Positions 1 to 64,000 of a stretch of 64,000 bases of DNA are shown piece by piece (positions within the stretch are counted from its first letter, which is position 1; every line of letters begins with the position of its first letter). This DNA is from Planococcus sp. MB-3u-03 (GTDB lineage Bacteria; Bacillota; Bacilli; Bacillales_A; Planococcaceae): NCBI RefSeq assembly GCF_002833405.1, contig NZ_CP025135.1, positions 291,501 to 355,500 of the forward strand. The letters are read 5' to 3'. The notes below the pieces were generated by a model. That model was not told the DNA's origin and ran no database searches. It saw only the letters and a program-made list of their open reading frames with translations. Position numbers and translations under genes: made by a program.

Positions 1-155
1 CTGTTTTAAATAATGTAAGTTTTCACTTCACCACTTTACCGCACTGCATCGGTGAATTGAAAGGAAGAAATGAAAAATATAAAGAAACTTTACACCATAG
101 CTTGATGGATCATTGGCAGGGAATAAAGGGTAAAGAGAAAAAAAGGAGGGATAGG

Positions 156-1190
156 ATGAGCAGCACATACATATTAAGTGGATCCTATGCGACTGCTGAA
201 CAGGCGGGTATCACGCTTTGGGAATTAGAATCTGCAACAGGCAAATTGACAAAAAAAGCAGAGGTCGCGGGAGTGGAGCGCCCTTCGTTCCTGGCGGTCC
301 ATCCAAACGGCACCAGCTTTGTTGCCGTTAGCGAAACAGGTGACGGGGAAGTGGTCGCCTATTGGCTTAATCCTCAAAAAAGACTGATCCAGGAACTGAA
401 CCGCCAAAATGCGGGGGGCGACCATCCTGCCCATATCACGATCGATGAAGACGGGCAGTGGGCGGTTTCCGTTACGTATTCCGGGGCGCATGTCACTGTC
501 CATCCGCTGTCTGCGGATGGATCGATTCGTGAAATGACCGATTCCAAGCGCCATAAAGGAAGCGGGGCGAATGCGGATCGGCAAGACGCCGCCCATCCGC
601 ATTCGGCCTTTCAATTGCCGGGAACGAATCGCTTTTTCGTCTCCGATCTCGGAATGGATGCGATTGTCCGCTACCGTCTTGACCTTCATTCAGGAACGCT
701 TGAGCAGGAAGCTGTGACCAAGACGGCACCCGGTGCAGGGCCGCGCCATCTTGCGTTTCATCCATCCGGAGATTTCGCTTACGGGGTGAATGAGCTCGAT
801 TCGACCGTTTCCGTTTATGCGCTGGAAAGCAAGGGTTTGAAAGAGGTACAGAACATTTCCGCACTGCCGGAACATTTCACAGGAACTAATACTTCCGCTG
901 AAATCGCCGTATCGGGAGACGGGCGCTTTGTCTATGTTTCAAATCGGGGCCATGACAGCATAGCCGTGTTCCGGGTTGCGGAAGGCTTACTGGAATCGGT
1001 TGGCCATGCGGATGCCGGCGGAGCGGGGCCGCGGCATTTCACGCTGGTTCCTAACAGCCCGTGGATTGTCATCGCGCATGAAGAGTCGGGAACGATCGCC
1101 GTCAAGAAAATCGGCGAAGACGGGCTGCCAGGTGAGACAGCCGACAGTGTCGACACGGTCACGCCGGTCTGCGTGCGCTTGCTGAAATAG
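156..1190 (+). CDS. Lactonase-family beta-propeller protein, probable 6-phosphogluconolactonase
   Basis: Seven-bladed-propeller lactonase family (YkgB/Pgl type), whose characterised members hydrolyse 6-phosphogluconolactone in the oxidative pentose phosphate pathway in the cytoplasm. The 344-aa length is usual, and the GPRH motif typical of the family appears twice, before HPSG and before FTLVP. An in-frame TTG lies at 57, but ATG 156 has an AAGGAGGG site five bases upstream, so I place the start there. No signal peptide. It is monocistronic and faces the SCO operon tail to tail. Related propellers act on other lactones, so the exact substrate is inferred. Confidence 0.85.
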   Translation: MSSTYILSGSYATAEQAGITLWELESATGKLTKKAEVAGVERPSFLAVHPNGTSFVAVSETGDGEVVAYWLNPQKRLIQELNRQNAGGDHPAHITIDEDGQWAVSVTYSGAHVTVHPLSADGSIREMTDSKRHKGSGANADRQDAAHPHSAFQLPGTNRFFVSDLGMDAIVRYRLDLHSGTLEQEAVTKTAPGAGPRHLAFHPSGDFAYGVNELDSTVSVYALESKGLKEVQNISALPEHFTGTNTSAEIAVSGDGRFVYVSNRGHDSIAVFRVAEGLLESVGHADAGGAGPRHFTLVPNSPWIVIAHEESGTIAVKKIGEDGLPGETADSVDTVTPVCVRLLK

Positions 1191-1217
1191 CAAAAGACAG
1201 AGCCGAAGCCCTGCCGA

Positions 1218-1547
1218 TTACCAATCGGTTTGCGTTTTTTCCTTCAGCCCAAGTTCTTTCAATAGCCGGACTGCCGGGCTGTCCTGATTGCTTTCGAACG
1301 CTTTTTCCGTACATTCGGAATGCGGCGGATAATTCAATTCCTGCGCATGGCCGAGCGTCGACTCTTCCAGAAAATTCGTCGGGTCGGATTCTTCAAAGCA
1401 GGATGGTGCGATAAACGTGCGATGTGTATGTTCAAGCACGATCCGGCTTTCTGTGGAAGGTTCGTTTTCCTGAGGCATGAAAAACCAGGCAGCCGCAGCA
1501 GCAACGAGTACCACTACGGCCACTAGGACTAGCGGTTTGCGTTTCAT
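1218..1547 (-). CDS. Small membrane-anchored protein downstream of SCO1
   Basis: A 109-aa protein of unknown function. Residues 5-23 form a hydrophobic Val/Ala-rich segment after MKRKP, giving a single N-terminal anchor with the acidic remainder outside. Two cysteines, in SCFEES and SECTEK, lie in the exported part and could bind metal or form a disulfide; that is speculation. The start overlaps the SCO1 stop by four bases (ATGA), and an AGGAGG site inside the SCO1 gene precedes it, so the two are translationally coupled. The pairing suggests a role near cytochrome oxidase assembly, but no family was recognised. Confidence 0.7.
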   Translation of the reverse strand: MKRKPLVLVAVVVLVAAAAAWFFMPQENEPSTESRIVLEHTHRTFIAPSCFEESDPTNFLEESTLGHAQELNYPPHSECTEKAFESNQDSPAVRLLKELGLKEKTQTDW

Positions 1548-2131
1548 CCTTCCGCCTCCTCGACGAGGATCTCCGCATCGCGGACGATGTCTTCAACTGG
1601 CGGGTTCAGGCCGTCATAATCTTTCATGATGACGCCTTCGTGGTCGATCAAATAAAACGAAGTGCCATGGATGACTTGATCGTCATCTTGCGGCTTCTGG
1701 GCAATCGCCTTGAAGTTCTCAAGCGCAAAGTCGGCGATCTCTTCCTGGGAGTAGCCCGTCAGCAGATGCCAGCTGGTCAAATCGACATCGTAGCTTTCCG
1801 CATACGATTTCAAGGTTTCCGGCGTGTCGACGGTCGGGTCCACGCTGAATGAAACAATCTCCACATCAAGCCCTTGCGCTTGAAGCTCTTCCTGGACGCC
1901 TTTCATATTCGCCATCATCGGCAGGCAGACAGTCGTGCAATTGGTGAAGACAAAATCAGCCAGCCAGACTTTTCCTTCGAGGTCGCTGGATCCGAAATCT
2001 TCATTATTATGGTCAGTGAAAGTGAATTCTTCTGTTTCCCAATTCAATGGGTCGTCAATGCCTTGGCCGCAGGCAGCCAAAAACAAGATGCCAATCAGCA
2101 AGAGGCTCAGTAAATAAGTTTGGGCTCGCAA
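1544..2131 (-). CDS. SCO1/SenC-family copper-binding lipoprotein (YpmQ-like)
   Basis: Thioredoxin-fold SCO family, which delivers copper to the CuA site of cytochrome c oxidase on the outer face of the membrane. The signal peptide ends in a lipobox with Cys21 (LAAC). The family metal site is visible: Cys65-x3-Cys69 in FTNCTTVCLP and His155 in VIHGTSF. Length (195 aa) is normal. The start is TTG at 2131, with a GAAAGGA site upstream and no better ATG. It overlaps the small anchored protein downstream. Confidence 0.93.
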   Translation of the reverse strand: MRAQTYLLSLLLIGILFLAACGQGIDDPLNWETEEFTFTDHNNEDFGSSDLEGKVWLADFVFTNCTTVCLPMMANMKGVQEELQAQGLDVEIVSFSVDPTVDTPETLKSYAESYDVDLTSWHLLTGYSQEEIADFALENFKAIAQKPQDDDQVIHGTSFYLIDHEGVIMKDYDGLNPPVEDIVRDAEILVEEAEG

Positions 2132-2186
2132 AAAATTCGCGTCCTTTCTATGTTGAAGCTAGTCTTTCTTTAGCCTATTCCAAACC

Positions 2187-2306
2187 GTGCCTGACGACAA
2201 GCCGTTAGATTACGAAAAATATGAAGACATTGCGACATTGAGGCCGTTTGTGGAATTTCTTGGCAGCGATCGGCATCTTAACAAGGACTTTACATTTCAA
2301 ATGTAG
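2187..2306 (+). pseudogene. Possible remnant of a coding sequence (39 codons) before glgB
   Basis: This stretch reads open from a GTG with protein-like composition (acidic and aromatic residues, e.g. DYEKYED and RPFVEFLG) and ends in TAG about 40 bases before glgB. An in-frame TAG lies a little upstream, and no ribosome site precedes the GTG. I do not recognise a family. It may be the tail of a decayed gene or simply chance. Confidence 0.2.
2292..2304. promoter_or_regulatory. Short inverted repeat upstream of glgB
   Basis: ACATTT-C-AAATGT is a perfect 13-base inverted repeat 44 bases before the glgB start. It could be an operator for the glycogen operon, but the site matches no consensus I can name. 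Confidence 0.25.
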
Positions 2307-2347
2307 AATAGAAACTAAACTTGGTTTTGGCCAAAAGGAGGCGCTGC

Positions 2348-4231
2348 ATGGAATTTTTGTTGAATACATGGACAAAAGAACGGTTGCAAGCTTTTCATGA
2401 AGGACAAATGGTCGATGGCTATTTGTATTTCGGCGCACATGCATTTGGGGAAGAAACGACATTTTCGGTTTGGGCTCCTGACATTGAAGGCATCGACGTA
2501 GTCTGCGTGAACCCCGAGACGGAAGACACATCCACTTATCCGTTAGAGCAGCATCCGCATGACGCGAGCATATGGGGAGTGAGCATCCCGGAAAATTTGG
2601 AAGGCCAACTTTATGAATATGCACTTCGGACGCTAAGGGGCGAAGTGCTATGGAAATCGGACCCGTATGCACGGCAAAGCGAGAAACGGCCGTTCACCAA
2701 ATCGATCGTCTCGGGTCCCGAAGAATACGCTTGGCCGCTTGAAGTCTTGAAGCGCAAGCAAACGATCAACGATAAGCATCTGGAACGGGCGATGGCCATT
2801 TACGAAGTGCATATCGGTACGTGGCGGCGCAAGGAGAATGGGGAATTTTATACGTACCGTGAAATTGCAGATCAGCTGATTCCGTATGTTATCGAGATGG
2901 GCTTCACGCATATCCAGATTTTGCCGATTACTGAACATCCGCTTGATGAATCCTGGGGCTACCAGACAACGGGTTATTTTTCGCCGACAGGACGTTACGG
3001 AACAGCCGAAGACTTAAAGTATTTTGTCACATCCTGCACAGAGCATGGCCTCGGCTTGTTCTTGGACTGGGTCCCCGGCCATTTTTGCGTCGACCAGCAC
3101 GGATTGGCGAATTTCAACGGTCAGCTACTTTACGAAGAAGCACGTGAAGAGCGCCGCATGAACCCGGATTGGGGCACCTTGAACTTTGATATCAATAAAG
3201 GCGAAGTGGTGAGCTTTATCTTGTCGAGTGCCCATTATTGGCTGGAGGAATTCAAATTCGACGGCTACCGGATGGATGCGCTCGTTAATCTATTGTTCAT
3301 CCCGAATATCAAGGAGCGCCCCCATAATGCGGAGGGGGCGAATTTTCTCAGAAAGCTGACGGCTAGTTTGAAGCTCCATTATCCGGAGAAATTGTTGATT
3401 GCAGAAGATGCCTGGCATTATCCGAAAGTGACCCATCCGGTCGAATCCGGCGGTGTCGGCTTCGACTATAAATGGAACTTCGGCTGGATGCATGACACGC
3501 TCGAATATATGAAAACGCCGCCCGCAGAACGGTCGAAAGCCCATGGGAAAATGAATTTTTCGATGGTGTATCAATATGAAGAGCGCTACCAAGTGATTTT
3601 TTCCCATGACACTGTAGCGGATGGGCGAAAATCCCTGCTCAACAAGCTGCCTGGCACAAGGGAAGAGCGTTTCCTCCAATTGCGTTTGCTGTTTGGATTT
3701 TGGATGGCGCATCCGGGCAAGAAATTATTGTTTATGGGCCAGGAGTTTGGCCACTTCGAGGAATGGGAATTCCAGCCCGAACTCGACTGGGCATCGCTCG
3801 AAGATCCGCAACATAAAGGGATCGCTGATTTCATGAAAGAATTGCTGGCATTCTATCGGAGCGAAAAAGCGTTTTTCGAACTCGATGATGAACGCGATGG
3901 CTTTATGTGGCTCGATGCCGATAACCATGAACAAAGCGTGGCGACCTTTATCCGCAGAGGATTTTTGCCGGAAGACGAGTGTCTCGTGCTGTGCAACTTC
4001 TCTGAACATCATTATGAAAGCTTTCATGTGGGAGCACCGCGCAAAGGCTCCTATGAAGAAATTTTCTCCACAAATTCAGCAAAATTTGGCGGCACGGCTG
4101 CCGATTTGCAGCAGGCGGCAAAAACGCTCGATGTTCCGTGCGACAATCAGGATTACTCACTGAAGCTTGACTTGCCGCCGTTCACGATGAGCATCTGGAA
4201 AAAAAGAAAAGATGGGAGTGACTTATTGTGA
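2348..4231 (+). CDS. glgB: 1,4-alpha-glucan branching enzyme
   Basis: GH13 branching enzyme that makes the alpha-1,6 branches of glycogen. An N-terminal CBM48-like region (about 20-110) precedes the TIM-barrel. The four conserved regions are visible: Asp240 in DWVPGHF, the nucleophile Asp310 in GYRMDAL, the acid/base Glu353 in AEDAW, and Asp421 in FSHDTV, where HDEV is more usual. 627 aa is normal. The start is ATG 2348, with AAAGGAG seven bases upstream. First gene of a five-gene glycogen operon; its stop overlaps the glgC start (GTGA). Confidence 0.97.
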
Positions 4232-5376
4232 ATGAAAAAGTAGTTGCTATGCTTCTCGCAGGCGGCCAAGGAAGCCGCTTGAAATCATTGACGCACGATA
4301 TTGCAAAACCCGCGATTCCTTACGGCGGGAAATACAGGATCATCGATTTTCCTTTGTCGAATTGCACCAATTCCGGCATCACGACGGTCGGTGTCTTGAC
4401 GCAGTATCAGCCCCATGCTCTCCACCGCTACATCGGGCTTGGCACGCCTTGGGATTTGGATCGCCATAAAGGCGGGGTGACCATGCTGCCGCCTTACGCT
4501 GAAATCGATGGCATCAAATGGTATGCCGGCACAGCGAGTGCGATTTACCAGAACATCAATTTCCTGACCAGCTGCGAACCTGATTATGTCGTGATTTTAT
4601 CGGGCGACCATATTTACAAGATGGATTATGAAAAACTCGTGGAATACCATAAGGAAAAACAAGCGGATGTCACCGTTTCTGTGTTGGAAGTGCCATGGGA
4701 AGAAGCGAGCCGTTTCGGCATCGTCAACACTGATGAAGACATGAATATCGTCGAGTTCGACGAAAAACCAGAAAAACCGAAAAGCAATCTGGCTTCCATG
4801 GGTGTGTATGTTTTTGATTGGGAAAAACTGGAGCGCTATTTAGAGGAAGACAATAGCATTGAAGAGTCTACACATGACTTCGGAAAAGATATCTTGCCGA
4901 AAATGTTAGTGGACCAACAAAAAATGGTGGCCTATCCGTTCAAGGGATATTGGAAAGATGTAGGGACGGTCGACAGCCTGTGGGAGGCGAATATGGATTT
5001 GCTTGACCCATCAGCAGGGCTCGTGCTGCACGATCCCGCCTGGCGGATTTATTCGTCAAATCCCCAGCTGCCGCCACAAGTCATCACAGAAACTGGGCGT
5101 GTGCAAGGTTCGATGGTCAATGAAGGCTGTGTCATTAGCGGGACGGTCAAACACTCGGTCATTTTCCAGAACGTGCTGATCGATAAAGAAGCGGTCGTAG
5201 AAGACAGCGTCGTCATGAGCGGCACGAAAATCGGGCGAGGGGCCCATTTGAGCCGGGTCATCGTTCCACCGGACGTGACAGTTCCGGAAAATTACCGGCT
5301 GCTCGAACCGGCAGCGGGCATCACGCTATTAACGCAAGACTTAATCGATTCATGGAAGGAGAGTGGGCAGCAATGA
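4228..5376 (+). CDS. glgC: Glucose-1-phosphate adenylyltransferase, catalytic subunit
   Basis: ADP-glucose pyrophosphorylase, the committed step of bacterial glycogen synthesis. The N-terminal nucleotidyltransferase domain has the glycine-rich loop [10 protein letters not shown] (about residues 9-18), then [11 protein letters not shown] and the [11 protein letters not shown] metal-binding stretch. The C-terminal third is the left-handed beta-helix. GTG start overlapping the glgB stop; its own stop overlaps the glgD ATG. In Bacillales, GlgC works with GlgD as a mixed tetramer, and glgD follows directly here. Confidence 0.97.
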
Positions 5377-6395
5377 CTTTGATGGCCGCAGTGGACGCAT
5401 CTGTAAAAGTAGCAGGGCTCCAAGACCTGACCATTCATCGATCGGTCTCCTCGATTCCGTTCGCCGGAAGATATCGCCTAATCGATTTCGCTTTGTCGAA
5501 TTTGGTGAATGCGGATATCAACTCCGTCGGCATTTTCGCTTCGCAGCCCTTTGGGTCGTTGATTGACCATATCGGCGTCGGGAAAAGCTGGGATCTGGAT
5601 AGACGTAAAGAAGGCTTGTTCTTCCTTCCGACAACCCATCAAAATGGGGGCATCGCCACAGTGGGTTCATTCCGTGACTTTGAAGAGCATCTTCAGTTTT
5701 TTGAAAAGAGCCGCCAAACGCATGTGGTGGTCACGAGCAGTTTTGTCGCGGGGCAATTGGATTATAAAGAAATGCTTGCCCATCACCTGGCATCCGGAAA
5801 AGACATTACGGAAGCGGTCGGTGCAAGCGGCTCTTTGAAATCCTATATCTTGTCGCGCAGATTGATGCTTGAATTGATCCGCTCTTATCGGGAAAAGCGC
5901 ATTCTCAGCGTCGAAGATTTAGTGAATTTGAAAAAAGCGCCCTATTCATATGGCGTTTATGAATATAAAGGATATTTCGCTATCATTGACTCGATTCAAC
6001 AGTATTTTAAAGAGTCACTCGGACTATTGGATGAAAACAACCGCCGATTGCTGTTTTTGCCTCAAGCTCCGATTTATACGAAAGTAAAAGACGAACCGCC
6101 GACGCGTTACCTGGATGGATCAAGCGTATCGAACTCGATGATGGCAAACGGCAGCACGATCTTGGGCAATGTCAAAAACAGCATCATCAGCCGTGCAGTT
6201 ACGGTGGGCATTAATGCGAGTTTGGACAGTTGCATCATTATGCAGAAGTGCACGATCGAAGAAAATTGTGATCTTTCTTATGTCATTGCTGACAAGGACG
6301 TCTATATCGAAAAAGGCGTGAAATTGAGCGGCACAGCTGATCGGCCTATCGTCCTCAGAAAAGGCGAACGGGTCACGAAGGAGGATTCTCAATGA
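5373..6395 (+). CDS. glgD: Glucose-1-phosphate adenylyltransferase, GlgD regulatory subunit
   Basis: Paralogue of GlgC (340 aa). [15 protein letters not shown] aligns with the GlgC stretch [15 protein letters not shown], but the glycine-rich loop is missing: the protein starts only about 35 residues before that motif and has no GGxGxR. This fits the known role of GlgD as a weakly or non-catalytic partner that stimulates GlgC. The true start is ATG 5373 (ATGA overlap with glgC), preceded by GGAAGGAGAG, rather than the in-frame ATG at 5352. The stop overlaps glgA by ATGA. Confidence 0.95.
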
Positions 6396-7816
6396 AAATT
6401 GTGATGGCCGCTGCGGAATGCGCCCCTTTTGCCAAAGCGGGTGGGCTTGCTGATGTGATCGGTGCGCTGCCGCAGGAGTTGGCCCGTCTCGGACACGAGG
6501 TGCAGGTCATCATCCCAAAATACAGTTTGATCCATGAACGTTACCAGCAACAATTCCGGAAAGTGGAAGAACACTCCTTTGGATTTAAAGGTGAAGAGAG
6601 TAATTATGCGATACATGAACTCAATATGCACGGCGTTGAATTCCTATTTTTAGAAAATGATTCGTATTTTGAACGGGACAGCATTTACGGGCCGGATGAT
6701 GCTGAGCGCTACGCGTTTTTCAGCCGGGCCGTACTGGATTTTCTAATGCGTTCCGAAACCGCTCCCGATATTTTGCATGTCCATGACTGGCACACGGCTG
6801 TTTTGCCATTTCTATTGAAGGAAGATCCGCAATACCAGCAAATGTCCGGCCGCGTGAAAACAGTCCTGACGATCCACAATATCCAGTTCCAAGGGAATTT
6901 TTCGAAAGATGTGTTTTTGGAACAGTACCGCATGGATGAAAGGTTTTACGATGATGGCCAAGTGGCATGGCTCGAAAATTTCAACTCTTTGAAAACCGGC
7001 ATTTTATATGCTGATAAATTGACGACTGTCAGCCCAAACTACCGCGATGAAATCTTAACAGCAGCTTACGGGGAGCATTTGGAAAACCTGCTCACTGAAC
7101 GGCAAGCAGATTTGCATGGCATATTGAATGGCATCGATACAGAAGCTTATAATCCGAAAACCGACGAACACATCGCGCAGACTTTTAGCGCAGAGGAGTT
7201 GCAGGGGAAACAAGCGAACAAGCGCGCCATTCAAAAACGCTGCGGCTTGCCGGAACAGCCGGATATTCCATTATTGACGATGGTATCGCGGCTTTCGGGA
7301 CAGAAAGGGATCGATGTGCTCGAACAAAGCTTGCCTGAATTTTTGGAAGGGGATATCCAGTTTGTGCTGCTCGGTTCTGGGGAAGTTCATTACGAAGAGT
7401 TTTTCCAGCGACTTGAAGTGGATTATGCGGGAAAAGTCTCTGTCCATCTTGGTTTTGATGAAGCCTTTGCCCATCAATTATACGCAGGCGCGGATATCTT
7501 CCTGATGCCTTCGCATTTTGAACCATGCGGCTTGAGCCAATTGATTTCCATGCGCTATGGCACGATTCCGGTGGCAAACCGGACAGGTGGCTTGCGCGAT
7601 ACGGTAGACGAATATAATGAAGACGATAAGACAGGAACGGGCTTCTTAAGCGATTTCAAAGCCGGCCATCATTTCGATGAAGCCTTATCGCGCGCGCTGT
7701 CCTTCTACGACAAGCCCGACCATTGGAATGCGTTGATCGATAATGGCATGGCGAGAGATTCCTCATGGTCGCGTTCGGCGAAAGAATACGAGAAATTATA
7801 TACGAGCTTAAACTGA
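6392..7816 (+). CDS. glgA: Glycogen synthase (ADP-glucose, GT5)
   Basis: Adds glucose from ADP-glucose to the growing alpha-1,4 chain. The GT5 signature KAGGLADV is at residues 15-22 (Lys15 contacts the ADP-glucose phosphate), and the C-terminal GT-B half carries the retaining-glycosyltransferase motif FEPCGLSQ followed by TGGLRDTV. 474 aa is standard. AAGGAGG lies upstream inside glgD and the ATG overlaps the glgD stop. Only 14 bases separate its stop from glgP. Confidence 0.97.
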   Translation: MKIVMAAAECAPFAKAGGLADVIGALPQELARLGHEVQVIIPKYSLIHERYQQQFRKVEEHSFGFKGEESNYAIHELNMHGVEFLFLENDSYFERDSIYGPDDAERYAFFSRAVLDFLMRSETAPDILHVHDWHTAVLPFLLKEDPQYQQMSGRVKTVLTIHNIQFQGNFSKDVFLEQYRMDERFYDDGQVAWLENFNSLKTGILYADKLTTVSPNYRDEILTAAYGEHLENLLTERQADLHGILNGIDTEAYNPKTDEHIAQTFSAEELQGKQANKRAIQKRCGLPEQPDIPLLTMVSRLSGQKGIDVLEQSLPEFLEGDIQFVLLGSGEVHYEEFFQRLEVDYAGKVSVHLGFDEAFAHQLYAGADIFLMPSHFEPCGLSQLISMRYGTIPVANRTGGLRDTVDEYNEDDKTGTGFLSDFKAGHHFDEALSRALSFYDKPDHWNALIDNGMARDSSWSRSAKEYEKLYTSLN

Positions 7817-7830
7817 AGGGTGTGTTGAGA

Positions 7831-10215
7831 ATGTTTTACTCCAAGGAGCAATTCAAGGAAGAATTCAACCGGCGATTAACAGTGGAAAATGGGGATAAAA
7901 CAGAAAACACAGCCTATAACGTATTAGGAAAAATGGTTTGTGAACAAGTGTTGCAGGAATGGGACAAGCAGCAAGCAGCCAACCGGGACAGCGGTGATAA
8001 ACAATTGTATTATCTGTCGATCGAATTCCTGCTCGGCCGCTTGCTCGGGCAAAACCTGTACAATTTGGGTGCTTACAATCTGGTAGAAGAAGCGCTCGGC
8101 GAACTCGGCTATAAACTATCGGAGATTGAAGAACTCGAACAGGAACCGGGGCTTGGCAACGGCGGGCTCGGACGCTTGGCTGCGTGTTTCCTGGATTCAT
8201 TGGCTTCGCTCGGCTTGCCCGGACATGGCTGCGGGATCCGCTACCGCGGTGGTTTGTTCACACAGCATTTCATCAAAGGCTTCCAAGTGGAGTTGCCGAC
8301 CGATTGGATTAAAGAAGGCCAGAGTCTCGAAGTGCGCCGCGATGACCTCGCGCTCGATATCCCGTTTTATGGGGAAGCAAGCATGACTGTCGAAGAACAA
8401 GGCGTCCGCACGGAACTGGAAAATGCGGTATGGGTCAAAGCCGTGCCTTATGATATGCCGATCGTTGGGGCGCAGGGCGGTACCATCAATACGCTCAGGC
8501 TCTGGCAGGCGGAAACGTCTGATCGGCCGCTGCCTTATGGACTCGGGTATTTGGTGAATGAACTCGAGACGGCTAAAATATCCGATCGTCTTTATCCGGA
8601 TGATGCACTCGATAGCGGAAAGCTGCTGCGCCTAAAACAGCAATATTTCTTGTGCAGTGCTTCGATCCGCACGATCCTTTCAACGCGCAATTTCGCTATC
8701 GAAGAATTGCCTGAAAAAGTAGCGATTCAAATCAATGATACGCACCCGGCGTTGTCCGTTCCTGAATTGATGCGGATATTGATGGACGACTATGAGCTGG
8801 ATTGGGATACAGCCTGGTCGCTGACGACGCGGACCATCTCTTATACAAATCATACGATTTTAGAAGAAGCGATGGAAAAATGGGAGAGCCGCCTGCTGCG
8901 CCAGTTACTGCCACGCGTTTACGAGATCATTGAAGAAATCGACCGGCGCTTCAGAGCCGAATGGGAATCGAAGGAATTGGATGAACAAGCCGTCCACAAA
9001 CTGTCGATCATCGATGAAGGCGTGGTGAAAATGGCCGTCTTGGCCGTCGTCGGCAGCTATAAAGTGAACGGGGTAGCAAAGCTTCACACTGAGATTCTCA
9101 AGAAACGCGAAATGAAAGAACTGAATGAATACTTCCCGCATAAATTCCATAATAAGACCAACGGCATCACACATCGCCGCTGGCTGCTTGCGGCAAATCC
9201 GGAATTGTCCTCACTCATTACCGAACACATTGGCCCGGATTGGATCCAGCAGCCTGAACAATTGAGTGAACTTGGGTATTTGGCGAATAGCCGGCCGTTC
9301 CTGGAATCTTTCCAGGCCATCAAAAGGCTGAAAAAAGAGCATTTGATCCACCACCTCGAAAGAGAGCACAATACCATCGTTGACCCCGATTCGATTTTTG
9401 ATATCCACATCAAACGAATCCACGGTTACAAGCGCCAACTGATGAATATTTTGCATGTCCAGCAGCTATACAAGCGCATCAAAAGCGATCCGCATTACCG
9501 GCCGTATCCGAGGACCTTCTTGTTCGGTGGGAAATCCGCCCCGAGCTATCATTTTGCCAAACAAGTCATTAAGTTAATCAATACGGTCGCCGAGCGCGTC
9601 AATAATGATCCTGTCGCCAGGCGCCATCTGCACATTGTTTTCGTTGAGGATTATAACGTCAGCCACGCAGAGTTCCTGATTCCCGCAGCGGACATCAGCG
9701 AACAAATCTCCACGGCTTCCAAAGAAGCGTCAGGCACAGGTAATATGAAGTTCATGATGAACGGCGCGTTGACCCTTGGGACGTATGATGGGGCAAACGT
9801 GGAAATCTTCGATGCGGTCGGTGAAGAAAATGCCTTCGTCTTCGGAATGAGTTCAGAAGAAGTCATGCGTTTCGAGCATGACGGAAGCTATAACCCGAAA
9901 GACATCATCGAACAAGATCCGTCTATCCGCGAAGCAATTGAAGAGTTAGCGCGCGGAGAATGGTCGGATGGCCCTCATAATTCCGATTTTATCGTACGCC
10001 AATTGACAGAGCATGGGGACCCGTTTTTCGTCCTGAAGGACTTGGCGGACTATGCTAAGACGCATGACCGTGTGCTTGATGCATATGGCCATCCCGTCGA
10101 ATGGGCGAGCATGTGCGTAAGGAATATCGCGGCTTCCGGCATTTTCTCAAGCGACCGGACGATCCAGCAGTATTCCGAAGAAGTATGGGGATTGTCGAAA
10201 GTTCCGACTAACTGA
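7831..10215 (+). CDS. glgP: Glycogen phosphorylase
   Basis: GT35 phosphorylase that releases glucose-1-phosphate from glycogen chains. The PLP-binding lysine is Lys640 in GTGNMKFMMNGALT. The N-terminal half has LGNGGLGRLAACFLDS and the substrate-region motif NDTHPAL. 794 aa is normal for the bacillar type without an N-terminal regulatory extension. An in-frame upstream codon inside glgA is ignored, because ATG 7831 with GAAGGGTG before it fits family length. Synthesis and breakdown enzymes therefore share one transcript. Confidence 0.97.
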   Translation: MFYSKEQFKEEFNRRLTVENGDKTENTAYNVLGKMVCEQVLQEWDKQQAANRDSGDKQLYYLSIEFLLGRLLGQNLYNLGAYNLVEEALGELGYKLSEIEELEQEPGLGNGGLGRLAACFLDSLASLGLPGHGCGIRYRGGLFTQHFIKGFQVELPTDWIKEGQSLEVRRDDLALDIPFYGEASMTVEEQGVRTELENAVWVKAVPYDMPIVGAQGGTINTLRLWQAETSDRPLPYGLGYLVNELETAKISDRLYPDDALDSGKLLRLKQQYFLCSASIRTILSTRNFAIEELPEKVAIQINDTHPALSVPELMRILMDDYELDWDTAWSLTTRTISYTNHTILEEAMEKWESRLLRQLLPRVYEIIEEIDRRFRAEWESKELDEQAVHKLSIIDEGVVKMAVLAVVGSYKVNGVAKLHTEILKKREMKELNEYFPHKFHNKTNGITHRRWLLAANPELSSLITEHIGPDWIQQPEQLSELGYLANSRPFLESFQAIKRLKKEHLIHHLEREHNTIVDPDSIFDIHIKRIHGYKRQLMNILHVQQLYKRIKSDPHYRPYPRTFLFGGKSAPSYHFAKQVIKLINTVAERVNNDPVARRHLHIVFVEDYNVSHAEFLIPAADISEQISTASKEASGTGNMKFMMNGALTLGTYDGANVEIFDAVGEENAFVFGMSSEEVMRFEHDGSYNPKDIIEQDPSIREAIEELARGEWSDGPHNSDFIVRQLTEHGDPFFVLKDLADYAKTHDRVLDAYGHPVEWASMCVRNIAASGIFSSDRTIQQYSEEVWGLSKVPTN

Positions 10216-10235
10216 AACCGGCAGGAGGATGAGCA

Positions 10236-11045
10236 ATGGCACAAGCAAGTTTCGATAATACCGATCTGGCTGATTACAAAGCGAGCGGCGCTTTGGAAGG
10301 GAAAGTGGCGATTGTCACCGGCGCAAGCAGCGGCATCGGGCAAGCGGTCGCGATCGCCTATGCAAAAGAAGGAGCGCGTGTAGTCATCGGCTATCTCGAT
10401 GACGATGAAGGCGCCGAAAAAACCTTGGGCATCATCCAATCCTACGGGGGCGAGGCGCGTGCTCTGGGCGCAGATCTCGGGAAATCCGAGAATTGCGATG
10501 CACTCGTGAACTTTGCGCTCGAAGAGTTCGGCGCGTTGGATATCGTCGTCAACAACGCGGGGTTCCAATATCCGCAAACGTCGCCGCTCGATATCAGCGA
10601 CGAGCAAATGCTGAAAACTTTTGAAATCAAGGCATTTGCGATGTTTTATTTAGTGCGTGCGGCTTTGCCTCATTTGAAAAAAGGGTCGCGCATCATCAAT
10701 ACCGCTTCCATCAATGCCTACCGGGGCCATTCGGATCTCATCGATTATTCAGGGGCAAACGGGGCGATGGTCGCCATGACTCGTTCCTTGGCCAGACGGC
10801 TCGTCCGTGAGGAAATTGCGGTCAACGGCATTGCGCCAGGCCCGATATGGACGCCGCTCATCACGAAAACTTTCGGTGATTTGAACCCGGACGTCGGGTC
10901 TGATTTCGGTGAAGACGTGCCGGCAGGACGCCCGGGACAGCCATATGAACTCGTAAAAGCCTATGTGTTCTTAGCGGATCCGCAAAATTCCTATATGACC
11001 GGGCAATTCTTGCATATGAACGGCGGCGACTATATGTCGACATGA
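10236..11045 (+). CDS. SDR-family oxidoreductase lacking the catalytic lysine
   Basis: Classical short-chain dehydrogenase fold (269 aa), closest in style to the B. subtilis YhdF/YdaD glucose-dehydrogenase-like group. TGASSGIG and NNAG are present, with Ser158 and Tyr171, but the fourth residue after Tyr is Asn175 (codon AAC) in YSGANGA, where the family has YSATKGA. The lysine lowers the Tyr pKa and binds the nicotinamide ribose, so normal activity is doubtful. It follows glgP by 20 bases with its own AGGAGGA site, is probably on the glg transcript, and ends in a terminator. Confidence 0.9.
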   Translation: MAQASFDNTDLADYKASGALEGKVAIVTGASSGIGQAVAIAYAKEGARVVIGYLDDDEGAEKTLGIIQSYGGEARALGADLGKSENCDALVNFALEEFGALDIVVNNAGFQYPQTSPLDISDEQMLKTFEIKAFAMFYLVRAALPHLKKGSRIINTASINAYRGHSDLIDYSGANGAMVAMTRSLARRLVREEIAVNGIAPGPIWTPLITKTFGDLNPDVGSDFGEDVPAGRPGQPYELVKAYVFLADPQNSYMTGQFLHMNGGDYMST

Positions 11046-11072
11046 AAGCACGGGGATAACCCGTGCTTTTTT
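11045..11072 (+). terminator. Rho-independent terminator of the glg operon
   Basis: Ten-base-pair perfect stem AAAGCACGGG / CCCGTGCTTT with a GATAA loop, then a T run. It begins at the last base of the SDR stop codon. Confidence 0.9.
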
Positions 11073-11131
11073 ATATGGAATTTCCGCGTTTTTCGTGAGC
11101 TATGGTAAAATTCGGGTAAGAGGTGGAAAAC

Positions 11132-12217
11132 ATGAAAAAGACAATGTGGCTCGCCGTTTTGCTGCTGGGTTTAATGGGCTGCGTGCCGCTCGGTGAACCG
11201 GCTAACCCGAAACCGGCGGAACCGGAACAGGGCGCAGCGCCAGAACAACCAGGGGGGCTCGCTGTTCATTATATCGATGTCGGCCAAGGGTCCGCCGCGT
11301 ATCTGGAATGGGACGGCTATTCAATGCTGATCGATGCCGGCGATTGGAACGCCAGTGATGTGCTGATGTATTTGGACAAACTGGAAGTCGAAAAAATTGA
11401 TATCGCGGTCGGGACCCATCCGGACGCCGATCATATCGGCCAGTTGGCGCGCGTCATCGAAACTTACGAAGTCGGGGAAGTGTGGATGTCAGGAAACCCG
11501 AGTTCCTCCAATACGTTTATCCGGACGCTGGAAGCGGTCGATGAAGCCGGAATCCCATATGAAGAACCGCGGCGTGGGGACGAATACGAAATCGGGTTGC
11601 TGGAAATCGAAGTACTCCATCCCGAAGAATTGAGCGGCGATACAAATGGCGATTCGCTGTCGTTCCGCATCAGTTACGGGGAGACAGCATTCATCTTTAC
11701 AGGCGATGCAGATATCCAGGCGGAGCAGGAAATGGTCGCCAGCAACTTGCCGCTGGAAGCGGATATTTTGTTGATGGGCCATCATGGCTCCAATACGTCC
11801 ACGGACTTGGAATTTTTACAGGCAGTCGAACCCGATGTGGCGATTTACAGTGCGGGCATTGATAATCCATATGGACATCCTTACGCTGAAGTGCTGGCAT
11901 CAGTGGAAAATGAAGGGGCGGAAGTGTATGGCACTGACGTCAATGGCACAATCGTCGTCGAGACGGATGGACAGGAATATAGCGTCGAAACTGACCGGGA
12001 AGGCATCGCCAAAGAAGGCAGCAACCGCTGTGTGGACATCAATGGAGCCTCAACTGCGGAGCTGTCGGAGCTGACAGGAATCGGAGAAGCATTGGCGGAA
12101 GCGATTATCGATGAGCGTCCGTTTGAAACGCTTGATGACTTGACGCGTGTCAGCGGCATCGGCGAAGGAAAACTTGCCGGATTGAAAGAACAGGGATTAG
12201 CTTGTGTAGGGGAGTGA
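11132..12217 (+). CDS. Secreted lipoprotein: ComEC-like metallo-hydrolase fused to a ComEA-type helix-hairpin-helix
   Basis: 361 aa. A signal peptide ends at a lipobox (LMGC), followed by a Pro/Glu-rich linker. The middle is a metallo-beta-lactamase domain of the ComEC/Rec2 group: His96-Pro-Asp-Ala-Asp-His101, FTGDAD and HHGSNTS. The C-terminal ~60 residues repeat the HhH pattern (LTGIGEALAEAI and VSGIGEGKLAGL), which binds DNA in ComEA. Predicted to act at the outer membrane face, perhaps as a nuclease or phosphodiesterase; that is inference. ATG 11132 is preferred to GTG 11123, which sits in the ribosome site. DUF3006 follows four bases later. Confidence 0.88.
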   Translation: MKKTMWLAVLLLGLMGCVPLGEPANPKPAEPEQGAAPEQPGGLAVHYIDVGQGSAAYLEWDGYSMLIDAGDWNASDVLMYLDKLEVEKIDIAVGTHPDADHIGQLARVIETYEVGEVWMSGNPSSSNTFIRTLEAVDEAGIPYEEPRRGDEYEIGLLEIEVLHPEELSGDTNGDSLSFRISYGETAFIFTGDADIQAEQEMVASNLPLEADILLMGHHGSNTSTDLEFLQAVEPDVAIYSAGIDNPYGHPYAEVLASVENEGAEVYGTDVNGTIVVETDGQEYSVETDREGIAKEGSNRCVDINGASTAELSELTGIGEALAEAIIDERPFETLDDLTRVSGIGEGKLAGLKEQGLACVGE

Positions 12218-12221
12218 GCAG

Positions 12222-12485
12222 ATGAGGGGAGTATTGGATCGTTTTGAAGATGGCGGTGTGGCCGTCATCATCGCAGAACAAGCCGGGCGCGAATTCCATG
12301 TGCCGCTGCGCTATTTACCGGAAGGCAGCAGGCAGGGCATGTGGTTCACGCTGAGCATCGAATCGGGGCGCATCGTGGATATCGAAGCGGATCTCACGCA
12401 GACGAAGGAGCGCATAGGTAAAGCTGAAGAACTGATGGCGCGTTTACGCAGCAAAAACACAGGCAGCCGGTTCAAGCGAAAATGA
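12222..12485 (+). CDS. DUF3006 domain protein
   Basis: 87-aa cytoplasmic protein matching DUF3006 (opening RGVLDRFEDGGVAVII, then PLRYLPEGSRQGMWF), a small beta-rich domain with a basic tail. DUF3006 genes are commonly found directly after secreted ComEC-like hydrolases, as here with a four-base gap. No function is established. The pair ends in a strong two-way terminator. Confidence 0.85.
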   Translation: MRGVLDRFEDGGVAVIIAEQAGREFHVPLRYLPEGSRQGMWFTLSIESGRIVDIEADLTQTKERIGKAEELMARLRSKNTGSRFKRK

Positions 12486-12520
12486 AAAAGCGTATGGAGA
12501 TTTTTTCTCCATACGCTTTT
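12486..12520. terminator. Bidirectional terminator
   Basis: Fifteen-base-pair perfect stem (AAAAGCGTATGGAGA and its complement) around a five-T loop, with A and T runs outside. It serves the DUF3006 gene and the opposing DUF3219 gene. Confidence 0.92.
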
Positions 12521-12533
12521 CTTGTACTTATTT

Positions 12534-12824
12534 TTAAGTGGATGTGAGTTCGGTCAGTTCCAGATGATAGTCCGCTACTTCATTGCCTTTATAGAGATTG
12601 GTCGTATCGGTAAAGTAATTGGAAATGGCAGCGTCGAATTCCTGGCCTTTAGCCGGCAAAGCGACGCGGAAATTCATCTCATATAATAGCACGGCAATGT
12701 CATGGTAGGCATCGCTTGTCACTTTGAAGTCACAGGAGATGTGTCTGCGGCCATCCGCTAAGCTGTGAAGTTCAAGCTGGTCTGTTTCGATTGGGCGGCC
12801 GTTCAATTGAATGATTTCGCTCAT
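12534..12824 (-). CDS. DUF3219 family protein (YkvR-like)
   Basis: 96 aa. Matches the small YkvR/DUF3219 family: the central stretch VTSDAYHDIAVLLYE and the TNLYKG motif near the C-terminus are characteristic. Cytoplasmic, no membrane segment, function unknown. Single gene with an AATGGAGGAATAG ribosome site; convergent with the DUF3006 gene. Confidence 0.82.
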   Translation of the reverse strand: MSEIIQLNGRPIETDQLELHSLADGRRHISCDFKVTSDAYHDIAVLLYEMNFRVALPAKGQEFDAAISNYFTDTTNLYKGNEVADYHLELTELTST

Positions 12825-12932
12825 CGTCTATTCCTCCATTCCGTTTGCTGAAAATTGGCGACCCGATGGGGATAGGCTCATTTTCAAAAAACATTATAGT
12901 AACGGTACCATGAAAAAAACACCAAAGCACAA

Positions 12933-14018
12933 TTATGTGCTTTGGTGTCTGACTTTTTCTGCGCGTGTTTCTTGTCGTTTCGGTTTCTTGATATCGGCAT
13001 AGATCAATGCGCCGACCAGGAACAATCCGAGGTACCCGACGACCGGGTAGAACCAGTTGACGAGTTTCGTGAAGCCGACAAAGCTCAGGATGTATGCAGC
13101 GACTCCGACGATGATGACGAATATGCGGAATTTCGCTGTTCCCATTTCGACAAAACGTGCAGAGAACGAGAACAGCATGCTGACGCCGGTGTTATAGATC
13201 ATGCCGAACAAAATGACCGACATGAAGACGCCAAGTGCTGGTGATAGGTCATCCGCAATTTGCAGCATTGGCATTTCCGCCGTGCCGACAACATCGATTT
13301 TCGAGAAGATCGCCAAATGGCTCAAGATGATCAGGATACCGAGCCCAAGCCCGCCAATCAATCCGCCGCGTGCCGCGATCTTTTCGTCTTTTTCAGTTCC
13401 GCCCATGACGATGGACATGGAAGCGCCGACCGCGATATTGAAGGATACGTAGTTGATGGCGGACAGCCACCAGTTTCCAACCGCGGATTCCTGTTCTTTG
13501 GCGATGGATTCAAGCGCTGAAAACGAACCGTCCATTGTCGTCAGACTATAGGCAGCAAGCGCGATGACTGAGAGAATCAGAAACGGCGTGATGCTTCCGA
13601 TAATATTGATGACTTTTTGGACATTCAACATGATCGTCAAGATGATCAAAGCGGCCATTACGGTGCTGCCAAGAGCGGCTGACCAGCCGAACTGCTGAGA
13701 GAAAATCGAACCGGCTCCGGCAATCATGACGACCCCGACGCCGAATAGCGTTAAAATGATGATGTAATCGACAATCGTGCCGATCAATCGCCCACTGATG
13801 CCGAAAATGGCTTCTTTATGGGAAGTAGTGCGCATGCGGCTACCGAGGCGCGTCAAGCTCATCCCGAGATAAGCGAAAAGTGCGGTGGCGATCACTGCTG
13901 CCACAGTTCCCATCATTCCAAAGCTGGTGAAATACTGCAGGATTTCCTGCCCGGAAGCGAAACCGGCACCGACAATGATTCCGATAAAGGCGCTCCCCAT
14001 TTTGATACTTTTAAACAT
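12933..14018 (-). CDS. YkvI-family integral membrane protein
   Basis: 361-aa hydrophobic protein with about ten membrane segments, opening with GSAFIGIIVGAGFASGQEILQYF, the N-terminal pattern of YkvI proteins and of the APC amino-acid carrier fold (an unwound first helix with GxGxASG). Substrate unknown. The start is ATG 14018 (MFKSIKMG), with GAGGGGGAG upstream; the longer in-frame reading has no ribosome site. A cre-like sequence lies about 70 bases upstream. Confidence 0.82.
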   Translation of the reverse strand: MFKSIKMGSAFIGIIVGAGFASGQEILQYFTSFGMMGTVAAVIATALFAYLGMSLTRLGSRMRTTSHKEAIFGISGRLIGTIVDYIIILTLFGVGVVMIAGAGSIFSQQFGWSAALGSTVMAALIILTIMLNVQKVINIIGSITPFLILSVIALAAYSLTTMDGSFSALESIAKEQESAVGNWWLSAINYVSFNIAVGASMSIVMGGTEKDEKIAARGGLIGGLGLGILIILSHLAIFSKIDVVGTAEMPMLQIADDLSPALGVFMSVILFGMIYNTGVSMLFSFSARFVEMGTAKFRIFVIIVGVAAYILSFVGFTKLVNWFYPVVGYLGLFLVGALIYADIKKPKRQETRAEKVRHQST

Positions 14019-14085
14019 CTTGCTCCCCCTCGTTAAGCGTACGAATTTACTTATTTGAAAATTAAACTTTTTCAAATATAGCAAA

Positions 14086-14101
14086 ATTAAAACGTTTTCA
14101 C
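14086..14101. promoter_or_regulatory. cre-like site upstream of ykvI-type gene
   Basis: ATTAAAACGTTTTCAC fits the Bacillus cre consensus WTGNNARCGNWWWCAW at 14 of 16 positions (mismatches at 3 and 16). It suggests CcpA control of the membrane protein, but the match is imperfect. Confidence 0.4.
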
Positions 14102-14213
14102 AAATCCAATCGGGAAAACAAGAGTATTTTACTAGTTTTTTGAGTCGAGATAGGTAACATAATAATATTCGTGATATAGCATTTTTGGAAAGAAATTAAT
14201 TCAAGGCATAACA

Positions 14214-14246
14214 AAACCCCTCTCGGCAAAATGCCGTGAGGGGTTT
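14214..14246 (-). terminator. Terminator of the YflT-like stress gene
   Basis: Stem AAACCCCTC / GAGGGGTTT with an inner CGGCA/TGCCG helix. It lies just beyond the stop of the minus-strand gene and is followed by TTTTG on that strand. Confidence 0.85.
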
Positions 14247-14255
14247 AGCTGAATA

Positions 14256-14582
14256 TTAATGGTCTTTATTGGCTACAATAACCAATTTGCCTGTGTCGAG
14301 CACTTCTTCGTACTCGTCAGCTTCTTGTTTTGTAAGTCCAGCTGCTTCTAATTTTGCGCGCAATTCATCGCCGCGGGAAGAAGTCATGTTTTTCATGCTG
14401 TCGAGGAAGCCTTGTTCTTTCATGCCAACCGACTCTGTATCAAGTGCTTTTGTGATGTCTTTCGTGCGTTTCGGGTCATGAGCGAAAATATAGATGTCGT
14501 CATGCGTGAACCCTTGTGACTCAAGCTTTTCAATTTCTGCTTTTGCTTGTACTGCGTTTTCAACTGATAGTTTAATTACCAA
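14256..14582 (-). CDS. General stress protein 17M-like (YflT family)
   Basis: 108-aa protein with the YflT/GSP17M domain: GFTHDDIYIFAHDPKRTKDI near the N-terminus, then an acidic helical C-terminus. Cytoplasmic; family members are sigma-B general stress proteins of unknown biochemistry. The start is TTG 14582, seven bases after GGAGGG; no ATG or GTG fits that spacing. A near-consensus sigma-B promoter lies 37-61 bases upstream. Confidence 0.85.
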   Translation of the reverse strand: MVIKLSVENAVQAKAEIEKLESQGFTHDDIYIFAHDPKRTKDITKALDTESVGMKEQGFLDSMKNMTSSRGDELRAKLEAAGLTKQEADEYEEVLDTGKLVIVANKDH

Positions 14583-14618
14583 AACGAATCCCTCCAATAT
14601 TTTCTTCTTACTTCCTAT

Positions 14619-14643
14619 ATACCACATGCCAAAACTCTTAAAC
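14619..14643 (-). promoter_or_regulatory. Sigma-B-type promoter of the YflT-like gene
   Basis: On the minus strand GTTTAA (14643-14638), a 13-base spacer, then TGGTAT (14624-14619). The B. subtilis sigma-B consensus is GTTTAA-N13/14-GGGTAT, so only one base differs. It sits directly ahead of a gene from a sigma-B regulated family. Confidence 0.7.
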
Positions 14644-14697
14644 TATGCGGCGTGTGTTGAAATGATATACTGAGGGAAAATTGGAGGAGTGGTGACA

Positions 14698-15432
14698 ATG
14701 AAGATTACGCCAATCGGGATTTGGGGCGGCTACCCGAATAAAAACGAAGCGACCTGCGCTTATTTGATCGAACAGGACGGCTACCGCTGCTTGCTCGACT
14801 GCGGCAGCGGAGTGGTCGCGGCGGTGCAGAATTATACGGAACTGAAAGACATCGATGCGGTCGTCATCAGCCATTATCACCCGGACCATGTGGCGGATAT
14901 TGGCGTCTTGCAGCATGCGGCGATGGTCGGGATGCAATTGAAGGAATGGGATGTGCCGTTGCCGATATTTGCGCATGATAAAGATGAGCAAGGATTTGCT
15001 GCATTGTCCTATAAAGGCGTAACGGAAGGCCGCGCGATCCAAGTGGGCGACACGCTCGAACTCGGGCCGTTCCAAGTGACCTTCTGTGAGACGGATCATC
15101 CTGTCTACTGCCTGGCGATGCGCTTTACGAACGGAGAGCGGTCAGCGGTCTTCACGGCCGATACGGCATGGAAAGATGAACTCGTGCCGTTTGCAGAATC
15201 AGCTGACCTGCTCGTTGCAGAGTCGAATTTATACGAAAAATACCTCGGCATCATCCAAGGCCATATGAGCGGCAGCCAGGCAGGAACACTCGCCTCGTCC
15301 GCTTCGGCCAAACAGCTGTTGCTGACCCATCTGCCGCAATACGGGGAACTATCCGAAATCCTCGCAGAAGCGAAGAAAACCTACGGCGGCGATGTGTCAT
15401 TCGCTGAAATCGGCAAAAGCTATCAATTGTAA
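14698..15432 (+). CDS. MBL-fold metallo-hydrolase (YhfI-like, RNase Z-related)
   Basis: 244 aa, matching the Bacillus YhfI family of single-domain metallo-beta-lactamase hydrolases related to tRNase Z. The metal motif is His59-Tyr-His61-Pro-Asp63-His64; later ligands are in ETDHPVYC, FTADTAW and LLTHLPQY, where a histidine follows the leucines. No signal peptide. ATG 14698 is chosen, nine bases after GGAGGA. No substrate can be read from sequence. Confidence 0.87.
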   Translation: MKITPIGIWGGYPNKNEATCAYLIEQDGYRCLLDCGSGVVAAVQNYTELKDIDAVVISHYHPDHVADIGVLQHAAMVGMQLKEWDVPLPIFAHDKDEQGFAALSYKGVTEGRAIQVGDTLELGPFQVTFCETDHPVYCLAMRFTNGERSAVFTADTAWKDELVPFAESADLLVAESNLYEKYLGIIQGHMSGSQAGTLASSASAKQLLLTHLPQYGELSEILAEAKKTYGGDVSFAEIGKSYQL

Positions 15433-15509
15433 GTAAAGCAGATAGTTTGAATTTGAAGGAATTTCCTCCTATGCTTAAAGCATCCGAATGGATGAAAGGA
15501 AGTTGACAC

Positions 15510-16529
15510 ATGACACAACAATCAAAAGAGCTTGCGCTTTCCATCCTGGACCTGGTTCCAGTGCGCCAAGGCTATCCGATGCAACAAGCATTCGAAGATA
15601 TGAAAAACCTCGCACGCCATGCCGAACAGCTCGGCTATAAACGGTTTTGGCTGTCCGAGCATCACAATACACCGACGCTCGCGAGTTCCGCGACGTCGAT
15701 TCTCATTTCCAAAGTGCTCGAAGCGACCGATACGATCGAAGTGGGCTCCGGCGGCATCATGCTGCCGAACCACACGCCGCTTGTCGTCGCCGAACAATTC
15801 GGCACGCTTGAGACGATGCATCCGGGACGCGTCAATCTCGGTCTCGGCCGCGCACCGGGCACTGATATGCAAACAGCCCGCGCACTTCGCCGGACGACAC
15901 AGGAAACCGCGTTCCAATTTCCTGAAGATGTCGAAGAGCTGCAGCGCTACCTGGGGCCGCTCGAGGTGCAGGAATCCGTGAAAGCCTATCCAGGCGTAGA
16001 GACGGAAGTGCCGTTATTCATTCTCGGCTCGAGCACATCGAGTGCGGTGCTTGCGGCGAAGCTCGGCTTGCCGTATGCGTTTGCGGCGCATTTCGCCCCG
16101 CAGCAGCTGGAGTCGGCAGTCGCCATCTACCGCAGCCGCTTCGAGCCTTCCGATACATTGTCAGAGCCGTACGTCATCGCTTGCGTGAATGTGGTCGGTG
16201 CCGATAGTGTGGAAGAAGCGGAGCAGCTTTCGACGTCGAGCGACCAGTTTTACTTGAACGTCGTCCGTGGCACGAAAAACCCATTGATGCCGCCTGTCGA
16301 TACGATGGACGGCCGCTGGAGCTATGCAGAAGAAGCGATGGTCAAATCGATGGCGCGCTATACATTCAAGGGGAATGCCGAACAACTGGGAGAACAAATC
16401 GGCCGTTTTGCCGGTGAGTTGCCAATCGATGAATTGATGGCTGTTTCCTATATTTATGATCAGGACAAGCGGGTGCGTTCTTACGAAATCCTGAAACAAG
16501 CGGTATCGAATGCTGTCCGATTGCCATGA
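15510..16529 (+). CDS. LLM-class flavin-dependent oxidoreductase (luciferase-like monooxygenase)
   Basis: 339-aa TIM-barrel flavin enzyme of the bacterial luciferase-like group (YceB/YhbW type). Family landmarks are SEHHNTP near residue 50, [21 protein letters not shown] and the GRAPGTD loop. It uses reduced FMN (F420 is unlikely in this lineage) to oxidise an unknown substrate. GGAAG before ATG 15510. Stand-alone gene 77 bases after the YhfI-like gene. Confidence 0.92.
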
Positions 16530-16614
16530 AATGTTCACCTGACCGACGGCAATAGCCGCTCGGCTTCATGTATAATACTAGGGAAACTTGAAGTTTAAAG
16601 GTGGTAATAACGTT

Positions 16615-16893
16615 ATGGACTTTCTCTATTTTCCTGAAGATAAATCAGAATATATTCCGGGAATCATCTCGGTCGTCATCATTTTCATCCTATCGATCCT
16701 GATCGTGCGTCTTTTGATGAAAGCATCGCGGAAGCAAGTCAAAAAATTGAACGAGCAAGGATACCCGGTGATTTACGACCGTGGTGAGATGCTGAAAGAT
16801 TCTGATGAGCAAGCACCAGCAGAACGGCAAACAAATCCGAATACACCGGAAGAGCCGAAAGACACAAACGGCCCGCCGACCAAAAAGCCCTGA
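16615..16893 (+). CDS. Small single-pass membrane protein
   Basis: 92 aa, not recognised. A hydrophobic segment (about residues 15-35, GIISVVIIFILSILIV) is followed by a basic patch and a Pro/Asn/Glu-rich hydrophilic tail. ATG 16615 has AAAGGTGG at the right distance and is preferred to the in-frame upstream ATG. TATAAT at 16571-16576 may be its -10 element. The stop codon lies inside the terminator stem. Confidence 0.75.
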   Translation: MDFLYFPEDKSEYIPGIISVVIIFILSILIVRLLMKASRKQVKKLNEQGYPVIYDRGEMLKDSDEQAPAERQTNPNTPEEPKDTNGPPTKKP

Positions 16894-16909
16894 GGTTTCA
16901 GGGCTTTTT
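16883..16909 (+). terminator. Terminator
   Basis: Stem AAAGCCCTGA / TTCAGGGCTTT with a short GGT loop and T run, overlapping the stop codon of the small membrane protein. Confidence 0.88.
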
Positions 16910-16965
16910 CTAGTTAGTGGAGCGTGTATAGTGAAACAATACTTTAAATGAAAAGAGTTGCCATC

Positions 16966-18255
16966 ATGACAAAAAATTTAGCGGGCGGCTTTCAATGGGC
17001 GATTTTCCTTATCGCTTCATCCATTGCAGCCCCCATCGCCATCGCAAACATCTTCGGCATGGACACTGCCGATACCGCGCTGTTCTTGCAGCGCACCATT
17101 TTCGTCCTCGGTATCGCTTGCCTGATCCAAGCCTTTATCGGCCATCGCTTGCCGATCAATGAAGGGCCGGCTGGCTTATGGTGGGGCGTGTTTATCGTCT
17201 ACGCCGGGCTTGTCGGCGTATTGTATTCAACTGCCGAGGAATCGTTGCAAGTGCTGCAAAGCGGTTTGTTTTATAGCGGTATATTATTCATTGTTTTCGC
17301 CGTGATGGGAGTGGTCGATAAGCTGAAACAGTTTTTCACTCCGACGGTCACCTTTGTCTATTTGCTGCTGCTCGTGCTGCAGATCAGCGAATCGATCATG
17401 AAAGGCCTGTTCGGCATTGCGTCGGAAGGAGATTTAATGGATGTGTGGGTGCTGCTGGCAGCAATTGCCGTCATCCTGATCACTTTCTATTTCATGTTCC
17501 ACCGTTCAGCGTTCATCAGCCGCTATTCAGTACTTCTTTCCGTCGCTTTTGGCTGGCTGTTGTTTTGGGCTATCGGCAAAGCGCCAAGTATTCCAAAGGC
17601 TGATGGGGCATGGGTAACATTCCCGGATATGCTGGTCTTTGGCCCGCTCGTCTTTGACGGAGGGATGCTTGTTACGACCTTGTTCCTGACCGTCTTGCTT
17701 ATCGCCAACATGATGGCTTCGGTCCATGTGATGGAAAGCTTGCTGAAAAATGCCTTTTTGATCCAGACAGAAGATCGCATGAAGCAAGCTTCTGTTGCAT
17801 CCGGCTTGAACCATCTGCTTGCAGGGCTGTTTTCTTCTGTCGGCCCTGTGCCGATTTCCGGTGCAGCGGGATTTGTCAGCGCGACAAGGACTCCGGGACT
17901 GCGCCCGTTTATCGTTGGCGGTGTCATCGTCACGGGCATCAGTTTGTTTCCGCAATTGATGGCCGTGCTCGCTGCCTTGCCGGCTCCGGTTGCCTATGCC
18001 GTCATCTTTGCGATTTTCTCCAAAATGGTGGAAATGGCTTTCAACGCGCTTGAAGCGGAAGAAAATAGTAAACGAGCTTACAAAGTAGCGGCTTTCGGCC
18101 TCATGACAGGGGTCGGTTTGATGTTCATCCCGACGGAAAGCATGGCAGGGTTGCCGTCAGCTGTCGCTGCTATTTTATCAAATGGCCTGATAACAGGGAC
18201 CATCATTGCCATCCTTATTGAACAAGTAATGATGCGGTTCGTGCGGGTAAAATAA
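16966..18255 (+). CDS. Purine/pyrimidine permease-like transporter (NCS2 family)
   Basis: 429-aa polytopic protein (about 12 segments) of the nucleobase-cation symporter-2 type, similar in layout to Bacillus YwdJ. Motifs include the NEGPAGLWWGVF stretch and, in the second half, GLFSSVGPVPISGAAGFVSATR, which corresponds to the family substrate-binding helix. Nucleobase uptake is inferred. ATG 16966, with AAAAGAG upstream, is preferred weakly over ATG 16948, which has no ribosome site. Confidence 0.8.
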   Translation: MTKNLAGGFQWAIFLIASSIAAPIAIANIFGMDTADTALFLQRTIFVLGIACLIQAFIGHRLPINEGPAGLWWGVFIVYAGLVGVLYSTAEESLQVLQSGLFYSGILFIVFAVMGVVDKLKQFFTPTVTFVYLLLLVLQISESIMKGLFGIASEGDLMDVWVLLAAIAVILITFYFMFHRSAFISRYSVLLSVAFGWLLFWAIGKAPSIPKADGAWVTFPDMLVFGPLVFDGGMLVTTLFLTVLLIANMMASVHVMESLLKNAFLIQTEDRMKQASVASGLNHLLAGLFSSVGPVPISGAAGFVSATRTPGLRPFIVGGVIVTGISLFPQLMAVLAALPAPVAYAVIFAIFSKMVEMAFNALEAEENSKRAYKVAAFGLMTGVGLMFIPTESMAGLPSAVAAILSNGLITGTIIAILIEQVMMRFVRVK

Positions 18256-18297
18256 AAACAGGCGGCATAAAGGGAAATCCTTTATGCCGCCTGTTTT
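18255..18297. terminator. Bidirectional terminator
   Basis: Nineteen-base-pair perfect stem (AAAACAGGCGGCATAAAGG and its complement) with a GAAAT loop between the convergent permease and pepF genes. Confidence 0.93.
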
Positions 18298-18300
18298 CTA

Positions 18301-20115
18301 TTAATTTTGCTGTTCGATTTCTTCGGTCAAGCGTTCTAGTTCGTCGATCAATTCGCCGATATAGGCAATCGTGTTACGAAGCGGCTGCTCGGTCGTAATG
18401 TCGACGCCGGCCATCTTGGACAATTCGACAGGGGTTTTCGTTCCGCCTGCGTTCAATACGCCAATCCATTCATCGACGGCTGGCTGGCCTTCCGACAAGA
18501 TGCGCTTCGACACTTGCGTGGAGATCGTTAGCCCGGCGCTGTAAGTGTATGGGTAGAGACCCATATAATAATGCGGCTGGCGCATCCACGTCAATTCCGC
18601 GCCTTCTGTGACTTCGACATCGTCTCCCCAGAATTCTTCGAGTACGCCGCGTTTCAGTGCATTAAGTACACCGGCGTTGACGTTTTCTCCGGCATCGATC
18701 TTTTTATACACTTCGCGCTGGTAGGCCGCTTCGAGCAAATGGGTGACGAAGTTATGGTAATAGGTTCTGGCCACAATCGATGAAATGACCCAACGCTTGA
18801 ATTTCGGGTCTTCGGAATTCTTCAGCAAATGATTCGCCACAAGCATTTCATTCATCGTCGATGGCGCTTCGATAAAGTACAGTGAAGGGCGCGCGTTGAA
18901 TAGGTTCTGTTCGCGGTTCGCGTGATAGAAATGACCTGCGTGCCCGAGTTCATGCGCCAACACGAATACTTCGTTCATGCGGCCGGTCCAGGAAATCAAG
19001 ATATACGGATGATCGCCGTAAGGGCTCGCGCAGAATGCGCCTGTCGACTTACCTTTGTTCTGGGCAAAATCGATCCAGCGTTCATCGTACGACCGTTCCA
19101 CCATATGCAAATAATCCGTTCCCATAATGCCGAGCGCATCATTGATATATTGTTTCGACTCCTCGACCGTGATTTCCGGGTCGTATTCCGGATCCAAGGA
19201 AATCTTCAAATCCGCAAAGGTCATTTTGTCCAAACCGTGCGCTTTTTGAAGCAGGCGTGCGTATTTGCGCATATGCGGCGCCAGTTCCGTCTGGATTAAA
19301 TCGATTTGGCGGTCATAAAGCGCGCGGTCGACTTCCTGGTTGAATAGCAGGTACTCGAAAATATCCTCATAACCGCGCAAATCGGCAGTCGTTTTTTCGG
19401 TCTGTAATTGCATATCATAAGTTTTGGCCGTCGTGTGCTGGTAATCGCGCAGTTTATCGGAAAACGCCTTGAATGCGGCGCGGCGCAGCTCGGTATCGGT
19501 TTCCGCTTCCCAGTCACCTTCGAACGACACATAGCTGAGCGGATGGGATTTGCCGCCTGCTTCAAAATCCGGGAAATCCATATCAACCATTTTCGTCGTA
19601 TTGTATAGCTCATAAGGAGCTTGGAAGACAGAGGAGTAGGAAGCCAATGCTTTTTCGGCGGCCGGATGCAATTGATGCGATTTTTTGCGCAGCAATTTCT
19701 TTAAATAGCCTTCAAACTCCTTGGATTCCGACATCGCCTGTTTCAGCGTGTCTTCCGGCAATTCCAGCAGTTCGCTCGTCACAAAAGCGAGGCGGCTGCC
19801 GATCTTTGCGGAGAATGCGCTGTATTTTCCGGCGCGCATCTGGGCTTTCGTATCGGTTTGATCTGTGCTGTAGGACAGGCTCGCATAAGTGCCCGGAGCA
19901 ACCAGTTTTTCGGCAATCGTGAGATACGCCTCAAGTGCTTCCAGTGCCGACTGGGCGTCGGTGATCTGGCCTTGGAACTTCTCGGCATAGGCTGCTGTCT
20001 CCTGGTCAATCTCCTCGAGAGCGGCATCGAATGCTTCGGGGCTTGCCATCAAGCTTTCTAAATTCCATGTTTCTTCTATAGATATTTCTGAACGTGGCGG
20101 TAAACTTTTAACCAA
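18301..20115 (-). CDS. pepF: Oligoendopeptidase F (M3B metallopeptidase)
   Basis: 604-aa cytosolic zinc peptidase that degrades short peptides. The zinc motif is His388-Glu389-Leu-Gly-His392 in LAHELGHAGHF, and the third ligand is in the following EAPSTMNEML stretch. The whole length matches Bacillus PepF. The start is TTG at 20115, nine bases after GGGAG. Monocistronic. Confidence 0.95.
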   Translation of the reverse strand: MVKSLPPRSEISIEETWNLESLMASPEAFDAALEEIDQETAAYAEKFQGQITDAQSALEALEAYLTIAEKLVAPGTYASLSYSTDQTDTKAQMRAGKYSAFSAKIGSRLAFVTSELLELPEDTLKQAMSESKEFEGYLKKLLRKKSHQLHPAAEKALASYSSVFQAPYELYNTTKMVDMDFPDFEAGGKSHPLSYVSFEGDWEAETDTELRRAAFKAFSDKLRDYQHTTAKTYDMQLQTEKTTADLRGYEDIFEYLLFNQEVDRALYDRQIDLIQTELAPHMRKYARLLQKAHGLDKMTFADLKISLDPEYDPEITVEESKQYINDALGIMGTDYLHMVERSYDERWIDFAQNKGKSTGAFCASPYGDHPYILISWTGRMNEVFVLAHELGHAGHFYHANREQNLFNARPSLYFIEAPSTMNEMLVANHLLKNSEDPKFKRWVISSIVARTYYHNFVTHLLEAAYQREVYKKIDAGENVNAGVLNALKRGVLEEFWGDDVEVTEGAELTWMRQPHYYMGLYPYTYSAGLTISTQVSKRILSEGQPAVDEWIGVLNAGGTKTPVELSKMAGVDITTEQPLRNTIAYIGELIDELERLTEEIEQQN

Positions 20116-20757
20116 TGATTTTTCTCCCTTGTATTCCGGATGTCGAACTAATCATAAGTATAATGTCCAAATCACGAAAAGTAAAAATTTTAAAATTAAT
20201 AAGAAAATTATGAAAATAGGTTTAAGCGTGAAATGGCGCGGGTATCCAGTTAATACAAGGCGGAATGACCGTCAGAAGACACGAGCGGTTTTACCGGAAT
20301 CGCCTTCTGATGAGAATATGCACAGCCTTGGCGGAAAATTTGCTTTACTGGCGATATAGCTCTTGTCGGGAACCAGATGAAAATGGTTCAGCCTAAGAAG
20401 TTTCAACAGTAACAGGTAGATTTTTTGTGTAAGTGCAACTGAACGCCTGGCTGCAAAGTCTATTGATCACTGAGAGGTATATGTGAGAAATCCAAAGACG
20501 GCCAGCGCCATTAAACTGCATAGGCGGGAGTTTTACATCGCCAACATGTACGTTTGTAGAAGAATTGAATAGAATTTTCCGCGTGCGAAAATCCTCCACG
20601 GACGAATCGGAGGATAAGGTAAGGAAGAGCATGGCCTGAGTTTATCGGGTCATGCTTTTTCTATGTCTTCTAGCATTAAGGAAGTTTCTTGGCAGGCATC
20701 TTTCGAAACGATGTGGAATAGAGCAGAGGATAACTTTTGCAAAAGGAGTGGACTGGA
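20116..20757. other. Gene-free stretch before the thioesterase gene
   Basis: No convincing gene on either strand in about 640 bases. The first 100 bases are AT-rich and probably hold the pepF promoter. Further on there are small hairpins, GAACCA/TGGTTC at 20371-20388 and ATCCTCC/GGAGGAT around 20591-20614, and then a terminator-like hairpin with no gene in front of it. A small RNA is possible. Confidence 0.4.
20628..20661 (+). terminator. Orphan terminator-like hairpin
   Basis: AGCATGGCC pairs with GGTCATGCT (one G-T wobble), followed by five T. No plus-strand gene ends before it, so it may end an unannotated small transcript. Confidence 0.55.
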
Positions 20758-21237
20758 TTGAGTGAAACGGTAGAACATGCAATTCAAGATGAGTATGGAA
20801 AAGATTTTGCCTGGTGCTACGGATGCGGCCGCCTGAACGAAGATGGGCTTCACCTCCGGACGGGATGGGATGGCGAAGAAACCGTGACCTTCTACGAACC
20901 GCGGAAAGAACATACAGCAATTCCCGGATTTGTCTACGGGGGCTTATTGGCGTCGCTTGTGGATTGCCATGGCACGGGATCCGCGTCGCTCGCCCTTCAC
21001 CGTAAAAATGGGCATGAGCCTGGCAGCGGGGAAGAGCCGCCGCGCTTCGTGACAGGTTCATTGCATGTCGATTTCCTGAAGCCAACACCTCAAGGCAAGA
21101 CCTTAAAAGCGGTAGGAAAAGTCGAAGAGATCCATCCGAAAAAATTCAAAGTGAATGTGGAAGTGTTTGCAGGAGATGTAAAAGTCGCAAACGGCGAAGT
21201 GGTTGCCGTGTTGATGCCATCGACTTTCACATCTTGA
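20758..21237 (+). CDS. PaaI-family hotdog-fold thioesterase
   Basis: 159 aa. Hotdog domain of the acyl-CoA thioesterase superfamily: CYGCGRLNEDGLHLR near the N-terminus, then the helix motif GFVYGGLLASLVDCHGTGSA, whose GG-x5-D pattern carries the catalytic acid. Substrate unknown. TTG 20758 lies nine bases after AAAGGAG and is preferred to the in-frame TTG 21 bases upstream, which precedes that site. Confidence 0.87.
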   Translation: MSETVEHAIQDEYGKDFAWCYGCGRLNEDGLHLRTGWDGEETVTFYEPRKEHTAIPGFVYGGLLASLVDCHGTGSASLALHRKNGHEPGSGEEPPRFVTGSLHVDFLKPTPQGKTLKAVGKVEEIHPKKFKVNVEVFAGDVKVANGEVVAVLMPSTFTS

Positions 21238-21248
21238 AATGAAATGGG

Positions 21249-21274
21249 CGCCGGAGCCATCCGGCGTTTTTTTA
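21249..21274 (+). terminator. Terminator
   Basis: CGCCGGA / TCCGGCG stem with a GCCA loop and seven T, directly after the thioesterase gene. Confidence 0.9.
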
Positions 21275-21370
21275 TACGTTTTATCCCTTAAAGTCTATAA
21301 GGCTTGTAGGGATTAAAAGGATACTGTATGCTCAATGTATTCAAAGCTCTATTTCTGAGGAGGAACCCGA

Positions 21371-22324
21371 ATGACGGAGAAAGTTTACGTAATTCATGAA
21401 AACGAAGAATGGACAGTCCATTTATTCCGGCGCTTGGAAGAGCTCGGCGTGCCCTATGAAGACTGGTTTACCGACACTGGATCGTTCGATTTAACGAATG
21501 AGCCGCCGCAAGGGGTGTTCTATAACCGCATGAGCGCATCATCGCATACGAGAGGGCACCGGTTTGCGCCGGAAATGGCCGAAGCGAAAATCGCCTGGCT
21601 CGAGCGCTACAACCGGCGCGTCGTCAATGGCAGCCGCGCACTCCGGCTTGAAGTGAGCAAAGTGAACCAATACATGGCGCTTGACGCAGCCGGCATAAAG
21701 ACGCCGAAAACGGTGGCGGTGAGCGGTAAGGAACAGCTTCTCGAAGCGGCGTCCGCTTTTGAGGGCGAATCATTCATCACGAAGCACAACCGCGCCGGAA
21801 AAGGGCTCGGCGTCCGATTGTTCCACTCGAAAGAAGCGCTGGAGGAATACGTGGGCGGCGATGAATTCGACGAATCCGTGGATGGCATCACTTTATTGCA
21901 GCAATACATCCAATCACCTGAGCCGTTCATCACGCGCTGTGAATTCGTCGGCGGCAAATTCCTATACGCGGTGCGTGTGGATACATCAGAAGGCTTTGAA
22001 TTATGCCCGGCTGATGCATGCCGCCTTGAAGTCCTTTCTTGCCCAGCCAACGGGGCATCGGAAACGCGCCCGAAATTCCAGGTCATCGAAGGCTTCGATG
22101 ATCCCATTATCGCCAAGTACGAACGTTTCTTTAAAGAAAACGGGATCGAAGTGGCGGGCATCGAATTTATCCAAAATGCCGAGGGCGAGCTATTTACTTA
22201 CGATGTCAACACCAACACAAATTACAATGCCGATGCGGAAGCCGTGGCTGGCAAATACGGCATGCTGGAACTGGCGAAGTATTTGGAGCATCAGCGGCAA
22301 ACCCTCACGACTTTTGCTAAGTAA
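21371..22324 (+). CDS. ATP-grasp domain protein (RimK-like ligase)
   Basis: 317 aa. The ATP-grasp fold is seen from KVNQYMALDAAGIKTPKT (start of the lid region) through FITKHNRAGKGLGVRLF (ATP lysine and glycine loop) to the metal-binding end NAEGELFTYDVNTNTNYN. Such proteins join a carboxylate to an amine with ATP hydrolysis; substrates here are unknown. Good GAGGAGG site. An imperfect hairpin at 21279-21318 (TTTTATCCCT / AGGGATTAAAA) lies in its leader. Confidence 0.85.
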   Translation: MTEKVYVIHENEEWTVHLFRRLEELGVPYEDWFTDTGSFDLTNEPPQGVFYNRMSASSHTRGHRFAPEMAEAKIAWLERYNRRVVNGSRALRLEVSKVNQYMALDAAGIKTPKTVAVSGKEQLLEAASAFEGESFITKHNRAGKGLGVRLFHSKEALEEYVGGDEFDESVDGITLLQQYIQSPEPFITRCEFVGGKFLYAVRVDTSEGFELCPADACRLEVLSCPANGASETRPKFQVIEGFDDPIIAKYERFFKENGIEVAGIEFIQNAEGELFTYDVNTNTNYNADAEAVAGKYGMLELAKYLEHQRQTLTTFAK

Positions 22325-22341
22325 ATGGAGATCAACATGAA

Positions 22342-22378
22342 AAAGCACGGCCGGAGCAAATCCGGCCGTGCTTTCTTT
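22342..22378 (+). terminator. Terminator
   Basis: Fourteen-base-pair stem AAAGCACGGCCGGA and its complement around GCAAA, then a T-rich tail, 17 bases after the ATP-grasp stop. Confidence 0.92.
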
Positions 22379-22465
22379 CGTGCCCAGAGGCTCGACGTTT
22401 ACCTCCCACCATTCAAGGGAACGGTTGAAAAAAGGGATTTGTTTGCGGAAGGGAGTGAACTCGCG

Positions 22466-22666
22466 ATGGATAAAGAAACAAAGGAAGTGGAAGAGCGGAC
22501 GCCTTCGGAACCGGAAGACGTGGCGGACGTGGAAAGCAAGGAATTAAAAACGGCATCGAAATTCGACGGCATCTATAGCCGTGTCTCCTCGAACCGCCTG
22601 GAAAACTTGCGCACGACCCATATCGAAAACAAGGCGAAGGAATTGGCGCGCAAAGGACACCGCTAA
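22466..22666 (+). CDS. Small charged hypothetical protein
   Basis: 66 aa, unrecognised. The N-terminal half is very acidic (KEVEERTPSEPEDVADVESKE) and the C-terminal half basic (RTTHIENKAKELARKGHR). No membrane segment. ATG 22466 with GGGAG ten bases upstream is preferred, since the longer in-frame reading runs through the preceding terminator. Its stop is one base from the stop of the convergent gene. Confidence 0.65.
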   Translation: MDKETKEVEERTPSEPEDVADVESKELKTASKFDGIYSRVSSNRLENLRTTHIENKAKELARKGHR

Positions 22667-22667
22667 G

Positions 22668-22967
22668 CTATTCCTCGCGCGGCAATTTCTCCATGGCGCT
22701 TGCGACTTCAAATGCCAAGTCATCGTTACCGAATGACTGGAGCACTTCGAGCAGGACGTCGCCGTCGATGTCGTATTCGAACGATTCGGTTTCTTCCATC
22801 GCGGTTTTCAACAGCTGATTCTCAGCCTGTGCCGGATACGCTGCCGTGTACAGTGCGAGCGGGTCGATTTTATGGTTGACGCACCATTGCACAAAGACGC
22901 GGACCATCGTTTCTTCATCTTGCTGGTATTTTTTGATGATAAATTCTTCACGGCTTTCATAGTCCAT
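22668..22967 (-). CDS. Conserved small acidic protein, unknown function
   Basis: 99 aa, helical and acidic, with no membrane segment. Begins MDYESREEFIIKKYQQDEETMV and ends in SAMEKLPREE. AAGGAG eight bases before ATG 22967 sets the start; the longer in-frame reading to 23033 has no ribosome site. Not assigned to a named family. Monocistronic. Confidence 0.7.
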   Translation of the reverse strand: MDYESREEFIIKKYQQDEETMVRVFVQWCVNHKIDPLALYTAAYPAQAENQLLKTAMEETESFEYDIDGDVLLEVLQSFGNDDLAFEVASAMEKLPREE

Positions 22968-23095
22968 GCCGGTCACTCCTTTTACAGAATCTTGGGATGT
23001 TTTCACAATAGCAGATAAATCGTTCGGCTGCATGGACTTCCTGCATTATTTACTCTAAAATGGTCCATAGCACTGATAGTATCGGAGGGGAAAGA

Positions 23096-23773
23096 ATGAA
23101 ATTACTTCAAGTACGAAAAGGCCAATTCGTCTACTACAAAAACGAATTGCACAAAGTTTATTCCGTCAAGCCGCTCGCTAAGAAATCGGTTTTGATGTTC
23201 CGCGTCAAGGACATGGAGCAAGTGGCAAGCCGCGCTGACGAAGTGTCGCTCTACAAGCCGAAACACATGGATTCGTTCATGTTCTTCGGTGAGCGCTACA
23301 CCTTGCGCGAAGACGTGCCGGCAGAAGAAGGCGGTTACATCCTGATCGCCAAGCCGGATCCGGATTATATGGACCATTATTCCTTGAACGAGTTCGAGAA
23401 GATCGAGTCGGTCGAAGGCAAGAATGTCATCACGACAAGACAAAATACGGTCAAGTCGAGAGAATTCTTCGTGATGGTCCCGGGAGAAGAGCAAGGCAGC
23501 AACGACATTGCGTATTACGACAAAGGGAAAGTATCCGAAGAACAGAAGCGGCATGATGCTCAGCTCGCAGAAGATTTGCGCGACAGAAGCTCGATCCGCC
23601 CGTCGATCGGCGATGTCTATTTGAACCTGGATAACGCAGGAACGGCCATGGTCGTCGCCATCATGGGCGAAGAAGTGACGCTTGGCACAGGCGATAAGCT
23701 GACGTTCCACGACTTGCATAAAGCGGACAACTGGAGCTACCTCTACAACGTAGCAGACGGCGATTTCCGTTAA
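23096..23773 (+). CDS. Conserved hypothetical protein
   Basis: 225 aa, soluble, no signal peptide. The first ~130 residues are beta-rich (KLLQVRKGQFVYYKNELHKVYSV), with a highly charged helix about residues 150-175 (VSEEQKRHDAQLAEDLRDRS) before a short C-terminal domain. I do not recognise a characterised family. GGAGGGG precedes ATG 23096. A 165-bp insertion follows the stop. Confidence 0.75.
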   Translation: MKLLQVRKGQFVYYKNELHKVYSVKPLAKKSVLMFRVKDMEQVASRADEVSLYKPKHMDSFMFFGERYTLREDVPAEEGGYILIAKPDPDYMDHYSLNEFEKIESVEGKNVITTRQNTVKSREFFVMVPGEEQGSNDIAYYDKGKVSEEQKRHDAQLAEDLRDRSSIRPSIGDVYLNLDNAGTAMVVAIMGEEVTLGTGDKLTFHDLHKADNWSYLYNVADGDFR

Positions 23774-23968
23774 TTTCTTGTAATGAAAAAAGGCAGCCAA
23801 TGAATGAACGAAGCATCCGCTGAGTTCATTCATTTGCGACGCATCTGCCGCGCAGATGTGGGAGCACATCTTTTACGCGATGCTTGAGCAAAGTGAAAGC
23901 AGAACAAATGCTAAGCTTCGGAAAATACCGTTTTAGAGTTTCTTAATACTGAAAAAAGGCAGCCAATG
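23774..23968. repeat. Direct repeat flanking a 165-bp structured insertion
   Basis: A ~29-base segment right after the stop codon (23774-23802) recurs at 23939-23968; the last 18 bases (GAAAAAAGGCAGCCAATG) are identical. Only the second copy is joined to the other half of the terminator. Between them lie an 11-bp hairpin AATGAATGAAC / GTTCATTCATT and two overlapping alternative hairpins, CATCTGC/GCAGATG and AGATGTG/CACATCT. This looks like a small element that duplicated its target; no ORF is carried. Confidence 0.6.
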
Positions 23969-23984
23969 TGGCTGCCTTTTTTTA
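23952..23984. terminator. Bidirectional terminator
   Basis: AAAAAGGCAGCC / GGCTGCCTTTTT stem between the plus-strand hypothetical gene and the opposing GNAT gene. Its left arm is duplicated 166 bases upstream. Confidence 0.9.
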
Positions 23985-24023
23985 TTCTTCAATAATTGAT
24001 CAATTCTGTACTTCACTAATTCT

Positions 24024-24293
24024 TTATTTCACCAGGACGTCCTGGAATTCTTCTGTGCCTTCGATCACTTTTTTGGCGTATGGGCATTGCGGGTCCACTG
24101 ATTTGCCTTCGTTTCTTGCGTGCTCGACCATTTTGCCGACCAGTTCTTTGCCCATGCCTTGCCCGCTAAGCTGCGGGGCTACTTCAGTGTGGTCAACCGT
24201 CAGCACGTCACCGTTTTCGACGTAGCTGACAAAACCGACTTCTTCTGAACCGTCGAGCATGGCAATCCGGTTGTCTTGATGTTGAAAATCCAT
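24024..24293 (-). CDS. YjdJ-type GNAT family N-acetyltransferase
   Basis: 89-aa minimal acetyltransferase of the short GNAT clade (Acetyltransf_CG). It has the beta-strand VLTVDHTEVAPQLSGQGMGKELV, where QGxGxxL is the acetyl-CoA pyrophosphate loop, and the typical PQCPYAKK stretch. Substrate unknown. AGGAGG before ATG 24293. Divergent from the catalase-like gene with 99 bases between starts. Confidence 0.88.
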   Translation of the reverse strand: MDFQHQDNRIAMLDGSEEVGFVSYVENGDVLTVDHTEVAPQLSGQGMGKELVGKMVEHARNEGKSVDPQCPYAKKVIEGTEEFQDVLVK

Positions 24294-24345
24294 TTTAATG
24301 TCCTCCTTTTTAAAAAGCATTCTACTTAAAAGGTATTCCCGTTCT

Positions 24346-24370
24346 TTTCAATAATATGCATAGCGGGTAT
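24346..24370 (+). promoter_or_regulatory. Candidate sigma-B promoter of the catalase-like gene
   Basis: TTTCAA (24346-24351), 13-base spacer, GGGTAT (24365-24370). The -10 matches the sigma-B consensus exactly and the -35 at four of six. It would leave a very short leader before ATG 24393. Confidence 0.45.
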
Positions 24371-24392
24371 GAAAGAAAAAAGGAGGGATGGC

Positions 24393-25322
24393 ATGGAAGC
24401 CAATCAACAAGAACAACAGGCAGTCAACCAGATCGAAGAAGTCTTCGGTGAGCATAAAGGCTATCGGCGTGCGCATGCCAGGGGTGCGGGATATAAAGGG
24501 CTATTCGAAGGAAGCGGGGAGGCCGTCGAATTGACCGATGCTGCGCATTTTCAAAACGCAAAGATAACGGTGCTTGTGCGCTTTTCCCATTTCTCGCCGG
24601 ATCCCACTTGGGCGGATGCCATGTCGCCAGTCAAAGGCATGGCAGTCCAATTCAAGATCGGGCCGGAAGAGGTGACGAATATCGTGTCGGTGACTTCACG
24701 GGTGTTCTTTACCCGTTCGCCGGAACGTTTCGTGGAGATGCTTGAAGTGTCCCGCTCTTTTCAAAAGGGCCGCCCGAAATTGGGGGAGCTGGCAGAGCTG
24801 TTGACGGACTTTCCTGAGGTGCGGGCGATGTTTTCAAGCGTGAAGAAAATGACGGTGCCCGAAAGTTTTGCGACGGGCATCTATCATTCGATCCATGCTT
24901 TCTACTTTGAAAAGAAAGGAAAAAGGCAAGCGGTCAAATATCTATTCGAGCCGGAGGCGGGCGAAGACAAGCGATCGTTGAAGGATATGAAAGACCTGCC
25001 TTTCGGGTACTACGAACAGGAATTGGCAGAGCGGATTGCGCGCAGCCCTGCATCTTTTAAACTGTATGCCATTATCGGTGAAGCAGGCGACCCGACGGAT
25101 GATCCGACGCGCGACTGGCCGAAAGACCGTGAACGTGTCTATCTCGGTCGATTGACCATCGAAGCGCCTGAAGCTGAAGCCGAACAAGCGCTATACGACC
25201 CGACTGTAATGACCGCAGGAATCAGCTGTTCGGATGACCCGATCCTTCAGTTCCGCCGGGGAGCATACCGGCATTCCTATGAAAAACGAATAGCCGAAAA
25301 TGAAGGAACCAAGAAACACTAG
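24393..25322 (+). CDS. Catalase-related heme peroxidase (SrpA-like)
   Basis: 309 aa, matching the small catalase-fold family rather than full catalase (~480 aa). The distal histidine lies in RRAHARGAGYKG, and the proximal heme-tyrosine region is ILQFRRGAYRHSYEKR near the C-terminus (R-x3-Y). Probably removes organic peroxide or H2O2. ATG 24393 with AAAGGAGGG upstream. No signal peptide. Confidence 0.87.
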   Translation: MEANQQEQQAVNQIEEVFGEHKGYRRAHARGAGYKGLFEGSGEAVELTDAAHFQNAKITVLVRFSHFSPDPTWADAMSPVKGMAVQFKIGPEEVTNIVSVTSRVFFTRSPERFVEMLEVSRSFQKGRPKLGELAELLTDFPEVRAMFSSVKKMTVPESFATGIYHSIHAFYFEKKGKRQAVKYLFEPEAGEDKRSLKDMKDLPFGYYEQELAERIARSPASFKLYAIIGEAGDPTDDPTRDWPKDRERVYLGRLTIEAPEAEAEQALYDPTVMTAGISCSDDPILQFRRGAYRHSYEKRIAENEGTKKH

Positions 25323-25391
25323 CACATGCCGCCGTGACTTGCATTCCGCACAGAAGTAGATAACAAGCGACTGGAAAACGGCGCCAAAGGA

Positions 25392-25432
25392 AAAAGACAG
25401 CCCGCGTGGAATCCAAACGGGCTGTCTTTTTT
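25392..25432. terminator. Bidirectional terminator
   Basis: Thirteen-base-pair perfect stem AAAAGACAGCCCG and its complement, 13-base loop, between the catalase-like gene and the convergent dehydrogenase gene. Confidence 0.9.
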
Positions 25433-26810
25433 AATAGAGCTTACCTTGCTTATGCAGCACAGTCGATAACCGCTGCACAGCATGGATAAAGCAATTTTCG
25501 CGAAGTGGATACGGGTCCCCAAAATATTGGGGGAAGATCGTGTCCATCGTTTCCTGCATTTTTTCCAGTAACAGGCGGAACACTTCCGATTCCTCGTGGT
25601 ATTGGGTCTCACGGCCTTGCAGCCATTCGAGATAAGAAACGATGACGCCGCCGGCATTGGCTAAAATATCCGGGATGATGATAACCCCTTGTTTGTCCAA
25701 ATACTCATCGGCAACACGTGTCGTCGGTGCATTTGCGCCTTCTACGATGATTTTGGCCTGGATCTGTTCCATATTGTCTTGGCGGATCTGGTCTTCAAGC
25801 GCCGCCAAAAAGAGCACATCGACAGGCAAAGTCAATAATTCTTCGCGACCCCGGATTTCTGCTTTGATGCCGGATTCGCCAAGTTCTGCCGCATCTTTTG
25901 GCAAATCTCCCCGATTGCCGGAAGTGAAAGCAATCAAACTTGGGATATCGAGGCCGTCTTCGTTGAACAGCGTGACATTGCGGTCGCTGACGGCGATCAC
26001 TTGGTTGTTCAAGGCGCGGCATTGATAGGCTTCAAGTGCAGCGACAGACCCGACGTTCCCGAACCCTTGGACCGCCATTTTCAAGGGACGCTCCGCATGC
26101 TCCAAAGCTGTCTGCGCAAATAGGTTCCCTGAATTTTTCAGGTGCTCTTTGTGTGCCAATACGTAATCGTGGATCAAATAGCGGAAAGTGAAATAGACGC
26201 CTTTTCCGGTCGCTTCCCGGCGTCCAAGCGAACCGCCGTTGACGACGCTTTTTCCGGTGAAGCTGCCGAGATAAGGCTTGCCGTGGTGGATCTTTTTATA
26301 CTCCGCCATCATCCAGTCCATTTCGCGTTCGCCAGATCCCATGTCGGGTGCTGGAATGTCTTTATCCGGCCCGATGACATCGGCAAAGTAGCGGACATAT
26401 TTACGCGACACGATATTTAATTCCTTTTCGCTGTAATTGCGCGGATTGATGACGATGCCGCCCTTGCCTCCGCCAAAAGGCACTTGGTGAAGAGCATTTT
26501 TCAAAGTCATCAAAAAGGCCAGATTGACGACTTCATCTTCATTGACCCCTTCATAAAAGCGGATGCCCCCTTTATAAGGCCCCAAGCTATCATTATGCTG
26601 CACACGGTAAGCAGGGATTCGTTCGATCGTCCCGTCTTCTCGGGGAACGCGTAAAAACGATTTATGGATATTGTTCGGTGTGGAGATAATGGCGCTCAAT
26701 GAGTTGAATGCTTGTGTACGGACGCCGTCAGTCAAATCAGGAAGAAATTCCTTTTTTTCGTATAGGGCATCGAGTGATTCCTGAATGATTTTCTTCGTTT
26801 CTTCTTCCAA
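25431..26810 (-). CDS. Glu/Leu/Phe/Val dehydrogenase family protein (divergent glutamate dehydrogenase)
   Basis: 459 aa. The N-terminal domain has GPYKGGIRFY, the catalytic lysine in PFGGGKGGIV and the catalytic aspartate in PAPDMGSGEREMDW. The Rossmann loop is QGFGNVGS. RocG and GudB of B. subtilis are about 425 aa. Here the region between GRREATGKGV and the Rossmann domain is longer (LAHKEHLKNSGNLFAQ), and the C-terminus is unlike theirs, so I give no symbol. Interconversion of an amino acid and its 2-oxoacid with NAD(P) is expected. TTG 26810 is eight bases after GGAGG. Confidence 0.88.
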   Translation of the reverse strand: MEEETKKIIQESLDALYEKKEFLPDLTDGVRTQAFNSLSAIISTPNNIHKSFLRVPREDGTIERIPAYRVQHNDSLGPYKGGIRFYEGVNEDEVVNLAFLMTLKNALHQVPFGGGKGGIVINPRNYSEKELNIVSRKYVRYFADVIGPDKDIPAPDMGSGEREMDWMMAEYKKIHHGKPYLGSFTGKSVVNGGSLGRREATGKGVYFTFRYLIHDYVLAHKEHLKNSGNLFAQTALEHAERPLKMAVQGFGNVGSVAALEAYQCRALNNQVIAVSDRNVTLFNEDGLDIPSLIAFTSGNRGDLPKDAAELGESGIKAEIRGREELLTLPVDVLFLAALEDQIRQDNMEQIQAKIIVEGANAPTTRVADEYLDKQGVIIIPDILANAGGVIVSYLEWLQGRETQYHEESEVFRLLLEKMQETMDTIFPQYFGDPYPLRENCFIHAVQRLSTVLHKQGKLY

Positions 26811-26870
26811 TGCAAGCACCTCCAAAATATCATTACTGTCCTATACCCTCTTGCATTGCCAGTAAGCTAT

Positions 26871-26901
26871 AGAAAAAACCCGCCATTGAAGTAATGGCGG
26901 G
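26871..26901 (-). terminator. Terminator of the BCCT gene
   Basis: CCCGCCATT / AATGGCGGG stem with a five-base loop; on the minus strand it is followed by six T. Confidence 0.9.
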
Positions 26902-26908
26902 CAGGAAA

Positions 26909-28399
26909 TTATTTTTTGCGTTGCATCAGTTGAAGTTCGGTATTCAAGGCTTTAAACAATGCGATGACCATCAGGATCATAATAAATGAAAACGGCAAAG
27001 CCGCGATGATGATGGTGTTTTGTACTGCAGTCAACCCGCCGACCGAAAGCAGGATTGCGGCGACGAGCGACTGGGCGATGCCCCAAAGAATCTTGATCTG
27101 GTTGCTCGGAAGCAAGGAGCCGTTCGTCGACTGCATGCCGAGCACGAAAGTCGCGGAGTCAGCGGACGTGATGAAGAATGTGCTGACAAGCAAAATGGCC
27201 AGAATCGACATGATCATGCCAAGCGGCAAATGGCTGAATGCCGCAAACAAAGTTTGCTCTGTGGAAAAGGCAGTCAAATCAATGCCGCTTTTTTGCATAT
27301 CAATAGCAGTTGTTCCGAAAGTTCCGAACCAGAATGACCCGAAGATCGTCGGTGCTAAAACAACGCCAATCAAAAACTCACGGATCGTCCGGCCTTTCGA
27401 GACACGGGCGATGAACATACTGACGAATGGCGCCCAAGCAATCCACCATGCCCAGTAGAAAATGGTCCAGCTATCGAGCCAGCTGCGATTTTCAGCACTA
27501 AGAGGAGCGGATTCGAAGCTCAATCCAATCAGATTTTGAATATAAGCCCCAAAAGTTTCTGTATAGATATTCAAAATTAAGATGGTTGGCCCGAGAACAA
27601 GAACGAGTGCAAGAAGAGTGATCGCCAGCACCATATTCGTGTTGGAAAGATACTTGATGCCTTTATTAAGGCCGGACCAGGCCGACATAATAAACAGCAA
27701 TGTCACAACACCGATGATGACCATCTGCACCCATTCTTCTTGAGGGGCGCCGAAAAGATAGGCTATCCCGCCATTGATCTGGGCAGCGCCAAATCCGAGC
27801 GAAGTAGCTACGCCGAATACGGTAGCGAATACAGCCAAAACATCGACCAATGTACCGAGCGGGCCGTTCATCCGATCACCGAATAAAGGTTTTAATGTAG
27901 AAGAAATGAGCGCAGGTTCTCCTTTGCGGAATTGGAAGAAAGCCAATGACAAGGCGACCATTCCATACATGGTCCAAATATGGATGCCCCAGTGATAGTA
28001 AGTTCGCTGCAGGGCTTCTTTAAACGCTTCGTCCGACCCTATTTCGGCAGTGGCCGGTTGAATTGCAAAATGCGAAAGTGGCTCAGCTGCCCCATAAAAT
28101 ACAAGGCCGATTCCCATGCCTGCTGAAAATAACATGGAGACCCAAGTGAAAGTAGAAAACTCGGGGCGGTCCGAATCGCGCCCAAGCCTGATTTTGCCGT
28201 AAGGGCTGAAAATAATAACAATAACGAGAATCAGGAGGATTGCCATGATTGTAAGATAATACCAGCCAAAGGCATTGTTGATATAGTTGCGGATGGTTCC
28301 AGTGCCTTGCTCAAATAATTCCGGAGCGATAACCCCGAAACCGACAGTCAAAATGACGAGTGCGAATGCGATATAGAAAACTTTAGTTGCTTTGTTCAT
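26909..28399 (-). CDS. BCCT-family betaine/choline/carnitine transporter (OpuD-like)
   Basis: 496-aa carrier with 12 predicted segments. The family signature is complete: WTIFYWAWWIAWAPFVSMFIARVSKGRTIREF, and an aromatic Trp/Tyr-rich GMGIGLVFYGAAEPLSHF earlier. Sodium-coupled uptake of a quaternary-ammonium osmolyte such as glycine betaine is expected; the exact solute is not readable. AGGAGG before ATG 28399. A second, different BCCT gene lies at 59995-61500. Confidence 0.93.
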   Translation of the reverse strand: MNKATKVFYIAFALVILTVGFGVIAPELFEQGTGTIRNYINNAFGWYYLTIMAILLILVIVIIFSPYGKIRLGRDSDRPEFSTFTWVSMLFSAGMGIGLVFYGAAEPLSHFAIQPATAEIGSDEAFKEALQRTYYHWGIHIWTMYGMVALSLAFFQFRKGEPALISSTLKPLFGDRMNGPLGTLVDVLAVFATVFGVATSLGFGAAQINGGIAYLFGAPQEEWVQMVIIGVVTLLFIMSAWSGLNKGIKYLSNTNMVLAITLLALVLVLGPTILILNIYTETFGAYIQNLIGLSFESAPLSAENRSWLDSWTIFYWAWWIAWAPFVSMFIARVSKGRTIREFLIGVVLAPTIFGSFWFGTFGTTAIDMQKSGIDLTAFSTEQTLFAAFSHLPLGMIMSILAILLVSTFFITSADSATFVLGMQSTNGSLLPSNQIKILWGIAQSLVAAILLSVGGLTAVQNTIIIAALPFSFIMILMVIALFKALNTELQLMQRKK

Positions 28400-28602
28400 G
28401 TTTCCTCCTATGATGTTTTTTTAACATAACTATTAAAGGTATAGGATTACGAAAGAATAGTCAAATGCTTAGCTACCATAAAAAAACATCCTATTTTCAT
28501 ATAGAACTTCAGGGAAATGAGATATGGGACTTCTTTTTGCGACTGTGTCTTTGTCTTACTTGCTTAGTTTTTTTCAGCTAAAACCGTAATTCATCGAGAA
28601 CA

Positions 28603-28635
28603 ATAAAAATGCCCTGCACATTACGTGCAGGGCAT
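28603..28635 (-). terminator. Terminator of the ypsA-like gene
   Basis: ATGCCCTGCAC / GTGCAGGGCAT stem; TTTTTATTG follows on the minus strand. Confidence 0.9.
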
Positions 28636-28639
28636 CGGC

Positions 28640-29203
28640 TCACCAGCCATTCCATTCGTTTTGCTGTTCCTCTTCCGCGACGATGCGCAGATCGTCGGCG
28701 GAGATGAGGAGGATGTCGTATTCATTTTTTTCGGCATAACGTTCCGCTTCCTGTTTGATGAACTTTGGCGAGCCTTCCGTTTCCTCGTCGTAAATCAGCA
28801 GAATGCCGTCAGAATTTCTGAGGAAAAACTTGTTTTTCTCGACAAACTGCCAAGGCGCTTCGTAAGGTTTATTCGTCAAGCTGCGGTGGAAATCGGCTTG
28901 GGATAACAGGAATTCGTATTTTTCCTGTTTGGCTTCGTTCCAATTTTTCTCCTGGTCCTCGAAAGGTGTGAGAATGGCGAAATGCAGCTGTGGAAATTCC
29001 TCCTGCAACTCGATCACCACTTCAGCAGCCCATGTTTCGACGCCGAGCTGGCCACTCAGGATAATCCATTCGAGCCCTTCATCGACCAGTGCGCGCAAAC
29101 GGTTTTCGAGCGCTTTCTTGATAAAGCGGACGCCTTCGTGTTTGTCGTCGAATATGCCGAGCTCGTGTGGTTTATAGCCGGTGATGACTAAGCGTTTGAG
29201 CAT
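28640..29203 (-). CDS. ypsA: SLOG-superfamily protein YpsA (DUF1273)
   Basis: 187 aa, matching YpsA/DUF1273: opens MLKRLVITGYKPHELGIF, contains the SLOG nucleotide-binding loop WIILSGQLGVETWAAEV, and LTPFEDQEKNWNE. SLOG domains bind nucleotide-derived ligands. YpsA has been linked to cell-division control in Firmicutes; its biochemical role is not settled. GAGGAGGAG before ATG 29203. Often beside gpsB in relatives, but not here. Confidence 0.9.
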   Translation of the reverse strand: MLKRLVITGYKPHELGIFDDKHEGVRFIKKALENRLRALVDEGLEWIILSGQLGVETWAAEVVIELQEEFPQLHFAILTPFEDQEKNWNEAKQEKYEFLLSQADFHRSLTNKPYEAPWQFVEKNKFFLRNSDGILLIYDEETEGSPKFIKQEAERYAEKNEYDILLISADDLRIVAEEEQQNEWNGW

Positions 29204-29351
29204 ATCGTCTCCTCCTCTATGCAAATCAGTGTTATCAGTTTAACGCATTTTCTTTCATTATGGAGAATGAACGGATCGTTCGCATCATCAATCTTCCGGT
29301 AACTGAATATTCACTCTTATGTTAAGCTAGACGGAAAAAGGAGTGAGGCCA

Positions 29352-30314
29352 GTGTTCAATATTGAAGACGTGGAGCAAGCAAAAAGCCGCATTCAAGACA
29401 TCATCCATAAAACGCCGATCGTGCATTCACAGTCGCTCCAGGAAAAATGGGGGCGCCGAGTGTTCTTTAAAGCGGAGCATTTGCAGAAGATGGGATCGTT
29501 CAAGATCCGTGGGGCGGCGAACGCTGTGACGAATGCAGTATCGAACGGGGCATCGCTCGTGACCGCCGCTTCTTCGGGCAATCACGGCCAAGCGGTCGCT
29601 TATGTGGCCAATGAGCTCGGCATCTCCTCTGTCATCGTCGTGCCGACGGATGCAAGCCCCGCGAAAGTCGCAGCGATCAAAGAGTATGGCGGGCAGGTGG
29701 AATATTGCGGCACGACTTCAGCGGAGCGGATTCCGCATGCCAAGTCGCTCGCGCATCAAATGAACGGCGTCTACATTCCTCCGTATGACCATCGCGACAT
29801 CATTGCTGGACAAGGAACAACTGGATTGGAGATGGTCGAGCAAATGCCGGATGCTGACGTTATCGTTGTGCCCGTGGGTGGCGGCGGATTGATTTCCGGC
29901 ATCTTAACGGCTGTGAAAGCACGGCGTCCAGATGTATTGGTGATTGGCGCAGAGCCGGCGCTTGCGAATGACACGGCCTTATCTTTGGAGCGGAGAGAGA
30001 TTACAGCGATCGGCCCGACCGAAACGATTGCCGATGGTTTGCGGACGTCGCAGCCGGGAGACCTGACATTCCCGATTGTCAGCGAGCTGCTCGACGGGCT
30101 GGTGTTGGTGGAGGAACAGGAAATCATCGAAGCGATGCGCGATATCGCCGTACGCACCAAGCAACTGGTGGAGCCATCAGGTGCAGTTGCCGCAGCTGCC
30201 GTCATGTCGGGCAAAGCAGGCACACCGGATCAAACCATCATCGCGGTGATCTCAGGAGGCAATGTCGACCTGCCGCGTTTCGCCGACTTGCTGAACGCTG
30301 CTGAAACCGAATAA
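29352..30314 (+). CDS. Threonine ammonia-lyase / serine-threonine dehydratase-type PLP enzyme
   Basis: 320-aa fold-type II PLP enzyme. The PLP lysine is Lys51 in MGSFKIRGAANA, the phosphate loop is SSGNHGQAVA, and the glycine loop is VPVGGGGLISG. It lacks the C-terminal ACT-like domain of biosynthetic IlvA, so it fits catabolic threonine dehydratase, serine racemase or threo-3-hydroxyaspartate lyase. GTG 29352 (MFNIED) lies eight bases after AAAGGAG and is preferred to GTG 29343, which overlaps that site. Confidence 0.9.
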   Translation: MFNIEDVEQAKSRIQDIIHKTPIVHSQSLQEKWGRRVFFKAEHLQKMGSFKIRGAANAVTNAVSNGASLVTAASSGNHGQAVAYVANELGISSVIVVPTDASPAKVAAIKEYGGQVEYCGTTSAERIPHAKSLAHQMNGVYIPPYDHRDIIAGQGTTGLEMVEQMPDADVIVVPVGGGGLISGILTAVKARRPDVLVIGAEPALANDTALSLERREITAIGPTETIADGLRTSQPGDLTFPIVSELLDGLVLVEEQEIIEAMRDIAVRTKQLVEPSGAVAAAAVMSGKAGTPDQTIIAVISGGNVDLPRFADLLNAAETE

Positions 30315-30328
30315 ATCAAATTGCCTTG

Positions 30329-30363
30329 AGCCGAGCCCTGATCGTGATGGTGCTCGGCTTTTT
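30329..30363 (+). terminator. Terminator
   Basis: AGCCGAGC / GCTCGGCT stem with a 14-15 base loop and five T, after the ammonia-lyase gene. Confidence 0.85.
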
Positions 30364-30378
30364 GGCGCGGGAAGGCGA

Positions 30379-30407
30379 TTGCATATTAGCGATGAAAACG
30401 GTAACAT
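30379..30407 (+). promoter_or_regulatory. Probable promoter overlapped by a perfect-consensus cre site
   Basis: ATGAAAACGGTAACAT (30392-30407) matches WTGNNARCGNWWWCAW at all 16 positions. TTGCAT (30379-30384), 17 bases, TAACAT (30402-30407) could be the -35 and -10, so CcpA bound at the cre would cover the -10. The cre is firmer than the promoter. Confidence 0.6.
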
Positions 30408-30427
30408 AAAGTTTAAGTATTCTGAAC

Positions 30428-30445
30428 ATACCGACTAGTCGGTAT
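30428..30445. promoter_or_regulatory. 18-bp perfect palindrome, probable TetR-family operator
   Basis: ATACCGACTAGTCGGTAT is a perfect inverted repeat between the cre site and the SDR ribosome site. Its ACCGAC-x2-GTCGGT core is of the type bound by TetR/AcrR regulators of acyl-CoA catabolism. No TetR gene is in the window, so the regulator must be elsewhere. Confidence 0.65.
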
Positions 30446-30467
30446 TTATAATGAAGGAGGAAACAAT

Positions 30468-31241
30468 ATGCCAGTGATGGATTTATTCGATTTAACAGGC
30501 AAGACAGCAATCGTGACGGGAGGCGGCCGAGGCCTTGGCGCACAAATTGCCGAAGGTTTCGCGGAAGCTGGCGCCAATGTGGTGTTGTGTTCGCGCAAAG
30601 TGGAAGCGTGCGAGGAAGTCGCTAAGCAACTCGAAGCGAAGGGTGTGAAAACTTTGGCGCTCGCATGCGATGTCACCAATCCACAAGATGTTAAAAATGT
30701 CGTCGAGAAGACTGTCGAGGCGTTCGGAACGATTGATATTCTCGTAAACAATTCAGGGGCTTCCTGGGGAGCGCCGGTATCTGAGATGCCGCTTGAAGCA
30801 TGGAATAAAGTAATGGCAGTCAACGTCACTGGAACATTCCTTATGAGCCAGGCTGTTGGGGAAGTGATGATTCCGCAAAACAGCGGCAAAATCATCAACA
30901 TCTCTTCAGTGGCCGGGCTCGGGGGGATTGACCCGAAGCTGATGGATGCGATCGGCTACAATACGAGCAAGGGGGCAGTGATCACATTCACGAAAGACCT
31001 GGCCGCGAAATGGGGGCGCCATAATATCAAGGTCAACGCCATCGCGCCTGGTTTCTTCCCAACGAAAATGTCGAAAGACGTGATGAAGCATGGCGAGGAA
31101 GGCTTGTTGGCCAGGACGCCGTTAAACCGTTTCGGGACAGATGAAGACTTGAAAGGCGCGGCTTTGTTCCTGGCGGCGAAAGCCTCGGATTATGTGACAG
31201 GCGATGTCGTGATGGTCGACGGTGGCATGCACGCCATGTAG
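30468..31241 (+). CDS. SDR-family oxidoreductase of an acyl-CoA catabolic operon
   Basis: 257 aa with an intact classical SDR apparatus: TGGGRGLG, NNSG, Ser146/147 in NISSVAG, Tyr164 and Lys168 in YNTSKGA. The fold is close to 3-oxoacyl-ACP reductase and gluconate 5-dehydrogenase groups. Being followed by an acyl-CoA dehydrogenase suggests it oxidises or reduces a hydroxyacyl/oxoacyl-CoA; that is inference. AAGGAGGA before ATG. First gene of a five-gene run under the cre and palindrome. Confidence 0.9.
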   Translation: MPVMDLFDLTGKTAIVTGGGRGLGAQIAEGFAEAGANVVLCSRKVEACEEVAKQLEAKGVKTLALACDVTNPQDVKNVVEKTVEAFGTIDILVNNSGASWGAPVSEMPLEAWNKVMAVNVTGTFLMSQAVGEVMIPQNSGKIINISSVAGLGGIDPKLMDAIGYNTSKGAVITFTKDLAAKWGRHNIKVNAIAPGFFPTKMSKDVMKHGEEGLLARTPLNRFGTDEDLKGAALFLAAKASDYVTGDVVMVDGGMHAM

Positions 31242-31295
31242 GGAAACTAGCCACTGAATGCAGTACATATTTGAACAAAAAAGGGGACGGAGAAG

Positions 31296-33059
31296 ATGAA
31301 AGCTGAGGCGAATGTATACCGGGGCGCTGATTTCCTGATGAAAGCCGCGGGTCCGATCTTTACACCTGAACAGTTTACCGATGAACATAAAATGATTGCG
31401 AAAACAGCGAAGCAGTTTCTGGAGAAAGAAGTGCACCCGCACAACGAGCGGCTGGAAGGGCAGGATTTCGAACTCGTCCAGGAGCTCTTTCACAAAGCGG
31501 GAGAACTGGGCCTCCTCGCGCACAGCATTCCGGAAGCTTACGGCGGGCTCGGGCTCGATAAAATCAGTAAAGGGCTGGTCGGCGAATCGCTCGGCCCGGC
31601 AGGCGGATACGGCGTGGCGCATTCCAACCATACATGCATCGCGACCTTGCCCATCACATATTTCGGTACACCTGAACAGAAAGAATACTATTTGCCGAAA
31701 CTGGCAAGCGGCGAGTTTATCGGGGCTTATTGCCTGACGGAACCGGGAGCGGGTTCGGATGCCTTAGCTGCCCAAACGACCGCGGTGCTTAATGAACAAG
31801 GGACGCATTATTTGCTGAATGGTTCGAAGTTGTACATCACCAACGCCGCGTTTTCCGATACCTTCATTACCTATGCAAAGGTCGACGGCAAAGCGTTCAC
31901 GGCATTTATCGTCGAAAAGAAACATCCGGGCTTATCGCTCGGGCCTGAAGAGAAGAAAATGGGCATCAAAGGTTCCTCGACGCGCCCGGTCATTTTCGAA
32001 GATTGTGAAGTGCCAGTAGAAAACGTGCTTGGCGAAGTTGGGAAAGGCCATCTTGTGGCATTGAACGTCCTGAACCTCGGGCGCTTTAATTTAGGCTCTG
32101 CCTGCATGGGCGCTGCCAAATTCAGTTTGTCGCTGGCACTTGGCTACACGCAGGAGCGCAAGCAGTTTAATCGTGCCATTTCTAAGTTTTCGGCGACACA
32201 AGAAAAAGTGGCGACGATGGCGATGCGCATATTCGCTTTGGAATCGCTGCAATACCGGACCGCCGGCTATCTCGAAGAAGCGCTTGGCGGTTTGTATGAA
32301 TCGCAGGACCATGGATTGATCGCAAAGCGGATGATGGAATATGCCGCCGAATGCGCCATCTGCAAAGTATACGGCTCTGAGACCTTGGATTTTGTCGCGG
32401 ATGAGAGCCTGCAATTGTTTGGCGGCTACGGTTATATCCAAGAATATAAAATCGAGCAAGTGTACAGGGATTCACGCATCAACCGCATTTTCGAAGGCAC
32501 GAATGAAGTCAACCGTCTGCTCATCCCAGGCAATATATTAAAAGCCGCCGCAAAAGGCACATTCGATCTCGAAGCAGCAGCGATGAAGGCAGTGGAGGAA
32601 ATGCAGACACCGGAAGTGCCGTATATCGGAACGCTTGCCCGCGAAACGGAAGCCGTGCGGGCGATGCGCCGCGTCTTCCTCAGCACGCTCGGCCTTGCCG
32701 CAAAATCCTACGGAGCTGGAATCGGCGAGCAGCAAGAGGCGCTTTTGAAGCTGGCAGACATCGCAATTGCCTTGTATGCCGCCGAATCAGCCGTCGCACG
32801 GGCGCAGCAAGCGCTCGAACAGGATGAGAAAAAAGCCCGGCATAAAGTGGAAATGACGCAAGTGTTCATCGATGATGCCTTGCTCGAAACCGAGACGACA
32901 GCGCGCCAAATAATCCAAGGCATTACAGAAGGAGAAGAATTGGCGCGCTATACGGCGATGGCGATAGCAGAACTCAGTCGCCTTCAGCGCGGCGGGACAG
33001 TTACAGCTAAACGCCAATTGGCTCAAACGATTTATCAGGCAGGGCACTATATCAGCTAA
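31296..33059 (+). CDS. Acyl-CoA dehydrogenase (FadE/YusJ-like, with C-terminal extension)
   Basis: 587-aa flavoprotein for alpha,beta-oxidation of acyl-CoA. It shows the FAD/substrate motif AYCLTEPGAGSDA, the second signature NLGRFNLGSACMGAAK with QERKQFNRAISKF, and the catalytic glutamate in INRIFEGTNEVNRL. About 190 residues follow that motif, an extension shared with Bacillus YusJ-type enzymes and likely used for oligomer contacts. 12 bases separate it from the quinone reductase gene. Confidence 0.94.
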   Translation: MKAEANVYRGADFLMKAAGPIFTPEQFTDEHKMIAKTAKQFLEKEVHPHNERLEGQDFELVQELFHKAGELGLLAHSIPEAYGGLGLDKISKGLVGESLGPAGGYGVAHSNHTCIATLPITYFGTPEQKEYYLPKLASGEFIGAYCLTEPGAGSDALAAQTTAVLNEQGTHYLLNGSKLYITNAAFSDTFITYAKVDGKAFTAFIVEKKHPGLSLGPEEKKMGIKGSSTRPVIFEDCEVPVENVLGEVGKGHLVALNVLNLGRFNLGSACMGAAKFSLSLALGYTQERKQFNRAISKFSATQEKVATMAMRIFALESLQYRTAGYLEEALGGLYESQDHGLIAKRMMEYAAECAICKVYGSETLDFVADESLQLFGGYGYIQEYKIEQVYRDSRINRIFEGTNEVNRLLIPGNILKAAAKGTFDLEAAAMKAVEEMQTPEVPYIGTLARETEAVRAMRRVFLSTLGLAAKSYGAGIGEQQEALLKLADIAIALYAAESAVARAQQALEQDEKKARHKVEMTQVFIDDALLETETTARQIIQGITEGEELARYTAMAIAELSRLQRGGTVTAKRQLAQTIYQAGHYIS

Positions 33060-33071
33060 GGGGGAAAAGAG

Positions 33072-34046
33072 ATGAAAGTGGTGAAATTCGAGGAATACGG
33101 CGGGCCGGAAGTGCTTCAGTATATTGATTCTGAAAAGCCGAAGCCGAAAGGTCATGAAGTGCTGATTGAAGTGAAAGCGGCAGGCGTCAATTATGCCGAT
33201 ACGGCAAGACGGGAAGGGAAATATGTCGTGCCGACCGAATTGCCTTATATTCCTGGTTCTGAGGTGGCAGGAGTGGTTATCGAAACAGGAGCGGGCGTCA
33301 CGCGCTTCAAATCGGGAGACCGCGTCGTCGCTTTGATCGAATCATCGGGCTACGCTGAATATGCGGCGATTCCGGAGCAGGTATTGACGCCGGTTCCGGA
33401 AGGCGTCAGTTTTGAAGAAGCAGTGGCATTGCCGCTTCAGGGCTTGAGCGCTTACCATATTTTAAAAACGATGGGTCGTTTGGAGCCTGGAGAAACGGTA
33501 TTGATCCATGCTGCCGCAGGAGGCGTCGGGACGATTGCCGTGCAACTTGCGAAACTTTTCGGTGCCGGAAAAATCATCGCTACGGCGAGCACGGAAGAAA
33601 AACTGTTCCATGCAGAGAAGATGGGGGCTACTCATTTGGTGAATTATAGCGAAGATGGCTGGGTAGGGCGCATCAAAGATATCACTGAGGGAAATGGCGT
33701 CGATTTAGCCCTTGAAATGGTCGGGGGCAGCGTCTTCAACGATACGCTGAAGACTTTGGCGCCGTTTGGGCGATTGGTCATTTTCGGGGCGGCAAGCGGA
33801 GAGCAGGCGACATTCGCACCGGGTCAATTGATGAAGCGCAATCAATCGGTCATCGGCTTTTTCCTGCCGCAGATCATGCGCAAGCCGGAATTATTCCAGA
33901 AAAGCTTTCAGGAATTGCTCGGATATATGGATAGCGGGCAATTGAAATTGACAATCGGCGGCACGTATCCGCTTGAACAAGCAGCTGATGTGCACGAATT
34001 GCTGCAAAGCCGCAAAACGATCGGCAAGCTGGTACTGAAACCATGA
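33072..34046 (+). CDS. NADPH:quinone reductase-like MDR oxidoreductase
   Basis: 324-aa medium-chain dehydrogenase/reductase without the zinc-binding cysteines, so of the quinone-oxidoreductase/enoyl-reductase branch. The nucleotide site is HAAAGGVGTIAVQLAKL, preceded by PLQGLSAYH. In this operon it may reduce an enoyl-CoA or quinone. Good GGGGGAAAAG site. Its TGA overlaps the start of the next gene (ATGA), so the two are coupled. Confidence 0.9.
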   Translation: MKVVKFEEYGGPEVLQYIDSEKPKPKGHEVLIEVKAAGVNYADTARREGKYVVPTELPYIPGSEVAGVVIETGAGVTRFKSGDRVVALIESSGYAEYAAIPEQVLTPVPEGVSFEEAVALPLQGLSAYHILKTMGRLEPGETVLIHAAAGGVGTIAVQLAKLFGAGKIIATASTEEKLFHAEKMGATHLVNYSEDGWVGRIKDITEGNGVDLALEMVGGSVFNDTLKTLAPFGRLVIFGAASGEQATFAPGQLMKRNQSVIGFFLPQIMRKPELFQKSFQELLGYMDSGQLKLTIGGTYPLEQAADVHELLQSRKTIGKLVLKP

Positions 34047-35017
34047 ATGAGGTCCAACAAACCGATTGCCAAGAGCTTTTCGACAAACTTGGATTGAAGC
34101 TCGTAAGGCATCCTTTGCCGTTTAGGCTGAACCACGTTAATTGCTTTATGGCAAAAGCGGAAGAAGCCTGGACGATTATCGATACCGGATTGAACAATGA
34201 CGTTTCGAGAGAGTTGTGGAAGCGGAAAATCGGTGATGAAAACGTAGAGCAGATTCTCCTGACCCATTACCATCCGGATCATTTCGGCTATGCGGGCGGC
34301 TTGCAGCAAAAGACCGGCGCACGGCTGTCGATGAGCAAAATCGATGCAGACGCAGGCATGAAGTCCTGGGATGATGCATTTTTGGACGCGTTGCCTGGCT
34401 ATTACAAGGCAGCGGGCATCCCGCAGGAAGCGGCGCAGGAAATGGCAGACAATACGAGAGCCTTTCAACCGCTCATTTCCCCGCTTCCGAAAGTGGATCA
34501 TCATTTCGAAGAAGGAGAGAAAATCCGCATCGGCCGCTTCGAATACGAAGTGCTGTTCGTTCCGGGGCATTCGGATGGCATGGTGTGTTTTTATCAACGC
34601 GAGCACAATACTCTGTTGGCGGCAGACCATATTTTGCCGCGCATCACGCCGAATATTTCCTATTGGTTCCATGGCGACCCGAATCCGCTTCTGACATATA
34701 TGAATTCTTTGGAGAAAATTCGCAAATTGGATGTGGAATGGGTCATTCCATCGCATGGCGAAGCGTTCCAAGGGGCAAACAAACGGATCGATGAATTGCT
34801 TGCCCATCACGAAGAACGCTTGGATGCAACTTGGCGGATGCTTGAACAGCCGCTGACGATTTTCGAAGTGCGCGAGCGTTTATTCGACCGGCCGTTGACG
34901 GTCCACGAAATGCGCTTTGCGGTCGGTGAAACTTTGGCCCATCTTGAGTATTTGCGCGCCGAGGGCAGATGCGAACGGATGCTGGAAGCGGAGCGCTGGA
35001 TTTATAAACAAACTTAA
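34043..35017 (+). CDS. MBL-fold metallo-hydrolase with C-terminal winged helix (YflN/LACTB2-like)
   Basis: 324 aa. Metal motif His75-Tyr-His77-Pro-Asp79-His80, with later ligands in VPGHSDG, AADHIL and PSHGEAF. The last ~80 residues (EVRERLFDRPLTVHEMRFAVGET) look like the small helical domain of glyoxalase II/LACTB2-type proteins. A thioester or lactone hydrolase fits the acyl-CoA context, but this is not proven. Confidence 0.88.
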   Translation: MNEVQQTDCQELFDKLGLKLVRHPLPFRLNHVNCFMAKAEEAWTIIDTGLNNDVSRELWKRKIGDENVEQILLTHYHPDHFGYAGGLQQKTGARLSMSKIDADAGMKSWDDAFLDALPGYYKAAGIPQEAAQEMADNTRAFQPLISPLPKVDHHFEEGEKIRIGRFEYEVLFVPGHSDGMVCFYQREHNTLLAADHILPRITPNISYWFHGDPNPLLTYMNSLEKIRKLDVEWVIPSHGEAFQGANKRIDELLAHHEERLDATWRMLEQPLTIFEVRERLFDRPLTVHEMRFAVGETLAHLEYLRAEGRCERMLEAERWIYKQT

Positions 35018-35032
35018 AAAGGATGTGTCACG

Positions 35033-35959
35033 ATGAGAATGTTGATGGTAGGAGCAGGCGGCATCGGAGGTTATTTCGGTGCGCGTTTGTTGGAAAAAGG
35101 AGAAGACGTAACATTTCTGGTCAGGGAAGGGCGCAAGAAAAAGATTGAACAAGAAGGCTTACGCGTCAACAGCCGGCACGGAGATCTGCATCTCCAGCCT
35201 GCTCTTTTGACGAAAACGATGCAAGCCGAGCCGTTCGATATTATTCTTCTATCGACAAAAGCGTACCAGCTTGAACAAGCCATTGAAGACATCCGCCCAT
35301 TTGTCGGCGAGCAGACAATGATTTTGCCGCTGTTGAATGGCATCGCACACGTCGAACAGCTCGTCTCTGCATTCGGGGAAGATGCAGTGATTGGCGGCTT
35401 ATGCTTTATCGAGACAACCATCGGCGAAGACGGGTCGATTGTCCAGACGAGCCCGATCCATCAATTGGTTTACGGGGAACGGGGCGGCGAGCGGACAGCC
35501 CGCATCGATAAATTGAAATCGCATTTCGATGGAACAAAAGCGGAATTTGTTTTGAGTGAGGATATTGACCAGGACATGTGGCATAAATATATGTTCATCA
35601 CGGCGATGTCCGGCATCACCTCCCTCATGGAATCGCCCATCGGCCCGATCCGCAAGCTGCCGTCCGGCCAATCCGCCATCCAATCGCTGCTCGAAGAACT
35701 CGAATCGGTCATGACGGCGATCGATGCACCGATCAAAAAAGGCATCGCCGCCATTCAGTTAGACAAAGTGAATAGCATGGACGACGGCATGAAATCATCG
35801 ATGCAGCGCGATATGGAGAAAGGCCAAGGCATTGAAGCCGACCACCTGCAAGGGCATCTCATTGAAAAAGCACAGCAAGCCGATGTTCCGGTTCCCGTGC
35901 TGGAGACCGTTTATACGAAGCTGAAACTTTATGAAGAAAATAACAAGAGAGAGAAATGA
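35033..35959 (+). CDS. 2-dehydropantoate 2-reductase-like protein (ApbA/PanE family)
   Basis: 308 aa. N-terminal Rossmann loop VGAGGIGGYFGARLLEKG (residues 6-23), the NGIAHVEQL central motif and the helical C-terminal domain with the MWHKYMFI stretch expected of ketopantoate reductases. Its place at the end of a catabolic operon, away from panBC, suggests a paralogue with another 2-oxoacid substrate, so no symbol is given. AAGGATG site, 15 bases after the MBL gene. Confidence 0.88.
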   Translation: MRMLMVGAGGIGGYFGARLLEKGEDVTFLVREGRKKKIEQEGLRVNSRHGDLHLQPALLTKTMQAEPFDIILLSTKAYQLEQAIEDIRPFVGEQTMILPLLNGIAHVEQLVSAFGEDAVIGGLCFIETTIGEDGSIVQTSPIHQLVYGERGGERTARIDKLKSHFDGTKAEFVLSEDIDQDMWHKYMFITAMSGITSLMESPIGPIRKLPSGQSAIQSLLEELESVMTAIDAPIKKGIAAIQLDKVNSMDDGMKSSMQRDMEKGQGIEADHLQGHLIEKAQQADVPVPVLETVYTKLKLYEENNKREK

Positions 35960-36049
35960 AAAACAGAACATTTACAATATTAAATTATTACTCTATGATT
36001 AAACAAGGTATGCAGAAATTTCAAAAAAGACAAAAGGGAGTTGGGAAAT

Positions 36050-37792
36050 GTGAATGCAATCGCTTTAGCTGCTATGGGATTATTTATATTCGTTCTCGGA
36101 TACCGGTTTTATTCCAAGTACGTAGCAGAAAAGATCTTCAAGCTCGACCCGAATTACGTGACACCAGCCCACCGTTACAAAGACGGTGTCGACTTTGTCC
36201 CGACCAATAAGTTCGTCTTATGGGGACATCATTTTACATCCGTTGCAGGGGCTGCGCCGATTCTCGGGCCAGCTATCGCGGTCTATTGGGGCTGGCTGCC
36301 GGCGGTCCTTTGGGTCGTCTTTGGTACGGTGTTCGCAGCCGGCGTCCATGACTTCGGTACGCTCGCGCTTTCGGTCCGCAACAAAGGGCAATCTGTCGGG
36401 ACGCTTGCCCACCGCTTGATCGGCCAGCGTGGAAAAATCTTGTTCTTGTTTATCATCTTAATCTTGGTTCTTATGGTCAATGCGGTATTCGCCTGGGTCA
36501 TCGCGAACTTGTTCATTTCGTACCCGGCAAGCGTCATTCCGGTATTTATCCAGATTCCACTCGCGGTTTGGATTGGCTATGCTGCTTATAAGAAAAACAT
36601 GAAAATGCTCATCCCTTCTTTGATAGCGCTTGCAATCATGTATGGGACAGCGGTTATTTCCAGCCAAGTGGACTTTTTGCAAATTGACCTTGTCCGCTAT
36701 ATGGGCGGGGAAGAAGGTGCCGGCCTGTTCGGTCTTGGGGCCATTTCCAGCGCATTCTTCATCTGGATTGTCGTCTTGATGATTTATGTCTACATTGCAT
36801 CCACGCTGCCGGTTTGGAAACTTCTCCAGCCGCGTGACTTCATCAACTCCCACCAATTGATCGTCGGACTGGCGATTTTGTATCTGGGTCTCTTGTTCAC
36901 GAATCCTGAAATCACAGCGCCGGCAACCAACCCGGGCGCTGACGTTTCCTGGTTCCCGTTACTCTTCATCACCATTGCTTGTGGTGCGATTTCCGGTTTC
37001 CACGGACTCGTTTCTTCGGGTACTTCATCGAAGCAGTTGGATAAAGAAACAGATGCCCGCTTCGTCGGATACTTGGGAGCTGTCGGGGAAGGCGTGCTCG
37101 CACTGATCTCGATTATCGCCGTCATCACGCTATTCCCTGACCGTGCCGCATTTAGCGCATCTTACAGCAGCTTTGCTGAAGCAAGCGGCGCCGGTCTTGG
37201 AAACTTCATTGAAGGGGCGACGGTCCTTGCTTCCGGTTTGATGATTCCGGGATCGGTCGCTTCGACGATCGTTTCGATCATCGTCGTTTCGTTCGCTGCC
37301 ACCACACTTGATACATCGGTCCGCCTCATGCGCTATATCATTTCTGAGCTAGGTGTCGAATATAAAGTGCCTCAGCTTGAGAAAAAGCATGTCGCGACTT
37401 CAATTGCGGTACTTTCCAGCATGGCGCTGGTCATTTTGCCGGAAGGTCCGAACGGATTCGGTTCTGGCGGCTACTTGCTATGGCCACTGTTCGGGACATC
37501 TAACCAGCTATTGGCCGGAATCAGCTTGCTGTTGATTTCGATCTGGCTGCGGAAGCTCGGCAGAAATTACATGATCACCATTATTCCGATGGTATTCTTG
37601 ATGTTCATGACGCTATGGGCGATGTTCCAGCAAGTGTTCCTGCAATGGGCTTGGTACAACGAAGGATCGAATACATTGCTGTTCGTCTTCGGGGCCATCA
37701 TTTTCGTCTTTACGCTATGGATCATCTTGACTGCTGCACAGGCGCTCATGAGTAAATCAAATCCTGGATTTTCGGACGAAGATTTGAAATAA
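36050..37792 (+). CDS. Carbon starvation protein CstA-family transporter
   Basis: 580 aa with about 16 membrane segments. Family motifs: RFYSKYVAEKIFKLDPNYVTPAHRYKDGVDFVPTNK in the N-terminus (read in part), the GHHFTSVAGAAPILGPA loop and FHGLVSSGTSSKQ. Relatives import pyruvate (BtsT/CstA of E. coli) or peptides when carbon is short. GTG 36050 lies nine bases after AAAGGGAG; TTG 36041 abuts that site and is rejected. Ninety bases separate it from the preceding operon. Confidence 0.93.
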   Translation: MNAIALAAMGLFIFVLGYRFYSKYVAEKIFKLDPNYVTPAHRYKDGVDFVPTNKFVLWGHHFTSVAGAAPILGPAIAVYWGWLPAVLWVVFGTVFAAGVHDFGTLALSVRNKGQSVGTLAHRLIGQRGKILFLFIILILVLMVNAVFAWVIANLFISYPASVIPVFIQIPLAVWIGYAAYKKNMKMLIPSLIALAIMYGTAVISSQVDFLQIDLVRYMGGEEGAGLFGLGAISSAFFIWIVVLMIYVYIASTLPVWKLLQPRDFINSHQLIVGLAILYLGLLFTNPEITAPATNPGADVSWFPLLFITIACGAISGFHGLVSSGTSSKQLDKETDARFVGYLGAVGEGVLALISIIAVITLFPDRAAFSASYSSFAEASGAGLGNFIEGATVLASGLMIPGSVASTIVSIIVVSFAATTLDTSVRLMRYIISELGVEYKVPQLEKKHVATSIAVLSSMALVILPEGPNGFGSGGYLLWPLFGTSNQLLAGISLLLISIWLRKLGRNYMITIIPMVFLMFMTLWAMFQQVFLQWAWYNEGSNTLLFVFGAIIFVFTLWIILTAAQALMSKSNPGFSDEDLK

Positions 37793-37858
37793 TGGCTTTA
37801 TAGAAGGTGCAGGAAAGTTGCTGCCAGCAGAACGTTCATTATTATAGTAGGAAGTGCC

Positions 37859-37893
37859 AAGGGATCATATTCATGATCCCTTGTACTTTTTTC
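37859..37893 (+). terminator. Terminator after the cstA-like gene
   Basis: AAGGGATCA / TGATCCCTT stem, then GTACTTTTTT. The T run is four bases off the stem, so less canonical. Confidence 0.7.
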
Positions 37894-37909
37894 AGGAAGA
37901 GGTGCCGTT

Positions 37910-38173
37910 ATGCCGATCAGCGACAAACTGAAAAAATTAATCGACTGGTATGAGGCTGTCTTGGAACATCCGCACCGCACAGAAATCGCCCGGGAGCTCC
38001 GCAGCGAAGACGATTTATTCCTGTTGATGCTGTATTCGGAAATGCTCGGCATCCCGAATCCGGTCTATTATTACACGCTCGAGCTGTATCCGTATATGAT
38101 CGAGGAATTTCACGACTGGCATTTACGCATGGGCATGGAAAAATCCCCGCTGTCTGGAATCCGTTGCTGCTGA
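37910..38173 (+). CDS. cory-CC-star protein
   Basis: 87-aa cytoplasmic protein that ends in Cys-Cys directly before the stop (SGIRCC), which gives the family its name. The body is helical and rich in aromatic residues (NPVYYYTLELYPYMIEEFHDWH). Family members are found beside ArsA-type ATPases, as here with the ATPase starting 24 bases later. The terminal cysteine pair suggests metal or thiol chemistry; no function is established. Confidence 0.85.
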   Translation: MPISDKLKKLIDWYEAVLEHPHRTEIARELRSEDDLFLLMLYSEMLGIPNPVYYYTLELYPYMIEEFHDWHLRMGMEKSPLSGIRCC

Positions 38174-38197
38174 CTTTTAATGAAACGAGGGAATGGC

Positions 38198-39139
38198 ATG
38201 GATGTGTTATCGAAAAGCATTATTTTTGTCGGAGGCAAAGGCGGTGTCGGCAAATCGACATCCGCTGCAGCCATCGCCTGGCAATCCGCAAAAGCCGGGC
38301 ATAAGACTTTGCTGGTCTCCACAGACCCCGCACATAATGTCGGGGACATCTTCAACGAACAAATCGGCGGCCGCACAAAAGAAATCGCCGACAATTTATA
38401 CGCGCTTGAAATCGATCCTGAAATCGAGACGGAAAATTACATCAAAGGTGTCAAAAACAATATTCGCGGAACGGTCCACACGAGCATGATGGAAGAAGTG
38501 AATCGCCAGCTCGATACGGCCAAAGCCTCTCCTGGTGCGGACGAGGCGGCGCTTTTTGACAAACTGATCCACATCATTCTTGAGGAGCGCCAGCATTTCG
38601 ACAAGCTGGTGTTCGATACGGCGCCTACCGGTCACACGATCCGGCTGTTATCGCTGCCGGAGCTGATGGGGGTGTGGATTGAAGGTTTGCTCGATAAGCG
38701 CCGCAAAACCAATGAGAATTATACAGCGCTATTGAATGACGGCGAACCGCGCGAAGACCCGATTTACGATGTCTTGCGCGAACGTCAGGAACGCTTCTCG
38801 AAAGCGCGTGATATTTTGTTGGACGCTAAGCAAACCGGTTTCGTTTTCGTCTTGAACCCGGAGCGCCTGCCGATTTTGGAGACGAAAAAAGCATTGGAGC
38901 TATTGGATAAATACCATCTCCACGTGAAAACCTTGATCATCAATAAAGTGCTCCCGGAAAAAGTGGAAGGCGCGTTTTTCCAAGAACGCAAAAAGCACGA
39001 AACCAAGTATATGGACATGATCAAAGAAACATTCCCGAAACAGCAGCTATTGTATATTCCGCTGTTTTCGCAGGACATCATCAGCAAGCAGCAGCTTGAA
39101 CAATTCAGCCAACATTTTCAGGAGGGTGACGCAGTTTGA
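38198..39139 (+). CDS. ArsA-family ATPase
   Basis: 313 aa deviant-Walker P-loop ATPase. The loop is GGKGGVGKSTSAAA (residues 10-23), with STDPAHNVGDIF and the switch FDTAPTGHTIRLLSLPE. It is half the size of arsenite-pump ArsA and resembles Get3-like single-domain members. No arsB, arsC or arsR is near, so arsenic resistance is not implied. ATG 38198 with a CGAGGG site is preferred to ATG 38180. Downstream neighbour overlaps by TTGA. Confidence 0.9.
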   Translation: MDVLSKSIIFVGGKGGVGKSTSAAAIAWQSAKAGHKTLLVSTDPAHNVGDIFNEQIGGRTKEIADNLYALEIDPEIETENYIKGVKNNIRGTVHTSMMEEVNRQLDTAKASPGADEAALFDKLIHIILEERQHFDKLVFDTAPTGHTIRLLSLPELMGVWIEGLLDKRRKTNENYTALLNDGEPREDPIYDVLRERQERFSKARDILLDAKQTGFVFVLNPERLPILETKKALELLDKYHLHVKTLIINKVLPEKVEGAFFQERKKHETKYMDMIKETFPKQQLLYIPLFSQDIISKQQLEQFSQHFQEGDAV

Positions 39140-40119
39140 AAGCATTTGTAATGGAAGCAGGCCAGTATAAATTAAAAGACATGCCAGAACCGCAAGCACA
39201 AGCAGGAGAAGTTGTCGTGAAAATCCGGGATGCCGGAATCAACCGCCGCGACCTCGGCCTTTTGAAGCGCTACGGAGACAACCCGGAAGCACTGATCATC
39301 GGATCGGACGGGGCAGGTGTTGTCGAATCACTCGGTGAAGGCGTCACCGCTTTTGCGATCGGTGATGAAGTGATTATCAATCCTGGGCTCCGCTGGGAAC
39401 AAAACAGCGATGCGCCGCCAGAAGGCTTTGATATTCTCGGCATGCCGGACCACGGGACGTTTGCAGAGAAAATCGCCATTTCTGCACAGCAGCTGGAGAA
39501 AAAGCCAGCGCACCTGTCCTGGGAAGAAGCAGGCGGGCTCGCGCTCCCTGCGATGACCGGCTATCGTGCCTTGTTCACGAAAGGGCAAGTGAAAAAAGGC
39601 GATACTTTGTTCATTCCAGGCGCAGGCAGCGGAGTTGCGACGTTTTTGATTCAATTTGCGAAAAATGCAGGGGCGACGGTTATCGTCACATCACGCAGTG
39701 AAGACAAGCTTGCGCGCGCGAAAGAAATCGGCGCAGACATTGCCATTCCGACCGACAGCGATTGGGTCAAGGAACTCGAAGGCCACACGATTGACCTCGT
39801 CATCGACAGCGTCGGGGGCGCCACGTTCAACCGTTCGCTCGACGTATTGAAAAAGGGTGGGCGCATTGTCATTTTCGGTGCGACCACCGCGGATAATGTC
39901 GATTTCAATTTGCGCAGCTTTTTCTATGGGCAATATCAATTATTCGGTTCGACGATGGGCAGCCGCGAGGAATTGCGCGACATGATCCAGCACATTGAAC
40001 AACATGATACCCATCCTGTCGTCGACCGCGTCTTCTCTTTGGACGAAGCGCAAGAGGCTTTTGATTATTTGGCGGAAGGCAAGCAATTCGGCAAAGTAGT
40101 TTTGCGTGCTTCCGAATAA
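39136..40119 (+). CDS. Zinc-independent MDR-family oxidoreductase
   Basis: 327-aa medium-chain dehydrogenase/reductase. Nucleotide site FIPGAGSGVATFLIQFAKNAGA; early motif INRRDLGLLKRYG and DGAGVVESLG. Zinc-site residues of alcohol dehydrogenases are not evident, so a quinone- or enoyl-reductase role is likelier. TTG start overlapping the ArsA stop, with AGGAGGG upstream, so it is translationally coupled to the ATPase. Confidence 0.88.
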   Translation: MKAFVMEAGQYKLKDMPEPQAQAGEVVVKIRDAGINRRDLGLLKRYGDNPEALIIGSDGAGVVESLGEGVTAFAIGDEVIINPGLRWEQNSDAPPEGFDILGMPDHGTFAEKIAISAQQLEKKPAHLSWEEAGGLALPAMTGYRALFTKGQVKKGDTLFIPGAGSGVATFLIQFAKNAGATVIVTSRSEDKLARAKEIGADIAIPTDSDWVKELEGHTIDLVIDSVGGATFNRSLDVLKKGGRIVIFGATTADNVDFNLRSFFYGQYQLFGSTMGSREELRDMIQHIEQHDTHPVVDRVFSLDEAQEAFDYLAEGKQFGKVVLRASE

Positions 40120-40188
40120 AAAATGAAACTTTTTTGATCATCGGCCGTATATAAGGATAAGAAAGTAATTTGACTGGAGGTCATTTTA

Positions 40189-40509
40189 ATGGAGAAAACT
40201 GGGCTAAAGATTCTCGTCCACGCCAGTGCGTTTTTCGCTCCGTTCCTTGTGCCGGTGATTGTCTTTTTCGTCGCCATGTTCGTCACGGACGACCATGAAT
40301 TGAAGAAACTGTCGATTCAAGCCCTGTTGTTCCAATTGGTCATGGGTGCATTGCTCTTTGTATCGAGCATGCTGACGGTCGTCCTGATCGGATTCCCGCT
40401 CTTGCTGTTGTTCGGTGCCATCGGTATCATCGTGCCGATCATCGCGATCATCAAAGCCTTGAACAACGAGCCATACGATTATCCGGTAGTCGGGGCATGG
40501 TATCAATAA
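40189..40509 (+). CDS. DUF4870 family membrane protein
   Basis: 106 aa with three hydrophobic segments (about 7-30, 42-64, 66-92). Matches DUF4870 in size and in the pattern IQALLFQLVMGALLF followed by a C-terminal IIAIIKALNNEPYDYP. Function unknown. TGGAGG site. Own terminator follows. Confidence 0.83.
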   Translation: MEKTGLKILVHASAFFAPFLVPVIVFFVAMFVTDDHELKKLSIQALLFQLVMGALLFVSSMLTVVLIGFPLLLLFGAIGIIVPIIAIIKALNNEPYDYPVVGAWYQ

Positions 40510-40530
40510 TGGAATAGAAGCAGCATCACA

Positions 40531-40564
40531 AAACCCGCCGGGAATTTTCTCCGGCGGGTTTTTT
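40531..40564 (+). terminator. Terminator
   Basis: Eleven-base-pair stem AAACCCGCCGG / CCGGCGGGTTT with a nine-base loop and six T. Confidence 0.92.
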
Positions 40565-40610
40565 GTGGAATCAAGTGTGTGAAGTACGAGAGAGGGGAAG
40601 CAGTAATTTT

Positions 40611-40648
40611 TATATGGGGGATTGCGCTCCAATCGAACATCCCATATA
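40611..40648. repeat. Two-part hairpin in the 40.5-41.3 kb gap
   Basis: Outer stem TATATGGG / CCCATATA and inner stem GATTG / CAATC around CGCTC. No T run follows, so it is not an ordinary terminator. Role unknown. Confidence 0.5.
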
Positions 40649-40686
40649 GCTCGGACTACGTGAAGAGTATAGTATAGGAAAGTGAG

Positions 40687-40866
40687 TAGAAAAGCTTCCG
40701 CTTTTCGACTGCGTTACAGGGGGCTGCTTTCCGAGGGGCGGGTGTTGAGCCAATGTGCCGCTAAGTGCACGGCACATTTGTCTCGCCAGCCCGCGCGGTC
40801 CCTCAGGAGTCAGCCCCCTTCCACTCCGTCTCTAGCTTTAGAGGGGAAAATCATTTCTTCAGCTCC
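40687..40866 (-). repeat. Repeat module R2, copy 1
   Basis: About 180 bases matching the reverse complement of 57211-57390 nearly throughout. It begins (plus strand) with GAAAAGC-TTCC-GCTTTTC, then a long imperfect palindrome: GGGGGCTG pairs with CAGCCCCC, GAGGG (40732-40736) with CCCTC (40799-40803), and an apical AATGTGCCG / CGGCACATT. Strand is given so that module R1 precedes R2. In that direction the last hairpin has a GGAA loop. No ORF is shared between the copies. Confidence 0.85.
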
Positions 40867-40974
40867 TTTAAAATGAAATGTAGAAATTCATCTTATTATA
40901 TAGCTAACTTCAAACAGGTAGAAGAATGGAGGGTCACGTGTCTTCATCCACAAAACAAACCCATAAATTTAACT

Positions 40975-41250
40975 TACTCAATTAGCGGCTTGTCAGACGC
41001 ACCATCTCGGGAAGCGATTCCCCCCGTTAGCGGGCAATTGGTTAGAGAAGCAGATCTGATTATACATTCTTCACATAACAGAATCTTTAAGCCGCCGAGC
41101 GACACGGATGAGCCGCCGCAATGAGACAGGCGTTCTTCCTGGCTTATTGCGGGAGGCCAACCCAAAGCAAGGCGGCGAATACCAACATGGAGCTCCATTC
41201 AATATTCAGCAACCTTGTTACAAGAAAACTTTCGCTATCAAGTCCAGCTA
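40975..41250 (-). repeat. Repeat module R1, copy A
   Basis: Read on the minus strand this matches the plus strand at 56585-56835 and 56841-57085, with the best-kept stretch GCTTTGGGTTGGCCTC. Together with R2 copy 1 and a diverged ~110-base spacer it forms a composite unit. It contains an open frame of 74 codons (41198 to 40974) with the ALGWP and ISQEERLS words also present in the other copies, but no ribosome site is visible, so I do not call a gene. Confidence 0.8.
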
Positions 41251-41299
41251 AGCGCGACCGCCAAGCGACTTTGATTTTCCACCATTCAAATTCACCAAC

Positions 41300-41333
41300 A
41301 AAAAAAGTGCAACGGCCTGAGCCGCTGCACTTT
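41300..41333 (-). terminator. Terminator of the ytoQ-like gene
   Basis: On the minus strand AAAGTGCAGCGGC / GCCGTTGCACTTT (one G-T wobble) followed by seven T. Confidence 0.88.
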
Positions 41334-41336
41334 CTG

Positions 41337-41777
41337 TTATTCGAAGATATAGGACAAAGCTTTGATCGCCTGGTCACAGGTTTCGACGGTGGCGTTCGCT
41401 TTTTGGGAAAGTTCTTTTAACGGGTGATGCAATTTTTCAGGGCGAATGACGATGAGTGGTTTATGGCTTGCCAAAGCGGAGCTTGCGTCCATCGCTGTAT
41501 TCCACTGCTTGTACTGTTCGCCGAACAAGGCGATGACAAGGTCCGATTTTTCCATCAACACGCTTGTGCGCAAATTATTGAAGCTGGATGCAGCGGCGTC
41601 TTTGAAGATGGCGCTCGGCTGTTCACCCAGGATCTCTTCGCCGATATTGTCGGAGCGGTCGTGGTCTTCCATCGGCCCGACAAAATCGACCGGCAGATTG
41701 AGCGCCAAGGATTTCTTTTTGATTTCTTCGCGCCAAGAACTGTGAATTTCGCCTGCAAGGTAAACGGTTAATCTCAT
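41337..41777 (-). CDS. YtoQ family protein
   Basis: 146 aa. Matches YtoQ: opens MRLTVYLAGEIHSSWREEI, then VGPMEDHDRSDNIGEEILG and EKSDLVIALFGEQYKQWNTAMD. The fold resembles nucleoside 2-deoxyribosyltransferase-like proteins; activity is unknown. ATG 41777 with GGAGGATGAG upstream is chosen over ATG 41786, which would sit on the ribosome site. Single gene. Confidence 0.88.
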   Translation of the reverse strand: MRLTVYLAGEIHSSWREEIKKKSLALNLPVDFVGPMEDHDRSDNIGEEILGEQPSAIFKDAAASSFNNLRTSVLMEKSDLVIALFGEQYKQWNTAMDASSALASHKPLIVIRPEKLHHPLKELSQKANATVETCDQAIKALSYIFE

Positions 41778-41843
41778 GAGTCTCATCCTCCATTTTCCAT
41801 TTCCTCTTAGTGTAGCATAAAGCAGGAAGAGTCGGAAAAGGAT

Positions 41844-42065
41844 TCAGACAATTTGGCGTTCTCTCGTTCGGACGGGCATGCATGAAAGCACATGGCTGAT
41901 TTTGAAGTGGCGCTTCTCGCGGCGCAAAAAGCAATAAGCCTGGAACGAATCACCGCTGACTTTCAGGATTTTGACGCGTCGTTTGCTGATGGTGCCGTCG
42001 TTTGCCATATACATGATGTCGATCAATTGCCGGTATTTGAATGCTTTTAGAAGTTGCGCTTTCAT
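41844..42065 (-). CDS. Small WYL-domain protein, probably SOS-induced
   Basis: 73 aa consisting only of a WYL-type domain (IDIMYMANDGTISKRRVKILKVSGDSFQAYCFLRREKRHF in part), without the usual helix-turn-helix partner. WYL domains sense ligands, and several act as regulators near DNA-repair or defence genes. AGGAGGG before ATG 42065. Its promoter carries a LexA-type box across the start site and it is divergent from sbcDC. Confidence 0.85.
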   Translation of the reverse strand: MKAQLLKAFKYRQLIDIMYMANDGTISKRRVKILKVSGDSFQAYCFLRREKRHFKISHVLSCMPVRTRERQIV

Positions 42066-42083
42066 GATAACCCTCCTCAGATA

Positions 42084-42097
42084 AGAACGTTTGTTCT
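42084..42097. promoter_or_regulatory. LexA (SOS) box of the WYL gene
   Basis: AGAACGTTTGTTCT has the perfect GAAC-N4-GTTC core of the Bacillus LexA/DinR box (CGAACRNRYGTTYG). It starts just after the minus-strand -10, so it would cover the transcription start. Confidence 0.75.
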
Positions 42098-42098
42098 C

Positions 42099-42127
42099 AT
42101 TATATACCGGGCAGGGGAATGAAACAA
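42099..42127 (-). promoter_or_regulatory. Promoter of the WYL gene
   Basis: On the minus strand TTGTTT (42127-42122), 17-base spacer, TATAAT (42104-42099). The LexA box follows immediately. Confidence 0.7.
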
Positions 42128-42142
42128 GTGAAATGAATCGTG

Positions 42143-42166
42143 TATAATGGAACGAACGTATATTCT
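42143..42166 (+). promoter_or_regulatory. sbcDC -10 element with overlapping LexA-like box
   Basis: TATAAT at 42143-42148; CGAACGTATATTCT at 42153-42166 fits the LexA consensus except at positions 10 and 14. It would cover the start site of the sbcDC transcript. Weaker than the WYL box. Confidence 0.55.
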
Positions 42167-42193
42167 TTTATATAGAAGAAAGGGGATCTTTTC

Positions 42194-43357
42194 ATGAAAT
42201 TCATCCATACGGCTGACTGGCATCTCGGGAAATTGGTGCAGGGCGTACATATGACAGAAGACCAGCGATTTGTGCTGGATCAATTGATCAAAGCAATCGA
42301 ACAGGAGCGTCCCGATGCACTGGTTATTGCGGGGGATTTGTATGACCGTGCCGTGCCGCCGACAGAAGCGGTGCGTTTGCTGGATGATCTGCTCGCGAAA
42401 ATCGTGCTGGATATGAAAGTGCCGGTCATTGCCGTGGCAGGCAACCATGACAGCCCGGGAAGGCTTGATTTCGGGAGCCGCGCATTGAAAAGCAACGGCC
42501 TCCATATCGCGGGCCCGATCCGGCCAGAATTCGACCCGGTCGTTTTGAGCGATGAAGCGGGCGAAGTTCATTTTCATCTAGTGCCGTACACGGATCCATC
42601 GATGGTGCGCCATGTATTTGAAGACCCGGACATCAAAACCCATGACGATGCGATGAAAGCGATGACCGAACGCATTTCCGCTGAAATGGATCCGTCGGCG
42701 CGTCACGTGTTCGTCGGCCATGCGTTCGTGACGCCTCGCGGAGAACAGGAAGACAATACGAGCGATTCCGAACGGCCGCTTGCGATCGGTGGGGCGGAAC
42801 ACGTCAGCGCGCAGCATTTCCAGCCGTTCCATTACACAGCGCTCGGCCATTTGCATAAAGCGCATTATGTATTGAATGAAACGATCCGCTATTCAGGGTC
42901 GCCATTAAAATATTCGATATCGGAAGAGCACCACCAAAAAGGGTTTCATGTGGTTGAGTTAGCTGCAGATGGATCTGTCACAGTCGACAAGCGCTTATTC
43001 ACAGCGAAGCGCGATATGCGTTCAGTGGAAGGGACAATCGCGGAAATTATGGAGCATGAGAGAAGCGACGATTATGTCTTCGTTACCTTGCTCGATGAGA
43101 CGCCCGTTTTGTATCCGATGGAAAAAGTGCGCTCGGTGTATCCGAACGCGATGCATGTACAGCGCAAAACGTTCGCGAAAGAAGCCGGCGAATCGACCAT
43201 CGGCAACCGCCGGAAGATGGACCCGATGCAATTATTCAACGCATTCTATGAAGAAGTAAAAGGCGATGTGCCGACAGCGGAAACGGCTGAACTGTTCGGT
43301 GACGTGTTGCAGGAATTCCTTCAGGCAGATTCTGAACGTGAAGAGGTGAAGTCATGA
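42194..43357 (+). CDS. sbcD: Exonuclease SbcCD, nuclease subunit D
   Basis: 387-aa Mre11-type metallophosphatase nuclease that, with SbcC, opens hairpins and processes DNA ends. All phosphoesterase motifs are present: DWHLGK (8-13), GDLYDR, GNHDS, the GHAF histidine and GHLHKAH. AAAGGGGA site. The stop overlaps the sbcC start (ATGA), so the two subunits are made together. Confidence 0.97.
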   Translation: MKFIHTADWHLGKLVQGVHMTEDQRFVLDQLIKAIEQERPDALVIAGDLYDRAVPPTEAVRLLDDLLAKIVLDMKVPVIAVAGNHDSPGRLDFGSRALKSNGLHIAGPIRPEFDPVVLSDEAGEVHFHLVPYTDPSMVRHVFEDPDIKTHDDAMKAMTERISAEMDPSARHVFVGHAFVTPRGEQEDNTSDSERPLAIGGAEHVSAQHFQPFHYTALGHLHKAHYVLNETIRYSGSPLKYSISEEHHQKGFHVVELAADGSVTVDKRLFTAKRDMRSVEGTIAEIMEHERSDDYVFVTLLDETPVLYPMEKVRSVYPNAMHVQRKTFAKEAGESTIGNRRKMDPMQLFNAFYEEVKGDVPTAETAELFGDVLQEFLQADSEREEVKS

Positions 43358-46300
43358 AACCGGTCAAATTAAAACTGACGGCATTCGGCCCATACCGTGA
43401 CAGTGAAGAAATTAATTTTGAAGACTTGGAAGGCAATCGTTTATTTGTCATTTCCGGCAGCACCGGTGCTGGCAAAACGAGCATTTTCGACGGCATTTGT
43501 TTCGCGCTCTACGGTTCGGCAAGCGGCTCGGACCGCAGCGAACCAAAAAACCTGCGCAGCGATTTCGCCAAGGATTCGGTCCATACTTCGGCAGAATTGA
43601 CCTTTGAAGTGCACGGCACAACTTACCGCATTCTGCGTCAGATGAGCCATGTGAAAAAAGGCAATAAAAGCGCGACCGGTGAACGCTATGAATTTTTCGA
43701 AATGACCGATGCGGGCGAAAATCCGTGTGTCGAGCGGCAAATCGTCTCGGAGCTCAATCGCCGCATCGAAGAAATCCTCGGGCTGACTTTTTCCCAGTTC
43801 AACCAGATCGTCATGCTGCCGCAAGGGGAATTCCGCAAGCTATTGACGTCTGAAACGGATAATAAAGAAGCGATTTTACGAAAGATTTTCCGCACCGAAC
43901 CGTACCGCTTGGTTGCCGAGCGGCTCAAGCAGAAAAAAGACGAAGCGCAGGAGCGGTTTAAAGCGCAGCAGATGCTTTACAAAGAGCAAGTGCAGGCGAT
44001 TGCGGGTTCTTTGCCGCAGCGTGAATCGGCTCTTTTTGAAGTGTTCGCACAAGGCGATTTCCAGCGCAGCCAATTGCTCGCAGGGCTTGAAGGGGAAATC
44101 AGCCATTATGAAACGGAAAGCATCGGCCTGCAGGAGCGCTATCAGCAATCCTATGATTTCCACAATAAAAAAATGGCCGAGTTTCACGAAGCAAAAGGCT
44201 GGAATGGGCGCTTCGACGAATTAGAAGCGAAAAAGCGCCATTTGCAGGAACTCGAACAACAACTTCCGAAGGTCAAAGAATGGGAGCAACAAGTCATAGC
44301 AGCCGATCAAGCTGGCATGATCACTGGCTTGGAAGAGCAGGTGATGGATCTTGTAGCCAATGAACGCCAAAAACGCGAAGAATTGCTTCGTGCCGAGACG
44401 GCTGAACAGAAAGCCCAAGAAATGAATCGGCAGGCGCAGCAAGTGAAGGACGAAGAAGAAAACCGCCATGAACAGCGTCAGGCCGCACAGCAAGCGCTGA
44501 TCCGTTTGCATGATATGGAAGCAGGCGTAAAGGAACTCGAACAGCAGCGTACAGCTGTCCAGCAATTGGAGAAAGCAGCTATTCACGCCAGAACGGCATT
44601 ACAAAGAACGGATGAACAAGCAGCAAGCGCCGAGCAACAGCTGACACAAACGAAATCATTCATTCAACAACTGGAAGAGAGACTGGAGCATTTCGACGAT
44701 AAGCGGGACCGCCAGAACCGCTTGGCGGAACAACAGCGCGTCTTGGCGGAATATCTTCGCTTGGACCAAAAGCTCGAAGGTTTGGCCGAACAGTCAACGG
44801 TAGATCAGGCGAAGTTTGAACAAGCGCACAAAGCCTATCAAACGATGGAACATGATTGGTTCGCCAACCAGGCGGCGCTGCTCGGATCGAATCTGCACGA
44901 GGGGGAAGCGTGCCCTGTTTGCGGAAGCCTGGAACATCCAGCAAAACAGCTAGGCAGTTCTGCAGCAGTGAACCAACAAGCGATGGAACAGGCCAAGCAA
45001 GTGTTGGCGCAAAGCGAGCAAAAATTCCGCAAAACGGAAGCGGAAGAAGGCGCGGTCCGTGAGCAGGTGGCACTGAAGCGCGAGGAACTGGACGGCATGT
45101 CTATTGCGGCTGAACAAGCGTCAGCGCAATTGGAAACGGTACGGGCTGAACAGCATTCATTAACTGGAGAGCTCGAGCAATTGCAGTCCGATAAGGAGCA
45201 GCTGCGCAAGCGTAAAGTGACATTCGTGGAGATGGAGGACCAGTTATTAAGATTGAAGAAACAGCAAGCAGAAGCCCAGCACAGCGCGCACGAAAAACGC
45301 TCCGCGCATGAATCGGCACAGGCGGTTTTGGAAAGCAAGCTGACCTCGATTCCGGAAGCGCTCCGTGATCTCGGATCGCTTCGAACAGAGACCGCAAAAG
45401 CGCAGGAAACGAAAGACCGCTTAGAAGCGGCTTGGCAACAAGCGCAGGATGCCCTGCAAAAAGCCGAGCGCCAATTGTCGGAGGCGGCGGTGTCGCTTCG
45501 GCATAGCAAGCAGTCCGTGCAAGAACTGCAAGAAAAGCTTGAACATGCTGAAAGCCGTTTCGAGGAAGCGCTCGTAAAATCCGCTTTCGCTACGAAGGAA
45601 GCTTATCAAGAGGCCAAACTGGAAGCATCCCGCTACGAAGAATTGAAAACGCAAATTGAGCAGTACAAGCAAGACCGTCACACGACAGAGAGGCAAATGG
45701 CGGAACTCGAAAGTGCGCTCGCCGGCCGTGGCCGTGTTGATGTGTCGGATGTGGAACAAGCACTTGCCGAATTGAAGGCCGATTACGAACGGGCGCTTTC
45801 TGAATTGAATACGTCTAAAGAATATAAGAAAAAAGCCCAAGCGTTTTTTGATGAAGTCTCCGATGCATCTGCAAAAGAAGCTGCGGCAGAAGCCGAATTC
45901 GCGCGCATCGTCGATCTTTACGATACGATCCGCGGGCAGAACGACGTGAAGCTATCCTTTGAACGCTATTTGCAAATCGAGTATTTGGAACAGATTTTGG
46001 AAGCGGCCAATGAGCGGCTCAAGCATTTGTCGAACGGGCAATTCCATTTGACGAGAAGCGACCGTCAGGAAGCGCGCGGGAAACAAAGCGGCCTCGGCCT
46101 GGATGTGTACGATGCCTATACCGGCCAGACGCGCGACGTCAAAACGATGTCCGGCGGGGAAAAATTTAATGCCTCCCTGTGTCTCGCACTAGGAATGGCC
46201 GATGTTATTCAAAGTTTTGAAGGCAATGTATCGATTGAAACGATGTTTATCGATGAAGGCTTCGGATCGCTTGATGAGGGATCTTTGAACAAGGCAATCG

Positions 46301-46443
46301 AGACGTTAGTGGACTTGCAGAAATCAGGGCGGATGATCGGGGTCATTTCCCATGTGCAGGAATTAAAAGCAGCTATTCCGGCCATTTTGGAAGTAGAGAA
46401 AACGAAAGAAGGCATCAGCCGGACCCGTTTCCAATTGAAATGA
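43354..46443 (+). CDS. sbcC: Exonuclease SbcCD, ATPase subunit C
   Basis: 1029-aa Rad50-type SMC-like ATPase. Walker A with Lys41 in SGSTGAGKTS, a glutamine/glutamate-rich coiled coil on both sides of the zinc hook CPVC (520-523), ABC signature MSGGEKFNASLCLAL (about 932-946) and Walker B MFIDEGFGSLDEG with Asp967/Glu968. Full length. Ends the sbcDC operon, or may read on into a small membrane gene. Confidence 0.97.
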   Translation: MKPVKLKLTAFGPYRDSEEINFEDLEGNRLFVISGSTGAGKTSIFDGICFALYGSASGSDRSEPKNLRSDFAKDSVHTSAELTFEVHGTTYRILRQMSHVKKGNKSATGERYEFFEMTDAGENPCVERQIVSELNRRIEEILGLTFSQFNQIVMLPQGEFRKLLTSETDNKEAILRKIFRTEPYRLVAERLKQKKDEAQERFKAQQMLYKEQVQAIAGSLPQRESALFEVFAQGDFQRSQLLAGLEGEISHYETESIGLQERYQQSYDFHNKKMAEFHEAKGWNGRFDELEAKKRHLQELEQQLPKVKEWEQQVIAADQAGMITGLEEQVMDLVANERQKREELLRAETAEQKAQEMNRQAQQVKDEEENRHEQRQAAQQALIRLHDMEAGVKELEQQRTAVQQLEKAAIHARTALQRTDEQAASAEQQLTQTKSFIQQLEERLEHFDDKRDRQNRLAEQQRVLAEYLRLDQKLEGLAEQSTVDQAKFEQAHKAYQTMEHDWFANQAALLGSNLHEGEACPVCGSLEHPAKQLGSSAAVNQQAMEQAKQVLAQSEQKFRKTEAEEGAVREQVALKREELDGMSIAAEQASAQLETVRAEQHSLTGELEQLQSDKEQLRKRKVTFVEMEDQLLRLKKQQAEAQHSAHEKRSAHESAQAVLESKLTSIPEALRDLGSLRTETAKAQETKDRLEAAWQQAQDALQKAERQLSEAAVSLRHSKQSVQELQEKLEHAESRFEEALVKSAFATKEAYQEAKLEASRYEELKTQIEQYKQDRHTTERQMAELESALAGRGRVDVSDVEQALAELKADYERALSELNTSKEYKKKAQAFFDEVSDASAKEAAAEAEFARIVDLYDTIRGQNDVKLSFERYLQIEYLEQILEAANERLKHLSNGQFHLTRSDRQEARGKQSGLGLDVYDAYTGQTRDVKTMSGGEKFNASLCLALGMADVIQSFEGNVSIETMFIDEGFGSLDEGSLNKAIETLVDLQKSGRMIGVISHVQELKAAIPAILEVEKTKEGISRTRFQLK

Positions 46444-46555
46444 CGAGCAACGTTTACAATGAGAGAAGAACGTGAATGATAAGAGCAAAGCTTGCTTTCG
46501 GAAACTATCTTTTTGAAAAGGGCAAGTGGAGCAGATCGGCAAAGGGGTTGTGACG

Positions 46556-46762
46556 ATGAAGAATTTCAGTTTCAATGCCAGACTGATTTATTTCGGGGCG
46601 ATTGTCCTTTTCAGTCTTGGCTTCTTTCTCCTGCAGTTGTCATCGGTCATGGACGGCGGCACCGGCATCGGCTCGATCATCTTGCTTATTTTATGGGGTG
46701 TGATGGCCGCTTTCGGCATTGGCGGCATCATCGCGAGCTTCGCCGTAAAAACGCAACAATAA
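46556..46762 (+). CDS. Small membrane protein, unknown function
   Basis: 68 aa with two hydrophobic segments (about 9-25 and 34-60), Gly-rich (MDGGTGIGSIILLILWG). Not recognised. AAAGGGG eight bases before ATG 46556 sets the start; GTG 46550 is possible. It lies 112 bases after sbcC. Confidence 0.68.
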   Translation: MKNFSFNARLIYFGAIVLFSLGFFLLQLSSVMDGGTGIGSIILLILWGVMAAFGIGGIIASFAVKTQQ

Positions 46763-46768
46763 ATAGGG

Positions 46769-46810
46769 AGAGCCGCCGCAGAACCCATTGTGGTTTTGCG
46801 GCGGCTCTTT
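46769..46810 (+). terminator. Terminator
   Basis: Long GC-rich stem AGAGCCGCCGCA / TGCGGCGGCTCT with a loop extended by an ACC/GGT helix, then TTTGA. Confidence 0.85.
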
Positions 46811-46908
46811 GACTGAAAAGCAGAATAGCGGTGAAAGTTTGGCAACTCAAGCAAGCGCAAATTCTATGATAAAGTGGAAACAATATTAGAAATCAGGAGT
46901 GAATGCAG

Positions 46909-48177
46909 ATGTCCAAACAACTTAGCCCGAAGCAAGTGGTCGATTTGATCGAAGCGCAAGCGGATATCATCGTGCCGATCGCGAATGGAGAGCCGATCCG
47001 GCTGCTCGATATTCTGGAACAACATGCCCAGGAACTAGACGGGGTCAAGATCCACCAAATGCTCGCTTTGCGTGACCGCGCCTATATCCGCGGGGAACTC
47101 GAGCAGCTTCGCCATGTATCGTATTTCCTGAGCGGTGCGACCCGCAAAGTGTACCAGCAAGCGAAAATGGACCTGGTGCCGAATAATTTCCACGAGATGC
47201 CGCGTCTATTGCAAAAAGCGACGAAGATGTCGATGATCATGACGGTCGCTTCGCCGATGGACGAACACGGTTATTTCACATTCGGCACACAAGCCGATTA
47301 CGTCGCTGAATTCGTCGGCAAAGTGCCGTTCATTTTGGAAGTGAATGAACATATGCCGCGCACTTTTGGCCGCAACCAAATCCACATCAGCCAAATCGAA
47401 GGGTATGTAGAACATCATGCGCCGCTTGCGGAAGAGCAAGTCGGTGAAATCAGCGAGATGGATATCCAGATTGCTTCATCGATCATCGGCGATATCGAAA
47501 ACGGCGATACACTTCAGATTGGCATCGGCTCTGTACCGAATGCGGTCATAAGCATGCTGAAAGACCATCGGCACTTGGGGATCCACACGGAAATGCTGCC
47601 GGACGGCGTAGCGGACCTGGTCAACTCAGGCGCAATCGACGGTACCCGGAAATATACGAACCCTGGAAAGATTGTCGCGACTTTTGCCTACGGTTCGAAG
47701 AATTTATATGATTTTATCGATGGCAATCCAGCGGTGGAGATGCTTCCGGTGAGTGTCGTCAACGATCCGCGGGAAATCGCCAAAGAAAAGAATATCGTCT
47801 CGATCAATGCGACGACAGAAGTCGATTTGTACGGCCAATGCGCTTCTGAAACAGTAGGCGGAAAATATTATTCGTCAAGCGGCGGCCAAGTCGATTTCGC
47901 GCGGGGCGTTCGCTTTGCAGAAAACGGAAAAGGCTATATCTGCATGCCGTCCACTGCAAAAGGCGGGAGCTTATCGCGCATCAAACTGAACTTGGCGCCG
48001 CAATCGGTCGTGACGACAGGCAAAAACGATGTCGACAACATCGTCACGGAATACGGCATGGCGCGCTTACACGGCGTATCCCTTGCGGAGCGGGCGAAGC
48101 GCCTCATCAATATCGCCCACCCGAAATTCCGCGAAGAGCTGATGTTCGATGCGAAAAAGAATGGTTTTTTGCTGTAA
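46909..48177 (+). CDS. Acetyl-CoA hydrolase/transferase family protein (4-hydroxybutyrate CoA-transferase-like)
   Basis: 422-aa family I CoA-transferase. The N-terminal half has ANGEPIRLLDILEQ and the second half the catalytic glutamate region INATTEVDLYGQCASE, followed by SSGGQVDFARG and the LAPQSVVTTGKNDVDNIVTEYG motif of 4-hydroxybutyrate/acetate CoA-transferases. Swaps CoA between acyl groups; the acid is unknown. ATG 46909, nine bases after AGGAG, is chosen over ATG 46903. Confidence 0.9.
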   Translation: MSKQLSPKQVVDLIEAQADIIVPIANGEPIRLLDILEQHAQELDGVKIHQMLALRDRAYIRGELEQLRHVSYFLSGATRKVYQQAKMDLVPNNFHEMPRLLQKATKMSMIMTVASPMDEHGYFTFGTQADYVAEFVGKVPFILEVNEHMPRTFGRNQIHISQIEGYVEHHAPLAEEQVGEISEMDIQIASSIIGDIENGDTLQIGIGSVPNAVISMLKDHRHLGIHTEMLPDGVADLVNSGAIDGTRKYTNPGKIVATFAYGSKNLYDFIDGNPAVEMLPVSVVNDPREIAKEKNIVSINATTEVDLYGQCASETVGGKYYSSSGGQVDFARGVRFAENGKGYICMPSTAKGGSLSRIKLNLAPQSVVTTGKNDVDNIVTEYGMARLHGVSLAERAKRLINIAHPKFREELMFDAKKNGFLL

Positions 48178-48200
48178 GAGTCTCCATTTTGCAGGAACAT

Positions 48201-48234
48201 AAAATCCCCGTCTGCTTTTGCAGGCGGGGATTTT
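48201..48234. terminator. Bidirectional terminator
   Basis: AAAATCCCCG / CGGGGATTTT stem extended by CTGC/CAGG, between the CoA-transferase and the convergent hydratase gene. Confidence 0.88.
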
Positions 48235-48235
48235 C

Positions 48236-49012
48236 TTAATGGACGGTCAGTTCGACAGTGCCGATTCCTTCATATCTCGCTTCGTAACGCCCTTTTTGGA
48301 GTGGCTTCGGCAAGATGAATGTACCGGACGATACGGTTAATCCACGCTTTAGCTTTGAGCCGTGCTCTTCGAGTTCGGCAGCCAGCCATTTGATGGCATT
48401 CACAGGGTGTCCCAGGACTTCAGATGAGCTTCCCGAAGCAATCGGTTCACCATCGAGGAACAATTCGCCGCGGACTTGATCCAGCTGATCGTAAGAGCGG
48501 CCCTGTGCAGGTTTCCCGACAACGATGCGGCCAGCTACGGCGCTGTCTGCGATGACCTGCCCGAGGCTGATGTTCGGGAACCATTCTGTGAACCGCGAGT
48601 CTGGAACTTCGATGCCCGGTGCCACCAATGTCTTTTCAAGAATCGCCGCTGTTGAATCGGCGGCATCGATGTCTTCCTGGATGAGGAATATCAATTCGAT
48701 TTCGATCAATGGCGAGAGCATGGAAGACAGTTCAATGGTATTGCCGGAAATGGCAGGAGCGGTCAATGCCCCGTATAGCGGTTTTTCGGAGCTGAACAAT
48801 TGCTGCGTTTCAGGGCTCGTCAAACTGATCTTATAGCCTGCCAGCGGTTCCCCGTTCTGTGCTTTTTTTGCTGTCACCGCCTGCTGTATCTCATAGGCCA
48901 GGCAGGGATTGAGCGATTCGGGAATTTGCTCTTTCCCGAAAGCTTGCCGGTTTTCATATGCCTTGTAGAGGCGTTCTGCATAGTCCTGTTTTTCAGATTC
49001 GAATGATGCCAT
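48236..49012 (-). CDS. 2-keto-4-pentenoate hydratase (MhpD/fumarylacetoacetase-like)
   Basis: 258 aa. FAH-superfamily hydratase of meta-cleavage pathways: AGYKISLTSPE, the metal-binding stretch PLIEIELIFLI (Glu-x-Glu), NISLGQVIADSAVAG and GHPVNAIKWLA. It adds water to 2-hydroxypenta-2,4-dienoate-type acids. No aldolase or dehydrogenase partner is adjacent, so the pathway is unclear. AAAGGAGA site before ATG 49012. Confidence 0.88.
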   Translation of the reverse strand: MASFESEKQDYAERLYKAYENRQAFGKEQIPESLNPCLAYEIQQAVTAKKAQNGEPLAGYKISLTSPETQQLFSSEKPLYGALTAPAISGNTIELSSMLSPLIEIELIFLIQEDIDAADSTAAILEKTLVAPGIEVPDSRFTEWFPNISLGQVIADSAVAGRIVVGKPAQGRSYDQLDQVRGELFLDGEPIASGSSSEVLGHPVNAIKWLAAELEEHGSKLKRGLTVSSGTFILPKPLQKGRYEARYEGIGTVELTVH

Positions 49013-49100
49013 TATTCAGTCTCCTTTCCTTGGTTTCATCTTATCACTTTAACCCTGGCGCTTGCATCCGGAGAAGGTAAATTTGCTTTTCGATTGTCTT

Positions 49101-49112
49101 ATCTTATAAGAT
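49101..49112. promoter_or_regulatory. 12-bp palindrome upstream of the RsbR-like gene
   Basis: ATCTTATAAGAT is perfectly self-complementary, 37 bases before the start. Possible operator, or chance in AT-rich sequence. Confidence 0.3.
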
Positions 49113-49148
49113 GATAGGGACAAGTTAGAAAAAGGAGCGGCATACATT

Positions 49149-49985
49149 ATGGGAGAAATTAGCAGAGAGCTACATAATTTCATTCTAAAAAACAAGGAAT
49201 CCATGGTTGAAGAATGGCTCGAAACACGCAGCAGCCATTCGAATACCGTATATTCCGCAACGGCTTCCGAAGACACGGTAGAGAAGCTGAGAAAGGAATC
49301 GCTTGGCTTTATCGAGGCAGTCACTGCGATTTTTATCCACGATAAAGAAGAATCGCTTGCCTATGTTGAAGATTGGTCTTCGACGATTGCTAAAGAACGT
49401 GCCCAGCAATCCGTCCCGCTATATGAAGTGATGGAGTATCTTGGGCAATTGCGCAGGATTTACTGGAATTATGTACGCAAATTTTTTGAGGAAGTCGAAA
49501 AAGCGGACAGCCGGGATGCCTTGCGCTGGAGCGAAATGTTGAATGATATGTTCGACTTCATCATCGAAAGCTTCGCGCGCCATCACCACGAGGCACATCA
49601 ACGATTGCTGGCGAGCCAGCAGGAAGTGATCGACGAATTGAGCAGCCCGGTCATTCCGATCCGTAAAGGCGTGGGCATCCTGCCATTGGTCGGGGGGATC
49701 GATACATACCGCGCCAAAGTGATTTTGGAGACGGCTCTTGAAGAGAGTGCCAAGCAGCAATTGACGACGCTCTATATCGATCTATCAGCGGTGCCGATCG
49801 TCGATACGATGGTGGCCCATCAATTGTTCCAACTGATGGATTCGCTGAGAATCATCGGCGTGGAGTCTGTTCTATCCGGAATACGCCCTGAAATTGCGCA
49901 GACCGCGGTCACGCTTGGCATCGACTTCAAGAATATCAAAGTCTACGCTAACCTGATGCAGGCGCTCGACGCACTCGATCATTAA
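49149..49985 (+). CDS. RsbR-family stressosome protein (STAS domain)
   Basis: 278 aa. N-terminal ~150 residues form a helical, globin-like sensor module; the C-terminal STAS domain starts near SSPVIPIRKGVGILPLVGGID and includes LYIDLSAVPIVDTMVAHQL and GIRPEIAQTAV, which correspond to the two phosphorylatable threonine regions of RsbR. Paralogues assemble with RsbS and RsbT into the stressosome that feeds sigma-B. No rsbS or rsbT is beside it, so it is a stand-alone RsbR paralogue. AAAAAGGAG site. Confidence 0.9.
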   Translation: MGEISRELHNFILKNKESMVEEWLETRSSHSNTVYSATASEDTVEKLRKESLGFIEAVTAIFIHDKEESLAYVEDWSSTIAKERAQQSVPLYEVMEYLGQLRRIYWNYVRKFFEEVEKADSRDALRWSEMLNDMFDFIIESFARHHHEAHQRLLASQQEVIDELSSPVIPIRKGVGILPLVGGIDTYRAKVILETALEESAKQQLTTLYIDLSAVPIVDTMVAHQLFQLMDSLRIIGVESVLSGIRPEIAQTAVTLGIDFKNIKVYANLMQALDALDH

Positions 49986-50021
49986 AAAAGAGCCGTTCTC
50001 GTTGAGAGCGGCTCTTTTTTT
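49984..50021. terminator. Bidirectional terminator
   Basis: AAAAGAGCCG / CGGCTCTTTT stem with an inner TCTC/GAGA helix, between the RsbR-like and hemolysin III-like genes. Confidence 0.92.
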
Positions 50022-50023
50022 AG

Positions 50024-50671
50024 TTATAGCACATATAAGTAAACAGCAAGGAAATGGCAAGTGCTTCCGTGCAAGATGAAAATATGGAAAATTTCATGGA
50101 ATCCGAGGTAGCGCGAAGACAGGAAGTCCGGCTTGAGCCAATAAATGACACCGCCGACCGTGTACAGAAGGCCGCCGGCAACGAGCAGCCATAAGCCGGC
50201 AGCAGGCAGGCTGGAGGCGAGCGGGCCCACTGCGAAGATGATGATCCAGCCCATCAGGATATAGATGGCAGTCGACAGCCAGCGAGGGGAATGGAACCAG
50301 ATCATCTTGAAGAGAATGCCGCTGATGCCAAGCGAGGCGACAATGGCGAAAATCGACCAGCCGAGTGTGCCTTCAAGCGCAATCAAGCAAAACGGCGCGT
50401 AGGAGCCGGCAATCAACAAGAAAATCATGGAATGGTCGAGTTTACGGAAAAAAGCGATGACCCCGGGGCGCGCCTTTACCGTGTGGTAGACCGTGGAAGC
50501 TGTATAAAGCAGGATCAAGCTGATGCCGAAAATGATCACCGCGGTGAGATGTGCGGCAGGAGCTTGTGAATAGGCGGCTTTGATGGTCATGGCGAGTAAC
50601 GCGATGAACGACAGTAAGGCTCCCGCCAAATGCGATAAAGCGTTGAAAGGCTCTCGGATGAATGCAGTCAT
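50024..50671 (-). CDS. Hemolysin III family membrane protein (PAQR, TrhA-like)
   Basis: 215 aa with seven membrane segments. PAQR-family landmarks: EPFNALSHLAGAL at the N-terminus, KLDHSMIFLLIAGSYAPF in the middle and HEIFHIFILHGSTCHF at the C-terminus, supplying the conserved Ser, Asp and His residues that bind zinc. Despite the name, homologues such as TrhA act in membrane-energy/lipid homeostasis. AGGAGG before ATG 50671. Confidence 0.92.
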   Translation of the reverse strand: MTAFIREPFNALSHLAGALLSFIALLAMTIKAAYSQAPAAHLTAVIIFGISLILLYTASTVYHTVKARPGVIAFFRKLDHSMIFLLIAGSYAPFCLIALEGTLGWSIFAIVASLGISGILFKMIWFHSPRWLSTAIYILMGWIIIFAVGPLASSLPAAGLWLLVAGGLLYTVGGVIYWLKPDFLSSRYLGFHEIFHIFILHGSTCHFLAVYLYVL

Positions 50672-50800
50672 AAATCTGTACCTCCTGATACGTAGTTATT
50701 GAAACTACATATAATGATATATGTATTGATTTCGCCGGTCAAGTTTGTCGGCTTTTCCATCATAGGGTAAAATGGAGAAACAGAAGTTGAGGTGAAGCGA

Positions 50801-51382
50801 ATGGAAAGCATCGATCGGCTTGTTGGCCAATTGGCTCTCGACAGCCAAATCCGCACAAGTGATATCCCGAAAATCGATCTATACGTGGATCAAGTCATTC
50901 AATTATTCGAGACGGCCTTCCACGATACAAAAAGGTATCCGGACGATAAAATTTTGACGAAAACGATGATCAATAATTATGCCAAAGGAAAACTATTCTA
51001 TCCGGTGCAGCATAAAAAATACACCCCTGACCATATTATGCTCATCAGCTTGATTTATCAGATGAAAAGTACGCTGTCGATTAACGACGTAAAAAAAGTG
51101 CTGGAGAAAGTGAATGAAAAAGCGCAAGCGCGGGAACTGGATCTATCCGTGTTCTACGAAACTTATTTGGCGCTTCAGCAGGACAATCATGCCGCGTTCA
51201 AAGAAGAGCTCGAGCGGCAGGCAGAAGCCGTCGCCAATACACAAAGCGAAGAGAATGGGGAACTTTCCAAAGTGCTGTTCATCGCATCGCTTGTCCATAA
51301 AAGCAATCTGTACAGAAGGGCCGCTGAAAAACTGGCCGATGAATTGGTAAGGGAGGAAGCCGATGGCAAAAATTCTTATTGA
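50801..51382 (+). CDS. DUF1836 domain protein
   Basis: 193 aa. Matches DUF1836: LTKTMINNYAKGKLFYPVQHKKYTPDHIMLI resembles a MerR-type recognition helix and wing, followed by a long helical region. Probably a DNA-binding regulator; target unknown. ATG 50801 with TGAGGTGA upstream. It overlaps the yqxD-like gene by 20 bases, so translation is likely coupled. Confidence 0.85.
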   Translation: MESIDRLVGQLALDSQIRTSDIPKIDLYVDQVIQLFETAFHDTKRYPDDKILTKTMINNYAKGKLFYPVQHKKYTPDHIMLISLIYQMKSTLSINDVKKVLEKVNEKAQARELDLSVFYETYLALQQDNHAAFKEELERQAEAVANTQSEENGELSKVLFIASLVHKSNLYRRAAEKLADELVREEADGKNSY

Positions 51383-51797
51383 CGCAGATGGCTGCCCGGT
51401 AGTCGATTTGACGATTGGACTGGCCAAGCGTTTCAATTGGTCCGTGCTGCTCATTTGCGACACGTCCCATGAAATGTACCGCGAAGGAGCGGAAACGCTG
51501 ACGGTATCGAAGGGAGCGGATGCGGTCGATTTTGTTTTAGTGAACCGTGTGCACCCAGGCGATATCGTCGTCACGCAGGATTATGGGCTTGCCGCGATGG
51601 TGCTCGCAAAACGCGGCGTGCCGATCGACCAGAACGGGCGGGTCTATGATGAAGGAAATATTGAACAATTGCTCCACGGCCGCCACGTCGCCAAAAAAAT
51701 CCGCCAAAGCGGTGGGCGCATGAAAGGCCCGAAAAAGCGCCAGCAAGCCGACAACGACAAATTTCGTGACAGCTTGACGCGTATATTGGAAGCCTGA
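51363..51797 (+). CDS. yqxD: YaiI/YqxD family protein (DUF188)
   Basis: 144 aa. DUF188: opening AKILIDADGCPV (DxDxCP), then DTSHEMY, VTQDYGLAAMVLAKRGVPI and the RMKGPKKRQQADNDKF tail. The fold is PIN/NYN-like with conserved acidic residues, so a metal-dependent nuclease is plausible; no activity has been settled. Start inside the DUF1836 gene, with GGGAGGA upstream. Confidence 0.93.
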   Translation: MAKILIDADGCPVVDLTIGLAKRFNWSVLLICDTSHEMYREGAETLTVSKGADAVDFVLVNRVHPGDIVVTQDYGLAAMVLAKRGVPIDQNGRVYDEGNIEQLLHGRHVAKKIRQSGGRMKGPKKRQQADNDKFRDSLTRILEA

Positions 51798-51798
51798 G

Positions 51799-51825
51799 AG
51801 GTCCGCAGCACTGCGGGCCTTTTTC
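51799..51825 (+). terminator. Terminator
   Basis: AGGTCCGCAG / CTGCGGGCCT stem (one G-T wobble) with a two-base loop and five T. Confidence 0.88.
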
Positions 51826-51917
51826 AATAGGCAAGCGCATCCTGATCTCCTTGCCGCGAGTAATTTTCAGGCGATAGGGAATAGAGAGGGATATGAATGG
51901 ATGGGGAGGAATATGCC

Positions 51918-52614
51918 ATGAAGAAAATAGCGGTTATCGTGACGAACCATAAAGATTTAGGGCATCGCGGCAAAAAGACCGGCTTGTGGCTGCGGGAATT
52001 GACGGATTTCTATCATGAAGTAAAAGATGATTTCGAAATCGATATCATCAGCCCGAAAGCTGAAAAAGTGCCGATCGATCCGAGAAGCCTTCCGGCCGCA
52101 GTAGTCAATGGCCGGACGCGCCATTATTACTTGGATAAAGAGATCCAGCGACAATTGACCGGCCGCTGACACCAGGCGAAGTGAAAGCTGCCGAATATGC
52201 CGGCATTTACTTTACCGGCGGGCACGGAACGATGTGGGATTTTCCGTACAATAAGGAATTGCAGCGGATGACGGCTAGCATTTACGAAAAGGCGGCATTG
52301 TCGCAGCTGTTTGCCACGGGCCGAGCGGCTTATTGAATGTCCGCCTGTCCGACGGCAGCCCCTTATTATCGGGTCATCTCGCTACCGGCTTTTCGGACCT
52401 GGAAGAAAAGCTCCTTGGCCTCTATAAAGACATCCCGTTTTCCTTGCAGCATGAAATGAAGGAGCGGGGCGCACTTGTCCAAATCGCCCAGCTGCCGCTC
52501 GAAGCATGTGTCATTGAATCGGGGCGCTTGATCACGGGGCAAAATCCGGCTTCAGCGTCAGGCGTCGGGGAAAAGCTGCGCGAGCAATTGAAAGATATGG
52601 ACCGCTACGCGTAA
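51918..52614 (+). pseudogene. Frameshifted DJ-1/PfpI-type glutamine amidotransferase-like gene
   Basis: Three reading frames together give one family protein of about 232 residues. Frame 1 (from ATG 51918, GGGGAGGA upstream) encodes MKKIAVIVTN to IQRQLTG. Near 52160 the match moves to the frame giving RPLTPGEVKAAEYAGIYF, GGHGTMWDF and ASIYEK. Near 52291 it moves again, giving GIVAAVCHGPSGLLNV (nucleophile Cys), then LATGFSDLEEKLLG and the end at 52614. Both shifts fit loss of one base, the second in a G run (GAAAAGGCGG). Either a decayed gene or sequence errors; family match is clear. Confidence 0.88.
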
Positions 52615-52667
52615 ACGGCACGGGCCAATGGGCCAGGAGCGTACTTGAGCAAAAAAAATTCCTGTTT

Positions 52668-52692
52668 GCTTAAAAACCGATATTCGGGGTAT
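52668..52692 (+). promoter_or_regulatory. Sigma-B-type promoter
   Basis: GCTTAA (52668-52673), 13-base spacer, GGGTAT (52687-52692): five of six and six of six against the sigma-B consensus. It lies 47 bases before the next gene's start. Confidence 0.6.
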
Positions 52693-52738
52693 ACAGAAGA
52701 GAAGTGACAGAAAGACGCATTATTTTGGAGGGATTCTG

Positions 52739-53020
52739 ATGAAGAGATCAACGATGAATACAGTAGTAGGCAGCGCGCTTGCAGCAGCTGCAGGGGTTTT
52801 CGTCTACAAAGCCTATCAAGAAAAAAATACAGTCCGTGTACACGAAGACATCGACATGCATAATAGCAAAGAGATCGATGAGCGCGAAAGTGTCTACGCC
52901 ATCGAAGATTCAAGTGAACAGGGACTCTCGCAATTGGATTCAGCTTACCGTGAAGAATGGCAAGCGAACGCTTTCCCGCAAACTCAGAAAGAATTGCGTG
53001 AACTGGAAGAAGACAAATAA
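52739..53020 (+). CDS. Small exported or membrane-anchored hypothetical protein
   Basis: 93 aa. Residues 7-23 (NTVVGSALAAAAGVFVY) make one membrane segment; the rest is highly charged and acidic (ESVYAIEDSSEQG, RELEEDK). No family recognised. GGAGGG site. The sigma-B-type promoter in front suggests it is a general-stress envelope protein. Confidence 0.72.
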   Translation: MKRSTMNTVVGSALAAAAGVFVYKAYQEKNTVRVHEDIDMHNSKEIDERESVYAIEDSSEQGLSQLDSAYREEWQANAFPQTQKELRELEEDK

Positions 53021-53033
53021 ATTATACGAGCGA

Positions 53034-53066
53034 GCGAAGGCAGAAAAACATCTGTCTTCGCTTTTT
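53034..53066 (+). terminator. Terminator
   Basis: GCGAAGGCAGA / TCTGTCTTCGC stem (one G-T wobble), loop AAAACA, five T. Confidence 0.88.
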
Positions 53067-53116
53067 CTTCGTGTATGATTTGAATGTGGAACTAAATTTG
53101 AAAGGAGTGTCAGCAA

Positions 53117-54196
53117 GTGTGGATCCGAAAACCATTTTTCGAATACACAGCGGGAATATTATTACTCGCCCTTACATTATACGTACTCAGCAAGTTGGAC
53201 TATATTTGGGAACCGATCCGCATCGTCATCGCTACGCTATTTGCGCCGATCGTCATCGCCGGGATTCTATACTATCTGCTCCGGCCATTGGTCCGCATGC
53301 TCGCACGCCGCATGCCGAAGATCGCCGGCATCGGAATTGTTTTCACGGTAATTGCGCTGGCGTTTGCGAGCCTCGTCTATTTCTTCGGACCGACTTTGAT
53401 CGAACAGGGGGAAAGCCTGCTGGATTTGGCGCCCGAGAAAATGGAAGAAATGAGTTCGGAATCTAACAATCTCTTGAAAGGATTTGAATTCGGGGGAATT
53501 TCCGGACAGGAAATCAGCGACCGCATCTACGGCTATGCCGAAAGCCTCTCGAGTAATTTGTTTGAAAATGTCATTAGCATCCTCAGCATGTTGGTCAACG
53601 CAGCGATTGTTTTGATCGTGGTGCCGTTCATCCTGTTCTTCCTGTTGAAAGACGATGATAAATTCATTCCATATTCTGTGAAGCGGCTCCCGGAAGACCA
53701 CAAGCCGGAAGGGAAGAAACTTCTGAAAGATCTAGATGAAACTTTATCCACTTTCGTGATCGGCCAGGCAACAGTCGCGGCGGTGATCGGTGTCTTGATG
53801 TACATCGGCTATTTGATCATCGGCCTTGAATACGCTTTGACGCTTGCCGTGTTCGCGATGTTCTTGGTAATCGTTCCGTTTCTCGGGCCGATCATCGGGA
53901 TCATCCCTGCGATTTTCGTTGCCCTTTTGAACGATGGATTGTTCATGGCATTCAAAGTCGTTCTTGTGCTATTGGTGGTCCAGCAGCTCGAAGGCAATCT
54001 CGTCACACCGAATGTCATGGGCAACCGGCTTCATGTCCATCCCTTAACGATCATTTTATTGTTGATGGTGGCAGGTTCCTTATACGGGTTTATCGGGATT
54101 TTGATTGCGATTCCGACCTATGCCGTCTTGAAGACGCTGACGCATAATTTCCGTTTGTTTTACCGGCTTCATAAAAAACGTGCCGTCAGCCATTAA
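53117..54196 (+). CDS. AI-2E family transporter (YdbI/YrrI type)
   Basis: 359 aa, about eight membrane segments with a soluble helical insert (about 85-150, EQGESLLDLAPEKMEEM). Family stretches: FILFFLLKDDDKFIPY, FLGPIIGIIPAIFVAL and QQLEGNLVTPNVMGNRLHVHP. Members were named for autoinducer-2 export, but others exchange ions, so the substrate is open. GTG 53117 with AAAGGAGTG upstream. Confidence 0.9.
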   Translation: MWIRKPFFEYTAGILLLALTLYVLSKLDYIWEPIRIVIATLFAPIVIAGILYYLLRPLVRMLARRMPKIAGIGIVFTVIALAFASLVYFFGPTLIEQGESLLDLAPEKMEEMSSESNNLLKGFEFGGISGQEISDRIYGYAESLSSNLFENVISILSMLVNAAIVLIVVPFILFFLLKDDDKFIPYSVKRLPEDHKPEGKKLLKDLDETLSTFVIGQATVAAVIGVLMYIGYLIIGLEYALTLAVFAMFLVIVPFLGPIIGIIPAIFVALLNDGLFMAFKVVLVLLVVQQLEGNLVTPNVMGNRLHVHPLTIILLLMVAGSLYGFIGILIAIPTYAVLKTLTHNFRLFYRLHKKRAVSH

Positions 54197-54254
54197 GGCT
54201 AGTCATTTAGGCGCAAGCATCCATCCTACTTCCTAGTAAATTTCATTCGAAAGG

Positions 54255-54283
54255 TTCTGAATTTGCAAATATTGTGATATATT
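54255..54283 (+). promoter_or_regulatory. Candidate sigma-A promoter of the amino-acid ABC operon
   Basis: TTCTGA, 17-base spacer ending in TGA, then TATATT (54278-54283), an extended -10. It gives a leader of about 40 bases. Confidence 0.45.
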
Positions 54284-54327
54284 AGTCAGTGGAATGACCA
54301 ATACAGAACAGAGGGGGATGTTTATTA

Positions 54328-55110
54328 ATGAAGAAATGGACCTTATTAGCATTATTGCTAGCAGTTCTTACAGTGCTTGCCGCATGCGGCGGTTCGGAAG
54401 AAGAATCAGGCGGCGGTGAATCCGGCGGAGGCGAAGGGGAAGCATACCGTGTCGGCATCGATACCACTTATCCACCATTTGAATTTGAAGCAGACGGCGA
54501 ATATACAGGAATCGATATCGATTTGATCAACGCGATTGCTGAAAACCAAGGCTTTGAAATCGAATTCAACCCGATGGATTTCGGGGGCATCATCCCGGCC
54601 CTTCAGGCTGGACAGTTGGATGTTGCGATTGCGGGCATGAGTATTACGGATGAGCGTAAAGAAATCGTGGATTTCTCGGATCCATATTTTGATGCCGGCC
54701 TTTCATTGGTTGTAGCGGAAGACAATAACGACATCACAGCACTCGAAGATTTAGAAGGCAAAACGGTTGCCGTGAAGAGCGGAACGACTGGCGCTCAATT
54801 CGCGCGTGACAACGAAGCTGAATACGGCTATGAAATTTCCCAGTTCGAAGACAGCCCATCGATGTTCCAGGAAGTATCAAACGGCAATGCTGATGTGCTT
54901 CTTGAAGATTACCCTGTCATCGCTTATGCCATCGCAGAAAGCGAATTGGCTTTGAAAACTGTCGGCGAACGCTTGACCGGCGATCAATACGGCATCGCTG
55001 TGTTGAAAGGCGAGAATGCGGAATTGCTTGAACAAATCAATGCAGGGCTGCAGGAATTGCGCGACAGCGGCGAATATGACGAAATCTTAAACAAATACAT
55101 CGCAGAATAA
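54328..55110 (+). CDS. Polar amino-acid ABC transporter, substrate-binding lipoprotein
   Basis: 260 aa. Lipobox LAAC (Cys20) after a hydrophobic signal, then a Gly/Ser/Glu linker. Mature family-3 solute-binding protein with YRVGIDTTYPPFEF, GIDIDLINAIAE, LDVAIAGMSITDERK and the hinge VAVKSGTTGAQFA. It binds a polar amino acid, probably glutamine or cystine; that cannot be told apart here. First gene of an SBP-permease-ATPase operon, with a hairpin terminator after it. Confidence 0.94.
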   Translation: MKKWTLLALLLAVLTVLAACGGSEEESGGGESGGGEGEAYRVGIDTTYPPFEFEADGEYTGIDIDLINAIAENQGFEIEFNPMDFGGIIPALQAGQLDVAIAGMSITDERKEIVDFSDPYFDAGLSLVVAEDNNDITALEDLEGKTVAVKSGTTGAQFARDNEAEYGYEISQFEDSPSMFQEVSNGNADVLLEDYPVIAYAIAESELALKTVGERLTGDQYGIAVLKGENAELLEQINAGLQELRDSGEYDEILNKYIAE

Positions 55111-55114
55111 AATC

Positions 55115-55147
55115 ATGTAGCGCGCATTCGCGCGCTGCATTTTTTTA
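55115..55147 (+). terminator. Intra-operon attenuating terminator
   Basis: ATGTAGCGCG / CGCGCTGCAT stem (one T-G wobble) plus seven T between the binding-protein and permease genes. Partial termination here would make binding protein in excess over membrane parts. Confidence 0.8.
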
Positions 55148-55165
55148 TGCAAGGGGGAACTCAGG

Positions 55166-55810
55166 GTGCAGACAATCATCAATGCTTTTCCGTACTTAAT
55201 GGAAGGCTTGCAAGTTACGTTATATATTTTCGGTATTGCCATCGTCCTCGGCTTCTTGATCGGGCTGGTTGTCGCTTTGCTGCGCTTGGCACCGTTCAAA
55301 ATCTTGAACTGGATCGCCAAAATCTTCGTCGATGCAATCCGGGGGACGCCGTTCATCGTCCAGCTGTTCTTCATTTACTTCGGCTTGAACTCGCTTGGGT
55401 TCTTTTCGCTCGATAACACGACAGCCGGGATCGTGACAGTTGCAATCAACGCCGGTGCTTACTTCTCGGAAATCATCCGGGCAGGGATCCAGTCAATCGA
55501 CAAAGGGCAAACAGAAGCGGCGCGTTCGCTCGGGCTCAACTCGACACAGACCATGCGCCACATCATTTTGCCTCAGGCGTTCCGCCGCATGCTCCCGACG
55601 ATTACCAACCAGGCGATCATTTCCTTGAAGGATACCTCGCTCCTGTCGGTTATCGGCGTGGCGGATTTGACACAGGAAGGGCGCATCCAGGCAAGTGCCA
55701 CATTCGATGCGTTTAACGTGTATTTGATCCTTGGTATCATTTACTTTATCGTCATTTACTTGCTCTCGATGCTCGCGAGCTTTGTGGAAAGGAAGTTTGT
55801 ATTGCGATGA
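55166..55810 (+). CDS. Polar amino-acid ABC transporter, permease
   Basis: 214 aa, five to six membrane segments. The EAA loop that docks the ATPase is [43 protein letters not shown] is typical of His/Glu/Gln permeases. GTG start with AAGGGGGA. One permease gene only, so it probably forms a homodimer. Overlaps the ATPase gene (ATGA). Confidence 0.95.
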
Positions 55811-56535
55811 GTATGATCAGAGTAGAAAACCTCAAAAAATCATTCGGAGATTTGGAAGTCATCAAAGACATGAGCACGGTTGTCGAAGAGAAGGAAGTCA
55901 TTTGTGTCATCGGCCCTTCCGGTTCCGGCAAAAGTACGTTTCTTCGTTGCTTGAATCGCCTGGAAGACATCAGCGGAGGCCATGTTTATATTGAAGGGAC
56001 GGACATCACCGACCCGAAAGTCGATATCAATAAAGTGCGCCAAGACGTAGGGATGGTATTCCAGCAATTTAACTTGTTCCCGCATAAAACGGTTCTTCAG
56101 AATGTGACACTGGCGCCAATCAAATTGAAAAAGGGTGACCAGAAAGCAGCCGAGAAGAAAGCTTACGAATTGCTGGATAAGGTCGGTTTGCGCGAAAAGG
56201 CGAAAGCCTATCCGGGCGAATTGTCCGGCGGGCAGAAACAGCGTGTCGCGATTGCGCGGGCGCTCGCGATGGACCCGAAAATCATGCTATTCGATGAGCC
56301 GACTTCAGCGCTCGACCCGGAGATGGTCGGGGACGTGCTGGATGTTATGAAGCAACTTGCGAGAGAAGGCATGACCATGGTCGTCGTGACCCACGAAATG
56401 GGCTTTGCGGCAGAAATGGGCGACCGCGTGCTGTTTATCGACGGCGGCTATATCGTCGAAGAAAACGTACCGAAGGAATTGTTCGGCAATCCGCAGCACG
56501 AACGGACGAAAGCATTCTTGAGTAAAGTGTTGTAA
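55807..56535 (+). CDS. Polar amino-acid ABC transporter, ATPase (GlnQ-like)
   Basis: 242 aa. Walker [17 protein letters not shown]-loop [14 protein letters not shown], signature [17 protein letters not shown], Walker [15 protein letters not shown] and H-loop THEMGFA: all intact and of the polar-amino-acid class. Coupled to the permease by a four-base overlap. Ends the operon. Confidence 0.96.
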
Positions 56536-56549
56536 AGATGAGTGGAGAA

Positions 56550-56575
56550 GCGTGCCTATTGGGTGCGCTTTTTTT
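56550..56575 (+). terminator. Terminator of the ABC operon
   Basis: AAGCGTGCC / GGTGCGCTT stem with two wobble pairs and eight T. Confidence 0.8.
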
Positions 56576-56584
56576 TATTTGGCT

Positions 56585-56835
56585 GGAAAGCTGGAATTAG
56601 AATGTGAGGGTTTTCGAGCGGAACTATTGTTGGGGATTGAGTTGAGCATCGTTTTGGTATCCGCCGGCCGGCTTTGGGTTGGCCTCTTGCAATAAGCCAA
56701 GAAGAGCACTTGTCTTATTGCATCGGCTCACCCTTGGCACTCAGCGGCTTGGGGATTTCATTGTTTCCTGCTTGATCAAATCGATCTGCTTCTATATATA
56801 GTTGCCGGCTAGTGGGGGAATCGCTTCCCGGATTG
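56585..56835 (+). repeat. Repeat module R1, copy B (partial unit)
   Basis: Similar to 56841-57085 and to the minus strand at 40975-41250. It includes GCTTTGGGTTGGCCTC, a hairpin GCAATAAG (56689-56696) / CTTATTGC (56714-56721), and the terminal GGGGGAATCGCTTCCC. Here R1 is not followed by R2 but by another R1. Confidence 0.8.
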
Positions 56836-56840
56836 AGTGT

Positions 56841-57085
56841 AGATGAAGAAAGCGAGGGTTTGCTTGCGGAAGTGTTTCGGCTTTCTAGTTGAGCTTCATA
56901 TTGGCAATCGCCGCCGTGCTTTGGGTTGGCCTCTTCTAATAAGTCAGAAAGAACATCTGTCTTATGGCGTCGGCTTACCCTTGGTGCTCGGAGGCTTGGA
57001 GATTTCATTGCGTGGGGATTGTTTAATCAGCTCTGCTTCTGTAGATTTTGCCGGCTAGCGGGGGAATCACTTCCCGAGACGGGGC
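56841..57085 (+). repeat. Repeat module R1, copy C
   Basis: Third copy of R1, in the same order with R2 as at 41 kb (R1, ~125-base spacer, R2). Contains a 71-codon open frame (56843-57058) sharing ALGWP, ISQ-x-EHLSY and LGGL words with the other copies. The hairpin of copy B is kept only in part (ATAAG/CTTAT). Confidence 0.8.
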
Positions 57086-57210
57086 ATCTCACAGGTTGAT
57101 AGTGAAACAGGAAAACTTGTTGTTTTGCAAATGGAGACTCAGAACACTTCAGACCTTGTTCTGTTTGAGGCAAGCTATAGAATATGATGCGTTTTAATCT
57201 TTTTATCAAG

Positions 57211-57390
57211 AGGATTGAAGAAACGATTTTCTACTCTAAAACTAGGAGACGGAGTGGAAGGGGGCTGACGCCTGTGGGATCGCGCGGGCTGGCGAGACAA
57301 ACGTGGCGCGTCCTTTGCGGCACGTTGGCTCAACACCCGCCCCACGGCAAGCAGCCCCCTGAAACGCAGTCGAAAAGCGGAAGCTTTTCT
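57211..57390 (+). repeat. Repeat module R2, copy 2
   Basis: Near-identical in reverse complement to 40687-40866. Stems: GGGGGCTG with CAGCCCCC, GTGGG (57274-57278) with CCCAC (57341-57345), and AACGTG (57300-57305) with CACGTT (57321-57326). It ends in GAAAAGC-GGAA-GCTTTTC. Base changes relative to copy 1 keep pairing at three positions. Confidence 0.85.
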
Positions 57391-57451
57391 AATCTCTTAA
57401 TCATTAATCATTCAATCTTTTATTGTCAGACTCCCTAAATTCCAACAAAAC

Positions 57452-57482
57452 AAAAAACGTGCCGCAGGGGCACGTTTTTTTA
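57452..57482 (-). terminator. Terminator of the cyclophilin gene
   Basis: ACGTGCC / GGCACGT stem flanked by A6 and T7, so it can work in both directions; it lies just past the cyclophilin stop. Confidence 0.88.
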
Positions 57483-57489
57483 TAATGGA

Positions 57490-57930
57490 TTATTCAGCGT
57501 CAAAGACGTGGACTTTCTCCATTTTGTCGCCATTTTTCATGGCTTTTGCAGTTTCAAGGCCTTTTGTTACTTGGCCGAATACTGTGTGCACGCCGTCAAG
57601 GTGCGGCTGTGAATCATGGACGATAAAGAACTGGCTAGATCCAGTGTCTTTGCCGGCATGTGCCATAGAGAGGCTGCCTGGCTGGTGTTTATGCGGGTTG
57701 CCTTCTGTTTCACATTTGATCGTTTTGCCGCTGCCGCCCATGCCAGTTCCGGTTGGGTCGCCGCCTTGGGAAACGAAACCTGGGATAACGCGGTGGAAAA
57801 CAACGCCGTTATAGAATCCAGAGTTTGCAAGTTCCTCAAAGTTTGCTACTGTGTTCGGTGCTTCGTTCGGGAAAAGGTCGAATTCGATTACTTCGCCGTT
57901 TTCCATGTGCATGTGGCCTTTTTTCGCCAT
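57490..57930 (-). CDS. ppiB: Peptidyl-prolyl cis-trans isomerase, cyclophilin type
   Basis: 146 aa, the short bacterial cytosolic cyclophilin. The catalytic arginine is in [15 protein letters not shown], followed by [14 protein letters not shown] and [11 protein letters not shown]. Speeds proline isomerisation during folding. ATG 57930 ([12 protein letters not shown]) with AAAAGGAGA upstream is chosen over the in-frame ATG nine bases earlier. Single gene. Confidence 0.95.
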
Positions 57931-58005
57931 AACTAACATCTCCTTTTCAATTGGTTCATCCCTTAGTATATCGGCTTTTGGTTCGACTGCCTACTGATAA
58001 GGGGC

Positions 58006-58797
58006 TTACAGCGCTTTCAGGAATCCGCCGTCGACGACGATGGATTGCCCAGTAACATACGAATTGGCAGCAGAAGCTAAAAAGACGACTGTGCGGGCGA
58101 ATTCAGCGGGTTCGCCCAGGCGACCGCTTGGAATCTGCGCTTCTGTATTCTTCAATACTTCGTCTGCTGTAATGCCCTGTCTTTTGGCTGCGGCTTCGTT
58201 GAGTTCTGTGATGCGGCCAGTGGAAATCTTGCCGGGTCCGACAGTGTTGACCATGATATTATCGCCAGCCACTTCCCGGGCCAGTGTCTTCGCGAAGCCG
58301 ACCATGCCCGCGCGCATCGTATTGGACAAGATCAATCCATCGATCACTTCTTTTGTCGAAGACGAAGAGATATTGATGATGCGGCCGAATTGCTGTTCTT
58401 TCATATAAGGAAGCACTTCTCGGCATGTACGGATATAGCTCAATAAGTTTTGGTCGAATGCCGCGTACCAATCGTCATCGTTCATATTATCGAATCCGCC
58501 TGCTTTCGGGCCTCCTGTGTTGTTGACGAGCACATCGATACGCCCAAATTGTTCGTTGACTTTGTGGAATAATTGCTTGATGTCTTCAGCTTTTGACATA
58601 TCGCACGCAAATGCGTGGACGTGTTCGTTTCCGCTTTCGCTGCGCAGTTCTTCCGCAGCTGCGTCGACCGATTCCTGGCGTCGGCTCGAGATGACGACGA
58701 TCGCTCCTTCTTTGGCGAATTCCAAGGCGGATGCTTTGCCGAGCCCTTTACTGGAAGCCATGACGACAACTACTTTTTCTTTTAATCCAAGATCCAC
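58006..58797 (-). CDS. Atypical SDR-family protein without the Tyr-Lys pair
   Basis: 263 aa. SDR fold of the BKR-like atypical clade: the nucleotide loop reads MASSKGLG instead of TGxxxGxG, NNTGG replaces NNAG, and at the active site SNTMRAG has Ser158 and Arg162 where classical enzymes have Tyr and Lys. The SNTxRAG pattern is shared by a whole subgroup, so it is ancestral rather than damage. Activity unknown. GTG 58797 with AAAGGA eight bases upstream fits best; ATG starts at 58806 and 58815 overlap that site. Confidence 0.85.
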   Translation of the reverse strand: MDLGLKEKVVVVMASSKGLGKASALEFAKEGAIVVISSRRQESVDAAAEELRSESGNEHVHAFACDMSKAEDIKQLFHKVNEQFGRIDVLVNNTGGPKAGGFDNMNDDDWYAAFDQNLLSYIRTCREVLPYMKEQQFGRIINISSSSTKEVIDGLILSNTMRAGMVGFAKTLAREVAGDNIMVNTVGPGKISTGRITELNEAAAKRQGITADEVLKNTEAQIPSGRLGEPAEFARTVVFLASAANSYVTGQSIVVDGGFLKAL

Positions 58798-58952
58798 ATT
58801 TATCATCCTTTCCATTTGGTTCCTTGTTTCAGTTTACGATAGAATAGAGGGGATGGAAATGCTTGTTTCGGATTTCCGCCATAAGTCCAATGGCGGAGAC
58901 CCTATATAGATGTGGTAGGATGGATATATTGATCAGATTAGGAGTGTTGGAA

Positions 58953-59939
58953 ATGGAAGAACGTGAAATCTTCGATATTACAATCATCGGCGGCGGCCCA
59001 ACCGGCTTGTTCGCTTCGTTTTACGGCGGCATGCGCAAAATGAAAGTGAAAGTGCTGGACAGCCTTCCGCAGCTCGGCGGGCAATTGATGGAATTGTATC
59101 CGGATAAATTCATTTATGATATCGGCGGCTTCCCGAAAGTGCTGGCAAAAGACTTGGTGGATAATTTGGTCGAGCAGGCCAAATACGGCGATCCGGAGAT
59201 TTGCCTGGAAGAGACCGTGGCATCTGTCGAACGTGAAGACGAGCATTTTGTTATCACGACGGACAAAGGCACACATTACTCGAAAGCGATTCTTTTAACG
59301 GCTGGCGTCGGGGCTTTCCACCCGCGCAAATTGGCAGTCGATGGCGCTGAACAATTCGAAGGCAAGACTTTGCATTACGGCGTGAAAGATTTGACTTTGT
59401 TCAGCGATAAAAAAGTCGTAGTCCTCGGTGGAGGCGACTCTGCGGTTGACTGGGCGATGATGCTTGAGAACGTGGCTTCGCAAGTGACTTTGAGCCATCG
59501 CCGCGAGAAAATGACGGCGCATGAAGCGAATATCGATACGATGATGCAGTCGACAGTGGAAGTGAAGAAGCCTTTCAACGTCAAGGAACTTGTCGGCGAG
59601 AACGGCGAAATCCGTGAACTTGTGCTGGAAGACAAAGAAGGCAACGAAGAGCGCCTGGAAGTCGACCACGTCGTCGTCAACTATGGCAATATTACATCAC
59701 TCGGCCCGATCAAGGAATGGGGCCTCGAGATGGAGAAGAACTCGGTCATCGTCAACTCCAAAATGGAAACGAACGTACCGGGCATCTATGCAGCTGGCGA
59801 CATTGCCACCTACGAAGGAAAAGTGAAATTGATCGCTGTCGGCTTCGGTGAAGCACCGACCGCCATCAATAATGCGAAATCTTACTTGGATCCGAAATCC
59901 AGAGTACAGCCTTTGCATAGCACGAGTGTATTTAAATAA
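58953..59939 (+). CDS. Ferredoxin--NADP(+) reductase (YumC type)
   Basis: 328-aa thioredoxin-reductase-like flavoprotein without the redox CxxC, as in Bacillus YumC. FAD loop IIGGGPTGLFASFYGG, NADPH loop VLGGGDSAVDWAMML, and FAD-binding GIYAAGDIATYEGK near the C-terminus. Passes electrons between NADPH and ferredoxin or flavodoxin. GGAG site eight bases before ATG 58953, preferred to the longer in-frame reading. Confidence 0.93.
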   Translation: MEEREIFDITIIGGGPTGLFASFYGGMRKMKVKVLDSLPQLGGQLMELYPDKFIYDIGGFPKVLAKDLVDNLVEQAKYGDPEICLEETVASVEREDEHFVITTDKGTHYSKAILLTAGVGAFHPRKLAVDGAEQFEGKTLHYGVKDLTLFSDKKVVVLGGGDSAVDWAMMLENVASQVTLSHRREKMTAHEANIDTMMQSTVEVKKPFNVKELVGENGEIRELVLEDKEGNEERLEVDHVVVNYGNITSLGPIKEWGLEMEKNSVIVNSKMETNVPGIYAAGDIATYEGKVKLIAVGFGEAPTAINNAKSYLDPKSRVQPLHSTSVFK

Positions 59940-59945
59940 CCAACG

Positions 59946-59986
59946 AAAAATGCCCGGCAAGCTGATTCAGCTTGCCGGGCATTTTT
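59946..59986. terminator. Bidirectional terminator
   Basis: Nineteen- to twenty-base-pair stem AAAAATGCCCGGCAAGCTGA with its complement, between the reductase and the convergent BCCT gene. Confidence 0.94.
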
Positions 59987-59994
59987 GTGTTCCA

Positions 59995-61500
59995 TCACAA
60001 GGGATGTTTTTTCTGCTTCACTGCTACGGGGTCTTGGCTGGCCGCTTTCAGGAACGCGGCCCCCATCAGCAGGACGACGACCGAGAACGGCAAGGCAGCG
60101 ATGATCAATGAATTCTGTAAGCCTTGTGTTCCGCCGCTGTAGACGACGATGGCAGCAACAGCTGACTGAATCAATCCCCAAGAGATTTTCACCAAGTTGG
60201 GCGGATTCAATAAGCCGCCGGTTGTCTGCATGCCGAGCACGAATGTCGCGGAGTCGGCAGAAGTGATGAAGAAGATAGCGACCACGAACAAAGTCAGAAT
60301 CGACATGACAGTACCGAGCGGGTAATGTTGCAGGACGCCGAATGTGGCGGTTTCCAAACTGTATTCGGAAATCTTGTCAACGCCTTTTTGTTCCAAGTCC
60401 AAAGCAGAAGCCCCGAACACTGAGAAGAAAATAAAGCAAACGAGTGACGGAACGACAAGGACGCCAAGCATGAATTCCCGGACCGTACGTCCTCTTGAGA
60501 TACGGGCGATGAAAATGCCGACAAATGGTGCCCAGGACACCCACCATGCCCAGTAAAAGACTGTCCAGCCATCCACCCAGGCGCGGCGGTCTGTGTTCAA
60601 CGGCTCCAAATTAAAGCTCATCGACAGGAAATTGGCAAAATAGCCGCCGAGTGCATCCGTAAACATGTTCAAGATATAGAGCGTCGGGCCGACGATCAGC
60701 AGCATGCCGAGCAGGATGAATGCCAGCACCATATTGATGTTACTCAAATACTTGATACCCCGCCCGATGCCGGACCATGCGGAAATGATGAACAATATGG
60801 TGGCGACGGCAAGGATCAATAATTGAAAGGCAAAGGTATTCGGTGTGCCAAACAAAAATGACAACCCTTCGTTTATTTGCGCGGAGCCGAAGCCAAGCGT
60901 AGAAGCGACGCCGATGACCGTCGCGAAGACGGCGAGCGTATCGATCAGTTTGCCTAACCAGCCGCTCATGCGCTTTTTGCCGAACAGCGGAATGAGTGTC
61001 GCGCTGATCAGGCCGGGTGAACCGTTATGGAATTTGGCGTAAGCGAGCGATAAAGCCACAAGCCCATAAATTGCCCAAGCGTGAATGCCCCAATGGAAAA
61101 ACGAAAACTGCATCGCTTCCTTGACGGCTTCATCAGAACCCAGGTCAGAACGCGGTGCGCTGATAAAGGCATGTGAAATGGGCTCGGCAGTCGTCCAAAA
61201 AACGAGCCCCATGCCCATTCCGGCAGAAAACAACATCGCGAACCAGGAAATCAGGCTGAATTCCGGCTCGTCGCCGGCTTTTCCGAGCTTGATATTGGAA
61301 AATCTCGAAAAAATCAAATAAAGACAAAAGATGAGGATAACAAAAACGGAAGCTAGATAATACCAGCCGAAAGTGGATGAAATCCAGGAAGTGAGCGCAC
61401 CTGTCTGCGCTTGGAAGTTTTCAGGCACGAAAAATCCCCAGGCGACCATGGCCAGGCAGATGGCGATCGAAATCCAAAAGACGATCGTGACATTTTTCAA
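59995..61500 (-). CDS. BCCT-family transporter, second copy
   Basis: 501 aa, 12 predicted segments. Signature WTVFYWAWWVSWAPFVGIFIARISRGRTVREF and GMGMGLVFWTTAEPISHAF. It shares the fold with the carrier at 26909-28399 but differs across most loops and at the GMGxGLVF aromatic site, so it probably moves a different betaine, choline or carnitine. TTG 61500 after AGGAGGA. Confidence 0.93.
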   Translation of the reverse strand: MKNVTIVFWISIAICLAMVAWGFFVPENFQAQTGALTSWISSTFGWYYLASVFVILIFCLYLIFSRFSNIKLGKAGDEPEFSLISWFAMLFSAGMGMGLVFWTTAEPISHAFISAPRSDLGSDEAVKEAMQFSFFHWGIHAWAIYGLVALSLAYAKFHNGSPGLISATLIPLFGKKRMSGWLGKLIDTLAVFATVIGVASTLGFGSAQINEGLSFLFGTPNTFAFQLLILAVATILFIISAWSGIGRGIKYLSNINMVLAFILLGMLLIVGPTLYILNMFTDALGGYFANFLSMSFNLEPLNTDRRAWVDGWTVFYWAWWVSWAPFVGIFIARISRGRTVREFMLGVLVVPSLVCFIFFSVFGASALDLEQKGVDKISEYSLETATFGVLQHYPLGTVMSILTLFVVAIFFITSADSATFVLGMQTTGGLLNPPNLVKISWGLIQSAVAAIVVYSGGTQGLQNSLIIAALPFSVVVLLMGAAFLKAASQDPVAVKQKKHPL

Positions 61501-61799
61501 ATGAGTTCCTCCTAAACTGAAAGCTATGCTTTCCCAGATGAATAAAGCTGTAATTAGTTATTCCCCAACAAAGGGAGGCTAATCCATCCTATCGTTATTA
61601 ATAGAAGAAAAAAAGAGAGAGGGGCAAAAAAGGCCTTATATCAACTTGAAAGAAAGAATGTTCTGATTTATTACAGCCTGTCATAATTATAAGGATGCCG
61701 TAATGTAATTGTTAAGTTTGAACTGTCGTCCTGTCATGTTCTTGAAATGCGCACGTGTTAAGCTGTGTCTTGTGTTAGTGAAAAGGAGGAATTTCAATT
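61501..61799. other. Divergent intergenic region upstream of the LysM-3D gene
   Basis: About 300 AT-rich bases between two divergent genes. It holds the BCCT ribosome site, an A/G-rich stretch, and a TTGAAA at 61742-61747 that could be a -35 for the LysM-3D gene, without a good -10. I see no riboswitch motif. Confidence 0.4.
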
Positions 61800-62621
61800 A
61801 TGAAAAAGCAAATCGTTACACTAACGGCCATCGCAGCATTAAGTGTAGGCGCAGCAACTACAGCAAGCGCTAATTCATCGTATACAGTCCAATCAGGTGA
61901 CACTCTTTGGGGAATCTCACAAGAAAAGAACGTTTCAGTGCAAAACCTTAAAAACTGGAATGACTTGTCTTCTGACTTGATCTTCCCGAACGAAACGCTT
62001 TCGGTTGAAGGAAAAGAACAGGCATCTAAGAAATCATCGAACTCATCATCTACCTATACAGTTAAAAGCGGCGACACTTTGTTCAAGATCGCTTCCGCCC
62101 ACGGAATCTCATTGGATCAATTGATGAGCTGGAACAACATCTCCGGCCACACGATCTACCCTGGACAAGAATTCGCAGTTAAAGGCGCCGCAGCAAAAGC
62201 GGCAGCACCTGCACCAGCAGCACCGGCAGCAAAAGCTCCGGCTAAAGAAGCACCAAAATCAACTCAAGCAGCACCAACACCTGCAAGTGCACCAGCAGCA
62301 GCTAAACCAGCAGCAGCTTCTACACAATCAGGTAAAGAAATGACAGTATCCGCAACAGCTTACACAGCTTATTGCGCGGGCTGCTCAGGAGTTACACGTA
62401 CAGGAATCGACTTGCGTTCGAACCCGAACCAAAAAGTCATCGCAGTTGACCCATCCGTTATCCCACTCGGTTCAAAAGTATGGGTTGAAGGATACGGAAC
62501 AGCAATCGCTGGCGACACTGGCGGAGCAATCAAAGGCAACAAGATCGACGTCTTCATCCCAACTCAAGGCGAAGCTTTGAACTGGGGACGTAAAAACGTA
62601 ACAATTAAAATTCTAGACTAA
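61800..62621 (+). CDS. Secreted LysM and 3D-domain cell-wall protein (YocH-like)
   Basis: 273 aa. Signal peptide (about 1-25, cut after ASA), two LysM peptidoglycan-binding repeats (about 28-70, YTVQSGDTLWGIS; and 84-127, YTVKSGDTLFKIA), an Ala/Pro/Lys-rich linker and a C-terminal 3D domain with VSATAYTAYCAGCSG, VIAVDPSVIPLGSKVWVEGYG, GDTGGAIKGNKIDVF. The three aspartates that name the domain are present; relatives are lytic transglycosylase-like muralytic enzymes. AAAAGGAGG site. Two terminators follow. Confidence 0.94.
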   Translation: MKKQIVTLTAIAALSVGAATTASANSSYTVQSGDTLWGISQEKNVSVQNLKNWNDLSSDLIFPNETLSVEGKEQASKKSSNSSSTYTVKSGDTLFKIASAHGISLDQLMSWNNISGHTIYPGQEFAVKGAAAKAAAPAPAAPAAKAPAKEAPKSTQAAPTPASAPAAAKPAAASTQSGKEMTVSATAYTAYCAGCSGVTRTGIDLRSNPNQKVIAVDPSVIPLGSKVWVEGYGTAIAGDTGGAIKGNKIDVFIPTQGEALNWGRKNVTIKILD

Positions 62622-62640
62622 TATTTATATAAGCTACAAA

Positions 62641-62670
62641 GCCGAGGTGACCATTCCCTCGGCCTTTTTT
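62641..62670 (+). terminator. Terminator, first of a pair
   Basis: GCCGAGG / CCTCGGC stem with seven T, after the LysM-3D gene. Confidence 0.88.
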
Positions 62671-62677
62671 TATGTCT

Positions 62678-62707
62678 GCCTTTGCACCTATGCAAAGGCT
62701 TTTTTTT
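62678..62707 (+). terminator. Terminator, second of a pair
   Basis: GCCTTTGCA / TGCAAAGGC stem, CCTA loop, eight T. Backs up the first terminator, in keeping with a strongly expressed wall protein. Confidence 0.9.
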
Positions 62708-62832
62708 GTTAACTATGACTTTTTTTAATGAATAGTCAGAAATCTATTGAAATCAAAGTTAGGAGGCATATAATGTGGGGTATAGTTATTAAGTATTTAT
62801 AATTTTTATACCTATTAAAGGAGGCGCATGAG

Positions 62833-63588
62833 ATGGCAGAGAAGAAGAATGTTTCCAGACGCGATTTCCTGAAGACGTCAGGGATCGCGGCAGGCGCTCT
62901 CGTCGGTGGAGGAATCATAGGTGGAGTGATTGGGGCAAATACACGTCAGGATACAGCAGCTCCAAGCGGCGGTGAAGCTGGCCATAGCGGCGGGGCAGAA
63001 ACGACCGAAGCGGTACGTGGTTTGCAATTTTTCAAGAACCAACAGGAGTTTGCGGTATTGCAGCAAGCGACCGAACGTATTTTCCCGGAAGATGATTTGG
63101 GGCCAGGCGCAATCGGTCTTGGTGTTCCATTTTTTATCGATCACCAGCTTGCAGGCAGCTACGGCGAGAATTCGAGGGAGTATATGCAGCCGCCATTTGA
63201 AGAAGGTGAAACGACTCAGGGCTATCAAAGCCGCCTGAAGCGCAATGAGTTGTTCAGACAAGGCTTGCAGAAAATGCAGCAGGAAGCGCAAAGCCGCTTC
63301 GAAGCGAATTTCGTCGATTTAGAAGGCGAGCAGATGGATGAAATTTTGACAGCTTTCCAGGATGACGAAGTGGAAATGCAGGGGACTAGCGCCCAATTCT
63401 TTTTCCGCCTTCTGCGGCAGGCGACATTGAACGGCGCATACGCCGATCCGATTTACGGAGGCAACCAAAACATGGAAGCGTGGCGCATGAAAGGGTTCCC
63501 TGGCCACCGTCCGTCTTATATCAATGAAATCGAAAGCGAAGACTTTGTGGAAATGGATCCGCATTCAGTAGGAGACATGCTGAGCTAA
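62833..63588 (+). CDS. Gluconate 2-dehydrogenase subunit 3 family protein (Tat-exported)
   Basis: 251 aa. Twin-arginine signal SRRDFLKTSGIAAGALVGGG (residues 8-27), then a Gly/Ala-rich linker. The mature part has FKNQQEFAVLQQATERIFPEDDLGPGA, the hallmark of the small subunit of membrane-bound gluconate/sorbitol dehydrogenases, which chaperones the flavoprotein through Tat and anchors it. AAAGGAGG site. The flavoprotein gene follows 20 bases later. Confidence 0.9.
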   Translation: MAEKKNVSRRDFLKTSGIAAGALVGGGIIGGVIGANTRQDTAAPSGGEAGHSGGAETTEAVRGLQFFKNQQEFAVLQQATERIFPEDDLGPGAIGLGVPFFIDHQLAGSYGENSREYMQPPFEEGETTQGYQSRLKRNELFRQGLQKMQQEAQSRFEANFVDLEGEQMDEILTAFQDDEVEMQGTSAQFFFRLLRQATLNGAYADPIYGGNQNMEAWRMKGFPGHRPSYINEIESEDFVEMDPHSVGDMLS

Positions 63589-63608
63589 ATTAAGAAGGGG
63601 GATTACGT

Positions 63609-64000
63609 ATGGCGACAACGCTAGATAAAGTAGACGTAGTAACGGTAGGGGTCGGCTGGACCGGCGGAATCATCGCTGCCGAATGTGCAAAAGAAGGACT
63701 GAAAGTCGTCGGGCTTGAGCGCGGGCAAGAGCGTTCGACTGCGGATTACTCGATGGTCCATGATGAATACCGTTATGCCATCCGCTATGAATTGATGCAG
63801 GATTTATCAAAAGAGACCATCACGTTCCGAAATTCCAGAAACCAGCGCGCCCTGCCGATGCGGCAGATGGGCTCTTTCTTGCTAGGTGAAGGATTGGGAG
63901 GCGCAGGCACTCACTGGAACGGCCAAAACTGGAGATTTTTGCCTTATGACTTTGAAATCAAATCCATGACAGATGCGAAATACGGTGCGAATAAGCTGCC
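63609..64000 (+). CDS. GMC-family oxidoreductase, flavoprotein subunit (truncated by window end)
   Basis: First 130 codons of a gene that runs off the right edge. After MATTLDKVDVVTVGVGWTG the FAD loop (GVGWTGG, then LERG) fits the flavoprotein subunit of gluconate-2-dehydrogenase-like complexes; GEGLGGAGTHWNG is the second FAD-contacting motif of GMC enzymes. It has no signal of its own, consistent with export as a complex with the Tat-tagged subunit 3. GAAGGGGG site. Confidence 0.9.
   Translation, partial: MATTLDKVDVVTVGVGWTGGIIAAECAKEGLKVVGLERGQERSTADYSMVHDEYRYAIRYELMQDLSKETITFRNSRNQRALPMRQMGSFLLGEGLGGAGTHWNGQNWRFLPYDFEIKSMTDAKYGANKL

Follow-up and report, generated by a model that had tools for sequence, protein, structure and literature searches.

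A BOX-like modular interspersed repeat with a probably selected fold in a clade of Planococcus

The closest described counterparts of the intergenic repeat reported here are the pneumococcal BOX element, bcr1 of the Bacillus cereus group and the REP/REPIN palindromes. BOX (boxA-boxB(n)-boxC) is an intergenic element of 67–637 bp as a whole, with a variable inner module and a predicted RNA fold, which is enriched between convergent genes and for which terminal repeats and target duplications are reported; about half of the insertions are common to all strains, with varying length (PMC3049150). The authors of that account lean towards a parasite that moves slowly and may affect the genes transcribed together with it (PMC3049150). 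BOX is also proposed to stop, protect or process the transcripts of its neighbours. A second account gives bcr1 as a repeat of 147–167 nt, predicted to have a conserved structure and present 12–31 times in B. anthracis, while its mobile-element traits and its specificity to the B. cereus group are stated by the title of a work cited there (PMC2267715). Likened by description and not by sequence, our element resembles BOX in having an end module (here R2), an inner module of variable copy number (R1) and a conserved fold, as well as in its intergenic placement, its enrichment between convergent genes and its shared positions with varying length; unlike BOX, its R1 units measure ~175 nt and recur about every 247 nt, and the R1-type core spans several genera. 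Like bcr1, it is an interspersed Bacillales repeat with structure, whereas bcr1 is a single module and the Planococcus element is a composite. REPs are known for their inverted pairing. Our element shares with REP/REPIN the character of high-copy extragenic palindromes; however, REPs measure 20–40 bp and the module here exceeds 100 bp with bulges, and the window's genome lacks a Y1 transposase.

The window is the whole stretch of 64,000 nt analysed here, from Planococcus sp. MB-3u-03 (assembly GCF_002833405.1, contig NZ_CP025135.1, positions 291,501 to 355,500). The sense strand of the composite is defined as its R2-to-R1 reading, which is the minus strand at copy 2. On the plus strand, copy 1 consists of an R2 module (40689..40856; nhmmer match L031 2193-2357) with a first hairpin at 40689-40706 and a main hairpin at 40718-40819, a spacer (40857..41007), and an R1 unit (41008..41182; nhmmer match L031 2509-2683) whose covarying core lies at 41076-41180 (covariance model match L031 2577-2681). 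On the minus strand, the R2 module of copy 2 (57221..57389) is an nhmmer match of the R2 profile (L033 2722-2887) extended to the first hairpin (57372..57389), which has 7 bp and a loop reading TTCC on the minus and GGAA on the plus strand; the GAAAAGC-GGAA-GCTTTTC hairpin described in the earlier note is present at these positions. The main long hairpin of this module (57259..57360), supported by fold z and covariation, has conserved bulges and contains all three compensated pairs discussed below. A spacer (57077..57220), which varies more between species than either module, separates it from R1 unit 1 (56905..57076; nhmmer, with a covariance model match at L033 2407-2511), and R1 unit 2 follows at 56657..56830 (nhmmer; covariance model match L033 2160-2264). 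Copy 1 is flanked by a DUF4870 gene and an opposed reading frame (41337-41786), and copy 2 lies between genes for an ABC transporter and a cyclophilin. A pattern scan placed a terminator-like hairpin on either side of copy 2: one follows the cyclophilin gene and separates it from R2 (57452..57480, minus strand), and the other follows the ABC transporter gene and faces R1 (56544..56574, plus strand). Copy 1 likewise has such a hairpin at its R1 end and another, seen by eye, at its R2 end. Read-through from the neighbouring genes may therefore be rare. At copy 2 only, a promoter-like match stands directly before R2 (57429-57400, minus strand), where the region holds 2 such matches against a shuffled mean of 0.9.

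Throughout this genome, BLAST and profile searches gave the same order on one strand, i.e., R2 (~165 nt), a spacer, and R1 (~175 nt) in tandem with 0–4 R1 units. At least 39 intergenic stretches carry the element: R2 is found in 34 of them (31 with at least one R1, 3 with R2 alone) and R1 alone in 5, with R1 counts that include fragments and with stretch L061, made of two groups 1.9 kb apart, counted once. Since 40 of the 58 candidates were scored in this search, some copies in the genome may be missed. The spacer mostly measures 77–151 nt (263 nt in one of 31 stretches), and 17 of the 34 R1 start-to-start spacings fall between 243 and 248 nt; a protein-coding repeat is not supported, as no frame runs through the array, 24 of these spacings not being multiples of 3. 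Two types of R2, A and B, are short, and a third is lengthened by an inserted domain; the R2 main hairpin covers ~102 nt and the R1 core ~105 nt. As a side observation, one R2 copy shows several tandem GAAGTGAAAA units just before its 5' boundary, as if slippage had occurred at the element edge. With the element read from left to right, the raw ORF calls (n = 39) gave both neighbouring genes co-directional at 15 stretches, convergent at 14, both opposed at 9 and divergent at 1. Note that at L031 the raw call for the left gene proved incorrect, since the DUF4870 gene lies there in the other direction, and that among the ten opposed left genes 6 were confirmed by Pfam (L034, L046, L048, L053, L058 and L061), L040 and L051 gave no family and L065 fell outside the Pfam check. 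The stretch L040 (contig C4 of this genome, 7049 bases) has flanks that match two element loci, L036 on one side and L042 on the other, and these mixed flanks may stem from a recombination event across the repeat, or else from a misassembly.

The two modules differ in their distribution. By BLAST, R2 is present in at least 14 of 46 Planococcus genomes, and the R1 core, searched with the covariance model, in all 46 among the matches listed. When at most 15 candidates were scored per genome, the core was found in at least 82 of 250 genomes of the family and at least 5 of its 19 genera, and in the order-level search the matches listed all came from genomes of this family and from these 19 genera. 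Four fully searched genomes of another family genus gave 27 to 100 R1-core matches among those listed. In that genus, R1 cores were seen head-to-head or alternately inverted (L139, L141, L142, L149, L150 and L159), with nine of them in 3.1 kb at L159. At L141, a remnant (AGCGCCAAGCG, ~60 nt past the core) looks like a core with the whole hairpin deleted between short direct repeats, and a cobalamin riboswitch (RF00174, 125 bits) lies at L141 1108-1292 on the minus strand, near an R1-core copy. Searches for described counterparts were negative within their scope: Rfam 15 gave 0 matches in the window, permissive Rfam thresholds gave nothing above the gathering score on R2 or R1 in 17 loci and in window positions 56600-57450, plasmid and phage records had no match to a 976-nt element, and a literature search, mostly outside subscription journals, gave no such repeat or RNA of Planococcus among the results listed.

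Positions are largely conserved within the clade. At the cyclophilin locus, R1 cores are found in 13 of 14 clade genomes (the fourteenth is cut by its contig end) with 1 to 5 cores depending on the species, and 16 cyclophilin loci of other species gave no R1 core at E 0.01. Among element stretches of 13 sister species, fetched by element similarity and not through the cyclophilin gene, 82 of 90 have non-element flanks common to an element locus of this genome; counted as distinct places, 77 of 85 share such flanks, and there has thus been little recent movement. Seen from this genome, 19 of 39 loci have such a partner among the fetched stretches, with both flanks shared in 17. The R1 copy number nevertheless varies, as at the L050 locus where orthologs carry 1 to 6 units. 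Different R2 types (A, B and long) were observed at orthologous loci (L033, L045, L050 and L056, with orthologs picked for type-A similarity), which suggests exchange between R2 copies. In terms of p-distance, the copy-2 locus gave 0.262 for the spacer, 0.170 for R1 and 0.146 for R2, and the overall values were 0.275 for the spacer, 0.199 for third codon positions, 0.174 for R2 and 0.156 for R1; other intergenic sequence stands below R2 at 0.123, although this class had been filtered for sequence that could be aligned and takes in short genes that were not called.

The two R2 arms of the window (40680-40832 and 57246-57398, 153 nt each) are inverted and 90% complementary, and differ at 15 positions when read on one strand. 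The earlier note had reported three compensated pairs between them. All three exist, with the copy-2 coordinates that it gave, but its copy-1 coordinates were one too low: the A-T pair 40734-40803 is replaced by T-A at 57344/57275, the T-A pair 40730-40808 by G-C at 57348/57270, and the T-A pair 40754-40776 by C-G at 57324/57302. Placed on the predicted fold, the 15 differences comprise 6 in these double-changed and kept pairs, 6 at unpaired positions and 3 that break a pair by one substitution each, namely 40683-40823 and 40686-40709 in weak outer helices and 40758-40772 near the apex; the remark that the rest is nearly unchanged is thus fair, but passes over three broken predicted pairs. When the same 15 substitutions were placed at random 200,000 times, at least three compensated pairs arose in 0.0395% of the trials. 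The fold z was −4.57 for copy 1 and −4.09 for copy 2, with 0 of 200 shuffles as low for either.

On a larger scale, we aligned the 79 type-A copies among 89 unique full-length short R2 copies (from 183 profile matches), leaving out the 10 others (type B by our rule) and the long insertion-bearing copies. In these 79 copies, 95.0% of the pair cells are standard against 40.4–49.2% when partners are slid by 1–3 positions, a comparison in which the unslid pairing is favoured because this alignment also supplied the structure. Double changes were found in 22 of 57 pairs (shuffled mean 11.4, maximum 16) and in 146 cells (shuffled mean 35, maximum 47). Against a null in which substitutions are replayed on the tree, 2 of the 57 pairs are significant and 0 outside the fold. 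These are two of the three compensated pairs of the window, 40734-40803 (UA 51, AU 14, GC 12) and 40754-40776 (CG 49, UA 20, GC 6), and the third, 40730-40808 (GC 63, UA 15), fails this null. Between orthologous type-A copies, paired sites differ at 0.065 and unpaired sites at 0.148, and 303 double changes (232 from Watson-Crick to Watson-Crick and 71 otherwise) were counted against 28.6 expected if both sides were independent, a ratio that is not to be read as a probability since comparisons overlap and copies may convert one another. In the same comparisons, 277 changes affect one side only, and 195 of these destroy the pairing (81 to A-C and 114 to other mismatches). In addition, 13 unpaired hairpin columns, the apical loop aside (42, 43, 60, 66, 94, 96, 101, 104, 111, 112, 114, 120 and 125), are 95–100% conserved, and column pair 44-124 is fixed as U-G in 79 of 79 copies. 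The view in the earlier note that such paired changes betray selection on the fold is supported by this many-copy alignment, and the predicted fold would be selected as single-stranded nucleic acid.

The evidence for a conserved fold is stronger for the R1 core. In 60 distinct distant copies, in an alignment fitted to the covariance model, 94.4% of the cells are paired, slid versions reaching 30–45%, and 18 of 23 pairs have double changes, values that 0 of 500 shuffles attained. When 47 copies of this genome were aligned with MAFFT alone, 12 of 23 pairs showed double changes. In the clade (213 copies), the tree-based null is passed by 2 of 28 pairs and by none outside the fold. We also considered R2 as an inverted relative of R1, given a shared AGAC...GGCU motif, and found no support for it: a first R1 model had no match at R2 in 6 loci, and with a second model 3 of 8 loci showed an antisense match at R2, at E values of 0.43, 0.43 and 5.2.

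Which strand carries the selected form depends on the module considered. The earlier note had favoured the R1-to-R2 direction as the RNA strand owing to the GNRA-type loop of the first R2 hairpin. Of 79 copies, 66 indeed have a GNRA loop here when read as antisense and none when read as sense, which favours that direction, but the wobble counts do not follow: in R2, G-U and A-C events number 47 to 46 (133 unique rows of 153, long variants included) and 28 to 28 in a second count, and R1 wobble favours the opposite strand. Over all 28 pairs of the R1 core, changes from Watson-Crick to G-U and to A-C stand at 101 to 45 (p = 4e-6), in favour of the R2-to-R1 strand, and at 85 to 41 over 26 robust pairs; an in-clade sign test by pair (13 to 6, p = 0.17) and the same asymmetry in 61 distant copies (18 to 9, p = 0.12) are not significant. 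In this genome, all 44 R1 units counted have a GNRA loop in their 5' hairpin on the R2-to-R1 strand. Because the wobble bias in the clade and the GNRA loop point to the same strand, the selected form of R1 is most likely the R2-to-R1 strand, as a putative transcript. For R2, a DNA-level fold or hairpin-templated correction may lie behind the missing wobble asymmetry; its neutral wobble and its antisense GNRA loop do not agree, and its selected form may be RNA, of either strand, or an extruded DNA hairpin.

Altogether, we consider it somewhat better than an even chance (about 0.55) that the element is an R2-headed modular interspersed repeat of the BOX kind, now mostly fixed, whose fold is selected and whose likeliest role would be a local effect on transcripts. 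Along these lines, an old R1-type structured repeat would have spread in the family, and the R2-headed composite would have arisen in the ancestor of a 14-species Planococcus clade, then multiplied, presumably spreading in the past as a non-autonomous repeat. It would now be mostly fixed, while loci would still gain and lose R1 units and copies would probably exchange R2 types. The likeliest effect would be a local one, in which a highly stable hairpin close to the 3' ends of genes may stop, protect or process the transcripts of the neighbours.

The best surviving alternative, though an unlikely one, is that the modules are free-standing structured non-coding RNAs acting in trans, i.e., R1 and possibly R2 on the other strand, amplified for dosage as in the binding of a protein or of ribosomes. 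The R1 core running through all 46 Planococcus genomes and at least 5 of 19 family genera, its fold kept while the sequence was replaced, the strand-specific wobble in the window's clade and the GNRA loops would all suit such RNAs, as would the opposite GNRA strands of R1 and R2, expected of two divergent RNAs. However, no conserved sigma-70 promoter was detected upstream of R2 when 77 of the 89 copies were scored (best-score mean of 7.68 against 7.58 in shuffled sequence, and scores of at least 9 in 16.9% against 12.0%), which makes an independent RNA gene less likely; match numbers range from 1 to 100 between carrier genomes, among the matches listed, and the alternating inverted copies of another genus look more repeat-like than gene-like. 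A bolder form of this proposal, in which the R1 core would be an undescribed Planococcaceae class of structured RNA with up to ~100 copies per genome, joined in one Planococcus clade to an R2 of opposite polarity so as to form a divergent RNA pair with a tunable R1 number acting in trans, appears decidedly doubtful.

Rather improbable as well is a DNA-level hairpin of the REP/MITE type, in which a cruciform or single-stranded DNA would be recognised by a transposase or a nucleoid protein with RNA uninvolved. The equal tolerance of R2 for G-T and A-C (47 to 46) is what a two-stranded cruciform would show, and the interspersed high-copy distribution with 1 of 39 stretches between divergent genes, the head-to-head inverted pairs of another genus and the L141 remnant without its hairpin between short direct repeats point the same way. 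Against this, R1 wobble is strand-specific in the window's clade, the 77 of 85 conserved sister places leave little recent movement, and the Y1 transposase domain (Y1_Tnp, PF01797, RAYT) gave 0 matches in G000, G028, G221 and G176, genomes with many element copies. This domain was found in 8 of the 16 genomes searched, with 5 of 14 control genomes positive. A RAYT link was rejected, the window's genome being without a Y1 transposase, and a REPIN-type dependence is for the same reason unlikely. Templated correction within an imperfect palindrome could produce such paired changes. That replication copied one palindrome arm from the other, giving paired changes without selection or function, would agree with double changes lacking wobble asymmetry in R2 and with conversion between copies as suggested by R2-type exchange at orthologous loci, but is very improbable as the main cause, given that bulges should vanish under correction, yet the 13 unpaired R2 columns are conserved and the U-G of column pair 44-124 is fixed, and that the strand-specific R1 wobble is left unexplained.

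Returning to the reading of a BOX-like repeat with a selected fold, its meaning would depend on whether this fold is functional. If it is not, this well-sampled example of compensatory pairs in a repeat without RNA strand preference would be a caution against covariation as sole proof of a functional RNA. The question of a functional RNA is testable, since R1, strand-biased in the clade, and R2, unbiased, share one element. If the fold is functional, the Planococcus clade would possess dozens of position-conserved structured loci per genome, with a possible role in transcript ends, transcript stability or the structure of the chromosome, that have no Rfam entry.
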